51,969 nucleotides of DNA from Pseudomonadota bacterium. Lineage in GTDB: Bacteria > Pseudomonadota > Gammaproteobacteria > Nitrosococcales > Methylophagaceae. The DNA lies in contig JALIBN010000030.1 of the NCBI GenBank assembly GCA_030576275.1, forward strand, positions 52,625 to 104,593, in the 5' to 3' direction. The position numbers and the translations under genes are program-made. The number at the start of each line of letters is the position of its first letter. Position 1 is the first letter of the stretch. This document shows, piece by piece, positions 1 through 51,969 of the stretch. The notes below the pieces were generated by a model. That model was not told where the DNA came from, made no database searches, and was given only the letters and a program-made list of their open reading frames with translations.

Positions 1-867
<867 letters not shown>

Positions 868-967
868 GATCGAAAATAGGCAATATTAACAAGATAGGCT
901 GGCATTTTTTTGCTCGTAATAATTCACTATTTGTTAGAATCTACGGCAAGCAATTATAGGATTAAAA

Positions 968-2308
968 ATGTCAGAACAAATTCATCAAGTAGCCATCATC
1001 GGTGGCGGTGTATGCGGTACGGCTTTATTATATTTATTAGCAGAATATAGTGATGTAAATGACATCGTAATGATTGAAAAATATGATGCTGTTGCCACCG
1101 TTAACTCGCATGGTCGAAATAATAGTCAAACTTTACATTGTGGGGACATTGAGACCAATTACACATTAGATAAGGCATCCAAAGTCAAAGCCGCGGCGGA
1201 GATGGTTGTCAATTACACTGCAACTTTAGATAACCGCGACCATGTTATTTTTAAATATCCTAAAATGGTTATCGGTGTTGGCGAAATAGAATGTCGTCAA
1301 TTACGCGAGCGGTTCACTATTTTCCGTGATCGTTTTACTTCGATGCAGTTATTAGAAAAAGAAGATATTGCTCGAATCGAACCCAACGTCGTAATTATGC
1401 AAAATGGTGAATATCGTCCAGAACCCTGTGTTGCTTTAGCGGTGTTAGATGAATACTCTGCGGTTGATTTTAATAAATTAGCAGAATCTTTTGTAAGCGA
1501 AGCGAAGAAAAATGCCGATACTACAATTCAACTTAAAATGAATAGTCACGTAGAAGAAATCCGTCATATCGACGGTGTTTTTCATATCAATACTCAAGAC
1601 CAAAATATAAAAGCTAAAACGGTAGTTGTTTCTGCTGGTGGACACAGTCTATTAATGGCTCAACAAATGGGTCACGGTTTAGAGTTTTCATGCTTGCCTG
1701 TTGCTGGTAGCTTTTATTTCACGCCAAAAGTGTTGAATGGTAAAGTTTATACCGTCCAAAATGATAAGTTACCATTTGCGGCAGTACATGGTGATCCCGA
1801 TGTATTGATCGAAGGCAAAACACGCTTTGGGCCTACGGCTTTATTATTACCATTATTAGAACGCTATAACTTGAGTACATTTTTTGAATTTTTACGCGTA
1901 CTTAAATTAGATCGCCATGTATTAAAAGTATTTTGGGATTTATTCAAAGTCAGTGATATTCGAAACTATATTTTTAAAAACTTCCTTTTTGAAGTACCTG
2001 GTTTGCGTCGCTGGCTGTTCTTAAAAGATGCTCGAAAAATAGTACCTTCCTTGCAGTTAAAAGATGTCAGTTTTGCCAAAGGCTTTGGTGGTGTTCGACC
2101 ACAATTAATTGATAAGAAAAAATCTGTTCTTATGCTCGGTGAAGCTAAAATAAACCCAGGAAATGGCATTGTTTTTAATATGACACCTTCGCCTGGCGCC
2201 ACTAGCTGTTTGGAAAATGCAGAGCTTGATATGCGCTTAGTTACAGGTTTTTTAGGGGTCAATATTGATGAGCAAAAGTTACAACAGGTACTACATAAAG
2301 CAAGCTGA
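968..2308 (+). CDS. mqo: Malate:quinone oxidoreductase family flavoprotein
   Basis: Membrane-associated FAD enzyme expected to oxidise malate and pass electrons to quinone. The N-terminus has the Rossmann FAD motif GGGVCGTALL (about residues 12-21), followed by the family signature NSQTLHCGDIETNY (about 52-65). A second conserved block, FGGVRPQ, lies near residue 374, and the C-terminus carries a PSPGAT motif. At 446 residues it is the shorter form seen in Campylobacter-type enzymes rather than the roughly 500-residue E. coli form. The ATG at 968 follows an AGGATT ribosome site. It stands alone, with about 100 bp upstream and 160 bp downstream free of genes. Family membership is firm; malate as substrate is inferred. 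Confidence 0.8.
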   Translation: MSEQIHQVAIIGGGVCGTALLYLLAEYSDVNDIVMIEKYDAVATVNSHGRNNSQTLHCGDIETNYTLDKASKVKAAAEMVVNYTATLDNRDHVIFKYPKMVIGVGEIECRQLRERFTIFRDRFTSMQLLEKEDIARIEPNVVIMQNGEYRPEPCVALAVLDEYSAVDFNKLAESFVSEAKKNADTTIQLKMNSHVEEIRHIDGVFHINTQDQNIKAKTVVVSAGGHSLLMAQQMGHGLEFSCLPVAGSFYFTPKVLNGKVYTVQNDKLPFAAVHGDPDVLIEGKTRFGPTALLLPLLERYNLSTFFEFLRVLKLDRHVLKVFWDLFKVSDIRNYIFKNFLFEVPGLRRWLFLKDARKIVPSLQLKDVSFAKGFGGVRPQLIDKKKSVLMLGEAKINPGNGIVFNMTPSPGATSCLENAELDMRLVTGFLGVNIDEQKLQQVLHKAS

Positions 2309-2470
2309 CATTTTCTCTGACTAAAAGTGTTATTTTACTAAGGACGAAAGCTGGCTTATCTTTTGCTTTATTTGATGATAATGCGTGTTTTATTTCCACA
2401 ACATAAATTAATAAAACAAAGAAAAATTGGGCTGAAGTCTTATGAACAGTAACTTATAGCTGTATGCAAC

Positions 2471-2662
2471 ATGGCGCTTAACCATGAGGCTAGTAATAAA
2501 AATAGCGGCAAAACTGATCAGCGGCGGCAAATATTTACCTTTTTTGTTGAAGATATGATGTTTGGCCTGAATGTTGAAAATGTACTCATGTTAAGTCAGA
2601 AAGTGAGCGATATTCAACGGCTCCCGCATGAAGAGCTTGGTTTTCGTGGCTTTATTATTTGA
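2471..2662 (+). pseudogene. CheW-like domain, N-terminal fragment
   Basis: A 63-residue reading frame. After a polar start it reads like the first strands of a CheW domain: a Phe-rich strand, FGLNVENVL, then a LPHEELGFRGFII stretch where CheW proteins normally have the 'Gv.nlRG.vipv' strand. The stop codon at 2660-2662 cuts the domain roughly in half, and greB starts 18 bp later. No continuation is visible in other frames. CheW normally couples receptors to CheA, but this piece is too short to fold as a full domain. It is most likely a remnant; a functional mini-protein cannot be excluded. Confidence 0.55.
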
Positions 2663-2680
2663 AATTTGGATCATGTAATT

Positions 2681-3163
2681 ATGGCATCATCTCCGTACAT
2701 CACTGCACAAGGCATGTCTCGCCTCAATGAAGAGCTTGCTCTTATTTGGATAAGGCGAAGAGATGTCGTGAGAGCTTTATCAGCGGCAGCGGCTGAAGGG
2801 GATAGATCGGAGAACGCAGAGTATATCTATCGAAAAAAAGAATTACGGGGCCTAGATCGCCGAATTCGCTACTTGCAAAAAAGAATGCCTGATTTACATG
2901 TTATTGCCGCTTACCCTGACAATCAGAATAAAATATTTTTTGCGGCTTGGGTCACCCTAGAGAATGAGCAGGCTGAACATGTGGAATATCGTATTGTAGG
3001 TCCAGATGAAATTGATCATCAAAAGGGTAATATCAGCATGGACTCACCCTTAGCTTTGGCATTACGGGGCAAGGAAGTCGATGATGAGGCTATTATCAAG
3101 TTACCAACGGGCGTTAAACACTATTTTGTGATTGCTATTCGCTATCAGCAAGAGCAGGGCTGA
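2681..3163 (+). CDS. greB: Transcription elongation factor GreB
   Basis: Rescues backtracked RNA polymerase by stimulating transcript cleavage through the secondary channel. The N-terminal coiled coil carries the acidic tip region AAEGDRSENAEY typical of GreA/GreB, followed by RRIRYLQKRM, which is more GreB-like, and a C-terminal FKBP-like domain with IVGPDEID and DSPLALAL. The total is 160 residues, as expected. The frame can be opened from a TTG at 2666, but the ATG at 2681 gives the usual GreB start (MASSPYIT). The 3' end overlaps by 29 bp the end of the convergent sugar dehydrogenase gene. Confidence 0.93.
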   Translation: MASSPYITAQGMSRLNEELALIWIRRRDVVRALSAAAAEGDRSENAEYIYRKKELRGLDRRIRYLQKRMPDLHVIAAYPDNQNKIFFAAWVTLENEQAEHVEYRIVGPDEIDHQKGNISMDSPLALALRGKEVDDEAIIKLPTGVKHYFVIAIRYQQEQG

Positions 3164-4238
3164 TTTTCAAAATTCGACCATCATCTGTAGATATATACAA
3201 CCAGCCTTCAGGGCTTTCAATGATATTTCTGATTCTACCTTGTACATTGCGCAATAGCCGTGTTTCGGAGACCGCCTGAACATGTTCATCCAACACGATA
3301 CGGTTTAGGTGTTGTAATTTTAGCGCACCCGCTAATAAATTATTGTGCCATTGCGGGAAAGCATTGCCCATGTATTGAATGATACTACTGGGAGCAATCG
3401 AGGGAACATAAACTTTAGTAGGTTGCTCCATGCCGGCTTTTTCTGTTCCTTCGCCAACAGCGCGTGGAGTATAGTATTCCAGACCGAAAGAAATGACTGG
3501 CCAGCCGTAGTTTTTACCTGCTTTGATTAAGTTTATCTCATCACCGCCACGAGGACCGTGTTCTACCTCCCACAACTGTTCGGTGATTTTGTTGAAGAAT
3601 AAGCCTTGTGGATTACGATGCCCGTAACTCCAAATTTCTGGCAATGCGTTTTTGTGATTTACAAAAGGATTATCAGCAGGAACACTGCCATCTAAATTTA
3701 ACCGTAAAATTGACCCAGCATGAGTACTTAGATCTTGAGCATTGGCGCGAAATCCCCTTTCACCAACCGATAAAAAAATATGATCTTTATTATCAAATGT
3801 TATTCTGCCGCCAAAGTGAGCACCGGTATCAGTGGTAGATTTTGTGACCAATAAATCCTGCCAATCAATTAAGCTGCTACCAGCAACTTTTGCGCGTGCC
3901 AATGTCGTTGCACCTTGGCCGGATATATCTTTACTATAACTGAAATAAATCCATTGATTGATTGCGTAATCAGGAGACAAGGCAACATCAAATAATCCTC
4001 CCTGACCTGAAACTTTAATTGCCGGCAAACCTGTAATGTTCGTTAATGAACCGGAGTTTAAATTTAGTAGTGAAAGTCGGCCTTCGCGCTGACTAATGAG
4101 TAATGTATTGTCAGGCATTATCGCCATGCCCCACGGCACACCTAATCCAGTCGCCAGCGTTTCTGTTGTTACGGCTTCTGCACTATAAACAGGCTGAAAA
4201 AAGATCAGAATGGCTAATATACTGATGATAAACTTCAT
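3135..4238 (-). CDS. PQQ-dependent aldose sugar dehydrogenase (soluble GDH family), secreted
   Basis: Periplasmic six-bladed beta-propeller of the glucose/sorbosone dehydrogenase family, which oxidises aldoses to lactones with PQQ and Ca2+. A Sec signal peptide covers about residues 1-20 (hydrophobic core, AEA cleavage region). Family signatures are GVPWGMAIMPD near the start, a DTGAHFGGRI segment holding the likely catalytic His, GHRNPQGL, and EHGPRGGDEINLI followed by GKNYGWP. The length (367) matches E. coli YliI. The substrate is unknown. It is encoded 30 bp downstream of selO on the same strand and probably cotranscribed. An orphan pqqA at about 34.5 kb supports use of PQQ in this organism. 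Confidence 0.88.
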   Translation of the reverse strand: MKFIISILAILIFFQPVYSAEAVTTETLATGLGVPWGMAIMPDNTLLISQREGRLSLLNLNSGSLTNITGLPAIKVSGQGGLFDVALSPDYAINQWIYFSYSKDISGQGATTLARAKVAGSSLIDWQDLLVTKSTTDTGAHFGGRITFDNKDHIFLSVGERGFRANAQDLSTHAGSILRLNLDGSVPADNPFVNHKNALPEIWSYGHRNPQGLFFNKITEQLWEVEHGPRGGDEINLIKAGKNYGWPVISFGLEYYTPRAVGEGTEKAGMEQPTKVYVPSIAPSSIIQYMGNAFPQWHNNLLAGALKLQHLNRIVLDEHVQAVSETRLLRNVQGRIRNIIESPEGWLYISTDDGRILKISPALADSE

Positions 4239-4268
4239 AAAACGGACCCTAAAAAGTGTTGCAGATGA

Positions 4269-5870
4269 TCATGAACTACACGATAACATTGAACAGCCCG
4301 CTCGATCTCTGGCCCAATCAGGACGCTTAACCGCAAAATGAGCCATGTCAGCTTGTTCGGCGTAAGGCTGGCGTAATAATGCTAGTAATTCATTGACCAA
4401 GCTAAAGTCACCTAGTTCGGCCTTATCAATGGCCAGTTGTGCCATATAGTTTCGCAAGACATATTTGGGATTGATCTCATTCATTTTCTGGCGACGGATC
4501 ACGTTTGATGTGCCATCTTCTGCAACACGCTGTTGATAAAGACGTAACCAGTTGCAGGTTCGGGTTTTATCTTCAGTACTTAGTGCTTCGGGCGCGTAAT
4601 AAGCATCCATTAATGGTGCTAGTAATTCCTTGTCTGACAGTTGAATATCTTCACAGTCAATATCTGCTAAATTGCGATAGAAGGTTGTCATATCGGTTTC
4701 AACTAGTTGTAAAACTTCGTGTAACTCTTTATTGAGCGAGTGATCAGTCGCCGCATTATAATCGTTCAACCCGAGTTTTTTAGCGCGCATAGTCTGCCAC
4801 TTTTGATCATACAATTCAGCGTAGTCATTAAGAATTTTGCGTAAGGGAGCCGCATCTTCAATCAAAGGATAAATGGCATTAGCGAGTTGAAATAAATTCC
4901 ACTGAGCAATTTGTGCTTGATTGCCAAAACGATAACGTCGACCACTGGCATCTGTGGTGTTAGGTGTCCAGTTTGGGTCGTAATCTTCTAACCAGCCGTA
5001 CGGGCCATAATCAATTGTTAGCCCCAAAATCGACATATTGTCGGTATTCATTACACCATGAACAAAACCTACTCGCATCCAATGCACAATCATATCTGCG
5101 GTGCGTTCGCAGACTTCAGCAAACCATTCCAGATAGACATCAACACTTGGCGTGCCAAGGTGTGGAAATTCGGTTGTGATAGTGAAGTCAACTAACTGCC
5201 GTAAGGTATCAATATCACCACGAGCAGAATGAATTTCATAACTACCAAAACGCAAAAAAGATGGCGCTACACGACATACAATGGCACCAGGTTCCGGTTT
5301 GGCACGTCCATCGTAAAACATATCTCGTACAACCTGTTCTCCGGTGGTGACTAAGCTCAGGGCACGCGTGGTTGGCACACCAAGATGAAACATGGCCTCA
5401 CTGCATAAAAATTCACGTACTGATGAGCGAAGCACTGCCAAACCATCTGCGGTACGCGAGTATGGCGTAGCGCCGGAACCCTTTAACTGCAAGACGTAAT
5501 GGTTACCCTGTTGATTGACGACCTCACCTAGATTTATCGCACGACCATCGCCTAATTGTCCGGCCCAGTTACCAAATTGATGACCGCCATAACATTGGGC
5601 GTGGGGACGCATATCTGCCAATAGCTGGTTACCAGCAAACACTTGCGTGAAGTTCTCAGACTGACAATCTTCATCCGATAAATTTAATAATTCAGCGACT
5701 TCAGATGAAAAAGCAACTAGCTTAGGCGCAGCAACTACGGTTGGATTTACAAATGAATAACAGGCAGATAAAACTTGCCGGCGATGATTATCAGTTTCAT
5801 TATCTGCAGGTAAGCCTTCAACAAAACGATTGTCGAAGGTTAATAATGATAGTGATGTTTTTTTTGACAC
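4269..5870 (-). CDS. selO: SelO family protein adenylyltransferase (YdiU)
   Basis: Pseudokinase-fold enzyme that transfers AMP from ATP to Ser, Thr or Tyr of target proteins and is linked to redox stress. Visible signatures are QCYGGHQFGNWAGQLGDGRA, the nucleotide-binding LQLKGSGATPYSR, GVPTTRAL, and the metal-binding MNTDNMSILGLTIDYGP. The chain ends in Cys-Ser-Ser, the position occupied by selenocysteine in eukaryotic SelO. At 533 residues it is somewhat longer than E. coli YdiU. The PQQ dehydrogenase gene follows 30 bp downstream. The identification is firm; targets are unknown. Confidence 0.95.
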   Translation of the reverse strand: MSKKTSLSLLTFDNRFVEGLPADNETDNHRRQVLSACYSFVNPTVVAAPKLVAFSSEVAELLNLSDEDCQSENFTQVFAGNQLLADMRPHAQCYGGHQFGNWAGQLGDGRAINLGEVVNQQGNHYVLQLKGSGATPYSRTADGLAVLRSSVREFLCSEAMFHLGVPTTRALSLVTTGEQVVRDMFYDGRAKPEPGAIVCRVAPSFLRFGSYEIHSARGDIDTLRQLVDFTITTEFPHLGTPSVDVYLEWFAEVCERTADMIVHWMRVGFVHGVMNTDNMSILGLTIDYGPYGWLEDYDPNWTPNTTDASGRRYRFGNQAQIAQWNLFQLANAIYPLIEDAAPLRKILNDYAELYDQKWQTMRAKKLGLNDYNAATDHSLNKELHEVLQLVETDMTTFYRNLADIDCEDIQLSDKELLAPLMDAYYAPEALSTEDKTRTCNWLRLYQQRVAEDGTSNVIRRQKMNEINPKYVLRNYMAQLAIDKAELGDFSLVNELLALLRQPYAEQADMAHFAVKRPDWARDRAGCSMLSCSS

Positions 5871-6073
5871 GTGACAGCCTTGTATAATAATTGTTATCTA
5901 GGGAATGCAAAATATTTAAAATTACAATCAAATTAATAAGTTGTAATTAAATCGCGATTTCCTGAGTACTAAATCTTAGTGATGTTCCCAACTATAACAT
6001 TTAGTTAATACAGGTAAAAAAACCATATTTTAAGTATAGTTATGGGCTGAATAGATTTATTAGGTAAATAATA

Positions 6074-7672
6074 ATGAAACAACCGATACAAGTGAGACAA
6101 CCAACACAAGCAGAAATTCAACCGGTGTTAAACGCTCTCAATGCTGGGAATTTAGAGCTTGCTGAATCGATGGCCAAGACATTGCTGAATACTTTTCCTA
6201 AGGCTTTTGTGTTGTACAACCTTTATGGCAACGCACTTGCTGGTCAAAACAAATTTCAAGAAGCGGCCGAAGCCTTCCGTAAAGCTCTAGATATAGACCC
6301 ATCGGTGGGGGAGTTGCATTTTAATCTGGGCATTTTATTAACTAATTTAAACCGTACTGATGAAGCCATCATCAGTTATAAAAAAGCGGTGAACTTAAAA
6401 CCTAATTTAACGGATGCCCATTACAACTTAGCTACGGCATTACAATCTCAAAATAAATTTGATCAGGCTGCGACAAGTTATCAAAAAGCAATTGCTTTAG
6501 AGCCTGGCTTTTTTGAAGCGTTAGTTAATCTTGGTGTGGTATTGCAAGAGCAAAGTAAATTAGCTGATGCGATTAAGGTATATCGTCGAGCACTCAGCAT
6601 TCAAAAAGATGCCAAAGTGTATTTCAATTTGGGTACTGCCTTAAAAAATGAAGGCAAATTAGGCGATGCGATAGAAAGTTATAACGATGCCTTGGAACTC
6701 AATCCTGACTACGCTGAAGTGCACAGCAATATGGGCGAGGTATTGCGAGATCAAGGTCGTTATGAGGAGTCGGTCATGTCTTATAAACAGGCCTTAGCAC
6801 TCGACCCCACCTTGCCTGTAGCTAATTACAGTTTTGCTATTTATCTTTACGATAGTGGTGATTTGGAAGGTGCGTTAACTCATTTTCAACGTTCCGATTT
6901 TGCTGATTGGCAAGAGCGATCATTATATTGTTTGTATAAAACAGGCCGATTTGATGAATTTAAGCAGGGCCTAGATGAACTTAAAACAAAAAAACATATC
7001 TCACCATTTTTAGCTACATTAACTGGACACTATGCTGAAAACTTTGGAACTGAGAACGATTACAATTTCTGTAAAAATCCACTCGATTTTGTGTTCCATA
7101 CAGAAGTTAAAGAGCTTAAAGATGACAGTAGTGGATTGCTCGCTCAGTTATTAGAAGATATCAAGCTTGCTGATATTGAAAAGAAAATGCAGGGCCGTTT
7201 AGTCAATGGTGAACAGTCGTCGGGAAATCTGTTTAAACGCCAAGAAGCGTCATTTCGTGGGATAGGTCAATTAGTCGAACAGGCAATTGAGCGTTATCGC
7301 CAAACTTTTGCTGGCGAGCAATGTGAGTTTGTAAAATCTTTCCCTAAAAAGACCGAGTTTGCTAGCTCATGGTACGTTCGCATGCAACAAGGAGGTCATT
7401 TAACCTCCCATATTCATGAAGATGGTTGGGTGAGTGGCGCATTGTATTTGTCGTTACCTAAGGACAAAAAGCACGAGCATGAAGGCAGTATTGAATTAAG
7501 TACTCATGGTGATGATTATCCGAAAAAACATGATAACTTTCCAACTAAAACGGTGGCTCCTGCAGTGGGTGATATCGTCATGTTTCCATCATCTGTATTT
7601 CATCGCACAATACCATTTACTTCGGATGAAGAACGGATTTGTATCGCATTTGATTTGAAGCCCGCATTATAA
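6074..7672 (+). CDS. TPR protein fused to a putative 2OG-Fe(II) oxygenase domain
   Basis: 532 residues in two parts. About residues 10-270 are seven or so tetratricopeptide repeats of the 'A...Y..Al.l.P....a..nlG..l' type, a protein-binding solenoid. About residues 340-530 form a 2-oxoglutarate/iron dioxygenase-like domain: SSWYVRMQQGGHLTSHIHEDGWVSG includes the HIHED iron-binding His/Asp pair, and GDIVMFPSSVFHRTIPF supplies the distal His, followed by Arg in DEERICIAFDL. This architecture is recurrent in marine proteobacteria. By analogy it may hydroxylate a protein side chain recognised by the TPRs, but no substrate is known. No signal peptide is seen, so it is cytoplasmic. Monocistronic. 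Confidence 0.85.
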   Translation: MKQPIQVRQPTQAEIQPVLNALNAGNLELAESMAKTLLNTFPKAFVLYNLYGNALAGQNKFQEAAEAFRKALDIDPSVGELHFNLGILLTNLNRTDEAIISYKKAVNLKPNLTDAHYNLATALQSQNKFDQAATSYQKAIALEPGFFEALVNLGVVLQEQSKLADAIKVYRRALSIQKDAKVYFNLGTALKNEGKLGDAIESYNDALELNPDYAEVHSNMGEVLRDQGRYEESVMSYKQALALDPTLPVANYSFAIYLYDSGDLEGALTHFQRSDFADWQERSLYCLYKTGRFDEFKQGLDELKTKKHISPFLATLTGHYAENFGTENDYNFCKNPLDFVFHTEVKELKDDSSGLLAQLLEDIKLADIEKKMQGRLVNGEQSSGNLFKRQEASFRGIGQLVEQAIERYRQTFAGEQCEFVKSFPKKTEFASSWYVRMQQGGHLTSHIHEDGWVSGALYLSLPKDKKHEHEGSIELSTHGDDYPKKHDNFPTKTVAPAVGDIVMFPSSVFHRTIPFTSDEERICIAFDLKPAL

Positions 7673-7710
7673 ATAAATACTGTTAGGGCTAAGGTAAGAC
7701 GATAAGTGAA

Positions 7711-7738
7711 AGGGGGGATTAATCACCCCCGATTTTAA
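7711..7738 (+). terminator. Possible terminator after the TPR-oxygenase gene
   Basis: A G-rich run and a C-rich run (GGGGG / CCCCC) can pair around an ATTAATCA loop, followed by GATTTT. The stem is short and the T tract weak. Confidence 0.4.
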
Positions 7739-7758
7739 TGTTGAGGGAGTAAATTTTC

Positions 7759-8262
7759 ATGATTCATACAATCACTGACGCAGAACTTCTGCAATTCACA
7801 TCGCAAGTTGCACAACGCCTGTTAGCTGTTAACTGGCGCTTATCGGTCTCTGAATCATGCACGGGGGGCTGGTTGGGGAAATGTTGTACTGATCTAGCCG
7901 GTAGCTCGACATGGTTTGAACGAGGATTTATCACATACAGTAACCAAGCAAAGCAAGATTTGCTGCATGTTAAGGAGTCAACCATACAGCAGTTCGGCGC
8001 AGTGAGTGAACAGACTGCGAGTGAAATGGTACAAGGTGCGTTAGCAGAGTCGATGGCCGATATTAGCGTCGCAATTACAGGTGTTGCAGGTCCTGATGGT
8101 GGCACTATCGATAAACCGGTCGGCACGGTTTGGTTTGCATGGGTCACAAAATATTCAGTCGTTAAAACACAGTGTTGCCACTTTGAAGGTGACCGAGAGT
8201 CAATTAGACGGCAAGCAGTAAAACTCGCGTTACAAGGAATAATCAAAAACGCTAGAGACTGA
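7759..8262 (+). CDS. pncC: CinA C-terminal domain protein, nicotinamide-nucleotide amidase
   Basis: Deamidates nicotinamide mononucleotide to nicotinate mononucleotide in NAD salvage. The 167-residue stand-alone domain shows the family motifs SVSESCTGGWLGK, FERGFITYSNQAKQDLL, FGAVSEQTASEM and ITGVAGPDGGT...KPVGTVW. The ATG at 7759 is preceded by GAGGGAG. It sits 48 bp before recA, the usual gammaproteobacterial neighbour, and may share its transcript. Confidence 0.93.
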   Translation: MIHTITDAELLQFTSQVAQRLLAVNWRLSVSESCTGGWLGKCCTDLAGSSTWFERGFITYSNQAKQDLLHVKESTIQQFGAVSEQTASEMVQGALAESMADISVAITGVAGPDGGTIDKPVGTVWFAWVTKYSVVKTQCCHFEGDRESIRRQAVKLALQGIIKNARD

Positions 8263-8310
8263 TTGCCATCTATGGGATAATCCGATGTTTACTCATATCT
8301 GGATTTAACG

Positions 8311-9387
8311 ATGGCGACTAAAATGGAAGATGACAAGAAAAAAGCATTAGGCGCAGCATTAGGCCAAATAGAAAAACAATTTGGTAAAGGCGCTGTTATG
8401 CGTTTAGGTGATTCTGCCGCTTCTCGTGATATCGATGCGGTATCAACCGGCTCCATAGGTCTTGACGTTGCGCTTGGCATTGGTGGCTTACCCCGTGGAC
8501 GAGTTGTTGAAATCTATGGTCCTGAATCTTCAGGTAAAACAACACTGACGCTACATGCCATTGCTGAAATGCAAAAACTTGGCGGTACTGCTGCCTTTGT
8601 TGATGCTGAACATGCACTTGATCCGCTTTATGCTCAAAAACTGGGTGTAAACATCGACGACTTATTAGTCTCGCAACCTGATACCGGTGAACAAGCTTTA
8701 GAAATTACCGATATGTTAGTTCGTTCTGGTGCTGTTGATGTTGTCGTTATTGACTCGGTGGCGGCTCTAACACCTAAAGCTGAAATTGAAGGCGATATGG
8801 GTGATAGTCATATGGGGCTTCAAGCACGATTAATGTCGCAAGCACTGCGTAAACTGACTGCTAACATAAAACGTTCAAATACATTGGTCATCTTCATCAA
8901 CCAAATTCGAATGAAAATCGGTGTTATGTTTGGTAGTCCTGAAACGACTACCGGCGGTAACGCATTAAAATTCTACGCGTCGGTTCGCCTTGATATTCGT
9001 CGTATTGGCGCTATCAAAAAAGGTGATGAAATTCTAGGTAATGAAACCCGCGTTAAAGTGGTGAAAAATAAAGTTGCGCCGCCATTTAAACAAGTTCAAT
9101 TCGATATCTTATATGGCGAAGGTATTTCGCATGAAGGCGAGTTGATTGATTTAGGTGTTCAAGAAAATATCGTAGAAAAAGCAGGTGCATGGTATAGCTA
9201 TGCAGGCACCAGAATTGGCCAAGGTAAAGATAATGTACGTGCTTATTTAAAAGAACACCCAGAAATGGCTGCTGAGATTGAAGTTAAAATCCGAGCTGCA
9301 TTATTGCCGCCACGTGGTACGGTTGCTAAACCTGCAACTGCGCCTTCGGGAGTTGATGAAGATGAGAGCGAACTTTCTGAAGCGTGA
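8311..9387 (+). CDS. recA: RecA recombinase
   Basis: DNA strand-exchange ATPase and LexA coprotease. Walker A GPESSGKT is at residues 70-77, followed by Walker B ([10 protein letters not shown]) and loop L2 ([16 protein letters not shown]). The acidic C-terminal tail ([10 protein letters not shown]) is typical. At 358 residues the gene is full length. Its TGA overlaps the GTG start of recX. No CTG-N10-CAG LexA box is visible in the 48 bp between pncC and recA or in the region before pncC. Confidence 0.99.
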
Positions 9388-9830
9388 GAAAACAATCGCT
9401 TAATGAACGAGTGATGAATTTATTGGCTCGGCGTGAACATAGTGTTGCCGAGCTAGTAAAAAAATTAAGTAACGACTTTGAACACGATGACATTATTATC
9501 GTCATCAACAAATTGACAGAAAAGAACCTACAAAGTGATCAACGATTTGCGGAAAACTATTTACGTTATCGTTCACAACGTGGGTTTGGTTATCAAAAGA
9601 TTAGGCAAGAATTAAAAGAACGTGGTGTGGATACTGAACTTATCAGCGATGCATTGGCAGAATCTGATATTGATTGGTTTGCGCTTGTGGCAGGTGTCCG
9701 TTGCAAACGTTTTGGCGAGCGGGAGCCTGAAGATTATAAAGAACGTGCAAAACAGCAACGGTTTTTACAATCTCGTGGTTTTACTCATGAACAAATAACT
9801 GAAAGCTTTAATAAATATTATGAAAAGTAG
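9384..9830 (+). CDS. recX: RecX, regulator of RecA
   Basis: Binds and modulates RecA filaments. The 148-residue protein is built of three-helix repeats, with [20 protein letters not shown] and [13 protein letters not shown] as the recognisable parts. The start is the GTG overlapping the recA stop (GTGA), so translation is coupled to recA. Its last 11 bp overlap the start of alaS. Confidence 0.93.
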
Positions 9831-12423
9831 CGCAGAAATCCGACATCTCTTTTTGGACTTTTTCCAAAAGAAAGGCCATGAAATTGTATCAAGTAGCCCG
9901 TTAGTACCGGCGAATGATCCAACTTTATTGTTTACCAATGCAGGCATGGTTCAATTTAAAGAGCTATTTTTGGGTCAGGAAGTACGCAAGTACTCAAAGG
10001 CTGTCACATCTCAGCGTTGTGTGCGTGCCGGTGGTAAACATAACGATTTAGAAAATGTCGGCTACACCGCTCGCCATCATACATTTTTTGAAATGTTAGG
10101 TAACTTCAGTTTCGGTGATTATTTTAAACGCGAAGCAATTCAGTATGCTTGGGATTTTTTGACGGTTACACTGGCATTACCTCCCGAAAAACTCTGGATA
10201 ACGGTCTTTGATGAAGATGATGAAGCGGCTGATATTTGGATAAAAGAAATCGGCGTAGATCCAGCGCGTCTTTCTCGGATTGGTGCTAAAGATAATTTCT
10301 GGTCAATGGGCGATACAGGTCCATGTGGGCCGTGTTCAGAAATATTTTATGATCATGGTGAAGAAGTTGCCGGTGGGCCGCCTGGTACTCCCGAAGAAGA
10401 TGGCGATCGTTACATCGAAATCTGGAACTTAGTCTTCATGCAATTTGATCGTGCTGTTGATGGTACGCTGACGCCATTACCAAAGCCTTCTGTTGATACC
10501 GGCATGGGCTTGGAACGTCTTGCTGCGGTATTACAAGATGTACATAACAATTATGATATTGATTTATTTCAGCATTTAATCAAATCCATACAAGCTTTAT
10601 CAGGGACTGAAGACCCTACGAATACCTCATTAAGAGTTATAGCCGATCATATCCGCTCATGTGCCTTTATGATTACGGATGGTGTACAACCTTCTAATGA
10701 AGGTCGTGGCTATGTTCTACGCCGCATTATTCGGCGCGCTATTCGTCACGGTCATAAATTAGGCATGACAGAAGACTTCTTTTATAAATTAGTAGCACCT
10801 CTCGTAGCGGTAATGGGTGAAGCTTTCCCTGAGCTTACCAAGGCCCAACCCATCGTCGAACGCGCTTTAAAACAAGAAGAAGCTCGTTTTGCAGATACTT
10901 TAGATAATGGCCTGAAGATTCTTGAAAATGCTATCGACCATTTATCTGACAAAGAAATTCCAGGTGAAGTAGTGTTCCAACTCTACGATACTTACGGTTT
11001 CCCTATCGATCTAACCGCTGATATTGCTCGAGAACGTGAGTTAACATTGGATATTGCTGGCTTTGAAAGAGCGATGGAAGCGCAGCGAACTCGGGCTAGA
11101 TCTGCCAGTCAATTTTCTGGGGCTCTATCTGAGCAAGTTACTGTAGATGGTATAACCCATTTTTCTGGTTATGAAAAAACGCTAGATGAAGCTACGATTA
11201 CCAGCATTTTGATAGATGGTGAGCATGTTGACCAATTACATGCTCGTCAACAAGGGATAATTGTTTTAGATAACAGTCCTTTTTATGCTGAAGCTGGTGG
11301 TCAGGCAGGTGATTCTGGCCAAATATCTACCGATAAAGCTAATTTTGAGGTCACAGACACCCGCAAACAAGGTAAAGCATTTACACATATCGGTGTATGT
11401 GAAAATGGTAGTTTTAAAGTGGGCGACAAAGTCACGGCACATATAGATGAACAGTCGAGAATGGCAACAGCGTTGAATCATTCTGCAACACACTTATTAC
11501 ATGCCGCTTTGCAGCAGGTATTAGGTGAGCATGTTGCGCAAAAAGGTTCATTAGTAAATTCACAGCGTTTACGTTTTGATTTTTCTCACTTTGAGCCGGT
11601 ATCTCCAACACAGCTACATGATATTGAACGTTTAGTGAATCAACAGATTAGATTAAATCACGCTATCGAAACCAACATAATGACTTTAGATGACGCTAAG
11701 CAAACCGGTGCAATGGCATTATTTGGCGAGAAATATGAGGAAGATGTGCGTGTTTTAAAAATGGGTGGTTTTTCTACGGAACTTTGCGGTGGCACACACG
11801 CGATACGCACCGGTGATATTGGCTTGATAAAAATCACTTCAGAAGCAGGTACTGCCTCAGGTGTTCGACGGATTGAGGCCGTCACGGGTGAGCAAGCGCT
11901 TGATTATATCGATACGAGTGAATCTCGTTTACAAGAAATATCTGTGTTAGTTAAAGCGACCAATGACAATGTGACTGAAAAAACATCACAACTTGTTCAG
12001 CGTAGTCGTCAACTTGAAAAAGAACTCGAAACGCTGAAAAGTAAGTTAGCCACTAGTGCAGGTAGTGATCTTGCCAGCACAGCACAAGATATTTCTGGCA
12101 TTAAAGTACTCGCGGCTAAACTAGATGGTGCAGACACTAAATCCCTACGCGATACTGTCGATCAATTGAAAAATAAATTAGGTACGGCAGCAGTAATTTT
12201 GGCATCGGTAGAAGATGATAAAATCACCTTGATAGCCGGTGTTTCTAAAGATATTACCGATAAAATTCGTGCCGGAGATCTAGTGGGACATGTAGCTAAG
12301 CAAGTTGGTGGTAAAGGTGGTGGTCGGCCAGACATGGCTCAAGGTGGCGGTAATCAACCAGAAAATTTAAGCGCTGCTTTAGATTCGGTTGTAAGCTGGA
12401 TTAATTCAAAGTTGGAAAGTTAA
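9820..12423 (+). CDS. alaS: Alanyl-tRNA synthetase
   Basis: Charges tRNA-Ala and represses its own gene in E. coli. The class II catalytic core starts at residue 1 ([17 protein letters not shown]); the editing domain has [11 protein letters not shown] near residue 553 and the Cys/His CGGTH motif near 654. A C-terminal coiled coil and DHHA1 domain ending in [12 protein letters not shown] complete the 867-residue chain. The start lies inside recX and the stop is one base before lysC, so recA-recX-alaS-lysC looks like one transcription unit. Confidence 0.98.
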
Positions 12424-12424
12424 A

Positions 12425-13642
12425 ATGTCATTAATTGTACAAAAATATGGTGGAACTTCAGTTGGTACGGTTGAACGGATTCAAGAAGTTGCTAAAAAAC
12501 TTATCAAATTCCAAAAAGAAGGACATGAATTAGTTGTCGTTTTATCAGCAATGAGTGGAGAGACTAATCGTTTGTTGGCTTTAGCTAACGAATTGAATGA
12601 TAACCCTCATGGTCGTGAGCTCGATGTACTCTTATCCACAGGGGAACAAGTCACTATTGCCCTGTTGTGTTTGGCACTAGAGCAACAAGGAATACACGCT
12701 ATTTCTTATACTGGCAGTCAAGTTAAAATCTTAACGGATAATACTCATAATAAAGCCCGCATCATGGAAATTGATGATGGAAAAATACGTAAAGAGCTAG
12801 ATGCTGGTCATATCGTTATTGTTGCTGGATTTCAAGGTTGTGATCAGGACGGCAATATCACTACATTAGGTCGTGGTGGTTCAGACACAACAGCCGTTGC
12901 ACTTGCCGCCGCTTTAAAAGCAGACGAATGTCAGATTTATACTGACGTCGATGGTGTCTACACAACCGATCCTCGTGTCGTGTCAGAAGCGCGCCGTTTA
13001 GATCATATTACCTTCGAAGAAATGCTGGAAATGGCAAGTCTTGGCGCTAAAGTATTGCAAATTCGGTCAGTAGAATTTGCCAGTAAATATAATGTACCTT
13101 TACGTGTACTTTCCTCCTTTACAGAAGGCGGCGGCACACTAATTTCGGTTGAGGATCCAAAAATGGAACAAGCACTAATTTCAGGTATTGCGTTTAATAG
13201 AGATGAAGCAAAACTAACCGTACTTGGTGTACCGGATCACCCCGGAATTGCATATCAAATCCTAGGCCCCATCGCTAAAAACAATATCGAAGTCGATATG
13301 ATCATCCAAAATACGGGACATGATGGTTTAACCGACTTTACCTTTACTATTCATCGTAATGATTATAAGAATGCACGCACGATTCTACAGACTACTGCTG
13401 ATTCACTAGGTGCAAGAGAAGTCATCGGTGACGAGCATATTGCTAAGATATCAGTTGTCGGAGTTGGCATGCGCTCACATGCCGGTATAGCAAGTACTAT
13501 GTTTGAGAGTTTAGCTAAAGAATCAATTAATATTTCTATGATTTCCACATCCGAAATTAAAATATCAGTGGTTATTGATGAAAAATATCTTGAATTAGGT
13601 GTTCGTTCGCTTCATAAAGCATTTCACTTGGAACAAAACTGA
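12425..13642 (+). CDS. lysC: Aspartate kinase
   Basis: First step of the lysine, threonine and methionine pathway (aspartate to aspartyl phosphate). The N-terminal kinase domain begins with the KYGGTSVG motif and contains GRGGSDTTAVALA; two ACT regulatory domains make up about residues 265-405. At 405 residues it is the monofunctional ask form common next to alaS and csrA in gammaproteobacteria. The ATG follows the alaS stop by one base. No lysine-riboswitch-like leader is possible in so short a gap. Confidence 0.96.
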   Translation: MSLIVQKYGGTSVGTVERIQEVAKKLIKFQKEGHELVVVLSAMSGETNRLLALANELNDNPHGRELDVLLSTGEQVTIALLCLALEQQGIHAISYTGSQVKILTDNTHNKARIMEIDDGKIRKELDAGHIVIVAGFQGCDQDGNITTLGRGGSDTTAVALAAALKADECQIYTDVDGVYTTDPRVVSEARRLDHITFEEMLEMASLGAKVLQIRSVEFASKYNVPLRVLSSFTEGGGTLISVEDPKMEQALISGIAFNRDEAKLTVLGVPDHPGIAYQILGPIAKNNIEVDMIIQNTGHDGLTDFTFTIHRNDYKNARTILQTTADSLGAREVIGDEHIAKISVVGVGMRSHAGIASTMFESLAKESINISMISTSEIKISVVIDEKYLELGVRSLHKAFHLEQN

Positions 13643-13814
13643 TTGTTAGCAGTCAATATGCTGGGACTGTAATTTTAAGTATATAAATTATTGACTAATC
13701 GATATGCGTACTAGTGTTATCGGCTGAAAGTAAATCCTGATAAACTATACTCATAAATATGAAACTTCCTGCATATTTCATTTCTGCAAATAAACAGATT
13801 TTAAAGTACTGATG

Positions 13815-13826
13815 TTGCTATATAAT
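13815..13826 (+). promoter_or_regulatory. Probable csrA promoter (-10 region)
   Basis: The intergenic region 13643-13968 holds a TTGCTATATAAT stretch with TATAAT at 13821-13826 and a TG at 13816-13817, consistent with a sigma70 -10 with TG upstream. No strong -35 is visible. It is about 140 bp upstream of csrA. Confidence 0.4.
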
Positions 13827-13968
13827 ACAGTACTAATGTTGTGGGGATACTATCAAGTATTGATTGTATTGGAAGAAAGTCGCGCAGGATGTGGCCAACT
13901 TGAAAGGAACCAATCATCTTTCTAAAGTCTGTGCTAATAAAGTAAATTTTAATAGTAAGGGGAATACC

Positions 13969-14154
13969 ATGTTAATACTCACACGACGTGTAGGCGAATC
14001 ACTCATTATAGGTGACGATGTAGTAGTTAATGTACTGGGCGTCAAAGGAAACCAAGTAAGAATTGGTGTTGATGCTCCAAAAGAAGTATCAGTACATCGT
14101 GAAGAAATCTACGATCGTATTCAAGCTGAAAAAGATCAAGAAAATATCGCATAA
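13969..14154 (+). CDS. csrA: Carbon storage regulator CsrA
   Basis: Dimeric RNA-binding post-transcriptional regulator. The 61-residue protein starts [12 protein letters not shown] and includes [13 protein letters not shown] and the C-terminal [10 protein letters not shown] helix. The frame is open about 35 codons further upstream, but the ATG at 13969 gives the universal CsrA start and is preceded by AAGGGGA. That GGA-containing leader may also be a self-binding site, which is inference. It lies between lysC and tRNA-Ser, as is usual in gammaproteobacteria. Confidence 0.97.
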
Positions 14155-14212
14155 AAGTAAAATTTTATTAGGTAATATAGTCGTAACTGTTATACAATAG
14201 TCGGCTTAAGAT

Positions 14213-14302
14213 GGAGAGCTGGCTGAGTGGCTGAAAGCGCGCCCCTGCTAAGGGTGTATAGGTTTACCCCTATCGAGGGTTCGAATCCCTCGCTCTCCGC
14301 CA
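14213..14302 (+). tRNA. tRNA-Ser (GCU)
   Basis: Cloverleaf of 90 nt including an encoded CCA. The acceptor stem is GGAGAGC with GCTCTCC, discriminator G. The anticodon GCT at 14247-14249 sits in loop CTGCTAA, there is a long variable arm as expected for tRNA-Ser, and the T loop is GTTCGAATC. Confidence 0.97.
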
Positions 14303-14354
14303 TTAAAATTTGTATTGAATAAGATTTAATTATTCTGTATAATTGATAGATTAA

Positions 14355-14431
14355 GCGCCCGTAGCTCAGCTGGATAGAGTACCTGGCTACGAACCAGGCG
14401 GTCACACGTTCGAATCGTGTCGGGCGCACCA
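14355..14431 (+). tRNA. tRNA-Arg (ACG)
   Basis: 77-nt cloverleaf with encoded CCA. The acceptor stem is GCGCCCG with CGGGCGC, and the anticodon loop CTACGAA has ACG at 14389-14391. The integrase-bearing remnant lies immediately downstream, so the 3' half is the likely attachment site. Confidence 0.97.
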
Positions 14432-14451
14432 TATACCTGGTATAAAACAAG

Positions 14452-14483
14452 CAGTTATCGTTAATTCGGTAGCTGTTTTTTTT
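14452..14483 (+). terminator. Rho-independent terminator after the tRNAs
   Basis: CAGTTATCG (14452-14460) pairs with CGGTAGCTG (14467-14475) using G-T wobbles around a TTAATT loop, followed by eight T. It would end the csrA-tRNA transcript. Confidence 0.7.
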
Positions 14484-14513
14484 GTCTTCATCCCATAGAT
14501 TTCAATATTTCAT

Positions 14514-15581
14514 CTATTCATAAAGAGCTCCAAGTTCGCTTAGCGTGCATCCTACCCCTCTATCCGAAAGTAACTTTGCTCTTGAAGCATAAAGTTTTTT
14601 CAAGATTGCCATCTGCTGATGAGATTGAGCTAAGTGAATCTCTCTATGACAATTCGGACACAGTGCCGCTATATTTTCCGGGACATCTAAATTATATTCA
14701 AAATTTTCCTGTGCTTCCATAGGAATGATGTGATGTGATTCTATATATGGGCTTCCGCTAGCTTTAGAAATAAAAGTTTGGTGGCTTTTGTCATTCTCAC
14801 ATTTATAACCAGCATTAATGAGTGCTAACTTTGCAATTCTAGGATCTCTAGGCCAAAGTGAAGTCTTCGATGAAATATTTTTTTCTTTTTTAGGTCGTGG
14901 ACCTGGCGATACTTCCTTTGGAGAACTAGATTGACTGACTTGTTGAAAAATATCATCTGAAACTACAGAACCGAGAGAAATAATATTGTTTCCGACAAGG
15001 CTTTTTAATTCTGAATATGTAACTAATAGTGACTTTAGATCAGTAATAAATGAATTGTCATTATATAAGTCGTCTGCAGAATAGTAGAAAGCAGAAATAT
15101 TTCCATCTTGATATCCTTTACCTAGCGGTCTTGTCGCTCCAAGGTTCAATATTCCCTTAATTGAAGTGTCAGGTAAGGTCCTCAATATTTGACTTGCTAA
15201 ACTACAGTTAGCGATGATCTGATGTCGTCCCTCTAATTGACCATATTCACGCTTATATTGTGTCCAACCCTGTCCTAAGGATAAATAAGCTCCTGACATA
15301 TCAGTTTTAAATAATAGAACTACATAATAACCATCCTGAGCTGACTTGGTAATCTCTGTATCAAATATACATATCCAGGGAGTCTCAGTCATCATCCCTT
15401 TACCAATTGATCCTTCTACAAGATAGTTCTCTGAAAGGCCAGCTTCTTGAATAATAGCTTCTGGAATCCGCTCTTTAAGTAAAGTCCAAGAGGGGACAAT
15501 TTTCATCGCTTTTTGATAGTTGTTTTTCTCAAGCAAATAATTATCAGTAAACTTTTTCAAAAGGTCTTTTAAATCATCCAT
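14514..15581 (-). CDS. MrcB-N (DUF3578)/HNH endonuclease
   Basis: 355 residues. About residues 10-185 match the MrcB N-terminal/DUF3578 family: TPWICIFDTEIT, SAQDGYYVVLLF and SGAYLSLGQGW are diagnostic, and this domain is thought to read DNA in modification-dependent restriction proteins. About residues 245-325 are an HNH nuclease: ESHHIIPM holds the catalytic His, ENIAALCPNCHREIH the second metal-binding half. The domain pair suggests a modification-dependent or phage-defence nuclease; that role is inference. It is on the same strand as the integrase, 84 bp downstream of it, next to tRNA-Arg, consistent with cargo of a small integrated element. Confidence 0.8.
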   Translation of the reverse strand: MDDLKDLLKKFTDNYLLEKNNYQKAMKIVPSWTLLKERIPEAIIQEAGLSENYLVEGSIGKGMMTETPWICIFDTEITKSAQDGYYVVLLFKTDMSGAYLSLGQGWTQYKREYGQLEGRHQIIANCSLASQILRTLPDTSIKGILNLGATRPLGKGYQDGNISAFYYSADDLYNDNSFITDLKSLLVTYSELKSLVGNNIISLGSVVSDDIFQQVSQSSSPKEVSPGPRPKKEKNISSKTSLWPRDPRIAKLALINAGYKCENDKSHQTFISKASGSPYIESHHIIPMEAQENFEYNLDVPENIAALCPNCHREIHLAQSHQQMAILKKLYASRAKLLSDRGVGCTLSELGALYE

Positions 15582-15665
15582 TCTTTAATTTCCTTGTTTG
15601 TATCAATCAACATAGTAACGTAACTGTGTGGAATGTTCATCACTCATTCGGGGACTCTTCGTTCT

Positions 15666-16712
15666 TCACTTTCCCCCCCGTACGGAGGGTTGAATTAGTT
15701 CTGGTTTACGACGATAAACACGATCAGTAATTGCCGCTGATGTGTGCCCTAGTAACTGCCTTGCACGTTCTGAGTTATTATCTGATGCAACTTTTGCTCG
15801 AAGATCGTGTTCAGTAAAACGTTCTACTAATTTTGTTTCTTTTAATGCTTTCGCCATGAATCGTTGCCAAAGGCTATCAAATGAATTCGAGCGTCCATTT
15901 TCACTCATGTATCCTTTACCGGTTCTTGTGCAAAACAGCCATTTTGATTCCACGTTTCTGCTCAAGATTTTGATGTACTCAACAGCTAGTGTTAACTCAT
16001 CATTCCATTCATAAACCACTTTTTTCCCGCTCGTCCCTTGTGTTTTAGTCGGCTGCACGTCTATGCCGTCCGGCTTCAGGTCGGCATGAAGAATGGAAAG
16101 CATGTCTCCTCTTCGTAGTCCTGTTAGTAATTTTAGGTGGGTGTATGCTCTTACGAATGGGGTTGCTACTTTAAGGGCTTCGACAAGCTCCCAGTCCTCG
16201 ATATATCGAGTTCGTGGCGGTGTGGGTATCTTTCCAACTTTCCCTTTAATCGGGTTTTCTTCAGCTAGTCCCCATTCAATAGCTTTTGTATAAGCATGGC
16301 TTAATACGCCAACTTCATGATTTGTGGCGGTTGGGGCTTGTTTGCCGCGTTTGTCACGATATCGAAAGACGTGAACGGTTTTTAATGAAGTAATAAGCAT
16401 ATCGCCAAAGACCGGAGTAAGTTTTTTTATAGCAGCAAGATATGATTCTTGCGTTTTTGGTCTCTTAGTCGGTACATACTCGACTGCATATCGTTCAAGT
16501 AATTGTCCGATAGTCCTAGCATTAGCATGCAATTCAATTCTTGAAGCCCATTCTCTGTATGCTTCTGCTTGCGTAGTACCAAGCCTAAATTCAGTTTTTC
16601 CTTCCCACTGATGTTCAAGACCTACTGGAACACGATAATAATAAGCACCATGCTTAATCCGCCACCTTGAAGGTAACGACTTATTTTCTTTTGTTCTGGG
16701 TTTAGGACTCAT
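15666..16712 (-). CDS. int: Phage-type tyrosine integrase
   Basis: Site-specific recombinase of 348 residues. An N-terminal arm-binding region (GAYYYRVPVG) is followed by a SAM-like core-binding domain (about 60-150) and the catalytic domain with Arg in LLTGLRRGDML, His-x-x-Arg in EHDLRAKVA, His in RQLLGHTS and the nucleophile Tyr in DRVYRRKPE. All catalytic residues are present. Its ATG overlaps the stop of the DUF4224 gene (ATGA), so the two are translationally coupled. It points toward tRNA-Arg at 14355, the likely insertion site. Confidence 0.95.
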   Translation of the reverse strand: MSPKPRTKENKSLPSRWRIKHGAYYYRVPVGLEHQWEGKTEFRLGTTQAEAYREWASRIELHANARTIGQLLERYAVEYVPTKRPKTQESYLAAIKKLTPVFGDMLITSLKTVHVFRYRDKRGKQAPTATNHEVGVLSHAYTKAIEWGLAEENPIKGKVGKIPTPPRTRYIEDWELVEALKVATPFVRAYTHLKLLTGLRRGDMLSILHADLKPDGIDVQPTKTQGTSGKKVVYEWNDELTLAVEYIKILSRNVESKWLFCTRTGKGYMSENGRSNSFDSLWQRFMAKALKETKLVERFTEHDLRAKVASDNNSERARQLLGHTSAAITDRVYRRKPELIQPSVRGGK

Positions 16713-16930
16713 GATAATGAACTGAAATCAGGTTGTTGTGATTTAGACTTGGAGGAGGGCAGTATTCCGCCCATTACGGTTTCAAAGTGCTGTCTAGATA
16801 TCATTGGCATACCATCTCCACGTTGACGAACAATAAAGCCTTGTTGAGCCAACCAGCGGAACTGTGATGCAAACCTTTTTAACCCGGTCAGTTCTCGAAG
16901 TTCCTCTTTAGTTAAACAGAGGTTAGTCAT
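16709..16930 (-). CDS. DUF4224 small protein, excisionase-like candidate
   Basis: 73 residues starting MTNLCLTKEELRELTGLKR, the characteristic DUF4224 opening, followed by a short helix-turn-helix-like region and an 'RGDGMPMISR' segment. DUF4224 proteins commonly sit directly upstream of tyrosine integrases, as here, and may act as recombination directionality factors or regulators; that role is inferred from context. It overlaps by 4 bp both the ORF upstream and the integrase downstream. Confidence 0.8.
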   Translation of the reverse strand: MTNLCLTKEELRELTGLKRFASQFRWLAQQGFIVRQRGDGMPMISRQHFETVMGGILPSSKSKSQQPDFSSLS

Positions 16931-17046
16931 GACTCTTTCACCTCTGCAACGGGGAAATGGTCTGCATAATCAGCTAGGCGAGTAGGAATACCATCTCTTA
17001 CGATCTGTTCGAATACAGAATGAACGTCACCGCCATATAATGCCAT
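16927..17046 (-). CDS. Small ORF upstream of DUF4224/integrase
   Basis: 39 residues starting MALYGGDVHSVFEQ from the ATG at 17046, ending in a TGA that overlaps the DUF4224 ATG (ATGA). The frame stays open upstream for about 24 codons without an ATG, so the start is uncertain and it could be the end of a longer truncated gene. I do not recognise it. The coupling to DUF4224 and int suggests a real gene of the integrated element. Confidence 0.45.
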   Translation of the reverse strand: MALYGGDVHSVFEQIVRDGIPTRLADYADHFPVAEVKES

Positions 17047-17448
17047 CACAGCACTGTAAGCCGTTAAAACTATGGTGTTAGTTGGGTGGTGATTTACCGC
17101 TTATGATTTGCACTAAAGGGAATAACTATTGCTTTATTTTTGCGTAAATAAGCTCTAAGTAGTGATGCATTGTAGTGAAAGCAAGGCAATAGGAGTTGCA
17201 GTATTTTAATTTAAAATCCATGTGTTAAATTTTTATTATGGTTCTAAGAACATGACGCTCTTAAGTTCGTATCGTGACAGAGCGCCACATAGGGTTTTGG
17301 TTATCAATATAGGAATAAAATTTAACTGCTGTGGATATATTCTATTGATTCATTATTAGCGGTTGTAAAGATTAATTATTCTAATCGAAGCTAACACCGA
17401 ATAGCATGTCAAGGCTGATTGACATGCTTAATTATTGGCTTGAGCCAC
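17047..17448. other. Gene-free stretch between integrated remnant and AOX
   Basis: No supported gene. Bases 17403-17428 form a perfect 10-bp stem (AGCATGTCAA / TTGACATGCT) just after the AOX stop and may end the AOX transcript, though no T tract follows on that strand. No second copy of the tRNA-Arg 3' end was seen, so the far attachment site of the element is not identified. Confidence 0.5.
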
Positions 17449-18081
17449 TCATTTTGAGTTTTTCAATATCTGGTTGGCAAAGTCATGATTTACATCACGA
17501 TGTAGCGCTTCATCAAGTCGAACTGCGATGACAACCTCTCTTAAACGTGCATCAGAAGGTAAATTCCAGTATTTAATCGCAATTTCTGGTGCGGAAATAT
17601 TTTCATATTTACCGGCATCAATTCCAGCAAGATATTCTGTATAGCTATGCACGGCTTCCTCTTCTAGATAGCCTACAATTCGATGAGCGATTCTGGAGGA
17701 CAAGAGATATAGAATAAAAAACAGATTATAAAAAACGCCCTGAATGATAATGATGAGCATACGTTCGAGGAACGAAGGTTGAGCAATATGGATAAATGTT
17801 AGTAAATGCATTCGTTCATTTTCGGCTTCTTCGAGTAAGGTATGGATCCATCCATCATCGTCTTTCATTCTACGTAGTGACTTAAGATGCTGTAATGCCC
17901 CACCTACCATGCCTGGCACCGCGGCAACGGTTTCAAGGACAACGGCCCGATGACCATAACGACCAGCAAAAAAAGTATCCGCAAAAAAACGCATAAATTT
18001 TACAACAGCAAGAGCAATATGATCCGACAGACATTTAGGCTGGTGATGGTTAGACTCGATCTCAGACTTGGTCATATTCAA
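17449..18081 (-). CDS. aox: Alternative oxidase (cyanide-resistant ubiquinol oxidase)
   Basis: Di-iron membrane quinol oxidase that reduces O2 to water without pumping protons. 210 residues carry all the family ligands: Glu50 in LETVAAVPG, Glu89 and His92 in EEAENERMH, a Glu in the [11 protein letters not shown] block (about 138-148), and Glu191/His194 in [12 protein letters not shown]. Two hydrophobic hairpin helices (about 96-128) anchor it to the membrane. It is shorter than plant AOX because no transit peptide is present, as usual in bacteria. Monocistronic. AOX is patchily distributed in marine gammaproteobacteria and gives a respiratory bypass under cyanide, nitric oxide, sulfide or over-reduction. 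Confidence 0.95.
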
Positions 18082-18510
18082 TTACCTATTTTAGTTATTA
18101 CAAAACATTAAACTGGGTCGGTACGCTACGAACGAAAGTTGTTGATGTTAGCGTTGATACTACAAGAATATCAGTCGACGCTATAAATGGAAAGCTACGA
18201 TCGTCTGAAGTAGTAACGTTATAAGCATCTTTCAGGACGCCAATAATTGCAAGGTTTTTTATACGTTTACCATTCTCTTGATAAACCTAAATTACGATTA
18301 TAATCTCAGTCTATAAATTGTTTAGCTCAAAAAATGTAGATGGCTTTGATCAGTGACACTAAACGACAATAATGTGTAGTAACTGAACTAAGATGGATGG
18401 CAATTTAAGTCATTGATTTTGTTGGGTGGTGACCGAATCTTTGTTGAACTAATAACCAAGCGACCAGACATGCAATTGTGACCAGTCTAGCAAATACTTG
18501 GTCTAGCTAA
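18082..18510. other. Gene-free region upstream of AOX
   Basis: No ORF supported on either strand. It should contain the AOX promoter; I could not assign a convincing -10/-35 or a known operator. Confidence 0.5.
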
Positions 18511-18597
18511 AGTAGTTAACCACATGCTGGCTAACTACTTTATTGCTTTTGAAATTCCACTGCCATCACCTTAACCACCATGCCGGTTAAGGTGATG
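18511..18597. terminator. Two adjacent similar hairpins downstream of the yccA-like gene
   Basis: Hairpin 1 pairs 18511-18521 with 18529-18539 (10 of 11 bp). Hairpin 2 pairs 18564-18576 (CATCACCTTAACC) with 18585-18597 perfectly over 13 bp. Their cores resemble each other (TTAACCACATGCTGG and TTAACCACCATGCCGG). Neither has a T tract on the minus strand, so they may be transcript-stabilising or a duplicated unit rather than simple terminators. Confidence 0.55.
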
Positions 18598-18631
18598 TGT
18601 TTTTGTGATTTGTGTCTATTTTACGACTAAA

Positions 18632-19303
18632 TTAGTCGTCGTTACCCATTGCACCTAATAGATGAAGTAGGCTGGTAAAAAGATTAAATATTGTCACATA
18701 GAGTGTAACCGTCGCCATGATGTAATTAGTTTCGCCACCATTAATAATTTCGCTAGTTTGATACAAAATTAAACCCGACATTAATAATACAAACATAGCA
18801 GAAACGGCTAATGATAAGCCTGGCATCTCAAAGAACATCGCCCCAATTCCTGCCAAGAAAGCGACTAAAATACCTACCATTAAAAAACCACCCATAAAGC
18901 TGAAGTCTTTACGTGATGTTAGTGCATAAGCTGATAACCCTAGGAATATAATGCCAGTGCCAGCCATGGCTGTCATCACAATTTGCCCACCATTTGGCAA
19001 TGATAAATAGCTGTTAAGCATTGGCCCTAAGGTGTAACCCATAAAACCTGTCAGGGCGAATACAAATGCAAGCCCCTTAGCGCTATCTTTATACTTAGAC
19101 GTTAGAAATAACAGGCCAAAATAACCGCCAAGCGTCAACAGTATTCCAGGATGAGGTAGATTAAGCATCATCGATGTGCCGGCTACTAATGCACTGAAGA
19201 TCAGTGTCATTGATAGTAGGCTATAGGTGTTACGAAGGACTTTATTTGTAGCTAAAGCACCTTCCGTTCTCTGTCTGTTAGAAATGGTGTCAACAGTGTT
19301 CAT
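18632..19303 (-). CDS. yccA: Bax inhibitor-1/YccA family membrane protein
   Basis: 223 residues with seven predicted membrane helices after a polar N-terminus. Typical family elements are RNTYSLLSMTLIFSALVAG, GYTLGPML, a GLSAYALTSRKDFSFMG loop, and a C-terminal TLYVTIFNLFTSLLHLLG segment. YccA modulates the FtsH protease in E. coli. It is encoded 11 bp downstream of the hibernation factor, so probably in one operon. Confidence 0.93.
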   Translation of the reverse strand: MNTVDTISNRQRTEGALATNKVLRNTYSLLSMTLIFSALVAGTSMMLNLPHPGILLTLGGYFGLLFLTSKYKDSAKGLAFVFALTGFMGYTLGPMLNSYLSLPNGGQIVMTAMAGTGIIFLGLSAYALTSRKDFSFMGGFLMVGILVAFLAGIGAMFFEMPGLSLAVSAMFVLLMSGLILYQTSEIINGGETNYIMATVTLYVTIFNLFTSLLHLLGAMGNDD

Positions 19304-19314
19304 AATGTTTTCCT

Positions 19315-19674
19315 TTAGGCTAATGTATAGCTGTCTAAACTGGTTGTTAAGTGGCGTGTATGTTTTAGTTTGGTACGTTTTTTGTTGATTTTACGAACTA
19401 CTGCACGTTCAGCTCGTTCGGTCGCACGATCAATTGCGTTATACATGTTTTCTTCGGTATCTTCGATGACCACATCTGGTATACCTGCGAGTACTATTTG
19501 GAGATGGCAATGTTTATCTTCACCGCCACGAGGTCCGTTAATATCGGACAAACGCATGACAATTTTTTGTATATGTTCATCTCTTCTAGTTAGCGCCGCG
19601 ACTAAACGTTGTTTTATATAATTGCGTAGCGCTACTGTCAAAGGAAAAGAGCGAGCTTGAATATCAATTTGCAT
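19315..19674 (-). CDS. hpf: Ribosome hibernation-promoting factor / RaiA family
   Basis: 119-residue S30AE-fold protein that binds the 30S decoding region of idle ribosomes. It begins with the QIDIQARSFPLT strand and contains DINGPRGGEDKHC and ENMYNAIDRATERAERAV, the family helix. The tail is basic. The short length fits stand-alone HPF/YfiA rather than long HPF. It leads a two-gene operon with the YccA-like protein. Confidence 0.88.
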   Translation of the reverse strand: MQIDIQARSFPLTVALRNYIKQRLVAALTRRDEHIQKIVMRLSDINGPRGGEDKHCHLQIVLAGIPDVVIEDTEENMYNAIDRATERAERAVVRKINKKRTKLKHTRHLTTSLDSYTLA

Positions 19675-19791
19675 AGTATTCTCCTAAAGTTAAAAGTGTT
19701 GCGATTCACAGTTTAGATAATAAGTGAGTTTATTCGTTAGTAAAAGTCGAATATTATTGGTAGACTGTTCGTAAAATACGAAGTGTAAAGG

Positions 19792-20700
19792 GTGGAACTT
19801 ATGCTGAACTACAAGCATCTACATTACTTTTGGATTGTAGCAAAAGAAGGCGGTATAGCTCGTGCTAGTGAGCGATTGTTCATAACGCCACAAACTATAA
19901 GTGGTCAAATAACGCTATTAGAAACTTACTTTGGCGCTGAACTGTTTTCTAAAGTAGGACGCAATATCGTGCTTACAGAAACGGGGCGTTTAGTTCTTAA
20001 CTTTGCTGATGAGATTTTTTCACTCGGCAGTGAATTAGAGCAAATGATGAATCACATGCCTGATACTCGACTTAAGCAGTTGAAAATCGGTGTGGTTGAT
20101 GTTGTGCCAAAACCGATAGCACATCGTATATTGTCACCAGCATTACAGATGTCAGAATCAATACGATTAGTTTGCCGGGAAGCAGATCTTGATACCTTGC
20201 TTGCAGAATTAGCCGTTCATCGTTTAGATCTTGTTATAGCTGATCGTCCCATACCTGCTACGGTGAGTACACGAGGATTTAGTCATAAATTGGGTGAATG
20301 TACCGTCAGCTTTTTTGCAACTGAAAAACTGCAGGCACAATTAGTCGGCGATTTTCCCGCTTGTTTAAATAATGCACCATTGCTTTTACCGAGTAGTGGT
20401 AATCAGCTTCGAGCTGATATTGACCAATGGTTAGATAAAAATAGACTCCATCCTCAAATAGTTGCGGAGTTTGATGATAGTGCTTTGATGAAAGCATTCG
20501 GACAAGAAGGCGTCGGGATATTTATTGCTCCTACCGTTATCGAACAAGAAGTATTTCAACAATATAATGTAAAAGTGATAGGTCAAACTAATGAGATCAA
20601 AGAGTCTTTTTATGCAATTTCTGTTGAACGTCGTATTAAGAACCCAGTTGTTTCTAACATAATAGAATCAGCCACTAATTCTTTATTTTCAAATAAATAA
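19792..20700 (+). CDS. nhaR: NhaR, LysR-type activator of nhaA
   Basis: 302 residues. An N-terminal winged helix-turn-helix (about 5-64) starts LNYKHLHYFWIVAKEGGIARA, an opening typical of NhaR, followed by a LysR substrate-binding domain. The frame starts at 19792, but an in-frame ATG at 19801 is equally possible and gives MLNYKHLHYF. It lies 15 bp upstream of nhaA on the same strand, unlike E. coli where nhaR follows nhaA. NhaR responds to intracellular Na+. Confidence 0.9.
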   Translation: MELMLNYKHLHYFWIVAKEGGIARASERLFITPQTISGQITLLETYFGAELFSKVGRNIVLTETGRLVLNFADEIFSLGSELEQMMNHMPDTRLKQLKIGVVDVVPKPIAHRILSPALQMSESIRLVCREADLDTLLAELAVHRLDLVIADRPIPATVSTRGFSHKLGECTVSFFATEKLQAQLVGDFPACLNNAPLLLPSSGNQLRADIDQWLDKNRLHPQIVAEFDDSALMKAFGQEGVGIFIAPTVIEQEVFQQYNVKVIGQTNEIKESFYAISVERRIKNPVVSNIIESATNSLFSNK

Positions 20701-20715
20701 TAAGAGATTAATAAT

Positions 20716-22107
20716 ATGAGTGAAAAAAGAAACTCCCGGATCAAACATAAATCTGGAATTCACTATGCGCCCTTAGAGAAAAGCTTCGATAAGATTATTA
20801 CACCTTTCGAAGAATTTATTCATCGTCAAACAACGAGCGGTCTATTACTAATGGGTACGGCTATTGTTGCCTTAATTCTGGCGAATGGCCCATTAGCAGA
20901 AAGTTATCAACATATTTTACATACACTTATTAGCGTAGGCGTGGGTAGCTGGCAGGTCGAAATGACCTTGCATCACTGGATTAACGATGGCCTTATGGCA
21001 TTGTTTTTCTTTGTTGTGGGCTTAGAGTTAAAACGAGAAATACTAGTTGGTGAACTGGCACAGTTAAGCCATGCTATGTTGCCAATCGGCGCTGCCATTG
21101 GTGGTATGGTGGTACCGGCACTTATTTATTTTGCCATTAACCCAGAAGGCGATGCCGCACTTGGCTGGGGGATCCCAATGGCCACAGATATTGCATTTGC
21201 CATTGGTGCCTTAGCATTATTGGCTAGCCGAGTACCTAAATCATTAATTACATTTTTGGTGGCACTCGCTATTGTTGATGATCTTGGTGCCGTTGTGGTC
21301 ATTGCCTTGTTTTACACTGAAACAATCGTTGTAGCACCCTTGTTGATAGCTGGGGGATTATTTCTGTTATTGCTACTTTTCAATTTACTCGGAATACGTA
21401 AAACGATGCCATATTTATTAGTGGCAGTAGCCCTTTGGTATGGTTTATTGCTTTCAGGCATCCACCCAACATTAGCGGGCATCTTGGGCGCATTGTCCGT
21501 TCCTGCGACACCTAAGTATAATCCCGAACGTTTTAGCCTGCATGTTAAAGGTCTCATGAAACGCTTTGATAGTAGTCATATACCTGGTACAAGCATTATG
21601 ACTAATGATAATTTGCGTGCTGTGGTACAAACCTTGGGTAATGGCGTGAATAGTGTCGAAGCACCTTTACAAAAACTTGAGCATGTTTGGCATATGCCTG
21701 TGGCATATATCATTATTCCAGTTTTTGCCCTAGCGAATGCTGGAATTGCATTAGATATGTCATCGTTTGCTGCTACGTTTACTCATCCCGTTATGCTTGG
21801 CGTTACTCTGGGGCTAGTATTAGGTAAGTTTATTGGTATTGCTGGTGTCAGTTGGTTGCTGTTAAAACTTGGTGTGGCTGAGTTGCCAAAAGATACCCGA
21901 TTTACCCAAATAGCCGGTGTTTCATTATTGGCAGGTATTGGTTTTACGATGTCTATCTTTGTTGCTCAACTTGGGTTTCAAAACAATGAAGATTTATTAT
22001 TAATGGCCAAGACAGGCATATTATTTGCGTCGCTTGTTGCTGGCTTATCTGGTTTTATCTGGCTATATTTAGTCAGCAAACCAGCAGTCGTAGATCCGAA
22101 CAACTAA
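20716..22107 (+). CDS. nhaA: Na+/H+ antiporter NhaA
   Basis: Inner-membrane electrogenic antiporter (2 H+ in, 1 Na+ out). 463 residues with about twelve helices. Diagnostic segments are LHHWINDGLMALFFFVVGLE, GWGIPMATDIAFAIGALALL with the Asp of the transport site, and ALAIVDDLGAVVVIALFY with the paired Asp. The length exceeds E. coli NhaA because of an N-terminal polar extension (about 45 residues) and a loop insertion near residues 270-310. It directly follows nhaR and is therefore likely Na+-induced. Confidence 0.97.
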   Translation: MSEKRNSRIKHKSGIHYAPLEKSFDKIITPFEEFIHRQTTSGLLLMGTAIVALILANGPLAESYQHILHTLISVGVGSWQVEMTLHHWINDGLMALFFFVVGLELKREILVGELAQLSHAMLPIGAAIGGMVVPALIYFAINPEGDAALGWGIPMATDIAFAIGALALLASRVPKSLITFLVALAIVDDLGAVVVIALFYTETIVVAPLLIAGGLFLLLLLFNLLGIRKTMPYLLVAVALWYGLLLSGIHPTLAGILGALSVPATPKYNPERFSLHVKGLMKRFDSSHIPGTSIMTNDNLRAVVQTLGNGVNSVEAPLQKLEHVWHMPVAYIIIPVFALANAGIALDMSSFAATFTHPVMLGVTLGLVLGKFIGIAGVSWLLLKLGVAELPKDTRFTQIAGVSLLAGIGFTMSIFVAQLGFQNNEDLLLMAKTGILFASLVAGLSGFIWLYLVSKPAVVDPNN

Positions 22108-22212
22108 ACGCAATCAATCTGATGACAGTATGAATGGTTAAGACTATTTAAGGCTTGATTTGGCCTAAAAATGTCCATTAGCTTTATCAATTTTTATAGT
22201 GTGAAATAACAA

Positions 22213-23052
22213 ATGGCTGTCGAACAGTTAAAATTGCAATTACTTAAGATCCATCAAAATAAAATATTTGAGTTTATAGTGATTAGTATCATTATATTTT
22301 CTGCCTTGGTAACGGGGGCAAAAACATATGATATCGGCTCGACTATGGCGAATGTTGTAGCGTGGTTAGACATGTTAATAACTGTATTTTTTTTGATTGA
22401 AATACTGATTAGATTGTCCTCCGAGCCCCGATTTTTTGATTTCTTTAAAAAGGGCTGGAATATATTCGACTTTATAATCGTCACGGCTAGTTTATTACCT
22501 GTGGATGGTAACGACACGGTGTTACTAGCCAGATTGTTGAGAATATTTCGAGTTTTACGATTAGTTTCAGTTATTCCTGAATTACGAATTTTGATTGGTG
22601 CCCTTATTAAAGCAATGCCTAGAATGGGCTATATTGTTTTATTAATGTTCATCATCTTTTATATCTATGCTGCAATTGGCAGTTTTATGTTCGAAAATAT
22701 CAATCCTGTTTTGTGGGGCAATATCTCAATCTCAATGTTAACGTTATTTCGCGTTGCGACGTTTGAAGATTGGACGGATGTCATGTATGAAACAATGGCG
22801 GAATATCCGTTAAGTTGGATTTTCTACCTAAGCTTTATATTCCTGACGGCCTTTGTTTTTCTGAATATGATGATCGGCGTCATTCTCGATGTTATGCAAC
22901 GTGAGCACGAAGAATATTACCGTGAATCGGGGGAGGGTGAATCCGCTGAAGTACATTGGATAAAAGAACATACAGAACAAATGGAACAGCGTCTGGATCG
23001 CATTGAATCTTTGTTATTAGAAAATGTGAAACAAAATGTTGCACCCAAATAG
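22213..23052 (+). CDS. Single-domain voltage-gated cation channel (NaChBac/BacNav type)
   Basis: 279 residues. Helices S1-S4 occupy about 18-122; S4 has Arg107, 110, 113 and 116 at every third position, a voltage sensor. The pore loop between S5 and S6 carries TFEDW at 183-187, where BacNav channels have TLESW. S6 ends in LNMMIGVILDVM, followed by an acidic linker and a C-terminal coiled coil (about 247-275), expected to form a tetramer. Known relatives conduct Na+; the Asp in the filter makes selectivity uncertain. It sits 105 bp after nhaA, suggesting a role in Na+ cycling, perhaps with motility or pH homeostasis. Confidence 0.9.
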   Translation: MAVEQLKLQLLKIHQNKIFEFIVISIIIFSALVTGAKTYDIGSTMANVVAWLDMLITVFFLIEILIRLSSEPRFFDFFKKGWNIFDFIIVTASLLPVDGNDTVLLARLLRIFRVLRLVSVIPELRILIGALIKAMPRMGYIVLLMFIIFYIYAAIGSFMFENINPVLWGNISISMLTLFRVATFEDWTDVMYETMAEYPLSWIFYLSFIFLTAFVFLNMMIGVILDVMQREHEEYYRESGEGESAEVHWIKEHTEQMEQRLDRIESLLLENVKQNVAPK

Positions 23053-23175
23053 CTTGATTCAGTAAGTAAGGTTACTTAAGGATGGAAATGGACAAATAAG
23101 CTCTCAAAAAAGCTTTATCTAGATCACTTTTAGCGGTTTATGTTTTTAAATTTTCTCACTAAGAAGCGGCAAATT

Positions 23176-23919
23176 TTAATTTTGATGTAATTGATGGATT
23201 AGTGCGGGGATTTCACTGGGATGGAGCAGGGTATGATGCGGATTGATACCCAATTCAGCATCCAGTGGTTGTTGGTGCTGGATCCACACAGAAGTAATGC
23301 CGCTATTGTTTGCTCCAGTTATATCTGCCGCTAGACTGTCGCCGACATGGATCACTTCATGTGCTTGGCAATTGGCAAGCTTAAGGGCCTTAGTGAAGAT
23401 TGAGCGCGCTGGCTTTTGCTCGGGCTCTTGACCACCAATAATGATGTGATCGACATGCTTAGCGAGATTCACTCGAGCTACTTTTGGAAGCTGCGAAAAC
23501 TCGGGACCGTTGGTGATAACCACGAGGGTAAACAACTTACGTGCTTCAGCCAAGAACGTAAGAATGCCGGGGTAGAAATCAAACGCCTTGAGCCGATCAC
23601 TATCAAACTTGTCTTGTAGGGCTTTAGCTTGTTCATCGCTAATATTCATCACCGCTCGATCAGCCAGTAAGTCACGAATCAACTCAAGCCGAAATACCTC
23701 CTCGCTTTGCTGCTCAATAATGGGCATATATCGCTCGCGCTGGTAGTCATTCCACTCGCGGTAGATCCCTGCGACATACTGTTCTGCAAAGGCCTGACCA
23801 TTAAGGTTTTCGCCATACTGTGCCTCAATGTCCTTTGCCATCAATTGTTTTGCACGCTCATTCGCACCCAGTGTGTCGCACAAGGTTTCATCTAAATCGA
23901 GGAATAGGGCTTTCAGCAT
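23176..23919 (-). CDS. HAD-superfamily hydrolase (YjjG/pyrimidine nucleotidase-like)
   Basis: 247 residues from the ATG at 23919, which starts MLKALFLDLDETLCDT with the nucleophile motif DLDET and has GGAG just upstream; a frame extension to 23967 is unsupported. A helical cap (about 20-95) is followed by motif II LVVITNG, motif III Lys in the QKPARSIFTKAL segment, and motif IV HVGDSLAADITGANNSG. This is a cytosolic phosphatase of unknown substrate, possibly a nucleotide or sugar phosphate. Isolated gene. Confidence 0.9.
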   Translation of the reverse strand: MLKALFLDLDETLCDTLGANERAKQLMAKDIEAQYGENLNGQAFAEQYVAGIYREWNDYQRERYMPIIEQQSEEVFRLELIRDLLADRAVMNISDEQAKALQDKFDSDRLKAFDFYPGILTFLAEARKLFTLVVITNGPEFSQLPKVARVNLAKHVDHIIIGGQEPEQKPARSIFTKALKLANCQAHEVIHVGDSLAADITGANNSGITSVWIQHQQPLDAELGINPHHTLLHPSEIPALIHQLHQN

Positions 23920-23967
23920 TCGTGACTCCAGAACATTATGTAGGGCGGCTAATAATAGCAAAAACAC

Positions 23968-24495
23968 GAATAGGTGACTTGCTCAGCTAACAGAAAAAAA
24001 TGAAATCAAGAGAGCCTTTAGCCGTCTATGCCTATTATGCCTAGGTTTTATAGGTAGAAACTATTTGAAAGAGGCGAAGACTTCATCCGTTTAAAAGAAG
24101 GTGTTAAATACTCTTCACTAATTATTAAAAGCAGACTAGCAGCTTTATAGCTATGTGACATTGTATGGGGAAGGAAAATTGATACTTATCAGTAAATCAA
24201 GATGGCTTTGTTAATTAGCTCGAAGGAAATCTGCTGTGACCTAAAGAAATTGGACATAGCGTGATAGAAAGAAATAAGCTGAACAATGATTCTATCTTCA
24301 TTCTATATCGAAAAAGACTGATAGCAAAAAGTATCCTAGAAATTCTGGAGATAATTAATTGATACTAACTACTAACGCCTGCTCAGCGTTAACATAGTCA
24401 ATCGAAAGGTAAGTGAGGTAAATTGTAGCATCAAGGTCATTCGACAAAAACAGACATACGCAAATTTTCTAAGCTAATCAACCTAAGGCCAAATA
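23968..24495. other. Gene-poor stretch
   Basis: No complete gene. A short plus-strand frame around 24060-24150 (FERGEDFIRLKEGVKYSS-like) has coding appearance but only about 26 residues between stops; it may be debris. No hairpin or repeat of note. Confidence 0.4.
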
Positions 24496-24765
24496 ATGAC
24501 TGAGGCAGAATTTCGAGCACAAGCGATTGCGAAAGGATTCACTGACTTTCAATTCAAGCACTATGCCACTGATACTGACGGTCCATTGCATATGCATAAC
24601 TTTGCAGTAACGCTACTTGTTACTGCAGGAGAGTTCGCTTTGCAATTTGAAGACCGAAAAGCCATCTATCAGACCGGCGAGTGCTGTAACCTTCCCGCAA
24701 ATGTAAGGCATGCGGAGCGTACAGGGTCAACAGGCGCTGAAGTGATTATCGCTAAGAAAGAGTAG
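24496..24765 (+). CDS. Small cupin-domain protein
   Basis: 89 residues forming one compact beta-barrel. The first cupin motif is represented by DGPLHMHNFAVTLLVTAGEFAL, with two His for metal, and the second by TGECCNLPANVRHAE with a third His. The Glu of the canonical motif is not clearly in place. The function is unknown; such stand-alone cupins bind small ligands or metals. No linked operon partner. Confidence 0.75.
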   Translation: MTEAEFRAQAIAKGFTDFQFKHYATDTDGPLHMHNFAVTLLVTAGEFALQFEDRKAIYQTGECCNLPANVRHAERTGSTGAEVIIAKKE

Positions 24766-25009
24766 ATCACTATTCTTTCTATAGATACGAGTGGTTTTAG
24801 GGCATTGAACACTATAAGATTTATGCCTAACCATTGTCTACAACCGATACCTATCGGCGACGCTGACCATCATGTTATATGGCGATTGACGTAAATGATG
24901 CAAATTTATATGCTAGTTTTTTGTAATTGTAAGTTTTGTCTCTCTCATCAGTGAAAGTTATATTATGGTGCATCTAGAAACTACGCCTTCCCTTAAATAT
25001 GGAATTTCA

Positions 25010-25225
25010 TTGAATAAAATGAACCCTAAAAAATTACTTAATAGCAAATGGACAGCCGTAACACCAATAAAAAAAGAAAAGCATTTCATGATGACTGAAA
25101 TAGGATTTAATGAAAATAGAATAGTGATTTCATGTTCTATAGAAGCGGTTATGTCAAAACGCACTATTCCGATAAATTGGTATGATTTAAAAGATGACAA
25201 TAACGGGCTTCACTGCTGGAAATAA
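25010..25225 (+). CDS. TIGR02450-type Trp-rich small protein
   Basis: About 71 residues. The segment NPKKLLNSKWTAVTP is the signature opening of the family, followed by EKHFMMTE, a variable beta strand, an IEAVMSKR block and a Trp-containing end (INWYDLKDDN...HCWK). The proposed TTG start at 25010 gives MNKMNPKKLL, close to family members and preceded by GGAA; ATGs at 24965 and 25019 are alternatives. The function is unknown. Relatives often occur among light- or stress-induced genes of marine gammaproteobacteria. Confidence 0.75.
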   Translation: MNKMNPKKLLNSKWTAVTPIKKEKHFMMTEIGFNENRIVISCSIEAVMSKRTIPINWYDLKDDNNGLHCWK

Positions 25226-25575
25226 ATTAATTGGGGATAAAGCCAGTTCACCAATACCGTCGACAGCCACCTATAAACCAATTAAAGATCCAGCTATCCA
25301 GCCAGCCTTAGATGAAAATACCTCTATTAGTCATTCAAAGTGTTTATTCAAGTTGAGTTTGGAAGTGATTTAAAAGGAGCTATGAATGCAAGCCTATTCA
25401 TAGGGAAGCTCAAGATCGGCTGGGCAATCGAGGTGTCACGTAAGATTCTATCCAGAAGTAAAGCTAGAGTGCCTCTTTGCTGTATGGTCGAAAGTCGATT
25501 TCAATGCATGCACCCTAAAACAGCAACACCATCACTACCTTTAACCCTCTATAAAACGTATACCGATTAAGCAAC
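25226..25575. other. Stretch with possible degraded coding sequence
   Basis: No intact gene. Between about 25405 and 25515 the plus strand reads plausibly as protein only if the frame changes (AQDRLGNRGVT, then YPEVKLECLFAVWSKVDF in another frame), suggesting a frameshifted remnant of an unrecognised gene. Confidence 0.3.
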
Positions 25576-25890
25576 CTATATTACCGACCGTTCCGGCATG
25601 TGCAAGGCAAAACTTAATAGCACACGCTTACCTTTTTCTATTTTTGAAACACTGTGGTCATATAAGTCTGGTCGAAATAGGATAATTCGATTGAAAAGAC
25701 AAAAAATGACGCCTTCCGTTTCGAATATGCCTCCTTGTTTTGCTTTGATTAAGATAAAGTTAAGTTTGTAATAACGTCCACTTTCTATCATATCAAGATG
25801 ACGAGGCACGCTATGTCCTTCTGAATATGTAACCAGATTGATAGCCAATCGGTGTGTAGTTAATAAAGCGCGGTTAATAATACGTTTCAT
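25576..25890 (-). CDS. Small 2OG-Fe(II) oxygenase-like domain protein
   Basis: 104 residues. HSVPRHLD supplies a His-x-Asp pair near 33-38, and LYDHSVSKIEKGKRVLLSFAL supplies the distal His and the Arg expected to bind 2-oxoglutarate, as in prolyl hydroxylase/PKHD-type domains. The protein is short, about the size of the catalytic jelly-roll core alone, so it could be a truncated member. Substrate unknown. No operon partner. Confidence 0.55.
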   Translation of the reverse strand: MKRIINRALLTTHRLAINLVTYSEGHSVPRHLDMIESGRYYKLNFILIKAKQGGIFETEGVIFCLFNRIILFRPDLYDHSVSKIEKGKRVLLSFALHMPERSVI

Positions 25891-26031
25891 GCTGGTAATA
25901 CCTGTGGAAAAGCTTAAAATCTAATATTGCTGGTGAGAGCCACTGTTATCATTATAAGTGCTATGAGCAAAACACATTACATGCCCCCTGGGGCTTTAAT
26001 AGCCTGTTAATTCATTAAAGTTAATATCAAT

Positions 26032-26634
26032 TTATTCGAGACCTATTCCTTTCAAGCTATGGTCAATAACCGGTTCAAGCTCAGATATATCATGGCCACA
26101 ACGGGCCATCGTGGCGGCGCCTCTTAGAGTGGAGGCAAGGCAGAAAGCTTTCACTTTCGCCCCTTTATCTAAGCCTAGTTGTTTTGCCTCATGATCATTA
26201 GTTAATACCTCTGCTAATAATGACTGAACATAAATGCCGGCATCGTTCAACAATTGACTTGCTTCAACGGGAATATCACCGCTTGCCACTTCTGTTTGGC
26301 ACTGGACAATATAGCAACCTCTTGCTTTTGGTGATTCACATTGCACTGACACAATCGACATCATGTATGTCTTAAGGCGTTGCTTTAATGGGTGATCAGT
26401 GTTTTTTAATAAGTCTGACAAACATCCTATTTTATTATCACAATAGAGCTGTGTTGCCCTAAGAAATAGCGCTTCTTTATTGCCATATGTACTGTACAGA
26501 CTAGGCTTATTAATTCCCATTCGTTGCGTCAGTTCAGACAAGGAAGCACCGATATAGCCTTTTTCCCAAAAGACATCCATCGCCGCGATAAGCGCTACGT
26601 CTTCATTAAATATTTTTTTTCGACCCACTGCCAT
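26032..26634 (-). CDS. TetR-family repressor
   Basis: 200 residues from the ATG at 26634 (MAVGRKKIF); a 12-residue extension upstream is open but unlikely. The N-terminal helix-turn-helix (about 8-55) includes KGYIGASLSELTQRMGINKPSLYSTYGNKEALF. The C-terminal ligand-binding half is unassigned. It is divergent from the SDR gene at 26756, and two palindromic sites lie between them, so it most likely represses both. Confidence 0.92.
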   Translation of the reverse strand: MAVGRKKIFNEDVALIAAMDVFWEKGYIGASLSELTQRMGINKPSLYSTYGNKEALFLRATQLYCDNKIGCLSDLLKNTDHPLKQRLKTYMMSIVSVQCESPKARGCYIVQCQTEVASGDIPVEASQLLNDAGIYVQSLLAEVLTNDHEAKQLGLDKGAKVKAFCLASTLRGAATMARCGHDISELEPVIDHSLKGIGLE

Positions 26635-26672
26635 GATGGCTCTCCAAACTTTGGAATAATGTTTTGACATAT

Positions 26673-26715
26673 TGTACCGACTGGTATAGATTAGTCAAAT
26701 GTACCGATCGGTACA
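26673..26715. promoter_or_regulatory. Twin TetR operators overlapping a promoter
   Basis: TGTACCGATCGGTACA at 26700-26715 is a perfect 16-bp palindrome; TGTACCGACTGGTATA at 26673-26688 is a near copy. A TTGACA -35 at 26664-26669, a 17-bp spacer and TAGATT at 26687-26692 form a plus-strand promoter for the SDR gene whose spacer is covered by the first site. Binding there would block transcription. Confidence 0.8.
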
Positions 26716-26755
26716 GAATTGTGTTCAACCATCTTAACAATAGGAATTATTAATT

Positions 26756-27490
26756 ATGTCTATCTCTGTAAATAACAAGGTTGCTTTAGTAACTGGAGCC
26801 AACCGAGGTATTGGCAAAGCGATTGTCGAATCGTTCTTGAAGCACGGCGCTAAAAAGGTTTATTTAGCTGTTCGTGACCCTGCATCTACAAAAGCATTGG
26901 AAGATCAGTTTGGAAGCAAGGTAGTAACGCTACGAGCTGACGTCTCAGATGCTGATTCAATCAAACAGTTAGCAAAACAAGCTAAAGATGTGGACATTGT
27001 GGTCAATAATGCCGGCATTATGCGTTTAGCATCACCATTAAGTGAGAATGCCGAAGAAGCATTAACTCAGGAACTAGATATTAATGTATTCGGTCTATTA
27101 CGCGTTGCTAATGCTTTTGCTGAAACATTAGAAGCGAACAAAGGTGCACTGGTACAGCTAAACTCTATTGCTTCTATTAAAACGTTTGCTGACATGTCGA
27201 CCTATTGCGCTTCAAAAGCGGCATCATATTCGCTAACTCAGGGATTAAAAGATAAGTTCGCAGAAAAAGGTGTTAGTGTTCTCAGTGTTCATCCCGGCCC
27301 AATTGCAACAGATATGGGCGAAAGTGCTGGGTTTGAAGATGCTCCTGATGCTACTTTAGTCTCAGAAGGTATCGTTACAGCTCTTGAAAATGGCGATTTT
27401 CATTTATTTCCAGATGAGCTCGCGAAACAATTTGAAGCTGCCTATCAGAGCTTTTCCGATAACATCATTACAGCCAATTTGTCAGTCTAA
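26756..27490 (+). CDS. Short-chain dehydrogenase/reductase
   Basis: NAD(P)-dependent oxidoreductase of 244 residues. The cofactor motif TGANRGIGKA is near residue 14, NNAGIM near 84, the catalytic Ser is in LNSIASI, and Tyr-x-x-x-Lys is in YCASKAAS. The substrate is not predictable. It is controlled by the divergent TetR gene, suggesting induction by an aldehyde, ketone or other small toxic compound. Confidence 0.92.
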   Translation: MSISVNNKVALVTGANRGIGKAIVESFLKHGAKKVYLAVRDPASTKALEDQFGSKVVTLRADVSDADSIKQLAKQAKDVDIVVNNAGIMRLASPLSENAEEALTQELDINVFGLLRVANAFAETLEANKGALVQLNSIASIKTFADMSTYCASKAASYSLTQGLKDKFAEKGVSVLSVHPGPIATDMGESAGFEDAPDATLVSEGIVTALENGDFHLFPDELAKQFEAAYQSFSDNIITANLSV

Positions 27491-27642
27491 ATAAGAGACT
27501 AAATCTAAACGCCGTTCGCTCAATCAGTGACTAACGCTGTCGCTGATGTCGAACCGCGCAGGTCTGACGCTCATTAAGTCTTGCCTGTAGGACACTCACA
27601 AAATTACAGAGGCATTGCCTCTTAAATATTAAGGGAATCTAA

Positions 27643-29664
27643 ATTATTAAATCTCAACTTCATTATGAAAACACTGCTCCCGAAACAATAAATAACTCGC
27701 TAGGTCAATCCAAAAAAATCAAATACATAGCCATAAACGCTTTAATCTTTGCAGCGTTAAGTATGCAAGCAGTCTCTGGTTTTGCCGGCTCTGCTGAGGT
27801 AGAAGCAAATTTGGGCAAACTCAAAATGCCAGCCGGTTTTAAAGTGGAAGTTTATGCTGATGTGCCAGGCGCACGTCAAATGACAATGGGCACAAACGGC
27901 AATGTATATGTAGGCTCACGTGGCAAAAATGTCTATGCCGTAGTTGATAAAGATAAAGACCATAAAGCTGACCAAGTAGTCACGATATTAGATGATCTTA
28001 ATGTCGGCAATGGTGTTGCTATGCATAGAGGAAATTTATATGTAGCAGAACAAAATCGTATTACGCGTTATGCCGCTCCCGATTTTGACTTGAATCTACC
28101 TTTCAAACAAATGCGGGAAGTTATTTATGACAAACTACCCAATAAGTTTCATCATGGCTGGCGCTATATTGCGTTTGGACCTGACGAAAAGCTGTATGTC
28201 ACTATTGGTGCGCCGTGCAATATTTGTAATCCTGAAGGCATCGAAGCCAGTATTATTCGCATGAATGCTGATGGTAGTGATGTAGAAACCTATGCAAAAG
28301 GCGTTAGAAACTCTGTAGGTATAGATTTTCAACCAGGTACAAACACACTTCACTTTACTGATAACGGTGTAGATATGATGGGGAATGACATTCCTCATGA
28401 TGAATTTAATGCTGCGCCTAAAAAAGGGATGCACTTTGGATTTCCCTTTTACGCAGGCGGTGATGCAAGACAACAAGACTGGGCAAGTAAAACGGCTCCC
28501 AAAGATGTTTCATACCCTGTGGCAGAGTTTCAAGCCCATAGTGCAAATCTAGGGTTTAAATTTTACACCGGTCAACAATTTCCTTCTGAGTATCAAGGCG
28601 ATGCTATTGTTGCTCAACACGGATCATGGAATAGAGACACCCCCGTTGGTTATCAGTTAATGCGTGTTAAGTACGACGCTCAGCATCAAGTTGAAAGCAG
28701 TGAAGTATTTATTGAGGGTTGGCTTAATAATGGTGAAGTTTGGGGACGACCAACTGACGTCTTGCAAATGCCAGATGGTTCTTTATTGATTTCTGATGAT
28801 TACAATGGCGTGATATACCGCGTCAGCTATGGTGAACAAGCGACTGCTTCAGTGGTACCGTCTAAAGCTTCAGGCACGGTACTGAACAATTTGCAGATGC
28901 CAGAGTCTTCAATTTCTCATCGTGACGGCCGTGTATTTATTACCGAAATTGGTGAGTTTGGTAAAGATGGTGATGGCAAAGTAACCATTTTAAACAAAGA
29001 TGGATCAACCAAAACGTTAGCTGATGGCTTAAACGATCCTAAAGGGATTGATATGTTTAATAATCAGCTTTATATCGCTGATGTTGATCATGTCGTACGT
29101 GTTGATTTCGATGGTAAGAAAACGATTATTGCAAAATCATCTGATTTTCAAGACAAGCCTATCTTTTTAAATGATATTGAGATTGATGGCCTCGGCAATG
29201 TCTATGTTTCAGATAGTGGTGATGATGATGGTAAGCATGGCGCTATTTATAAAATCACGCCAGCAGGCAAGGTGATTCAGATTGTAAATGATAAGTCAGG
29301 TATCAAACGACCTAACGGCTTATTAATGGATGGTCCAAATAAGTTGCTAGTTGCTGATTTCGGAACAGGTAAGTTGTTTCAAGTTGTTTTTGATGGAGCG
29401 TCAGCTAATCCAAAGACAGAAGTCACATTACTTAATAGTGGCTTTGGTGCCGCTGATGGATTGCTCAGAGATGCTGATGGTATTTTATATATCAGTGACT
29501 GGGCTAATGGTAAAGTTTGGCAGTTAAGTGAACCAAAAGCGACACCACAACTAATAACAGAGGGGCACAAGTCTGCGGCTGATATAGCACTTTCTGTTGA
29601 TGGGAAATATATTCTTATGCCAGATATGAAAGCAGGGCAGTTAATACCTTTAGCGATTAAGTAA
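27643..29664 (+). CDS. Secreted sorbosone-dehydrogenase-like/NHL beta-propeller protein
   Basis: About 673 residues with two propellers. The first (about 65-410) is of the PQQ glucose/sorbosone dehydrogenase family: FHHGWRYIAFGPDEKLYVT, GAPCNICNPE, NSVGIDFQPGT and AQHGSWNRDTPVGY. The second (about 410-670) has NHL/SMP-30 type repeats (GLGNVYVSDSGDDDG, RPNGLLMDGPNKLLVADFGTG). The first ATG is at 27763, but that would cut a good Sec signal peptide (KKIKYIAINALIFAALS) encoded just upstream in frame. The frame opens after a TAA at 27640, and an AGGGA site precedes ATT codons at 27643 and 27646, so a non-ATG start is proposed. Substrate unknown. Confidence 0.75.
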   Translation: MIKSQLHYENTAPETINNSLGQSKKIKYIAINALIFAALSMQAVSGFAGSAEVEANLGKLKMPAGFKVEVYADVPGARQMTMGTNGNVYVGSRGKNVYAVVDKDKDHKADQVVTILDDLNVGNGVAMHRGNLYVAEQNRITRYAAPDFDLNLPFKQMREVIYDKLPNKFHHGWRYIAFGPDEKLYVTIGAPCNICNPEGIEASIIRMNADGSDVETYAKGVRNSVGIDFQPGTNTLHFTDNGVDMMGNDIPHDEFNAAPKKGMHFGFPFYAGGDARQQDWASKTAPKDVSYPVAEFQAHSANLGFKFYTGQQFPSEYQGDAIVAQHGSWNRDTPVGYQLMRVKYDAQHQVESSEVFIEGWLNNGEVWGRPTDVLQMPDGSLLISDDYNGVIYRVSYGEQATASVVPSKASGTVLNNLQMPESSISHRDGRVFITEIGEFGKDGDGKVTILNKDGSTKTLADGLNDPKGIDMFNNQLYIADVDHVVRVDFDGKKTIIAKSSDFQDKPIFLNDIEIDGLGNVYVSDSGDDDGKHGAIYKITPAGKVIQIVNDKSGIKRPNGLLMDGPNKLLVADFGTGKLFQVVFDGASANPKTEVTLLNSGFGAADGLLRDADGILYISDWANGKVWQLSEPKATPQLITEGHKSAADIALSVDGKYILMPDMKAGQLIPLAIK

Positions 29665-29776
29665 AAATTTGATTAATAATCGCTTGGGCTAGATCCATGT
29701 CAGAGGTCAGCACAATGTTGGCAGATTAGCCTTATTGCCAAAAGATACTGGTAACTAAATAAGGTCTTGCCTAAAC

Positions 29777-29817
29777 AAAAAGCCCCAACACTAAATTAGT
29801 GTTGGGGCTTTTTGTTT
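29777..29817. terminator. Strong bidirectional terminator
   Basis: A perfect 14-bp inverted repeat (29781-29808, AGCCCCAACACTAA and its complement) is flanked by A-rich bases on the left and TTTTTGTTTT on the right. It ends the propeller gene and could also stop transcripts from the right. Confidence 0.85.
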
Positions 29818-30041
29818 TATTGATGCGCATACAAGGGCTTATAGCTTAGACAATGATTACTATCTAATGCATGGTAGCGATGATTAACAAGGTGCTTGAA
29901 ACAACTGAATGCTTTTGGCACCTTATTGACGAATTGTTTAAAGGTCGCGTTTTATTACAAAGTAGGTAGCGGATAAACTTATGTTAGATACCGATACACG
30001 ACATCAGAAGTTAATGATTAGCGGTCATTAAGTTAAGAAAA
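29818..30041. other. Gene-free spacer
   Basis: No ORF or recognisable element between the terminator and the end of the diguanylate cyclase gene. Confidence 0.5.
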
Positions 30042-31824
30042 TCACGCTACATAGCAATTATTTCGGCCTTTGTTTTTAGCCATATACATGGCTTCATCTG
30101 CTCGCAATATAAGTTCATCCAGATTTTTAATATCAGCTTCAAGATTGCTGATTCCGATACTGGCTGTAATATTAGTCTCAATTTTAGGGATGTTAATTTC
30201 GCTAATCACCTGACGAAGTCGTTCCGCAATCAAGAGTGCTTCGTCCGTATCTGTTTCTTCAAGTAAGATCATAAATTCTTCGCCACCAACTCTCGCTGGC
30301 AAATCCGTTTCCCTGCAAACATGCTGAATACTGTTAGCCACAGAAATTAAAACAGTATCTCCAACAGCATGCCCGTAGTTATCATTAAATTGTTTAAAAT
30401 GATCAATATCCAGCATTAAATATAGATATGTCACGTCGATATCGTATAGATTTTTGGAAGATTACTTCTGCCTGTATATAAAAAGAGCGACGATTCATCA
30501 GGGTTGTTAACGGATCGGTTGAGGCCAGTCGCTTAAGTTCTTCTGTTCTGTCCTCCACTTTTTGTTCCAATGTCGCATTAAGTTCTTTTAGTTTATTTTT
30601 AACGACTGCAAAATGATGTAGAGAGACCCCAACCAAGATGATAGAAAATAAAAGAGAACCTATTGCGATGGGCATTCTTGTCCAAGGAATAATGTTATGA
30701 GCGACCCCCATATCAATTAACAGAAAAAGGCTGAAAATGGCAAAAGAGGCGAGCTGTATTTTTACATCGTTATTAACCTGCTTAACTTGAGACAATGTGA
30801 TCAAAAATAATATAAGCAGGCTTAGGGTTAATAAAACGTCAAACAGATAATACATGGATGACAAGTCGACCAGTCCTGTAGCTGAACTACTAATAGCAGC
30901 AATCACAAAAACAAGATGAAATTTCCAAATAGCCTTAATAACTTTTGTAAATTTCCATGCATACCATGAATCAAATAACATCGCTATGGCGATCGGCAGG
31001 ACAAAATAACCTGCAGCAGCAATGTGATCCCAAACTATAGGGGCGTTGACCAAAAGTTGCTTGACCTGACTCTGTGCAAACAACATAACACTTGAAGCGA
31101 AGGTGAAAAAGAAAATGAGTAGGAATGCCTGTCTCTTAGACTGAATGAAAGCAAAGATTAACGCTAAGAGAGCAATCACCAAGGATAAGCTACTCACCGC
31201 TATATCTGTTATCGATTTACTGATGATATAACCAAACAAACCTATACGGTCCATCAGTTTGACTTCACCCCATAATCCGATGTCAGAAGCTGAAGAAAAT
31301 ATCCGAAAATAAATTGTTTTCCCTGCAAAATCATCAGGGAGGCTGACCATATGCCATGGCCATCCTTCAAAGCGTCCCCGCCCGTGTTTGTCGAATGACC
31401 CGTAGTTATAAATTTGATGACCATCGATGTAGACTTCAGTGATCAAATCAACACTGTAAATATAAATAACAGGAACACGCCATATGCTATTGTCGGGTAG
31501 CGTCGTACGATACCACACGTTTGTCCTTCCATCACGATTGGGTGGGTTGGAAGGAAAATCAATATTTAGCCATTCATTTTGTGAGTGTTCCTCAACGGTC
31601 CATTCAGGAATGCCATCGTCACTAAAAGGAGAATCTCCCCAGCGATATTGCCAGTTGGATTCGAGATTTTGGATTGTTCCCTGAGCAAAAGCAATGCATG
31701 GAAATAGCATCAGGAAAGTGATAATTTTCAGAATAAATCGTTTAGGAATACGATATAGAAAAATGGGTAATGGTGATGGAGAGTGTTGAAAATAAACAAT
31801 CGACAATGTGAAATACCTTTTCAT
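30042..31824 (-). pseudogene. 7TMR-DISM diguanylate cyclase split by a frameshift
   Basis: Upstream part 31824-30403 (473 residues): signal or anchor, a periplasmic jelly-roll sensor (about 50-190, with WYRTTLP and EVYIDGHQIYNYGSF), seven membrane helices (about 205-400), a coiled coil, and the start of GGDEF (LASTDPLTTLMNRRSF). Downstream part 30434-30042, in another frame, continues GGDEF with YLMLDIDHFKQFNDNYGHAVGD, the active-site GGEEF and ASIGIS. Reading frame changes at about 30434, where the bases CGACGTGACATAT need an extra 5 bp (GTGAC) or a similar indel to join RRD to TYLYLML. The catalytic half has a GTG at its start but no ribosome site. It is a broken, phase-variable or mis-sequenced cyclic-di-GMP synthase. 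Confidence 0.85.
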
Positions 31825-32134
31825 TGGATGCTAAGTTTTTATACTGTGGTTTATACAAGCAATTGAAATCATCTTCAGGTCCATGTTGATGGTTTCAATT
31901 TTAATAGGGATCACTATGAACGAAAAAACCAAAGCTGACTATATAGTTTGCGAGTCATTGAATTAAAAATCGTTTATTGAATAAAAGCATCAACCCCAAA
32001 GACAAGAACTGGGGTTACGAATGATGGTATTCGGGACGGAATCAAAGCGGACGGCGGCAAAGCCGAATGACTTTACGTATCTTGTTTCAATAGCAAAATA
32101 GCTATCTGTCCACCAACTAGAATCACAAATCCAC
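31825..32134. other. Gene-free spacer with weak hairpin
   Basis: No gene. AACCCC and GGGGTT around 31990-32015 can pair and may end the TSUP transcript, but no good T tract follows. Confidence 0.4.
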
Positions 32135-32938
32135 CTATACTACAGAAATTAGCATTTTGATACTCAAAATCATAAGCAATACAGCAAATATTTTTTTGAG
32201 GGTAGAAATGTTCAATTTGTGCGCTAACTTTGCACCGTATGGTGCCGTGAAAAAGCTAGCTACCGAAATAAGTAACACAGCAGGGAAATATACATAGCCA
32301 AACGTATAACTGGCCATTGGATAGCTTTCCCAGCCATTAATGACATAACCGAATGTACCTGCAATAGAAATTGGTAATCCAATTGCTGCAGAGGTTCCTA
32401 TCGCTTTTTTTATATCAACATTCTGTCTGGTGAGATAAGGCACGGTTAACGAGCCACCACCGATGGATACGATTGCTGATAATGCTCCTATTCCGCTTCC
32501 TGCAAATAATAACTCGGTGTTACTAGAGATATTTCTACCTGGTTTTGGCATTTTGTTGATGAACATTTGAATGGAAACGTAAGCCATAAACATTGAGAAG
32601 AATAGTGCAAGATAAATTGAGCTAATATGTGAAACGAATAAGGTCGCTAGGAACGTACCTACAACTATGCCTGGGGCCATGCATCTAACAACATGCCAGA
32701 TAACCGCCCCCTTTAAATGGTGGGCACGTAAGCTTGAAATTGACGTTGTGATTATAGAGGCCATTGATGTGCCTAATGCCAAATGTACAACATTTTCTAA
32801 TGGGATCCCTTGAAATAAGAACATTGAGGTTAGTATTGGCACCATTATTCCTCCGCCCCCAATTCCTAGCAATCCAGCCATGAATCCGACAAAGCAACCC
32901 AATAATAAAAATAGCAGAATCCACTCAATTCCTAACAT
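32135..32938 (-). CDS. TSUP (TauE/SafE) family anion exporter
   Basis: 267-residue inner-membrane protein with about eight helices in two repeated halves; the glycine-rich GLLGIGGGGIMVPIL near residue 22 and the matching SIGGGSLTVPYL near 161 are the family hallmark. Relatives export sulfite, sulfoacetate or related anions. Specificity cannot be read from sequence or context. It precedes the terminator-like spacer and follows uppP with 129 bp between them. Confidence 0.9.
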   Translation of the reverse strand: MLGIEWILLFLLLGCFVGFMAGLLGIGGGGIMVPILTSMFLFQGIPLENVVHLALGTSMASIITTSISSLRAHHLKGAVIWHVVRCMAPGIVVGTFLATLFVSHISSIYLALFFSMFMAYVSIQMFINKMPKPGRNISSNTELLFAGSGIGALSAIVSIGGGSLTVPYLTRQNVDIKKAIGTSAAIGLPISIAGTFGYVINGWESYPMASYTFGYVYFPAVLLISVASFFTAPYGAKLAHKLNISTLKKIFAVLLMILSIKMLISVV

Positions 32939-33067
32939 ATTACATCCATTTTAGATTCTTCGATTCAAGTAGGTATGACTGATATAAAGACATTAATTTT
33001 GCTGATGATTGTAAGGCAATGCAGAATAACTGTGAAAGAATATTGCTAGCTCGTGTAACTCATACGA

Positions 33068-33832
33068 TCACAACATCCACAATAAAATGCAACCAAATAG
33101 AATGCGATAGATCCCGAATCCTACAAAAGTGAATTTTTCTAGAAAACGAATAAATAGTTTAATAGTAAGATATGACACGATAAAGGAGGTGACAAAACCG
33201 ACAAATAAGACGAGTAGGTTACCGTCAGTAAGTTCCTTATAGTGTTTTAACATATCAAAACTAGCCGCCGCTGCCAGCACGGGCAATGCTAATAGAAATG
33301 AAAACTCAGCACTAGCCTTTCGATTTAAACCAACTAATAAGCCACCTACAATAGATGCACCAGCACGGCTTGTACCAGGTATTAATGCAAATACTTGTGC
33401 TATGCCGATCCAAAGTGCTTGTTTGTAGGTTATTGCTTCAACTTCATCAACTTTAACGTGGTGTTCTTTATGAAAATATTCGAGGATCAAAAATATGATG
33501 CCACCAATGATAAACATCGTACCAACAACTGGTATGGTAAAAAATTCTTTAATTTGCTTATGAAATAATAAACCAACAAAACCAATTGGAATGAAAGCTA
33601 AACTTACTTTTAACCATAACTCGCGGTGCTTAAATGTAAATTTATCTTTATAGTTGGCGATAACAGCCAAAATGGCTGAAAACTGAATAATGACTTGAAA
33701 CGCCTTATTGGTATCAGTTTGAGCAATTGATAGCCAATGACTGACAACAATTAAATGGCCAGTGGACGAAATAGGCAAAAACTCTGTAATACCTTCAATA
33801 ATGCCTAAAATTATCGCTTGTATGATATCCAT
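33068..33832 (-). CDS. uppP: Undecaprenyl-diphosphatase UppP (BacA)
   Basis: Recycles the lipid carrier of peptidoglycan synthesis by dephosphorylating undecaprenyl diphosphate; gives bacitracin resistance. 254 residues with the catalytic [16 protein letters not shown] near the start and the second site [18 protein letters not shown] near 154. About eight membrane helices. Single gene. Confidence 0.97.
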
Positions 33833-34374
33833 AAGTATTTTTCTGTTCCAGTGGGTAAGAGTTATCTAGTGATTGATTATGCTTAAATACCATTTCAGTT
33901 ATTCTGAAGAACGGCTTTAAGATGATCAAAGTCGAATAGTATAGGCGATGTGAAGAATAATGCTATGTACGTGCTGAACTTTGTTTGGCGACATATATGT
34001 ATCAGCAGCTAGAGAGTTTTTAGGTATTCTGTTCGAAATAGATGCTATCAATCATTACATTATCAGCATCTGGTTAGTGTGTCAGTTAGTTATACCAGAC
34101 TGATTTTGATGGGTTTATAAGTAGTAAAGGAGTAAGAAGATGAATACTTGTCTGTAAGAAGTTAAGCAAAGTATCACTTTATTTTTAATCTTTACTGTAT
34201 CTCCATTCAGATCGCCGTTTAGAAGCAACATCAGGATCGTCGGTTAGTTACTTTTGCTTGATGATGATCGAGTACGCATTGTAACCAGTGTAAAATTTAA
34301 TAATTAGTGTCATTGAAAATTATATTATTAATGAGAACATAGAGATAACTTACATTTGAGTAGTATTTATCAAT
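33833..34374. other. Gene-free region between uppP and the pqqA terminator
   Basis: No gene supported. A good AAGGAG site at about 34124 precedes ATG AAT ACT TGT CTG TAA, only five codons. No repeat or RNA fold recognised. Confidence 0.5.
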
Positions 34375-34375
34375 A

Positions 34376-34414
34376 AAAAAGCCCCAGTAGAATTAACTGC
34401 TGGGGCCTTTTTTT
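34376..34414. terminator. Terminator of pqqA (bidirectional)
   Basis: GCCCCAGTAG (34381-34390) pairs with CTGCTGGGGC (34397-34406) with one wobble, loop AATTAA. There are six A before the stem (T6 on the minus strand) and seven T after it. It lies 23 bp after the pqqA stop. Confidence 0.85.
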
Positions 34415-34436
34415 GAACTTTTTGTAATCTTAAATC

Positions 34437-34508
34437 TTAACGATTACAGATGTACATTGTTACTTCAAAGCCGAAACGCATATCTGAATATTCTGGTTTA
34501 GTCCACAT
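34437..34508 (-). CDS. pqqA: PqqA, PQQ precursor peptide (orphan copy)
   Basis: 23-residue ribosomal peptide from which pyrroloquinoline quinone is made. Sequence starts [16 protein letters not shown]; Glu15 and Tyr19, the two residues cross-linked by PqqE, are in the conserved spacing EVTMY. The ATG is preceded by AAGGTG six bases away. A possible -10 (TATACT) lies about 45 bp upstream. A strong terminator follows within 25 bp, so this is a one-gene unit. No pqqB, C, D or E is in the window; those must be elsewhere. Extra unlinked pqqA copies are known in methylotrophs. Confidence 0.95.
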
Positions 34509-34717
34509 AGTGATCACCTTGTCTGTTGATTAAATTAGTTTTAAGATTGAAAGTATACGGAGATGACTTATTAATTAATATGGGATTTTTCTTGAAGTTG
34601 CTCAGGAAATTACTTGTTTAAATGTAAGGTCATGGTATTTCATTCCACTTTAGTTCGATGTCAGAACACTATTATTTTTAAATTTTGCAACTAATTCAAT
34701 TATGATGAGGTCATTGG

Positions 34718-35491
34718 TTGATAACTATAAAAGATGTTGATGAGATGACTGACAGCACGCAACTACAAAATTGGATAAATTCAGCACCTGTTGTGGTGTT
34801 TAGAAGTCCTGTTACTGAGATGGACGCTTTAAGGCGAGCTCTGAAAAGTAGGAATATAAATTTTCGTGAAATAGAGCTGAGTATGGCTCACGATGAATCC
34901 CGAGAGCAGTTTCATCAGCTCAAAAAACTGACAAATTATGAATTATTACCACAAGTTTTTATTGACGCATCATTCACTGGGGGCGCTGACAAATCACTCC
35001 ATAGTGCTGCTTTTGAAGCTTTATCGACAACAAATAGCTCAGTATTAACCACTAAGAAATTGTTTTTAGCACTGGGTTATGCTGGTATTATTCCCTTTAT
35101 TTTTTTCAGCTTACTGTCATTTTTATCCGAATTCCATGCTTGGGCGATTAGAGCAAATTTAGCATATGGTGCTGTCATACTCACTTTCATTGGTGCTATT
35201 CATTGGGGAAGACTACTACAGATGTTTTCATCTGATTTAACCAGAAAAGATACAGGTGTTTTGGTCGTTAGCATTTTACCTTCGCTACTTGCTTGGGTGG
35301 TTTTGATCGAATTTTTCAATCCTGCTTCATCACTGTGTATTTTGATATCAGGCTTTATGGCAATGTGTGCGTTTGAAGGCAGTTTAAAAACCTATACATC
35401 AGCATGGTATAGAAAAATGCGGGTGCAATTGGGCTATACCGTAAGTGCATTATTAGCCTTATCAGTTTTATCTATATTGATTGCAGGATAA
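34718..35491 (+). CDS. Glutaredoxin-like domain (no cysteines) fused to DUF3429 membrane domain
   Basis: 257 residues from a start at 34718 (TTG, read as Met); an ATG at 34745 is an alternative. About residues 10-105 are a thioredoxin-fold glutaredoxin module: the VVVFRSPVTEMDALRRAL strand-helix, INFREIELS, and LLPQVFIDASFTGGAD which is the cis-Pro and GG-D region. The active site CPYC is replaced by SPVTEM, so it is probably redox-inactive. About 115-255 are DUF3429 with four or five helices, including IHWGRLLQM. The function is unknown. The DCC-family gene follows by 7 bp, suggesting an operon. Confidence 0.75.
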   Translation: MITIKDVDEMTDSTQLQNWINSAPVVVFRSPVTEMDALRRALKSRNINFREIELSMAHDESREQFHQLKKLTNYELLPQVFIDASFTGGADKSLHSAAFEALSTTNSSVLTTKKLFLALGYAGIIPFIFFSLLSFLSEFHAWAIRANLAYGAVILTFIGAIHWGRLLQMFSSDLTRKDTGVLVVSILPSLLAWVVLIEFFNPASSLCILISGFMAMCAFEGSLKTYTSAWYRKMRVQLGYTVSALLALSVLSILIAG

Positions 35492-35498
35492 TTTAACT

Positions 35499-35897
35499 AT
35501 GACGAACTCTAAGCGTGTTGTTGAATACAACTTAAGCTGTTTTCATGATGGCGAGTGCCCGATATGTAATATCGAAATTGACGTCATGAAGAAGTTAGAT
35601 AAACAGGGCAATATTAATTGGGTTGATATTTCTAAGGATAAAGCGGCACTAGATAAGGCAGGGCTAAGCTATTCGCAGGCAATGGCTAAACTGTATGTGA
35701 TCGATGAGCATAACAACATAATGCACTCAGGTGTGAAGGGCTTTTTAGAGGTATGGAAGCAATTACCCTATTACCGTCGACTTGCACCCATTGTTGAGCG
35801 TGTCCCTTTAGCAATTCCCATTTTAAATTTCTTCTACGGTATTTTTGCTCGTTATCGCCTAGTGTTGACCGGCAAAAAATTAGATCAAAACGAATAA
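35499..35897 (+). CDS. DCC (DUF393) family thiol-disulfide protein
   Basis: 132 residues from the ATG at 35499; the frame is open 6 codons further from a TTG. CFHDGECPICNIEI contains the Asp-Gly and Cys-x-x-Cys signature of the DCC family. Mid-region LYVIDEHNNIMHSGVKGFLEVWKQLPYYR and the C-terminal NFFYGIFARYR are conserved. The family is thought to have a thioredoxin-like fold; the partner is unknown. It follows a glutaredoxin-like protein that lacks cysteines, so the pair may act together at the membrane. Confidence 0.85.
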   Translation: MTNSKRVVEYNLSCFHDGECPICNIEIDVMKKLDKQGNINWVDISKDKAALDKAGLSYSQAMAKLYVIDEHNNIMHSGVKGFLEVWKQLPYYRRLAPIVERVPLAIPILNFFYGIFARYRLVLTGKKLDQNE

Positions 35898-36000
35898 TAC
35901 AATTCAGATGGATTGTCTATTTTAGTCTTATCCTCAAGATTTATAAATTAGTATATGGGGTGAACTTGCTGGTTCTCGCTTATCTGACTCTTCATTTTCA

Positions 36001-36278
36001 CTATTTATCAATTAATAAATGTCCAAAATAGGCGAATATACCGATCATGATCCCTGATATAAATTGAGCATGGACTAGATAGGAGTATTTTTCAAATCTT
36101 TGGGTGTATACCGCCATGTAAGAAACAGACCGAATAAGCCTTGCCAAATAACCAGTATCAGAACAGCTGGAAAGAATAAAATATCCATCGGCACGCACAT
36201 TAGTACTATGTGCAAAATGATAACTGGAACAGTAGCGATCCCTACTAAATAACCTGATGTGAAAATGGAAAGTGGATT
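36001..36278 (-). pseudogene. Frameshifted small membrane protein
   Basis: Minus-strand frame 36278-36075 encodes hydrophobic stretches (GYLVGIATVPVIILHIVLM, then ILFFPAVLILVIWQGLFGLF) ending in RYTPKDLKNTP and a stop. A second frame continues from about 36085 with HAQFISGIMIGIFAYFGHLL to 36001. Joined by a 1-base shift they make one 3-helix protein of about 90 residues. No ATG, GTG or TTG begins the first frame. It is just downstream of the DUF302 gene. Family not recognised. Confidence 0.45.
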
Positions 36279-36293
36279 TTATTTCTGCAAAAT

Positions 36294-36677
36294 TTATTTT
36301 GCCTCATCAATCATTTTTATCATTGTTTCTTCTACTTCCGTTGCGATTTTGTTTAATCCTTTATCCTCTGACAGTGCTAAAAGCATTTGTGCCGGCTTAA
36401 TAAGACCAATATTTGTTTTTGATTTCTCAGTGAAGACTGAAATTCTACAAGGGAGCGCCATATTTAGGCGCATATCAATTGATAAAACCTTTGCAGCCTG
36501 CGTAGGATTGCAAACTTCAAAAACCTTGCACTGTTCTTCGAATTCAATACCTTTGCTTCGTAAAGTCGTGCCCAAATCATGTATATGCAATACACCAAAC
36601 CCATGGCTTTTAACCGCGGCCTCAAGATCGTTCACTGCATTTTCAAAAGATTTATTCGTATCAACTATGTAGTACAT
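36294..36677 (-). CDS. DUF302 family protein
   Basis: 127 residues. The opening (FENAVNDLEAAVKSHGFGVLHIHDL), EVCNPTQAAKVLSID and LPCRISVFTEK are typical of DUF302, an alpha/beta domain of unknown role that often occurs with redox or sulfur-metabolism genes. The ATG has AAGGAG nine bases upstream. The opposite strand has an open frame over the same bases, which is only its shadow. Confidence 0.88.
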   Translation of the reverse strand: MYYIVDTNKSFENAVNDLEAAVKSHGFGVLHIHDLGTTLRSKGIEFEEQCKVFEVCNPTQAAKVLSIDMRLNMALPCRISVFTEKSKTNIGLIKPAQMLLALSEDKGLNKIATEVEETMIKMIDEAK

Positions 36678-36843
36678 TGCTCATTCTCCTTGTTCAAATA
36701 TAAAAAATTGTTTACGTGCCGAAATGTTCTTTAAACATTTCTAGTCTTTTAATTTTATTGATAGACAAAAAAGTTGAGCCATCAGTTTCTTCCCATTACT
36801 CATTTTGATACAGACTAAATCGTATCTGGAGAAGTTAAGCTTG

Positions 36844-37026
36844 TTACTTTCTTGAGTAAGCGACCGCTAGTTGAAATAGCTCATTACTCGGGCGGATATG
36901 TGTGTATAGGGCAAATTGTTCAACGGCTTGTATGGCAAATACCTCTGAACCGCTGATAACCGTTTCCCCTAGTTTTTTAGCATAGGTGAGTAAAGGCGTA
37001 TCAGAAGGTAAAGCTACCACATCAAA
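36844..37026 (-). pseudogene. C-terminal fragment of a shikimate dehydrogenase (AroE/YdiB-like)
   Basis: About 60 codons ending in TAA. FDVVALPSDTPLLTYAKKLGE matches the conserved VxDxVYxPxxTPLL block of AroE-like enzymes, and GSEVFAIQAVEQFALYTH matches the final GLxMLxxQAAxQFxLWTG block. The N-terminal three quarters are missing: at about 37026 the sequence changes to a methyltransferase fragment on the other strand. Confidence 0.75.
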
Positions 37027-37569
37027 AATTAGCTATGCATGGATGATACCCGCTTCGACTCATCAAAATAACCACCGAACGGCTAAAGAGACTCTGACGT
37101 CTCCCGAAATCCCACATGATGCTGATAACCATATTTTTCCATCGCAAGCAAAGCAGGTCGTTGAACGATTAAAGCATATCGCACCTGGTGAGAATGCTTG
37201 GGCAGAATCAATACCAGAACATCTTCGTTTAAATGTAAAAGGCGCCAAACTTAATAACATCTATAAATGACTTCACCCTGAAAAACCCTCGTATACAGTA
37301 AGGGGTAGCGGCGGCGGGACACAGTGTATCACTGGGAAGAGCATCGCGCCCTCCACAATAGAGAGCGAGCAAGGCTACAAACATTTCCTGATAACTATCT
37401 GTTTGTTGGTGGCAAAGAAAGTGTCAGAAAACAAGTTGGCAGGGCTGTACCTCCTGAAGGAGTGAAAGTTATCTTTAGGGCAATAGTAAATTCATTTGCA
37501 GGAACAGAGTATCTGTTCATTCAATCCAATATAAAACATCATTTACTACCGCTAAATAAAGCCTCATAA
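37027..37569 (+). pseudogene. C-terminal fragment of a DNA cytosine-5 methyltransferase
   Basis: Reads AWMIPASTHQNNH, then LNNIYK, a TGA where Arg would be expected (37268-37270), HPEKPSYTVRGSGGG, a 1-base deletion near 37321, then YHWEEHRALHNRERARLQTFPD and GRAVPPEGVKVIF. The last two blocks are motifs IX and X of Dcm-type enzymes. Catalytic motifs I, IV and VI are absent. No partner restriction gene is visible. It is dead by truncation, nonsense and frameshift. Confidence 0.85.
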
Positions 37570-37765
37570 AATGATCCTGTCGGATCTGTATGAAGAGGTC
37601 TTAATATAGCGCCTTGTAATCGTGGGCCGAATGAACTATTAATATATTAGTGGTTAAGCGTTAGCTACATTCGCCCTAATTCACTAACAACGGCATCTAA
37701 TCGTGACAAAGTTACCGACAGTTTTGCTGGGCAATATCGTCAACCAGCTAAAGTCATGTGCCAAA

Positions 37766-38542
37766 CTACTTTTCAACGAATGCTCGCTCAATAACATAAT
37801 CACCAGGTTCACCAATTCGAGGTGATACGTTAAAGCCCAAGTTATCAAGTAAGGCTTCTGTATCTGCGAGCATCTTAGGACTGCCGCATATCATAGCTCT
37901 ATCATCAGTAGGGTTTAATGTTGGCAGTCCAATATCTTCAAAGAGCTTACCTGAATTAATAAGATCAGTGAGGCGGCCTTGGTTTCGAAAAGGCTCTCTG
38001 GTGACGGTTGGATAATAGATCAATTTATTACGAACTTCCTCACTAAAAAATTCATGGTTAGGTAGCTCGTTTTCAATGAAGTCAGCATAAGCCAATTCAT
38101 TAACATAACGTACACCATGTACCAAGACTATCTTATCAAAACGATCATAAACTTCAATATCTTGTATTAAGCTCATGAATGGGGCTAACCCCGTACCTGT
38201 TGATAATAAATATAGATTTTTAGCGGGTTTTAAATCATGTATCACTAACGTACCTGTTGGCTTACGACTTACTAATAATTCATCACCAACTTTCAAGTGT
38301 TGCAGACGCGAAGTCAGTGGGCCATTAGGAACTTTAATACTATAAAACTCTAAATGCTCATCATAATTAGCACTAGCAATACTATAAGCACGGGTAAGTG
38401 GTCTGCCGTCGACTTCAAGCCCTATCATTAGAAACTGGCCATTCTCAAAGCGTAATCCTGGGTCACGTGTAGTTTTAAAGCTAAATAGATTGTCATTCCA
38501 GTGATGAACGCTCAAAACGCGTTCAGAAGAATATTTACTCAT
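37766..38542 (-). CDS. fpr: Ferredoxin-NADP+ reductase
   Basis: 258-residue FAD enzyme exchanging electrons between NADPH and ferredoxin or flavodoxin. FAD site RAYSIAS near 53, GTGLAPFMSL near 111, NADP-binding CGSPKML near 218. It ends in FVEK, the bacterial subclass I tail. It follows etfA by 23 bp on the same strand; in most genomes fpr is separate, so cotranscription with etfBA hints at a linked electron route. Confidence 0.93.
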   Translation of the reverse strand: MSKYSSERVLSVHHWNDNLFSFKTTRDPGLRFENGQFLMIGLEVDGRPLTRAYSIASANYDEHLEFYSIKVPNGPLTSRLQHLKVGDELLVSRKPTGTLVIHDLKPAKNLYLLSTGTGLAPFMSLIQDIEVYDRFDKIVLVHGVRYVNELAYADFIENELPNHEFFSEEVRNKLIYYPTVTREPFRNQGRLTDLINSGKLFEDIGLPTLNPTDDRAMICGSPKMLADTEALLDNLGFNVSPRIGEPGDYVIERAFVEK

Positions 38543-38565
38543 AATTAATTTCTTTATTTTAGTTA

Positions 38566-39495
38566 TTAGATAGCCGCAGTGAGTGCAGGGACGGCTTCAA
38601 ATAAGTCCGCCACTAAGCCATAGTCAGCTACTTGGAAAATAGGCGCGTCAGGATCTTGATTGATTGCAACCACAATCCTGCTGTCTTTCATGCCATAGGT
38701 GTGTTGGACTGCACCTGATACACCAATGGCGATATACAGTTCAGGTGCAACCACGACGCCAGTTTGTCCTACCTGTATATCATTAGATGCAAACCCTGCA
38801 TCCACAGCAGCGCGAGTTGCACCTAATGCTGCTCCAAGCTTAGAAGCTAATGGCGACAATACCTGTTCAAATCTTTCAGCACTGCCAAGAGACCTGCCGC
38901 CAGAAATTACAACTTTTGCTGAATTTAATGCTGGTCTGTCTGATTGACTACGAACCTCTGATAACCAACGCGCTTTATCATATGCAGCTGGTGTTTCAAT
39001 ACTGATAATTTTAGCATTGTTACCTAGACTTGCAGCGGTAAATTTGCTTCCATGTATTGTCAACACTTGAACGGTATCTGTGCTTTGAATAGTGGTCAGA
39101 ATATTCCCTGCATATATAGCGCGGACATAAGTATTGTTGCCATTGATATTCAATACATCAGAGATCATTTCTACATCAAGTAATGCTGCTACACGAGGTA
39201 AAGCATTACGGCTAAAAGAGCTGTGTGCTGCCAATATCACTTCGTAGTCATCACTAATAGAAACGATTAAATTCGCCACATCTTCTGCTAATGGATGCTC
39301 TAGATGTTTTGCCGTGGAGGAAATCACTCGCTCAACGCCTTGAATGGAGGCAGCCTGCTGATTAATCGCATCAGAGCCATTGCCAGCAATCAGTACGTGA
39401 ACAGATGAATTCCAGAACTGTGCCGCAGTGACCGCTTGTTGCACTGATGGGCTCAGTTGATTACCGTCATGTTCAGCTAGGATCAAAATAGTCAT
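38566..39495 (-). CDS. etfA: Electron transfer flavoprotein alpha subunit
   Basis: 309 residues. The N-terminal domain is variable; the C-terminal FAD domain has VVISGGRSLGSAERF, LGATRAAVDAGF, QVGQTGVVVAPELYIAIGVS and NQDPDAPIFQVADYGLVAD. Forms a heterodimer with EtfB and passes electrons from dehydrogenases to ETF-QO. Starts 4 bp before the etfB stop, so it is coupled to etfB. Confidence 0.97.
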   Translation of the reverse strand: MTILILAEHDGNQLSPSVQQAVTAAQFWNSSVHVLIAGNGSDAINQQAASIQGVERVISSTAKHLEHPLAEDVANLIVSISDDYEVILAAHSSFSRNALPRVAALLDVEMISDVLNINGNNTYVRAIYAGNILTTIQSTDTVQVLTIHGSKFTAASLGNNAKIISIETPAAYDKARWLSEVRSQSDRPALNSAKVVISGGRSLGSAERFEQVLSPLASKLGAALGATRAAVDAGFASNDIQVGQTGVVVAPELYIAIGVSGAVQHTYGMKDSRIVVAINQDPDAPIFQVADYGLVADLFEAVPALTAAI

Positions 39496-40247
39496 ACTAA
39501 TATTCCTTCGTGTGTACGTAATTTCTCGAGTAGTTCCTTGACGCTACCGACTTTGATTCCTACTTTTCTGGCTGCCGGTTCGTTGACCTGTAATAATTTA
39601 AGACTTGGAGCTAGATCAATACCAAGCTCAGATGCATTGATAGTTTCGATAGGTTTTTTTCTGGCCATCATTAAATTTGGTAGCTTCACAAACCGTGGAT
39701 CGTTTAATCGTAAATCCGCTGTAATAACAGCAGGCAGTGCGAGTGCAATAGTTTCAGTGCCACCATCTACCTCACGTGTGACTTTGACTTCGTTAACATT
39801 AACTTCTAATGTTGAAGCAAAAGTACCTTGTGGATAATTCAATAACGCAGCCAGCATTTGCCCAGTTTGACCAGCATCATCATCAATCGCTTGTTTACCC
39901 AAAATGATAAGGTCTGGTTGTTCGCGTGTAACAATCGCCTTTAATAGTTTTGCGACCCTTAATGGCTGTAAATCAGCATCGGTTTCTAATAGGATGGCAC
40001 GATCTACCCCCATCGCTAATGAATGACGTAATACATCTTGATTAGCCGATGTTCCGAGAGAAACCGCTACAATCTCAGTTGCAACTCCTTGCTCTTTTAA
40101 GCGGAGTGCTTCTTCAATGGCATTCTCATCAAATGGATTGATTCCCATTTTTACACCGTCTATATCTACGTTAGAACCATCTGGTTTAATCCGAACTTTA
40201 ATGTTGTAATCAACGACTCGTTTTACTGCTAATAATATTTTCATCAC
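39492..40247 (-). CDS. etfB: Electron transfer flavoprotein beta subunit
   Basis: 251 residues with the AMP-binding adenosine fold: AVKRVVDYNIKVRI, GINPFDENAIEEALRLKE, DLIILGKQAIDDDAGQTG. First gene of etfB-etfA-fpr, divergent from a lysR gene. It probably serves acyl-CoA or amine/sarcosine-type dehydrogenases elsewhere; none is in the window. Confidence 0.97.
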   Translation of the reverse strand: MMKILLAVKRVVDYNIKVRIKPDGSNVDIDGVKMGINPFDENAIEEALRLKEQGVATEIVAVSLGTSANQDVLRHSLAMGVDRAILLETDADLQPLRVAKLLKAIVTREQPDLIILGKQAIDDDAGQTGQMLAALLNYPQGTFASTLEVNVNEVKVTREVDGGTETIALALPAVITADLRLNDPRFVKLPNLMMARKKPIETINASELGIDLAPSLKLLQVNEPAARKVGIKVGSVKELLEKLRTHEGILV

Positions 40248-40346
40248 CGCTTCCTTTATAATTGTTGTGTATTATATAGATGAATGAAATATATGTTAAA
40301 TTGATTGTAATGATAATATGTATCTATTAACCAGATAAGAAGAGTT
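40248..40346. promoter_or_regulatory. Divergent etfB/lysR promoter region
   Basis: About 100 bp, very AT-rich, between divergent starts. It should hold both promoters and LysR sites. Candidate T-N11-A-like dyads occur around ATATGTTAAATTGATTG, but none can be fixed by eye. Confidence 0.5.
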
Positions 40347-41273
40347 ATGAAATATAGCCTACGACAACTTGAGATTTTTGTTGCTGTTAGTAAAACAGAA
40401 ATTGTTTCACGCGCAGCGGAGGCATTATCACTGTCACAATCAGCAACGAGTACTGCATTGAGCGAACTTGAACGGCAATTCGATTTGCAGCTTTTTGATC
40501 GCGTAGGAAAGTCTTTACGAATTAATGAAACAGGTCGACAGTTATTGCCCAGGGCCGTAGAGTTGCTAGATAGGGCACATGAAATTGAAGCGCTACTACA
40601 AGGTCATGCAGGTTTTGGCTATATGAAAATAGGTGCGACGCTTACCGTGGGTAACTATCTAGCGACATTGCTGGTTGCACGATTCCTACAAGAGCATCCT
40701 GAGAGTCGTATTCTATTACAGGTGCATAACACCAGCACGATTGTGCAACAGATTGTTAATCATGAATTGGATCTTGGCCTAATAGAAGGCGACACTCATC
40801 ACCCTGATATAGAGGTTCAGCCTTGGATTGCAGATGAGCTAGTGGTCTTTAGCGCACCAGATCATCCTTTGGCGAAGGCCAGTAGCGTTTCAATTGAACA
40901 ACTTTTAGAAGAGCCATGGATATTGCGGGAAAAAGGTTCAGGCACGCGAGAGACCTTTGATCGGGCCTTACATAACAATCATTCAAAACTAAATATTAGA
41001 CTTGAGCTCGAACACACTGAAGCTATCAAACGTGCAGTTGAGTCTGGGCTGGGAATAGGTTGTATCTCCCGTTTGGCATTAAAGGATGCTTTCTCTCGGG
41101 GGAGTCTAGTACCACTTGCCACACCTGATCTAAATTTAGGCCGCTATTTTTATTTTTTATGGCATAAACAGAAATACCAAACGACAGGTATGCGTGAGTT
41201 TATAACCTTGTGTAAAAAGATGACTGCTGGCGTTACGCGTAGCGATTTAGTTAATCTTCCCGATTTTGCATAA
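40347..41273 (+). CDS. LysR-type transcriptional regulator
   Basis: 308 residues. The winged helix-turn-helix (about 1-62) reads SLRQLEIFVAVSKTEIVSRAAEALSLSQSATS; the substrate-binding domain spans about 88-290. It resembles regulators of the CysB/CbbR-like CbbR/YeiE group (GSGTRETFD and SGLGIGCISRLAL). Divergent from etfBA-fpr and 15 bp upstream of ETF-QO, so it likely controls the electron transfer cluster. Confidence 0.92.
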   Translation: MKYSLRQLEIFVAVSKTEIVSRAAEALSLSQSATSTALSELERQFDLQLFDRVGKSLRINETGRQLLPRAVELLDRAHEIEALLQGHAGFGYMKIGATLTVGNYLATLLVARFLQEHPESRILLQVHNTSTIVQQIVNHELDLGLIEGDTHHPDIEVQPWIADELVVFSAPDHPLAKASSVSIEQLLEEPWILREKGSGTRETFDRALHNNHSKLNIRLELEHTEAIKRAVESGLGIGCISRLALKDAFSRGSLVPLATPDLNLGRYFYFLWHKQKYQTTGMREFITLCKKMTAGVTRSDLVNLPDFA

Positions 41274-41287
41274 ATAATGACAAAAGG

Positions 41288-42961
41288 ATGATCATGCAAC
41301 GTGATGTGATGAATTACGACATTTTGATTGTAGGAGCCGGGCCATCTGGCTTAGCTTCGGCAATCAGACTCAAGCAAATTGCCAATGAAGCTGGGAAAGA
41401 ACTCAGTGTTTGTGTGCTGGAAAAAGGTGCAGAAATCGGTGCACATATCCTATCTGGCGCAGTGATTGATCCGATTGCATTAAATGAACTTATTCCAGAT
41501 TGGCGTGAAAAAGGTGCGCCACTCAATACAGCGGTTAGTGAAGATGAATTTTTGATACTCGGCGAAACTAAGTCTTGGTCAATTCCACATTGGCTGATGC
41601 CACCACTGATGAGCAATCAAGATAATTATATTGTGAGCCTCGGCAATGTGTGTCAATGGCTAGGCGAACAGGCTGAAAACTTGGGAGTAGAGATTTATGC
41701 GGGGTTTTCGGCACAAAAAATGCTCTACGATAAGAACAATCAAGTAATAGGCATTATTACAGGCGATATGGGGCGGGATTCAAGTGGTGAACCTACTTCA
41801 CAGTTCACGCTGGGCATTGAAATTAGAGCGCAATACACGTTAATTGCAGAAGGCGTGCGTGGATCGTTGACGCGTGAATTAGAAAGTCGTTTTGATTTAA
41901 GAAAGAATGCATCTCCACAAAAGTATGGATTAGGCTTTAAGGAAGTCTGGCGCATACCTTCTGAAGCGCATCGTAAGGGCTTGGTTCAGCATAGTCTCGG
42001 TTGGCCTTTAAATAAACATACGGGTGGTGGTTCATTTATCTACCATTATTCTGAGCAGCTTGTTTCAATTGGCTTCGTCGTGCATTTAGATTACGCCAAT
42101 CCACACCTATCACCTTATGATGAGTTTCAACGATTTAAAACGCATCCTACAATGAAAGCATTACTGCAAGGTGGTGAGCGTTTAAGCTATGGGGCAAGAG
42201 CCATTAGTGAGGGAGGAATTCAATCTTTACCAGAATTAATATTCCCTGGTGGCGCACTGATAGGTTGTAGCGCAGGTATGGTGAATGTGCCACGGATTAA
42301 AGGCAGCCATAATGCCATGAAGTCGGGTATGCTGGCTGCAGAGGCGGCTTTTGAATCGTTAAATATAAAACTGAGTGATGATTCTTTAGCTTTGCCACCA
42401 TTGTTGCTCGCCTATCCAAAAGCATTGCAAGCATCATGGGTCTGGCAAGATCTGCACGCTGTTCGCAATGTGAAACCTCTGTTATCAAAATTTGGTAGTT
42501 GGAGTGGAACATTACTCGGTGGTATGGAAATGTGGCTGGCCGCTATACACCTACATTTACCGTGGACCTTGCAGCATAAGCTAGCCGATCATGAATGTAC
42601 TAGACCTGCAGCTGATATGCCTGTCATTACTTACCCTAAAGCAGATGGAGTCTACAGTTTTGATAAGCTTAATTCTATTAGTTTGAGTAATATTTCGCAT
42701 GATGCAAATCAGCCGTGTCATCTACATCTACTTGATAAAGCTACTCCCATCAATATCAACTTTGCAAAATATGACTCTCCCGAGCAACGCTATTGTCCGG
42801 CAGGGGTGTATGAAGTTGTGAAGGGTCAGGAGTCAACCTATTTGCAGATTAATGCTCAGAATTGCATCCATTGCAAAGCCTGCGATATTAAAGATCCAAC
42901 CCAGAACATAGTTTGGGTGCCACCAGAAGGTGGAAGTGGCCCAAGTTACACTGGAATGTAA
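41288..42961 (+). CDS. etfD: Electron transfer flavoprotein-ubiquinone oxidoreductase
   Basis: 557 residues. FAD motif VGAGPSGLASAIRLKQ near 17; VLEKGAEIGAHILSGAVIDP is the conserved second block. The C-terminal ferredoxin-like domain has one Cys in YCPAGVYE and three in CIHCKAC, ligands for the 4Fe-4S cluster. The two in-frame starts at 41294 and 41309 are alternatives; the ORF start at 41288 is an ATC-ATG region and the ATG at 41294 follows AAGGATG. Takes electrons from EtfAB to the quinone pool. Confidence 0.95.
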   Translation: MIMQRDVMNYDILIVGAGPSGLASAIRLKQIANEAGKELSVCVLEKGAEIGAHILSGAVIDPIALNELIPDWREKGAPLNTAVSEDEFLILGETKSWSIPHWLMPPLMSNQDNYIVSLGNVCQWLGEQAENLGVEIYAGFSAQKMLYDKNNQVIGIITGDMGRDSSGEPTSQFTLGIEIRAQYTLIAEGVRGSLTRELESRFDLRKNASPQKYGLGFKEVWRIPSEAHRKGLVQHSLGWPLNKHTGGGSFIYHYSEQLVSIGFVVHLDYANPHLSPYDEFQRFKTHPTMKALLQGGERLSYGARAISEGGIQSLPELIFPGGALIGCSAGMVNVPRIKGSHNAMKSGMLAAEAAFESLNIKLSDDSLALPPLLLAYPKALQASWVWQDLHAVRNVKPLLSKFGSWSGTLLGGMEMWLAAIHLHLPWTLQHKLADHECTRPAADMPVITYPKADGVYSFDKLNSISLSNISHDANQPCHLHLLDKATPININFAKYDSPEQRYCPAGVYEVVKGQESTYLQINAQNCIHCKACDIKDPTQNIVWVPPEGGSGPSYTGM

Positions 42962-43341
42962 TTTGTGAATAATTCGCTTTGGACTCGTCTCTGACGCTTA
43001 CCAGTACAAGTTGCCGTCAGCTATGGTGATTTAGTCGTCATGCTTATTTTCCTCTGCGCTTCTCAAATATTTCAAAATAAATACTGCTCAAATAGACATG
43101 TCAATTTCCTTGGTAATAACGACTATGACAAACTCGCTTGGTGTTAACAATTACTAGTTGAATCAGTTCAGGCTTAAAAGTAAGGTTTCGATATAGCCTG
43201 AAAGTAAATTAAAAGCGATTACATTCCAAAAAAGCACTAAGGCTAGAGACCACAAGGGGCAAGTACTATGAAAAATAGTTGAGCATTACATCACCGATCA
43301 TGTGTCCGCATAAGCACCACTCAACTAGCAAGTAACTTCCA
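42962..43341. other. Gene-free stretch
   Basis: No gene supported. Contains the left arm (43185-43201) of a 17-bp inverted repeat whose partner is at 44169-44185. Confidence 0.5.
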
Positions 43342-43369
43342 TTGACATGGGAACAATAAGGTATAAAAT
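43342..43369 (+). promoter_or_regulatory. Sigma70-like promoter of the small exported protein gene
   Basis: TTGACA (43342-43347), 16-bp spacer, TAAAAT (43364-43369), about 32 bp before the ATG at 43401. Confidence 0.6.
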
Positions 43370-43400
43370 CACCTTCAGCCCCACCTTCGATACCTAAATT

Positions 43401-43721
43401 ATGAGAAATAAACTAATTATGCACTCCCTCATCAAACTGACATCCGCTGTAATCTTAGCTGTGTTATGTGTTGTATCAACACCTGCTGCGTACTCTGATA
43501 GTAATACGGTGCAATCTAAAAGTCCGCCTCATATGATGCCGTTGGAACCAGCAGCCGAATTATCAACTTTTGATATCAACAATGAGCAATCCCAGATACC
43601 TTCCAGCGAAGTCACGGAACCTCGGGTTTATTACGGTGACCGGCCTCAACCCTCAGATTCCGCCACTTCCGACGTTGCACCCAAGCCGCGAAGATGGTTA
43701 TCAGGCTACGGGCGACAATAA
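43401..43721 (+). CDS. Small exported protein of unknown function
   Basis: 106 residues. A Sec signal peptide covers about 8-31 (LTSAVILAVLCVV core, AYS cleavage region). The mature part is Pro/Ser/Glu-rich and disordered in appearance, ending in a basic PKPRRWLSGYGRQ tail. The second ATG at 43419 is an alternative start. No family recognised. A consensus promoter precedes it and the gene lies inside a 17-bp inverted repeat pair. Confidence 0.6.
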   Translation: MRNKLIMHSLIKLTSAVILAVLCVVSTPAAYSDSNTVQSKSPPHMMPLEPAAELSTFDINNEQSQIPSSEVTEPRVYYGDRPQPSDSATSDVAPKPRRWLSGYGRQ

Positions 43722-44213
43722 CAGCTTATTTTATAGTGTCAAAAGTATCATGGGGAGTGACTCTCGCGATGAAACGAGTGACATTTTATAGCTTCTGATA
43801 TCGTGCATCAACAACTGGCGGTCGACACTCTAGCTTGGAGTGAGGCGACCGTTAGTTATATTCAAATTTATTAAGACAAAATTCCAGATCCGGTTAGTTT
43901 TCCTTGTTGGCATAACTTTCTTCCTAGACCACTGTTTAAAACAATAAACCATCGTTTTAGGTACTGTCCGACTAGATTGACGATGCCTGTTGATAGCTCA
44001 AAAAGCATAAACCTCAATAAATGGTCTAAATTTATTACATTACTCCAATCAGAGAAACCACATGGTGCTGACTGTTCGTAATGATGACAGGAAGATCACC
44101 GACGTACTTTAGCATTATTTGTAGTCGCTCAGACTTCATATGGCTGCTTGTCGACCGAAAGCGGACAGTCAGGCTATATCGAAACTAGACTCCACCGGTT
44201 CAATAAACGATCG
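43722..44213. other. Gene-free stretch
   Basis: No gene supported in six frames. Holds a GACCGAAAGCGGACAGTC sequence and the right arm of the 17-bp inverted repeat (44169-44185). Confidence 0.5.
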
Positions 44214-46976
44214 TCAATCAGCTTTCCCAAGCAAAGCCTCAAACTCATCAACCGGTAATGGTTTACTAAATAGGTAGCCTTGATAATGTGTACAACCACT
44301 ATCTAGCAGGAATTGTCTTTGTTCTGCCGTTTCCACACCCTCGGCAATCACATCAATATTCAAACTATTCGCCATGCTAATGATCGTGCGTATAATCGCC
44401 CTGTCATTGGCATCCGTGACAAGGTCACGCACAAAGGACTGGTCTATCTTTAATTGATTGAGTGGTAATTTCTTCAGATATTGCAGTGACGAATAACCCG
44501 TGCCAAAGTCATCTAATGAGAAGTGAATGCCTATTTTGTTGAGCGCATCCATTTTGGTGATGATGTCCTTGATGTTTGCTACCATGATACTTTCAGTGAG
44601 CTCTAGCTTTAGCCGGGTAGGGTTTATGTCATGACGCGCTATTGTTGCAAGCATTTGCTCGACAAAATCATCTTGATGAAATTGCTTGGCACTGACATTG
44701 ATGGCGAGTGTAAGGTCTTGGGACAGTTGGTTTTGTTGCCATGATTTAAGTTGCACGCAGGCAGTCTCTAATACCCATTTCCCAATGGGTATAATCAGCC
44801 CCGTTTCTTCGGCTAAGGGAATAAAGTCGAAGGGCGAAATCATGCCGCGCGTTGGATGTAACCAACGGATCAACGCCTCTACCCCTAATGTTTGCCCAGT
44901 AAAGTCAACCTGTATTTGATAATGCAATTGGAATTGGTTTTGTTCAATGGCTCTTCGCAGTTCTTGCTCCATGCTTGCACGAAGAGTGACAGCTTCTTGC
45001 ATCTTTGGATCAAAGAAACGTAGGGTATTACGTCCTCCAGCTTTGGATTGATACATGGCAATATCAGCTTGTTTTAACAGTTCCTCTGCCAGTTGTTCAT
45101 GACCGTTGAATAAAGTAGCGCCGATGCTGGAATTGCTGTGATGTGTGTATATGCCAAGCTGATAGGACTTATTGAGTGTGGAGATGATTTTTTTAGTCAC
45201 TTCTTGAGCTTGTGCCCCAGCTTCAAGGTTTTGCTCACTTAAGTCCTCTAATAACACCACGAATTCATCACCACCTAAACGAGCTACAGTATCACCTTCT
45301 CTGACACAAGCCGTTAATCGGGCGGCTACCTGTTGCAATAACATATCTCCCATATCATGCCCGAGAGTGTCATTCAGCGTTTTGAAGTAATCTAAGTCAA
45401 TAAACAGTAGTGCACCGCGATGGCCACTACGACTACTTGCAATCAACGCGTGGTTAATTCTGTCGAGTAATAGGCGTCGGTTAGGTAATTGGGTAAGCGG
45501 ATCGTAGAATGCTAGTCGTTTAATTTTATCTACGGCAATGTGAAGTTCATCTTCAATTTTCTTGCGATCGGTGATTTCCTGATGTGTTCCAAACATCCAG
45601 AGCGGTTTGTTGTCGGGCGTCCATGTCGTTACCTTTCCGCGATCTAACACCCATATCCAGAGCCCGTTTTTATGTCGCATACGTAGTTCGCATTCGTAAT
45701 AAGCTGACTCACCAGAAAAGTGTTTTTCTAAAAGTTCTTCTGATAGCACCGCGTCATCGGGGTGTACAAAGTTTATCCATGTTTCAATAGAAATAGGTTC
45801 AAGCTCGCTAAGTTCATAACCAATCATATTCGCCCAGTTGTCATTAAAGACGGTTTCACTTGTCTGAACGTTCCATTCCCAAGTGCCAGAACGTGTGCCT
45901 TCAATGATGTTATTTAAGCGTTGACGTTCTGTGTGGAGATAGCTTGCAGTATTGATTGCTCGTTCGCGACCCATCACTAGGAACCAAATAAATAATGTGA
46001 AAATGACGCTTACGATTACCCCAATAATGGCAACTAAATTTTGATCAATAGCCTTAATGCGTGAACTCATTAAAGGTAAAGGGCGGATGTTAACAGTCCA
46101 TAAATGATCTGTAATCTGCAATCTCTGAGTAGCTTCAAGTTCGGTAGTCGTCGCGAAATCAACGTCATCAGAATCATACATTAACTGTTCATCCGACATG
46201 CTTTCACCGTCGAATATATGGATGCTCAAATCGCTAGCATGTTCACCAAATAGACCTTCGATAAAGTCATTCATCCGAAACGGTGCAAATACCCAGCCAG
46301 TGATATGCTTTCGCCGTTCTGCAGAGGTGTCGTTGTGAGTATCGTTACGATAGATTGGCAAATACATCAAAAATCCCGCTTGCTCTTGATTGCCAGTCTC
46401 CTGCACCAGCGTTATTTTTCCAGACAGCTGAGGCAGTCCAGTATCAATGGCTTTTTGCATGGCAGTATGTCGCACAGGCTCATTGAACATGTCATAGCCA
46501 AATGCGCGCAGATTACTATCAACAAATGGCTCTAAGTAGATGATAGAAGTGTATGTGTCGCGCTGACCCTCAGGCCAAATAGTGTATTTAGGGAACCCCT
46601 CACTACGAATGGATGCGATGAACTGCGTCTTTTTAGCTGACGGTACGATTAGAGATAAACCCACACCTTGAATCCCAACGTACTTTTTAGCTAAATTGAG
46701 CGTTGCAATATATTGCTTGAATTCATTATGTTCGACACTGTTTGAGGCTATGAATAATCCACTTGTACCATGCAATACCTGCTCGTAAACATCCATGCGA
46801 TTTTTGATGAGGGCCATTGCTTCGCGAACTCGGTAATCAAAATATGTCTGCGTATTTTTTTCGAGTTCGTTCTTAGCAATATTGAATAGCGAATAGGTGA
46901 GAGACAGTAATATCAACAGCGTTGAAAGCGTCAATGCCACTGGTGAAGTGAAGTCAAAGTATTTAGTAATTTTCAT
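44214..46976 (-). CDS. CHASE-PAS-GGDEF-EAL cyclic-di-GMP signalling protein
   Basis: About 920 residues from the ATG at 46976 (MKITKYFDF); a GTG at 47006 adds 10 residues. A first helix (about 10-30), a periplasmic CHASE sensor (about 60-290), a second helix (about 320-340), a PAS domain (about 360-480), GGDEF (about 495-650) with intact GGDEF in RLGGDEFVVLLED, and EAL (about 670-915) with EALIRWLHP, DDFGTGYSSLQYL and IAEGVETAEQ. Both catalytic sites look intact, so it could make and break c-di-GMP. Single gene; a 7-bp repeat array lies about 200 bp upstream of the start. Confidence 0.95.
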   Translation of the reverse strand: MKITKYFDFTSPVALTLSTLLILLSLTYSLFNIAKNELEKNTQTYFDYRVREAMALIKNRMDVYEQVLHGTSGLFIASNSVEHNEFKQYIATLNLAKKYVGIQGVGLSLIVPSAKKTQFIASIRSEGFPKYTIWPEGQRDTYTSIIYLEPFVDSNLRAFGYDMFNEPVRHTAMQKAIDTGLPQLSGKITLVQETGNQEQAGFLMYLPIYRNDTHNDTSAERRKHITGWVFAPFRMNDFIEGLFGEHASDLSIHIFDGESMSDEQLMYDSDDVDFATTTELEATQRLQITDHLWTVNIRPLPLMSSRIKAIDQNLVAIIGVIVSVIFTLFIWFLVMGRERAINTASYLHTERQRLNNIIEGTRSGTWEWNVQTSETVFNDNWANMIGYELSELEPISIETWINFVHPDDAVLSEELLEKHFSGESAYYECELRMRHKNGLWIWVLDRGKVTTWTPDNKPLWMFGTHQEITDRKKIEDELHIAVDKIKRLAFYDPLTQLPNRRLLLDRINHALIASSRSGHRGALLFIDLDYFKTLNDTLGHDMGDMLLQQVAARLTACVREGDTVARLGGDEFVVLLEDLSEQNLEAGAQAQEVTKKIISTLNKSYQLGIYTHHSNSSIGATLFNGHEQLAEELLKQADIAMYQSKAGGRNTLRFFDPKMQEAVTLRASMEQELRRAIEQNQFQLHYQIQVDFTGQTLGVEALIRWLHPTRGMISPFDFIPLAEETGLIIPIGKWVLETACVQLKSWQQNQLSQDLTLAINVSAKQFHQDDFVEQMLATIARHDINPTRLKLELTESIMVANIKDIITKMDALNKIGIHFSLDDFGTGYSSLQYLKKLPLNQLKIDQSFVRDLVTDANDRAIIRTIISMANSLNIDVIAEGVETAEQRQFLLDSGCTHYQGYLFSKPLPVDEFEALLGKAD

Positions 46977-47172
46977 TACACTTTTATCATATAAACAGAG
47001 CGTCACTTATAATAAGGAAGTGAAAGATGCTATCGAAATTACACCCTAAATAAACAAGATACATGAATTTTATTTCATCTGCTATTTAAACTCTGAGGGT
47101 CGGTCTAATAAAAAGTGAAGTTATTTATCGTCATAATCGAAGCAATACGTCATTATTTGTAGTGAAGGATCA

Positions 47173-47228
47173 AAAAGGCAAAAGGCAAAAGGCAAAAGGC
47201 AAAAGGCAAAAGGCAAAAGGCAAAAGGC
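47173..47228. repeat. (AAAAGGC)x8 heptanucleotide tandem repeat
   Basis: Eight perfect AAAAGGC units, followed by two imperfect A-rich copies to about 47246. It lies between the start of the CHASE-GGDEF-EAL gene (minus strand) and the end of the ADP-ribosylglycohydrolase gene. The 62-codon Lys-rich frame through it is an artefact of the repeat. Confidence 0.95.
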
Positions 47229-47382
47229 AAAAAAAGGCAAAAAAGCGAGAATATACCTGTATAGTCTCAAAGGTTTTTAGGCAATATTGCCAATGGGTAG
47301 GAGTTGCTTTTTATCTAAGCGGTTTTATGCTTGTCTATACGGCCTTAGTATAAAAGATAGATTATTGATGTTTTAATCGAGA

Positions 47383-48498
47383 TTAAACTTCAGCATTGTT
47401 TGCCACGTTAACGAGTGCATCAATCTCCTGACCAATTGCGTTGTGGTTTAACAGTTTTTCAAACCAGTTGTTTGTTACAGTATCGCTATGCAACCCTAAT
47501 AAGATGCCAAGTACATTACCCCGATGGGCATTATCACCACCCAGGTTGGTATTAACTTTAAGTGCTTTCCACGGTTCGTTTAGATATTTATATGCTAAAT
47601 ATAAAACGATAGGCCAAGAATCTGAAATATAGCAGGCAGGTGAAAACACGTGCCCTACGACATGATTATCAGGTAAGTTGCGTTTGATTAGACCTGCGAC
47701 ATCCAAACCTGGTGAGCCTTTACCTGCTTGTATTAACAAGGCTTTAACACCTTCTTGGTCAGGCTCCTCCATCAGCCCGCAAAGCAGTGTTACATAACGA
47801 TCGCAGACTCTCATTAATGATTCATCGGGATGAGTAAGTGCTAAGTGTCCTCGACAAGCAATTTGTATTGCATGTTCACTGCTACCTCTCAGACGTTCTG
47901 AGAAGACCAACGGAGCAATAGTGATTAAGCCTCCGATGGAAGCTGTGTCGTGTGTTTTCATTGCACATTTTTCTGGTTTGCGGCCTTGAATGAAATTAGC
48001 AAAAAAGCCACGATGATATGACTCAGCATAGGTGTCTGGATGACGAGGTGGCTCTGCTGTCATAAACTCGATATAGGCGTTGCCAAATTTTTGTCTGTCA
48101 TAGCTTTCAGGTGAATTGGCGACGACACGCATCATTAGGCGAGCGCAGTGGGCATTTAAAGTATTCTCGCCTGCAGCCATACCTTGGTGATAATGCATAT
48201 TGGGCTTGTCCCAGAATTGTGACTTATCTTTTAAAATGACATCGCCGACTACTTCGATGGCTGTTTTGATCGATGTATCAATAGACTGGCGGCCGCCTTT
48301 ATATTTTGAATGTAAAGACATAATAGAGGATGGATGAAAGGCAGGCGCAGCTTCAAACTGCTGAATGCCACCCGGAAAGGCCCGTTCTATTTCTATAGGG
48401 TGATAAAACCAGTGAACTGGCATGGCTAGAGAGTCAGCAATGAATGAGGTTTTAAGGGCATTAGCTACGCGAAGTGATGGTGAATAATAATGGCTCAA
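47383..48498 (-). CDS. ADP-ribosylglycohydrolase family protein
   Basis: 371 residues. Helical ARH/DraG fold: FIADSLAMPVHW near the start (replacing the usual GDALG), HDTASIGG near 189 and NTNLGGDNAHRGNVLGILLG near 318, which provides the metal ligands. Removes ADP-ribose from protein or small-molecule substrates; the target is unknown. No ADP-ribosyltransferase partner in the window. Confidence 0.9.
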   Translation of the reverse strand: MSHYYSPSLRVANALKTSFIADSLAMPVHWFYHPIEIERAFPGGIQQFEAAPAFHPSSIMSLHSKYKGGRQSIDTSIKTAIEVVGDVILKDKSQFWDKPNMHYHQGMAAGENTLNAHCARLMMRVVANSPESYDRQKFGNAYIEFMTAEPPRHPDTYAESYHRGFFANFIQGRKPEKCAMKTHDTASIGGLITIAPLVFSERLRGSSEHAIQIACRGHLALTHPDESLMRVCDRYVTLLCGLMEEPDQEGVKALLIQAGKGSPGLDVAGLIKRNLPDNHVVGHVFSPACYISDSWPIVLYLAYKYLNEPWKALKVNTNLGGDNAHRGNVLGILLGLHSDTVTNNWFEKLLNHNAIGQEIDALVNVANNAEV

Positions 48499-48596
48499 AA
48501 AAATACCTCTAATAGTAAGTATGAGGCAAACTAAGTATCAACTTAGGATGCACTTGATAGTGCTAATGACAGGTAATGCACTTGTTAGTTCCTTGA
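48499..48596. other. Spacer upstream of the ADP-ribosylglycohydrolase gene
   Basis: Should contain its promoter; no clear signal. Confidence 0.3.
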
Positions 48597-48785
48597 AAGC
48601 ATGATGATAAAGGGTTAAACGGCAGTGATAGCGATTGGTTTGAAGTTGAGGTCACGGATATGGATAGGGTTGTTCTGACGAATAGAGGTATTAAGTATTC
48701 TATGTGGAGAATTGATAGAGCCGTGAAATCACTAAATAACTTAGAGTTAAACGAACGACTGCTTTTGGCACTGATTGGACGATAA
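48597..48785 (+). pseudogene. Unrecognised coding remnant
   Basis: A plus-strand frame between stops reads like protein (DWFEVEVTDMDRVVLTNRGI, YSMWRIDRAVKSL, LELNERLLLALIGR) for about 62 codons with no start codon near the beginning. It looks like the C-terminal end of a lost gene. The overlapping minus-strand 91-residue frame is less protein-like. I cannot name the family. Confidence 0.4.
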
Positions 48786-48852
48786 CTAAAATACAATCTA
48801 TTGCCTTTAAAGCACAGTTTTTCACGCTGTTTGATCAAGCTAGTGACTTTAG

Positions 48853-48996
48853 AAGCCTGTCAAGATTAAACTAGATTCGGTAATAGATCTTAGTTTTAAA
48901 ATAGGCCTTGAGAATGAGTATGAATCTAAATCTAAATCTAAAGTAGATGCTGGTACTAAACATAATGACTTTAAATATCGAGCCGCTATCGTTTGA
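48853..48996 (+). pseudogene. C-terminal fragment of a DUF481-like outer membrane protein
   Basis: About 47 codons: LDSVIDLSFKIGLENEYESK, then a Lys-Ser repeat and TKHNDFKYRAAIV. This resembles the last beta strands of DUF481 (salt-induced outer membrane, YdiY-type) proteins, which end in '..p.g.kk.Dt.y...lvYsf'. No N-terminal part is present. A short (TCTAAA)x3 run is inside it. Confidence 0.45.
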
Positions 48997-49208
48997 GATT
49001 ATAGCTTGCTTCACCCAATAGTCTTTAATGCTTAATTGCCTCTTCCTGATTTAATAATATATATGTACTGTAATATTTTTATTGATTCTAATCTTAAATT
49101 GGTGTTGGGCCACGTATAAATATGCTGTATTTAGATTTTATCTTTGTTAGTATCATTAATTATCATATATTTAAAGTACAGTTACTAATATCTAAGGATT
49201 AAGATTAA

Positions 49209-49382
49209 ATGATAAAGAAACATTTAAACGGCTTTACACTGATAGAGCTAATGATAGTCATTACAATAATAGGCATTTTGGCTTCTATTGCACTGCCAAG
49301 TTATAAACGCTATTTAAATGAAGCAAAAGCGGTACAGGTGCTAGTCAATCTACATGGGATAAGTGATTATACCAGTGCGTAG
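49209..49382 (+). pseudogene. Type IV pilin, N-terminal fragment
   Basis: 57 codons. [20 protein letters not shown] is a class III prepilin leader (cleavage after Gly8, Phe9, Glu at mature +5), followed by the hydrophobic helix and [16 protein letters not shown] 150-200-residue globular domain should follow but the frame stops in TAG at 49380. The end overlaps the end of the convergent photolyase fragment, so both are cut at the same place. Confidence 0.85.
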
Positions 49383-49800
49383 CCCAGCCATCACGATCGT
49401 TCAAACGTCGTATCACGCCACTTTGAACTGGTTCATACCATGGAATATTGAGAGATTCACACCAACGTTGAACAGTCTTATCACGCTCATAGGTCCAGCC
49501 ATTCCATGTTTCCTGATGCGACCATAGAGCTTTAATTTGATGACGCTGATGCATATTATTCAAAATATCAGTTGCATTGCCTATTTTGATAATTAGTTTT
49601 TGGCCCAATGTAGTTAAAGACTGATCGAGTTCAACAATGCATTCTTGCATAAATATGTAGTGCCGATAACTCATGTCAGGCTGTTGCCAAAGTTCTGGTT
49701 CAACAATATAAAGAGGCAAGATAGGACCCATTTTTAGAGCATGAGCAAGTGCTTGATGGTCTTCTATGCGTAAATCTCTTTTAAACCAGACAATATTCAC
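49345..49800 (-). pseudogene. Photolyase/cryptochrome, N-terminal fragment
   Basis: 151 residues starting VNIVWFKRDLRIEDHQAL (GTG at 49800, read as Met), the photolyase alpha/beta domain. It runs through IKALWSHQETWNGWTYERD to [17 protein letters not shown] and then loses similarity and stops. The whole FAD-binding helical domain (about 300 residues) is missing, so it cannot be an active photolyase. Last gene of an overlapping operon; it starts directly after the TGA of the TIGR03643 gene. Confidence 0.85.
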
Positions 49801-50013
49801 TCATACATCCCGTTTTATATTCTTGTGCTTAGATGTCCTGCCTGATACACGTTTGCGCCACAGGCGAAAGCTTGATGGTTTAAGATTTTTTCTCATCAGC
49901 CGGATGACCTTTGATTCAGACAACCGTGTATGTGACTGAATATCATCAAACGAAGTTTTATCGCACCATGCCATTTCAATAATTTCACTGATATTTTCTA
50001 GTTGTTCACTCAA
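49801..50013 (-). CDS. TIGR03643 (DUF2805) family small protein
   Basis: 70 residues from a TTG at 50013 that overlaps the SDR stop (TTGA) and has GGAG 9 bases upstream; the ATG at 50046 lies inside the SDR gene and is less likely. ISEIIEMAWCDKTSFDDI, SESKVIRLMRKNLKPSSFRL and WRKRVSGRTSKH are the family signature, a small helix-turn-helix-like protein. Function unknown. It is often found beside photolyase/cryptochrome genes in marine gammaproteobacteria. Confidence 0.88.
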   Translation of the reverse strand: MSEQLENISEIIEMAWCDKTSFDDIQSHTRLSESKVIRLMRKNLKPSSFRLWRKRVSGRTSKHKNIKRDV

Positions 50014-50711
50014 GGTAAGATCTCCTCTCCATCCCATGCGAAACATTTTCCAGTTTGCTCTGGTGTTAAATTTTCTAAAACATCGAGCAGTTTGTTAGCC
50101 GAGTATTTAGGTGTAAAAAGTTTTGCTGCTGGCACATTAGCCTGAAATGGTTTTGATAAATTACTATCAACCGTACCAGGATGAATGCCGACGATAATTG
50201 CATGTTTATTTCGTCTGCCAATTTCAATCGAGGCATTTTTTATAATCATATTCAGTGCTGATTTTGAGGCACGATAGGCATACCAGCCACCAAGTCGATT
50301 ATCTGATATGCTGCCAACGCGTGCTGACAGAGCTGCAAATATAGAGGGTTTATGTCTATTTAATTTTGGCAAAAAGTGTTTTGCAATAAGCGCAGGTGTG
50401 ATTGTGTTCACCTCAAAAATACGATGAAATTTTTCTGCAGATAATTCCCGCAAAGATTTTTCCGGCATGATGTCGGCGTCATGTAATATGCCATTAGCAA
50501 CAATCACCAAATCTAGTGGTTTTTCTTTTGAGGCATACACTGCAGCGGCAGCAATAGAATCCTCGCTGCTATAATCGATGTGATACTTACCATTTCGACA
50601 AAATGCATATAAGCTGGCATTGGGATATTGTTCAGATAAACGCTTAGTAAAAGCGCTGCCAATCGCTCCAGAGGCACCAATAATGACAATATTTTGCGGG
50701 TCAAAACTCAT
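50010..50711 (-). CDS. Short-chain dehydrogenase (C-factor-like)
   Basis: 233 residues. NIVIIGASGAIGSAFTKRL gives the Rossmann motif, VANGILH the NNAG position, a Ser in FAALSARVGS and YRASKSALN the catalytic Tyr/Lys. This subgroup resembles the CsgA/C-factor SDRs found with photolyase operons. Starts 4 bp inside the FAD oxidoreductase stop (ATGA). Confidence 0.9.
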   Translation of the reverse strand: MSFDPQNIVIIGASGAIGSAFTKRLSEQYPNASLYAFCRNGKYHIDYSSEDSIAAAAVYASKEKPLDLVIVANGILHDADIMPEKSLRELSAEKFHRIFEVNTITPALIAKHFLPKLNRHKPSIFAALSARVGSISDNRLGGWYAYRASKSALNMIIKNASIEIGRRNKHAIIVGIHPGTVDSNLSKPFQANVPAAKLFTPKYSANKLLDVLENLTPEQTGKCFAWDGEEILP

Positions 50712-51691
50712 AAAACTTTCTCTTTTAGTGCATTGGCAAGATGATAGGCAGAAGTGAAGGCTCCCTCAACACGACCACCAAAGCACCAATCACCGCACGC
50801 GGCAAGCCTGTGTTCTTGATCTAAAAATGTAGGATGAGATTGCAGTTTTACATTATTTGCATAACGCCAGCCATGAATAGTTTTGTAATTGGCAGCACTG
50901 ACATCATGCCCTGTAATAAAGTTAGTTTCATTTATTAGATGATGCATTACCGCCTCGCTATCATCGTCAATATGCGCCTCTGCATATTGCTCAGAACTAT
51001 GGACCATAAGTGTATGGTTATTTTCTCGTCCCGGCTTATGGCTGTTTAATGCAATCCAACTTAAGTCTGAATTTATAATATGCGCAGCTTCAAAGTCGAG
51101 AGCAAGGCCTTGTTTAAAGCCGAGCATCAATGAAAAACAGGCACCCATTTCTATAGCGCTGATATCGGCGTGATATTTGAAATACGGCGGAAGTAGCTCT
51201 GCGCTTTGTGGTGATGGAGCCGTCGATACCACCCAGTCAAAGTCCTTATAGTGCTGACCTTTATCATCGGTCAATTGCCATCTTTTTTTATGCTCAAGAG
51301 TTATAATGCGGGTATTGAGACGAATATCTATAGGAACTGCTAAATAGTTAGCGACCTGATTCATTCCCGGAATGCCAACATAGCGGGGCTCTTGATCAAT
51401 CCAGTTGCTGCGTTGTACAACCTGATTGCTATTAAATTTTACGTAGCGTGGATTCCATCGCCCAATAATACCCAGATCTATAAGAGGTTGAATAAAGTCT
51501 TGAAAGGCCTGTGTTCGTGCAGTGAAATATTGTGCTCCATGATCAAAAAAGTAAGGCTCAGCTCGTCGTGTCGACATGCGACCGCTTACCCCACGGGCTT
51601 TGTCAAAAACAGTGACCTCGGCATGATCTTTTAATAGATGTGCAGCTGATAAGCCGGATAAGCCGGCTCCGATGATAGCGATTTTTGTTAT
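50708..51691 (-). CDS. FAD-dependent amine-oxidase-like oxidoreductase, irregular start
   Basis: About 327 residues. Codons upstream of the internal ATG at 51577 encode the expected Rossmann motif KIAIIGAGLSGLSAAHLL and VFDKARGVSGRMSTRR, so the protein must begin near 51690. There is no ATG, GTG or TTG in that frame before an upstream TAG. The nearest ATG (51696) is in another frame and meets TAA after two codons; removing the five bases TCATA would give a normal start with AGGA upstream. ATA at 51691 is given here as the frame limit. C-terminal GDWCFGGRVEGAFTSA closes the FAD site. Renalase-like; substrate unknown. Confidence 0.8.
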   Translation of the reverse strand: MTKIAIIGAGLSGLSAAHLLKDHAEVTVFDKARGVSGRMSTRRAEPYFFDHGAQYFTARTQAFQDFIQPLIDLGIIGRWNPRYVKFNSNQVVQRSNWIDQEPRYVGIPGMNQVANYLAVPIDIRLNTRIITLEHKKRWQLTDDKGQHYKDFDWVVSTAPSPQSAELLPPYFKYHADISAIEMGACFSLMLGFKQGLALDFEAAHIINSDLSWIALNSHKPGRENNHTLMVHSSEQYAEAHIDDDSEAVMHHLINETNFITGHDVSAANYKTIHGWRYANNVKLQSHPTFLDQEHRLAACGDWCFGGRVEGAFTSAYHLANALKEKVL

Positions 51692-51837
51692 GACATAATT
51701 CCTGAAATAATAAGTGATAAAATAACGATGGCTGTGACCGAGCTACCAGTGTGAAAATACTGATGGCTGATCAGATCATCTTGCAACAGTTTAAGGTCAA
51801 TGAGTAACAAGATAACAAAAGCAGCTACGGAGGACAT
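51688..51837 (-). CDS. Small hydrophobic ORF at the head of the operon
   Basis: 49 residues starting MSSVAAFVILLLIDLKLL, with two hydrophobic stretches separated by a polar loop, ending GIMS in a TAA that overlaps the beginning of the FAD oxidoreductase frame. Upstream frames show no longer version. A TAG in its own frame lies just before the ATG. Could be a tiny membrane protein coupled to the FAD gene, or the result of the same indel. Confidence 0.35.
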   Translation of the reverse strand: MSSVAAFVILLLIDLKLLQDDLISHQYFHTGSSVTAIVILSLIISGIMS

Positions 51838-51969
51838 TCGCTTGTTCAGACCCTAAAATGGTGACCAAGTTCGATGCTGAAGAGAGAATTTTATTATTAT
51901 CGTAGTGTTGCATTAATTGTCTGCTTTTTTACTGTGTAGATCAAACTACTTGAAAATGGTCACTGCTAT
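51838..51969. other. Right edge, probable operon promoter region
   Basis: No supported ORF; should contain or lead to the promoter of the minus-strand operon. No clear operator by eye. Confidence 0.3.

Follow-up and report, generated by a model that had tools for sequence, protein, structure and literature searches.

Several pqqA genes in one methylotrophic genome are established biology. Methylovorus MP688 reportedly has five pqqA copies, dispersed genes as well as operon copies, which are said to be differently expressed, with one copy dominant to judge from the title of a 2015 study by Ge. In most genomes of the Methylophilaceae, according to the portion of the report available to us, three to 12 copies of pqqA accompany a single set of the remaining pqq genes (PMC4109929). 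The FJNU strains of Hyphomicrobium denitrificans carry five copies, two of which are described as dominant in expression in the accessible part of the paper (PMC9851590); copies therefore need not be equal elsewhere. In Methylobacterium extorquens AM1, the orphan genes pqqA2 and pqqA3 respond to the form of neodymium, as stated in the sections of the study at hand (PMC11317620). On the regulatory side, MxaY/MxaB, MxbDM, MxcQE and PedS2/PedR2 are presented, in the excerpts consulted, as two-component systems that control PQQ-dependent alcohol dehydrogenases (PMC5018670, PMC11845868). The reason for the many pqqA genes of methylotrophs and the control of PQQ supply are poorly explained.

We analysed a stretch of 51,969 nucleotides (the window) within contig C30 of a Methylophagaceae genome (2.37 Mb, 34 contigs). 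On its minus strand, a pqqA coding sequence of 72 bases, stop included, occupies positions 34437..34508 and encodes 23 amino acids; it scores 50.7 bits against the NCBIfam PqqA model TIGR02107 (cut-off, 20) and 42.1 bits against the Pfam PqqA model PF08042 (cut-off, 21.1). The translation confirms the earlier observation that Glu15 and Tyr19 stand in EVTMY, with the E-x3-Y spacing for the PqqE cross-link, and the peptide is predicted to be a precursor that the cell converts to PQQ. A ribosome-site-like AAGGTG (34515..34520, minus strand) and an intrinsic terminator with a hairpin and a U-rich tail (34375..34410, minus strand; −18.6 kcal/mol) complete what is, as the initial annotation proposed, a genuine one-gene unit. 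The hairpin lies 26 nt past the stop codon rather than 23; its sequence is symmetric, but no plus-strand ORF of at least 100 aa runs into it. Downstream lies uppP, also on the minus strand, and upstream a divergent gene with glutaredoxin and DUF3429 domains in one ORF (34718-35491). An NCBIfam scan of 28 of the 46 window ORFs of at least 100 aa (about 17 kb on each side), plus a few of the smaller ORFs, found no PQQ-synthesis gene near pqqA; the end of the contig, 17.5 kb from the gene, bounds this statement. Ten Rfam matches at the locus all fell short of the gathering score, and those over the terminator, which are leader-like hairpins, were taken as chance.

Three other places in the window were recorded. 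A 633-aa protein (27763-29664), about 5 kb from pqqA, has a glucose/sorbosone dehydrogenase domain and an SMP-30 domain and is a possible PQQ user. At 30042-31824 (minus strand), two ORFs overlap in different frames, the first ending at the start of the second, which holds most of a GGDEF domain; the arrangement looks like a frameshifted diguanylate cyclase. On inspection by eye, short ORFs at 36986-37569 look like the final part of a DNA cytosine methyltransferase; the first of them has no NCBIfam hit.

A PF08042 search of the whole genome returned nine pqqA copies on six contigs. The window gene is thus an extra precursor copy, as had been suggested by analogy with methylotrophs, but not a lone one: it is one of nine with a shared promoter. 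Two tandem copies on contig C19 precede pqqB, C, D and E, where TIGR02108, TIGR02111, TIGR03859 and TIGR02109 all exceed their cut-offs (locus L072); pqqA stands directly before pqqB there and not at the window locus. One PqqE exceeds the cut-off in the genome, beside nine PqqA. The initial annotation had called for such a search and had named an adjoining pqqBCDE operon, or a genome lacking pqqE, as outcomes that would count against it; within the assembly, the single pqqBCDE operon lies on another contig, pqqE is present, and the remaining pqqA genes and pqqE lie elsewhere, in agreement with its statement that no other pqq gene is nearby.

All nine copies encode one identical 23-residue peptide. 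Twelve positions of the coding sequence vary, every one of them a third codon position and synonymous, so that 12 of 24 codons are touched by silent variation. Seven of the nine are followed by a hairpin whose tail is rich in T (−18.6 to −25.0 kcal/mol); an eighth is truncated where its contig ends, and the pqqB-adjacent copy has no such terminator by the same test. Five copies (C19:67, C14, C12:196536, C8 and the window copy) are alike from about the first operator box, described below, to the terminator and little beyond, one pair staying alike somewhat past the unit ends. The C28 copy has only the coding sequence and terminator in common with these five, and the other three copies mainly the coding sequence. 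Seven other genomes, from two genera, also have loci with a pqqA next to glutathione reductase; the tpiA side was seen only in our genome and G001. Positional conservation of the window copy was not found: no pqqA lies in the 1.5 kb beside uppP of G006, the only genome among 36 with a uppP match at E≤1e-60. Judged by this distribution and the constant peptide, pqqA units seem to have been both multiplied and lost without any change to the protein.

How far does this multiplicity extend among relatives? PF08042 matches occur in 47 of 57 family genomes, 197 in total (summed by hand), with two to nine in each and never one. Among six genomes of the sister family, four have exactly one match and two have none. 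PqqE was detected at E≤1e-100 in 45 family genomes, in 40 of them as a single copy. Both pqqA and pqqE are absent from nine family genomes; in G005 (73% complete) only pqqE was matched, and in three incomplete genomes only pqqA. The other five of the 45, G001, G015, G019, G027 and G038, have a second, more divergent PqqE. In four of them (G001, G027, G015 and G019; loci L177, L178, L184 and L187, respectively), variant pqqA genes (MKNWIDPEYCDVRLGFEVTAYVHTR, MQWKDPAYCDLRLGFEVTAYVFVR) lie behind the same box as the others. The second pqqE closely follows the variant pqqA on the same contig in G001, G019 and G027, and in G015 the two stand at the ends of different contigs; variant pqqA and divergent pqqE form a second pqq cluster in these four genomes.

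All nine copies of our genome have a composite promoter in common, which, like the other eight copies, is absent from the initial annotation: the palindromic box TMAGGAAAATCCTGA is followed, about 22 bp further along, by another box and, at a fixed distance, by a −10 element. At the window gene, it spans 34551-34615 on the minus strand and consists of box 1, the near-palindromic operator AAGTAATTTCCTGAG (34601..34615; 12/14 to the consensus), box 2, the second operator half of the pair (34580..34595; columns 20-35 of the profile of 79 copies), and a predicted −10 element, GTATACTT (34551..34558; fixed column 57 of the family promoter). The profile derives from 91 collected copies, of which nine from outside the family were dropped and three of the remaining 82, under 11/14 for box 1, were left out, giving 79; removal of eight further near-duplicates gave alignment A1 of 71 copies. 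Loci L041-L070, which are pattern hits, were left out of one analysis behind the box-1 call. In the 79 family upstream regions, box 1 reads TMAGGAAAATCCTGAG and is near-palindromic, box 2 lies about 22 bp downstream and has one G and one C in 79/79, and the −10 element reads GTAANAT at a fixed column, where TA...T is found in 69/79 copies, against 0-6/79 at twelve other offsets. Because the alignment was anchored on the best match to one 14-mer, in box 1 only, the information of box 1 is inflated, and that of box 2 and the −10 element is independent of the anchor. The distance from box 1 to the ATG varies from 97 to 136. There is no clear −35 hexamer, box 2 sitting at about its place, and the layout would be that of an activator-dependent promoter; the window gene may be tuned for high expression, as initially suggested. 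The RcsB-type operator of enterobacteria resembles the box, being a palindromic site with an A/T centre that serves a GerE-domain regulator.

The association of this promoter with pqqA is nearly exclusive. Model R1, built from 71 copies with our nine partly in the training set, gave nine hits in our genome at E≤1.7e-7, all of them pqqA promoters, the next being at 0.10. The hold-out model R2, from 34 sequences that all belong to another genus (g3), ranked the same nine promoters first (4.3e-9 to 1.9e-4; next, 0.23), so that the operator is found by a model untrained on this genome; the window box 1 is the weakest of the nine under R2. Over both strands of the window, the g3 weight matrix reached 21.6 at the pqqA promoter, and the next best score was −16. 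Among 59 relatives there were 95 hits at E≤0.01. An intact pqqA follows 88 of them, spread over 26 genomes (the same figure under a strict and a looser rule); three run off a contig end and four do neither. Those four are all above 1e-3, and one, in G033, stands before a decayed pqqA-like ORF; the 91 hits with E<1e-3 are thus the 88 and the three. In 369 genomes drawn from the class, hits at E≤1e-4 occurred only in the family members G000 and G030. These scans are strict filters, which weak or differently arranged sites may escape: the 26 genomes have 98 PF08042 matches against 88 with a reported box (not paired singly), and about ten copies therefore go without a reported box, which in some of them is lacking or weak. 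The four variant genes are counted within the 88. The Ile-Cys after the cross-link Tyr, which the initial annotation called unusual, is the family norm: 80 of the 88 promoter-linked copies end in YICNR, and Cys21 as a peculiarity is ruled out.

The single-box pattern was rejected as a definition of the regulon, being too loose: when up to two mismatches are allowed, our genome has 116 sites for it and 50 for the reversed pattern. Six sites match it exactly; five are pqqA promoters and the sixth (C24:90481) lies inside a gene recognised by eye as acyltransferase-like. No dehydrogenase promoter was hit in our genome as an added target; the best methanol dehydrogenase gene starts 31 bases from a contig end, which leaves its promoter out of view, and this negative result is consequently drawn from the relatives only. 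Two stretches of G000 resembling quinoprotein dehydrogenases (C1:61026-62584 and C24:186521-187043) are stop-interrupted or in pieces and are probably pseudogenes or assembly errors. The composite box was not described in the open-licence PMC papers searched, and this promoter design of the pqqA copies is apparently undescribed; what seems new is the shared and nearly exclusive promoter.

Which factor might bind these boxes? Immediately in front of the operon's first pqqA are genes for a histidine kinase (HAMP, PAS, HisKA_3 and HATPase domains) and a response regulator of the receiver-GerE (NarL/FixJ-type) architecture (PF00072, 99 bits; PF00196, 72 bits). Of the 36 family genomes searched, 23 have an ortholog of this candidate regulator (at least 79% identity), and all 23 also have pqqA. 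In 22 of them, a promoter hit lies 8-22 bp beyond the end of the regulator gene; G031, the remaining one, has no box beside it. All 10 of the 36 genomes without a pqqA match lack the ortholog, an absence that could be one linked loss; the 10 include G005, incomplete and with a pqqE of its own. The ortholog is also missing from three pqqA-bearing genomes, G025 (82% complete), G026 (69%) and G035 (99%), the last of which has six pqqA matches, and boxes; this speaks against the candidate. Genes for SoxY and SoxZ adjoin the kinase on its other side, and the kinase may respond to a sulfur signal. The regulator's close relatives found by search are Methylophaga, Methylophagaceae and unclassified gammaproteobacterial records, plus one labelled Porticoccus (71%), and the host was accordingly regarded as a marine, methanol-using methylotroph of the Methylophagaceae. 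The contig with the Porticoccus label (L227, 6001-6880) has a kinase-regulator pair and, 190 bp on, a partial match to the pqqA promoter, behind which no pqqA ORF was found. No pqqA occurs in the 9 kb fetched around a 60% homolog outside the family. In M. thiooxydans, an island (L218, 3490-11889) holds a SoxY-like gene, the kinase, the regulator, a boxed pqqA, a second kinase-regulator pair, a PQQ dehydrogenase (TIGR03075, 713 bits) and then a third regulator, the regulators being recognised by eye. In the available portion of the M. thiooxydans paper, pqqBCDE is located close to two xoxF genes, and PQQ genes are named as part of the set that changes between dimethyl sulfide (DMS) and methanol.

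We consider it probable that the many short pqqA units are switched on together by a two-component activator to supply the precursor peptide consumed in PQQ synthesis. The nine self-contained units, each with an operator pair, a putative activator-type promoter, the gene for the 23-aa precursor and usually a terminator, are scattered over a genome that has one pqqBCDE set. A dimeric transcription factor would occupy the two boxes in tandem, their centres lying about two helix turns apart, near −64 and −42 relative to the predicted start, and would bring in RNA polymerase at a promoter that has no clear −35. For this role, the strongest candidate would be the receiver-GerE (NarL/UhpA-type) regulator, whose gene stands with that of the membrane histidine kinase ahead of the operon's first pqqA. 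An active kinase would lead to joint transcription of the pqqA copies; with one peptide spent per PQQ, supply would track the demand of PQQ-dependent methanol dehydrogenases, and the catalytic PqqBCDE could remain single-copy, gene dosage being the presumed reason for the copies.

It is unlikely, in our estimation, that the boxes are bound by another factor, with the adjacent regulator controlling something else, such as soxYZ. The candidates would be a second pair or third regulator as in M. thiooxydans, or an unlinked LuxR-type protein. Several related regulators per genome (our genome also encodes proteins 45 and 42% identical to the candidate), the way such regulators group in M. thiooxydans around pqqA and a PQQ dehydrogenase, and the boxes of G035, which lacks the ortholog, are consistent with such a factor; the 8-22 bp spacing in 22 of 23 genomes and the confinement of the adjacent regulator to pqqA-bearing members of the 36 argue against it. 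We regard as more doubtful still the notion that most copies are redundant leftovers of a unit that duplicates or moves, with added dosage mattering little and one copy giving nearly all PQQ. The likeness of five copies from box to terminator, the decayed ORF in G033, the window site that G006 does not have in common and, by the title of Ge 2015, the reported dominance of one Methylovorus copy would all fit it; against it stand the lack of any amino-acid change amid silent variation in 12 of 24 codons, the minimum of two copies in each of the 47 pqqA-bearing family genomes, and the boxes and −10 elements retained in most copies. A role of the dispersed peptides besides PQQ, such as the lanthanide handling that Zytnick et al. 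suggest for orphan pqqA2 and pqqA3 of M. extorquens in the accessible text (PMC11317620), is very improbable here, because dispersed and operon copies of our genome encode the same peptide and can differ only in timing and amount.

We give slightly less than an even chance to a wider picture: a two-component system whose direct targets, as far as the composite promoter shows, would be the same gene repeated again and again, in a regulon of dispersed operator-to-terminator pqqA cassettes that multiply as units, are co-regulated wherever they land and set precursor supply by gene number. Output of a precursor made on ribosomes would then be raised by copying a whole small transcription unit, not the operon. 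With one operator on most family pqqA copies and a linked candidate regulator, both the reason for the many genes and the control of PQQ supply become testable in cultured Methylophaga.

How does this arrangement compare with those described? The Methylophilaceae likewise are methylotrophs with many pqqA genes and one set of the other pqq genes, but they are another family, and a shared promoter, box or regulator is not described in the portion of that report available (PMC4109929). H. denitrificans FJNU resembles our genome in having dispersed single pqqA genes along with operon copies, and differs in that its copies are differently expressed, no common box being described in the sections at hand (PMC9851590). 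M. extorquens AM1 also has pqqA genes away from the operon; for these the accessible text reports a response to the form of neodymium and does not describe a promoter analysis (PMC11317620). Finally, as compared by their descriptions in the excerpts available, MxaY/MxaB, MxbDM, MxcQE and PedS2/PedR2 have dehydrogenase genes as their targets, whereas the composite promoter found here marks pqqA.
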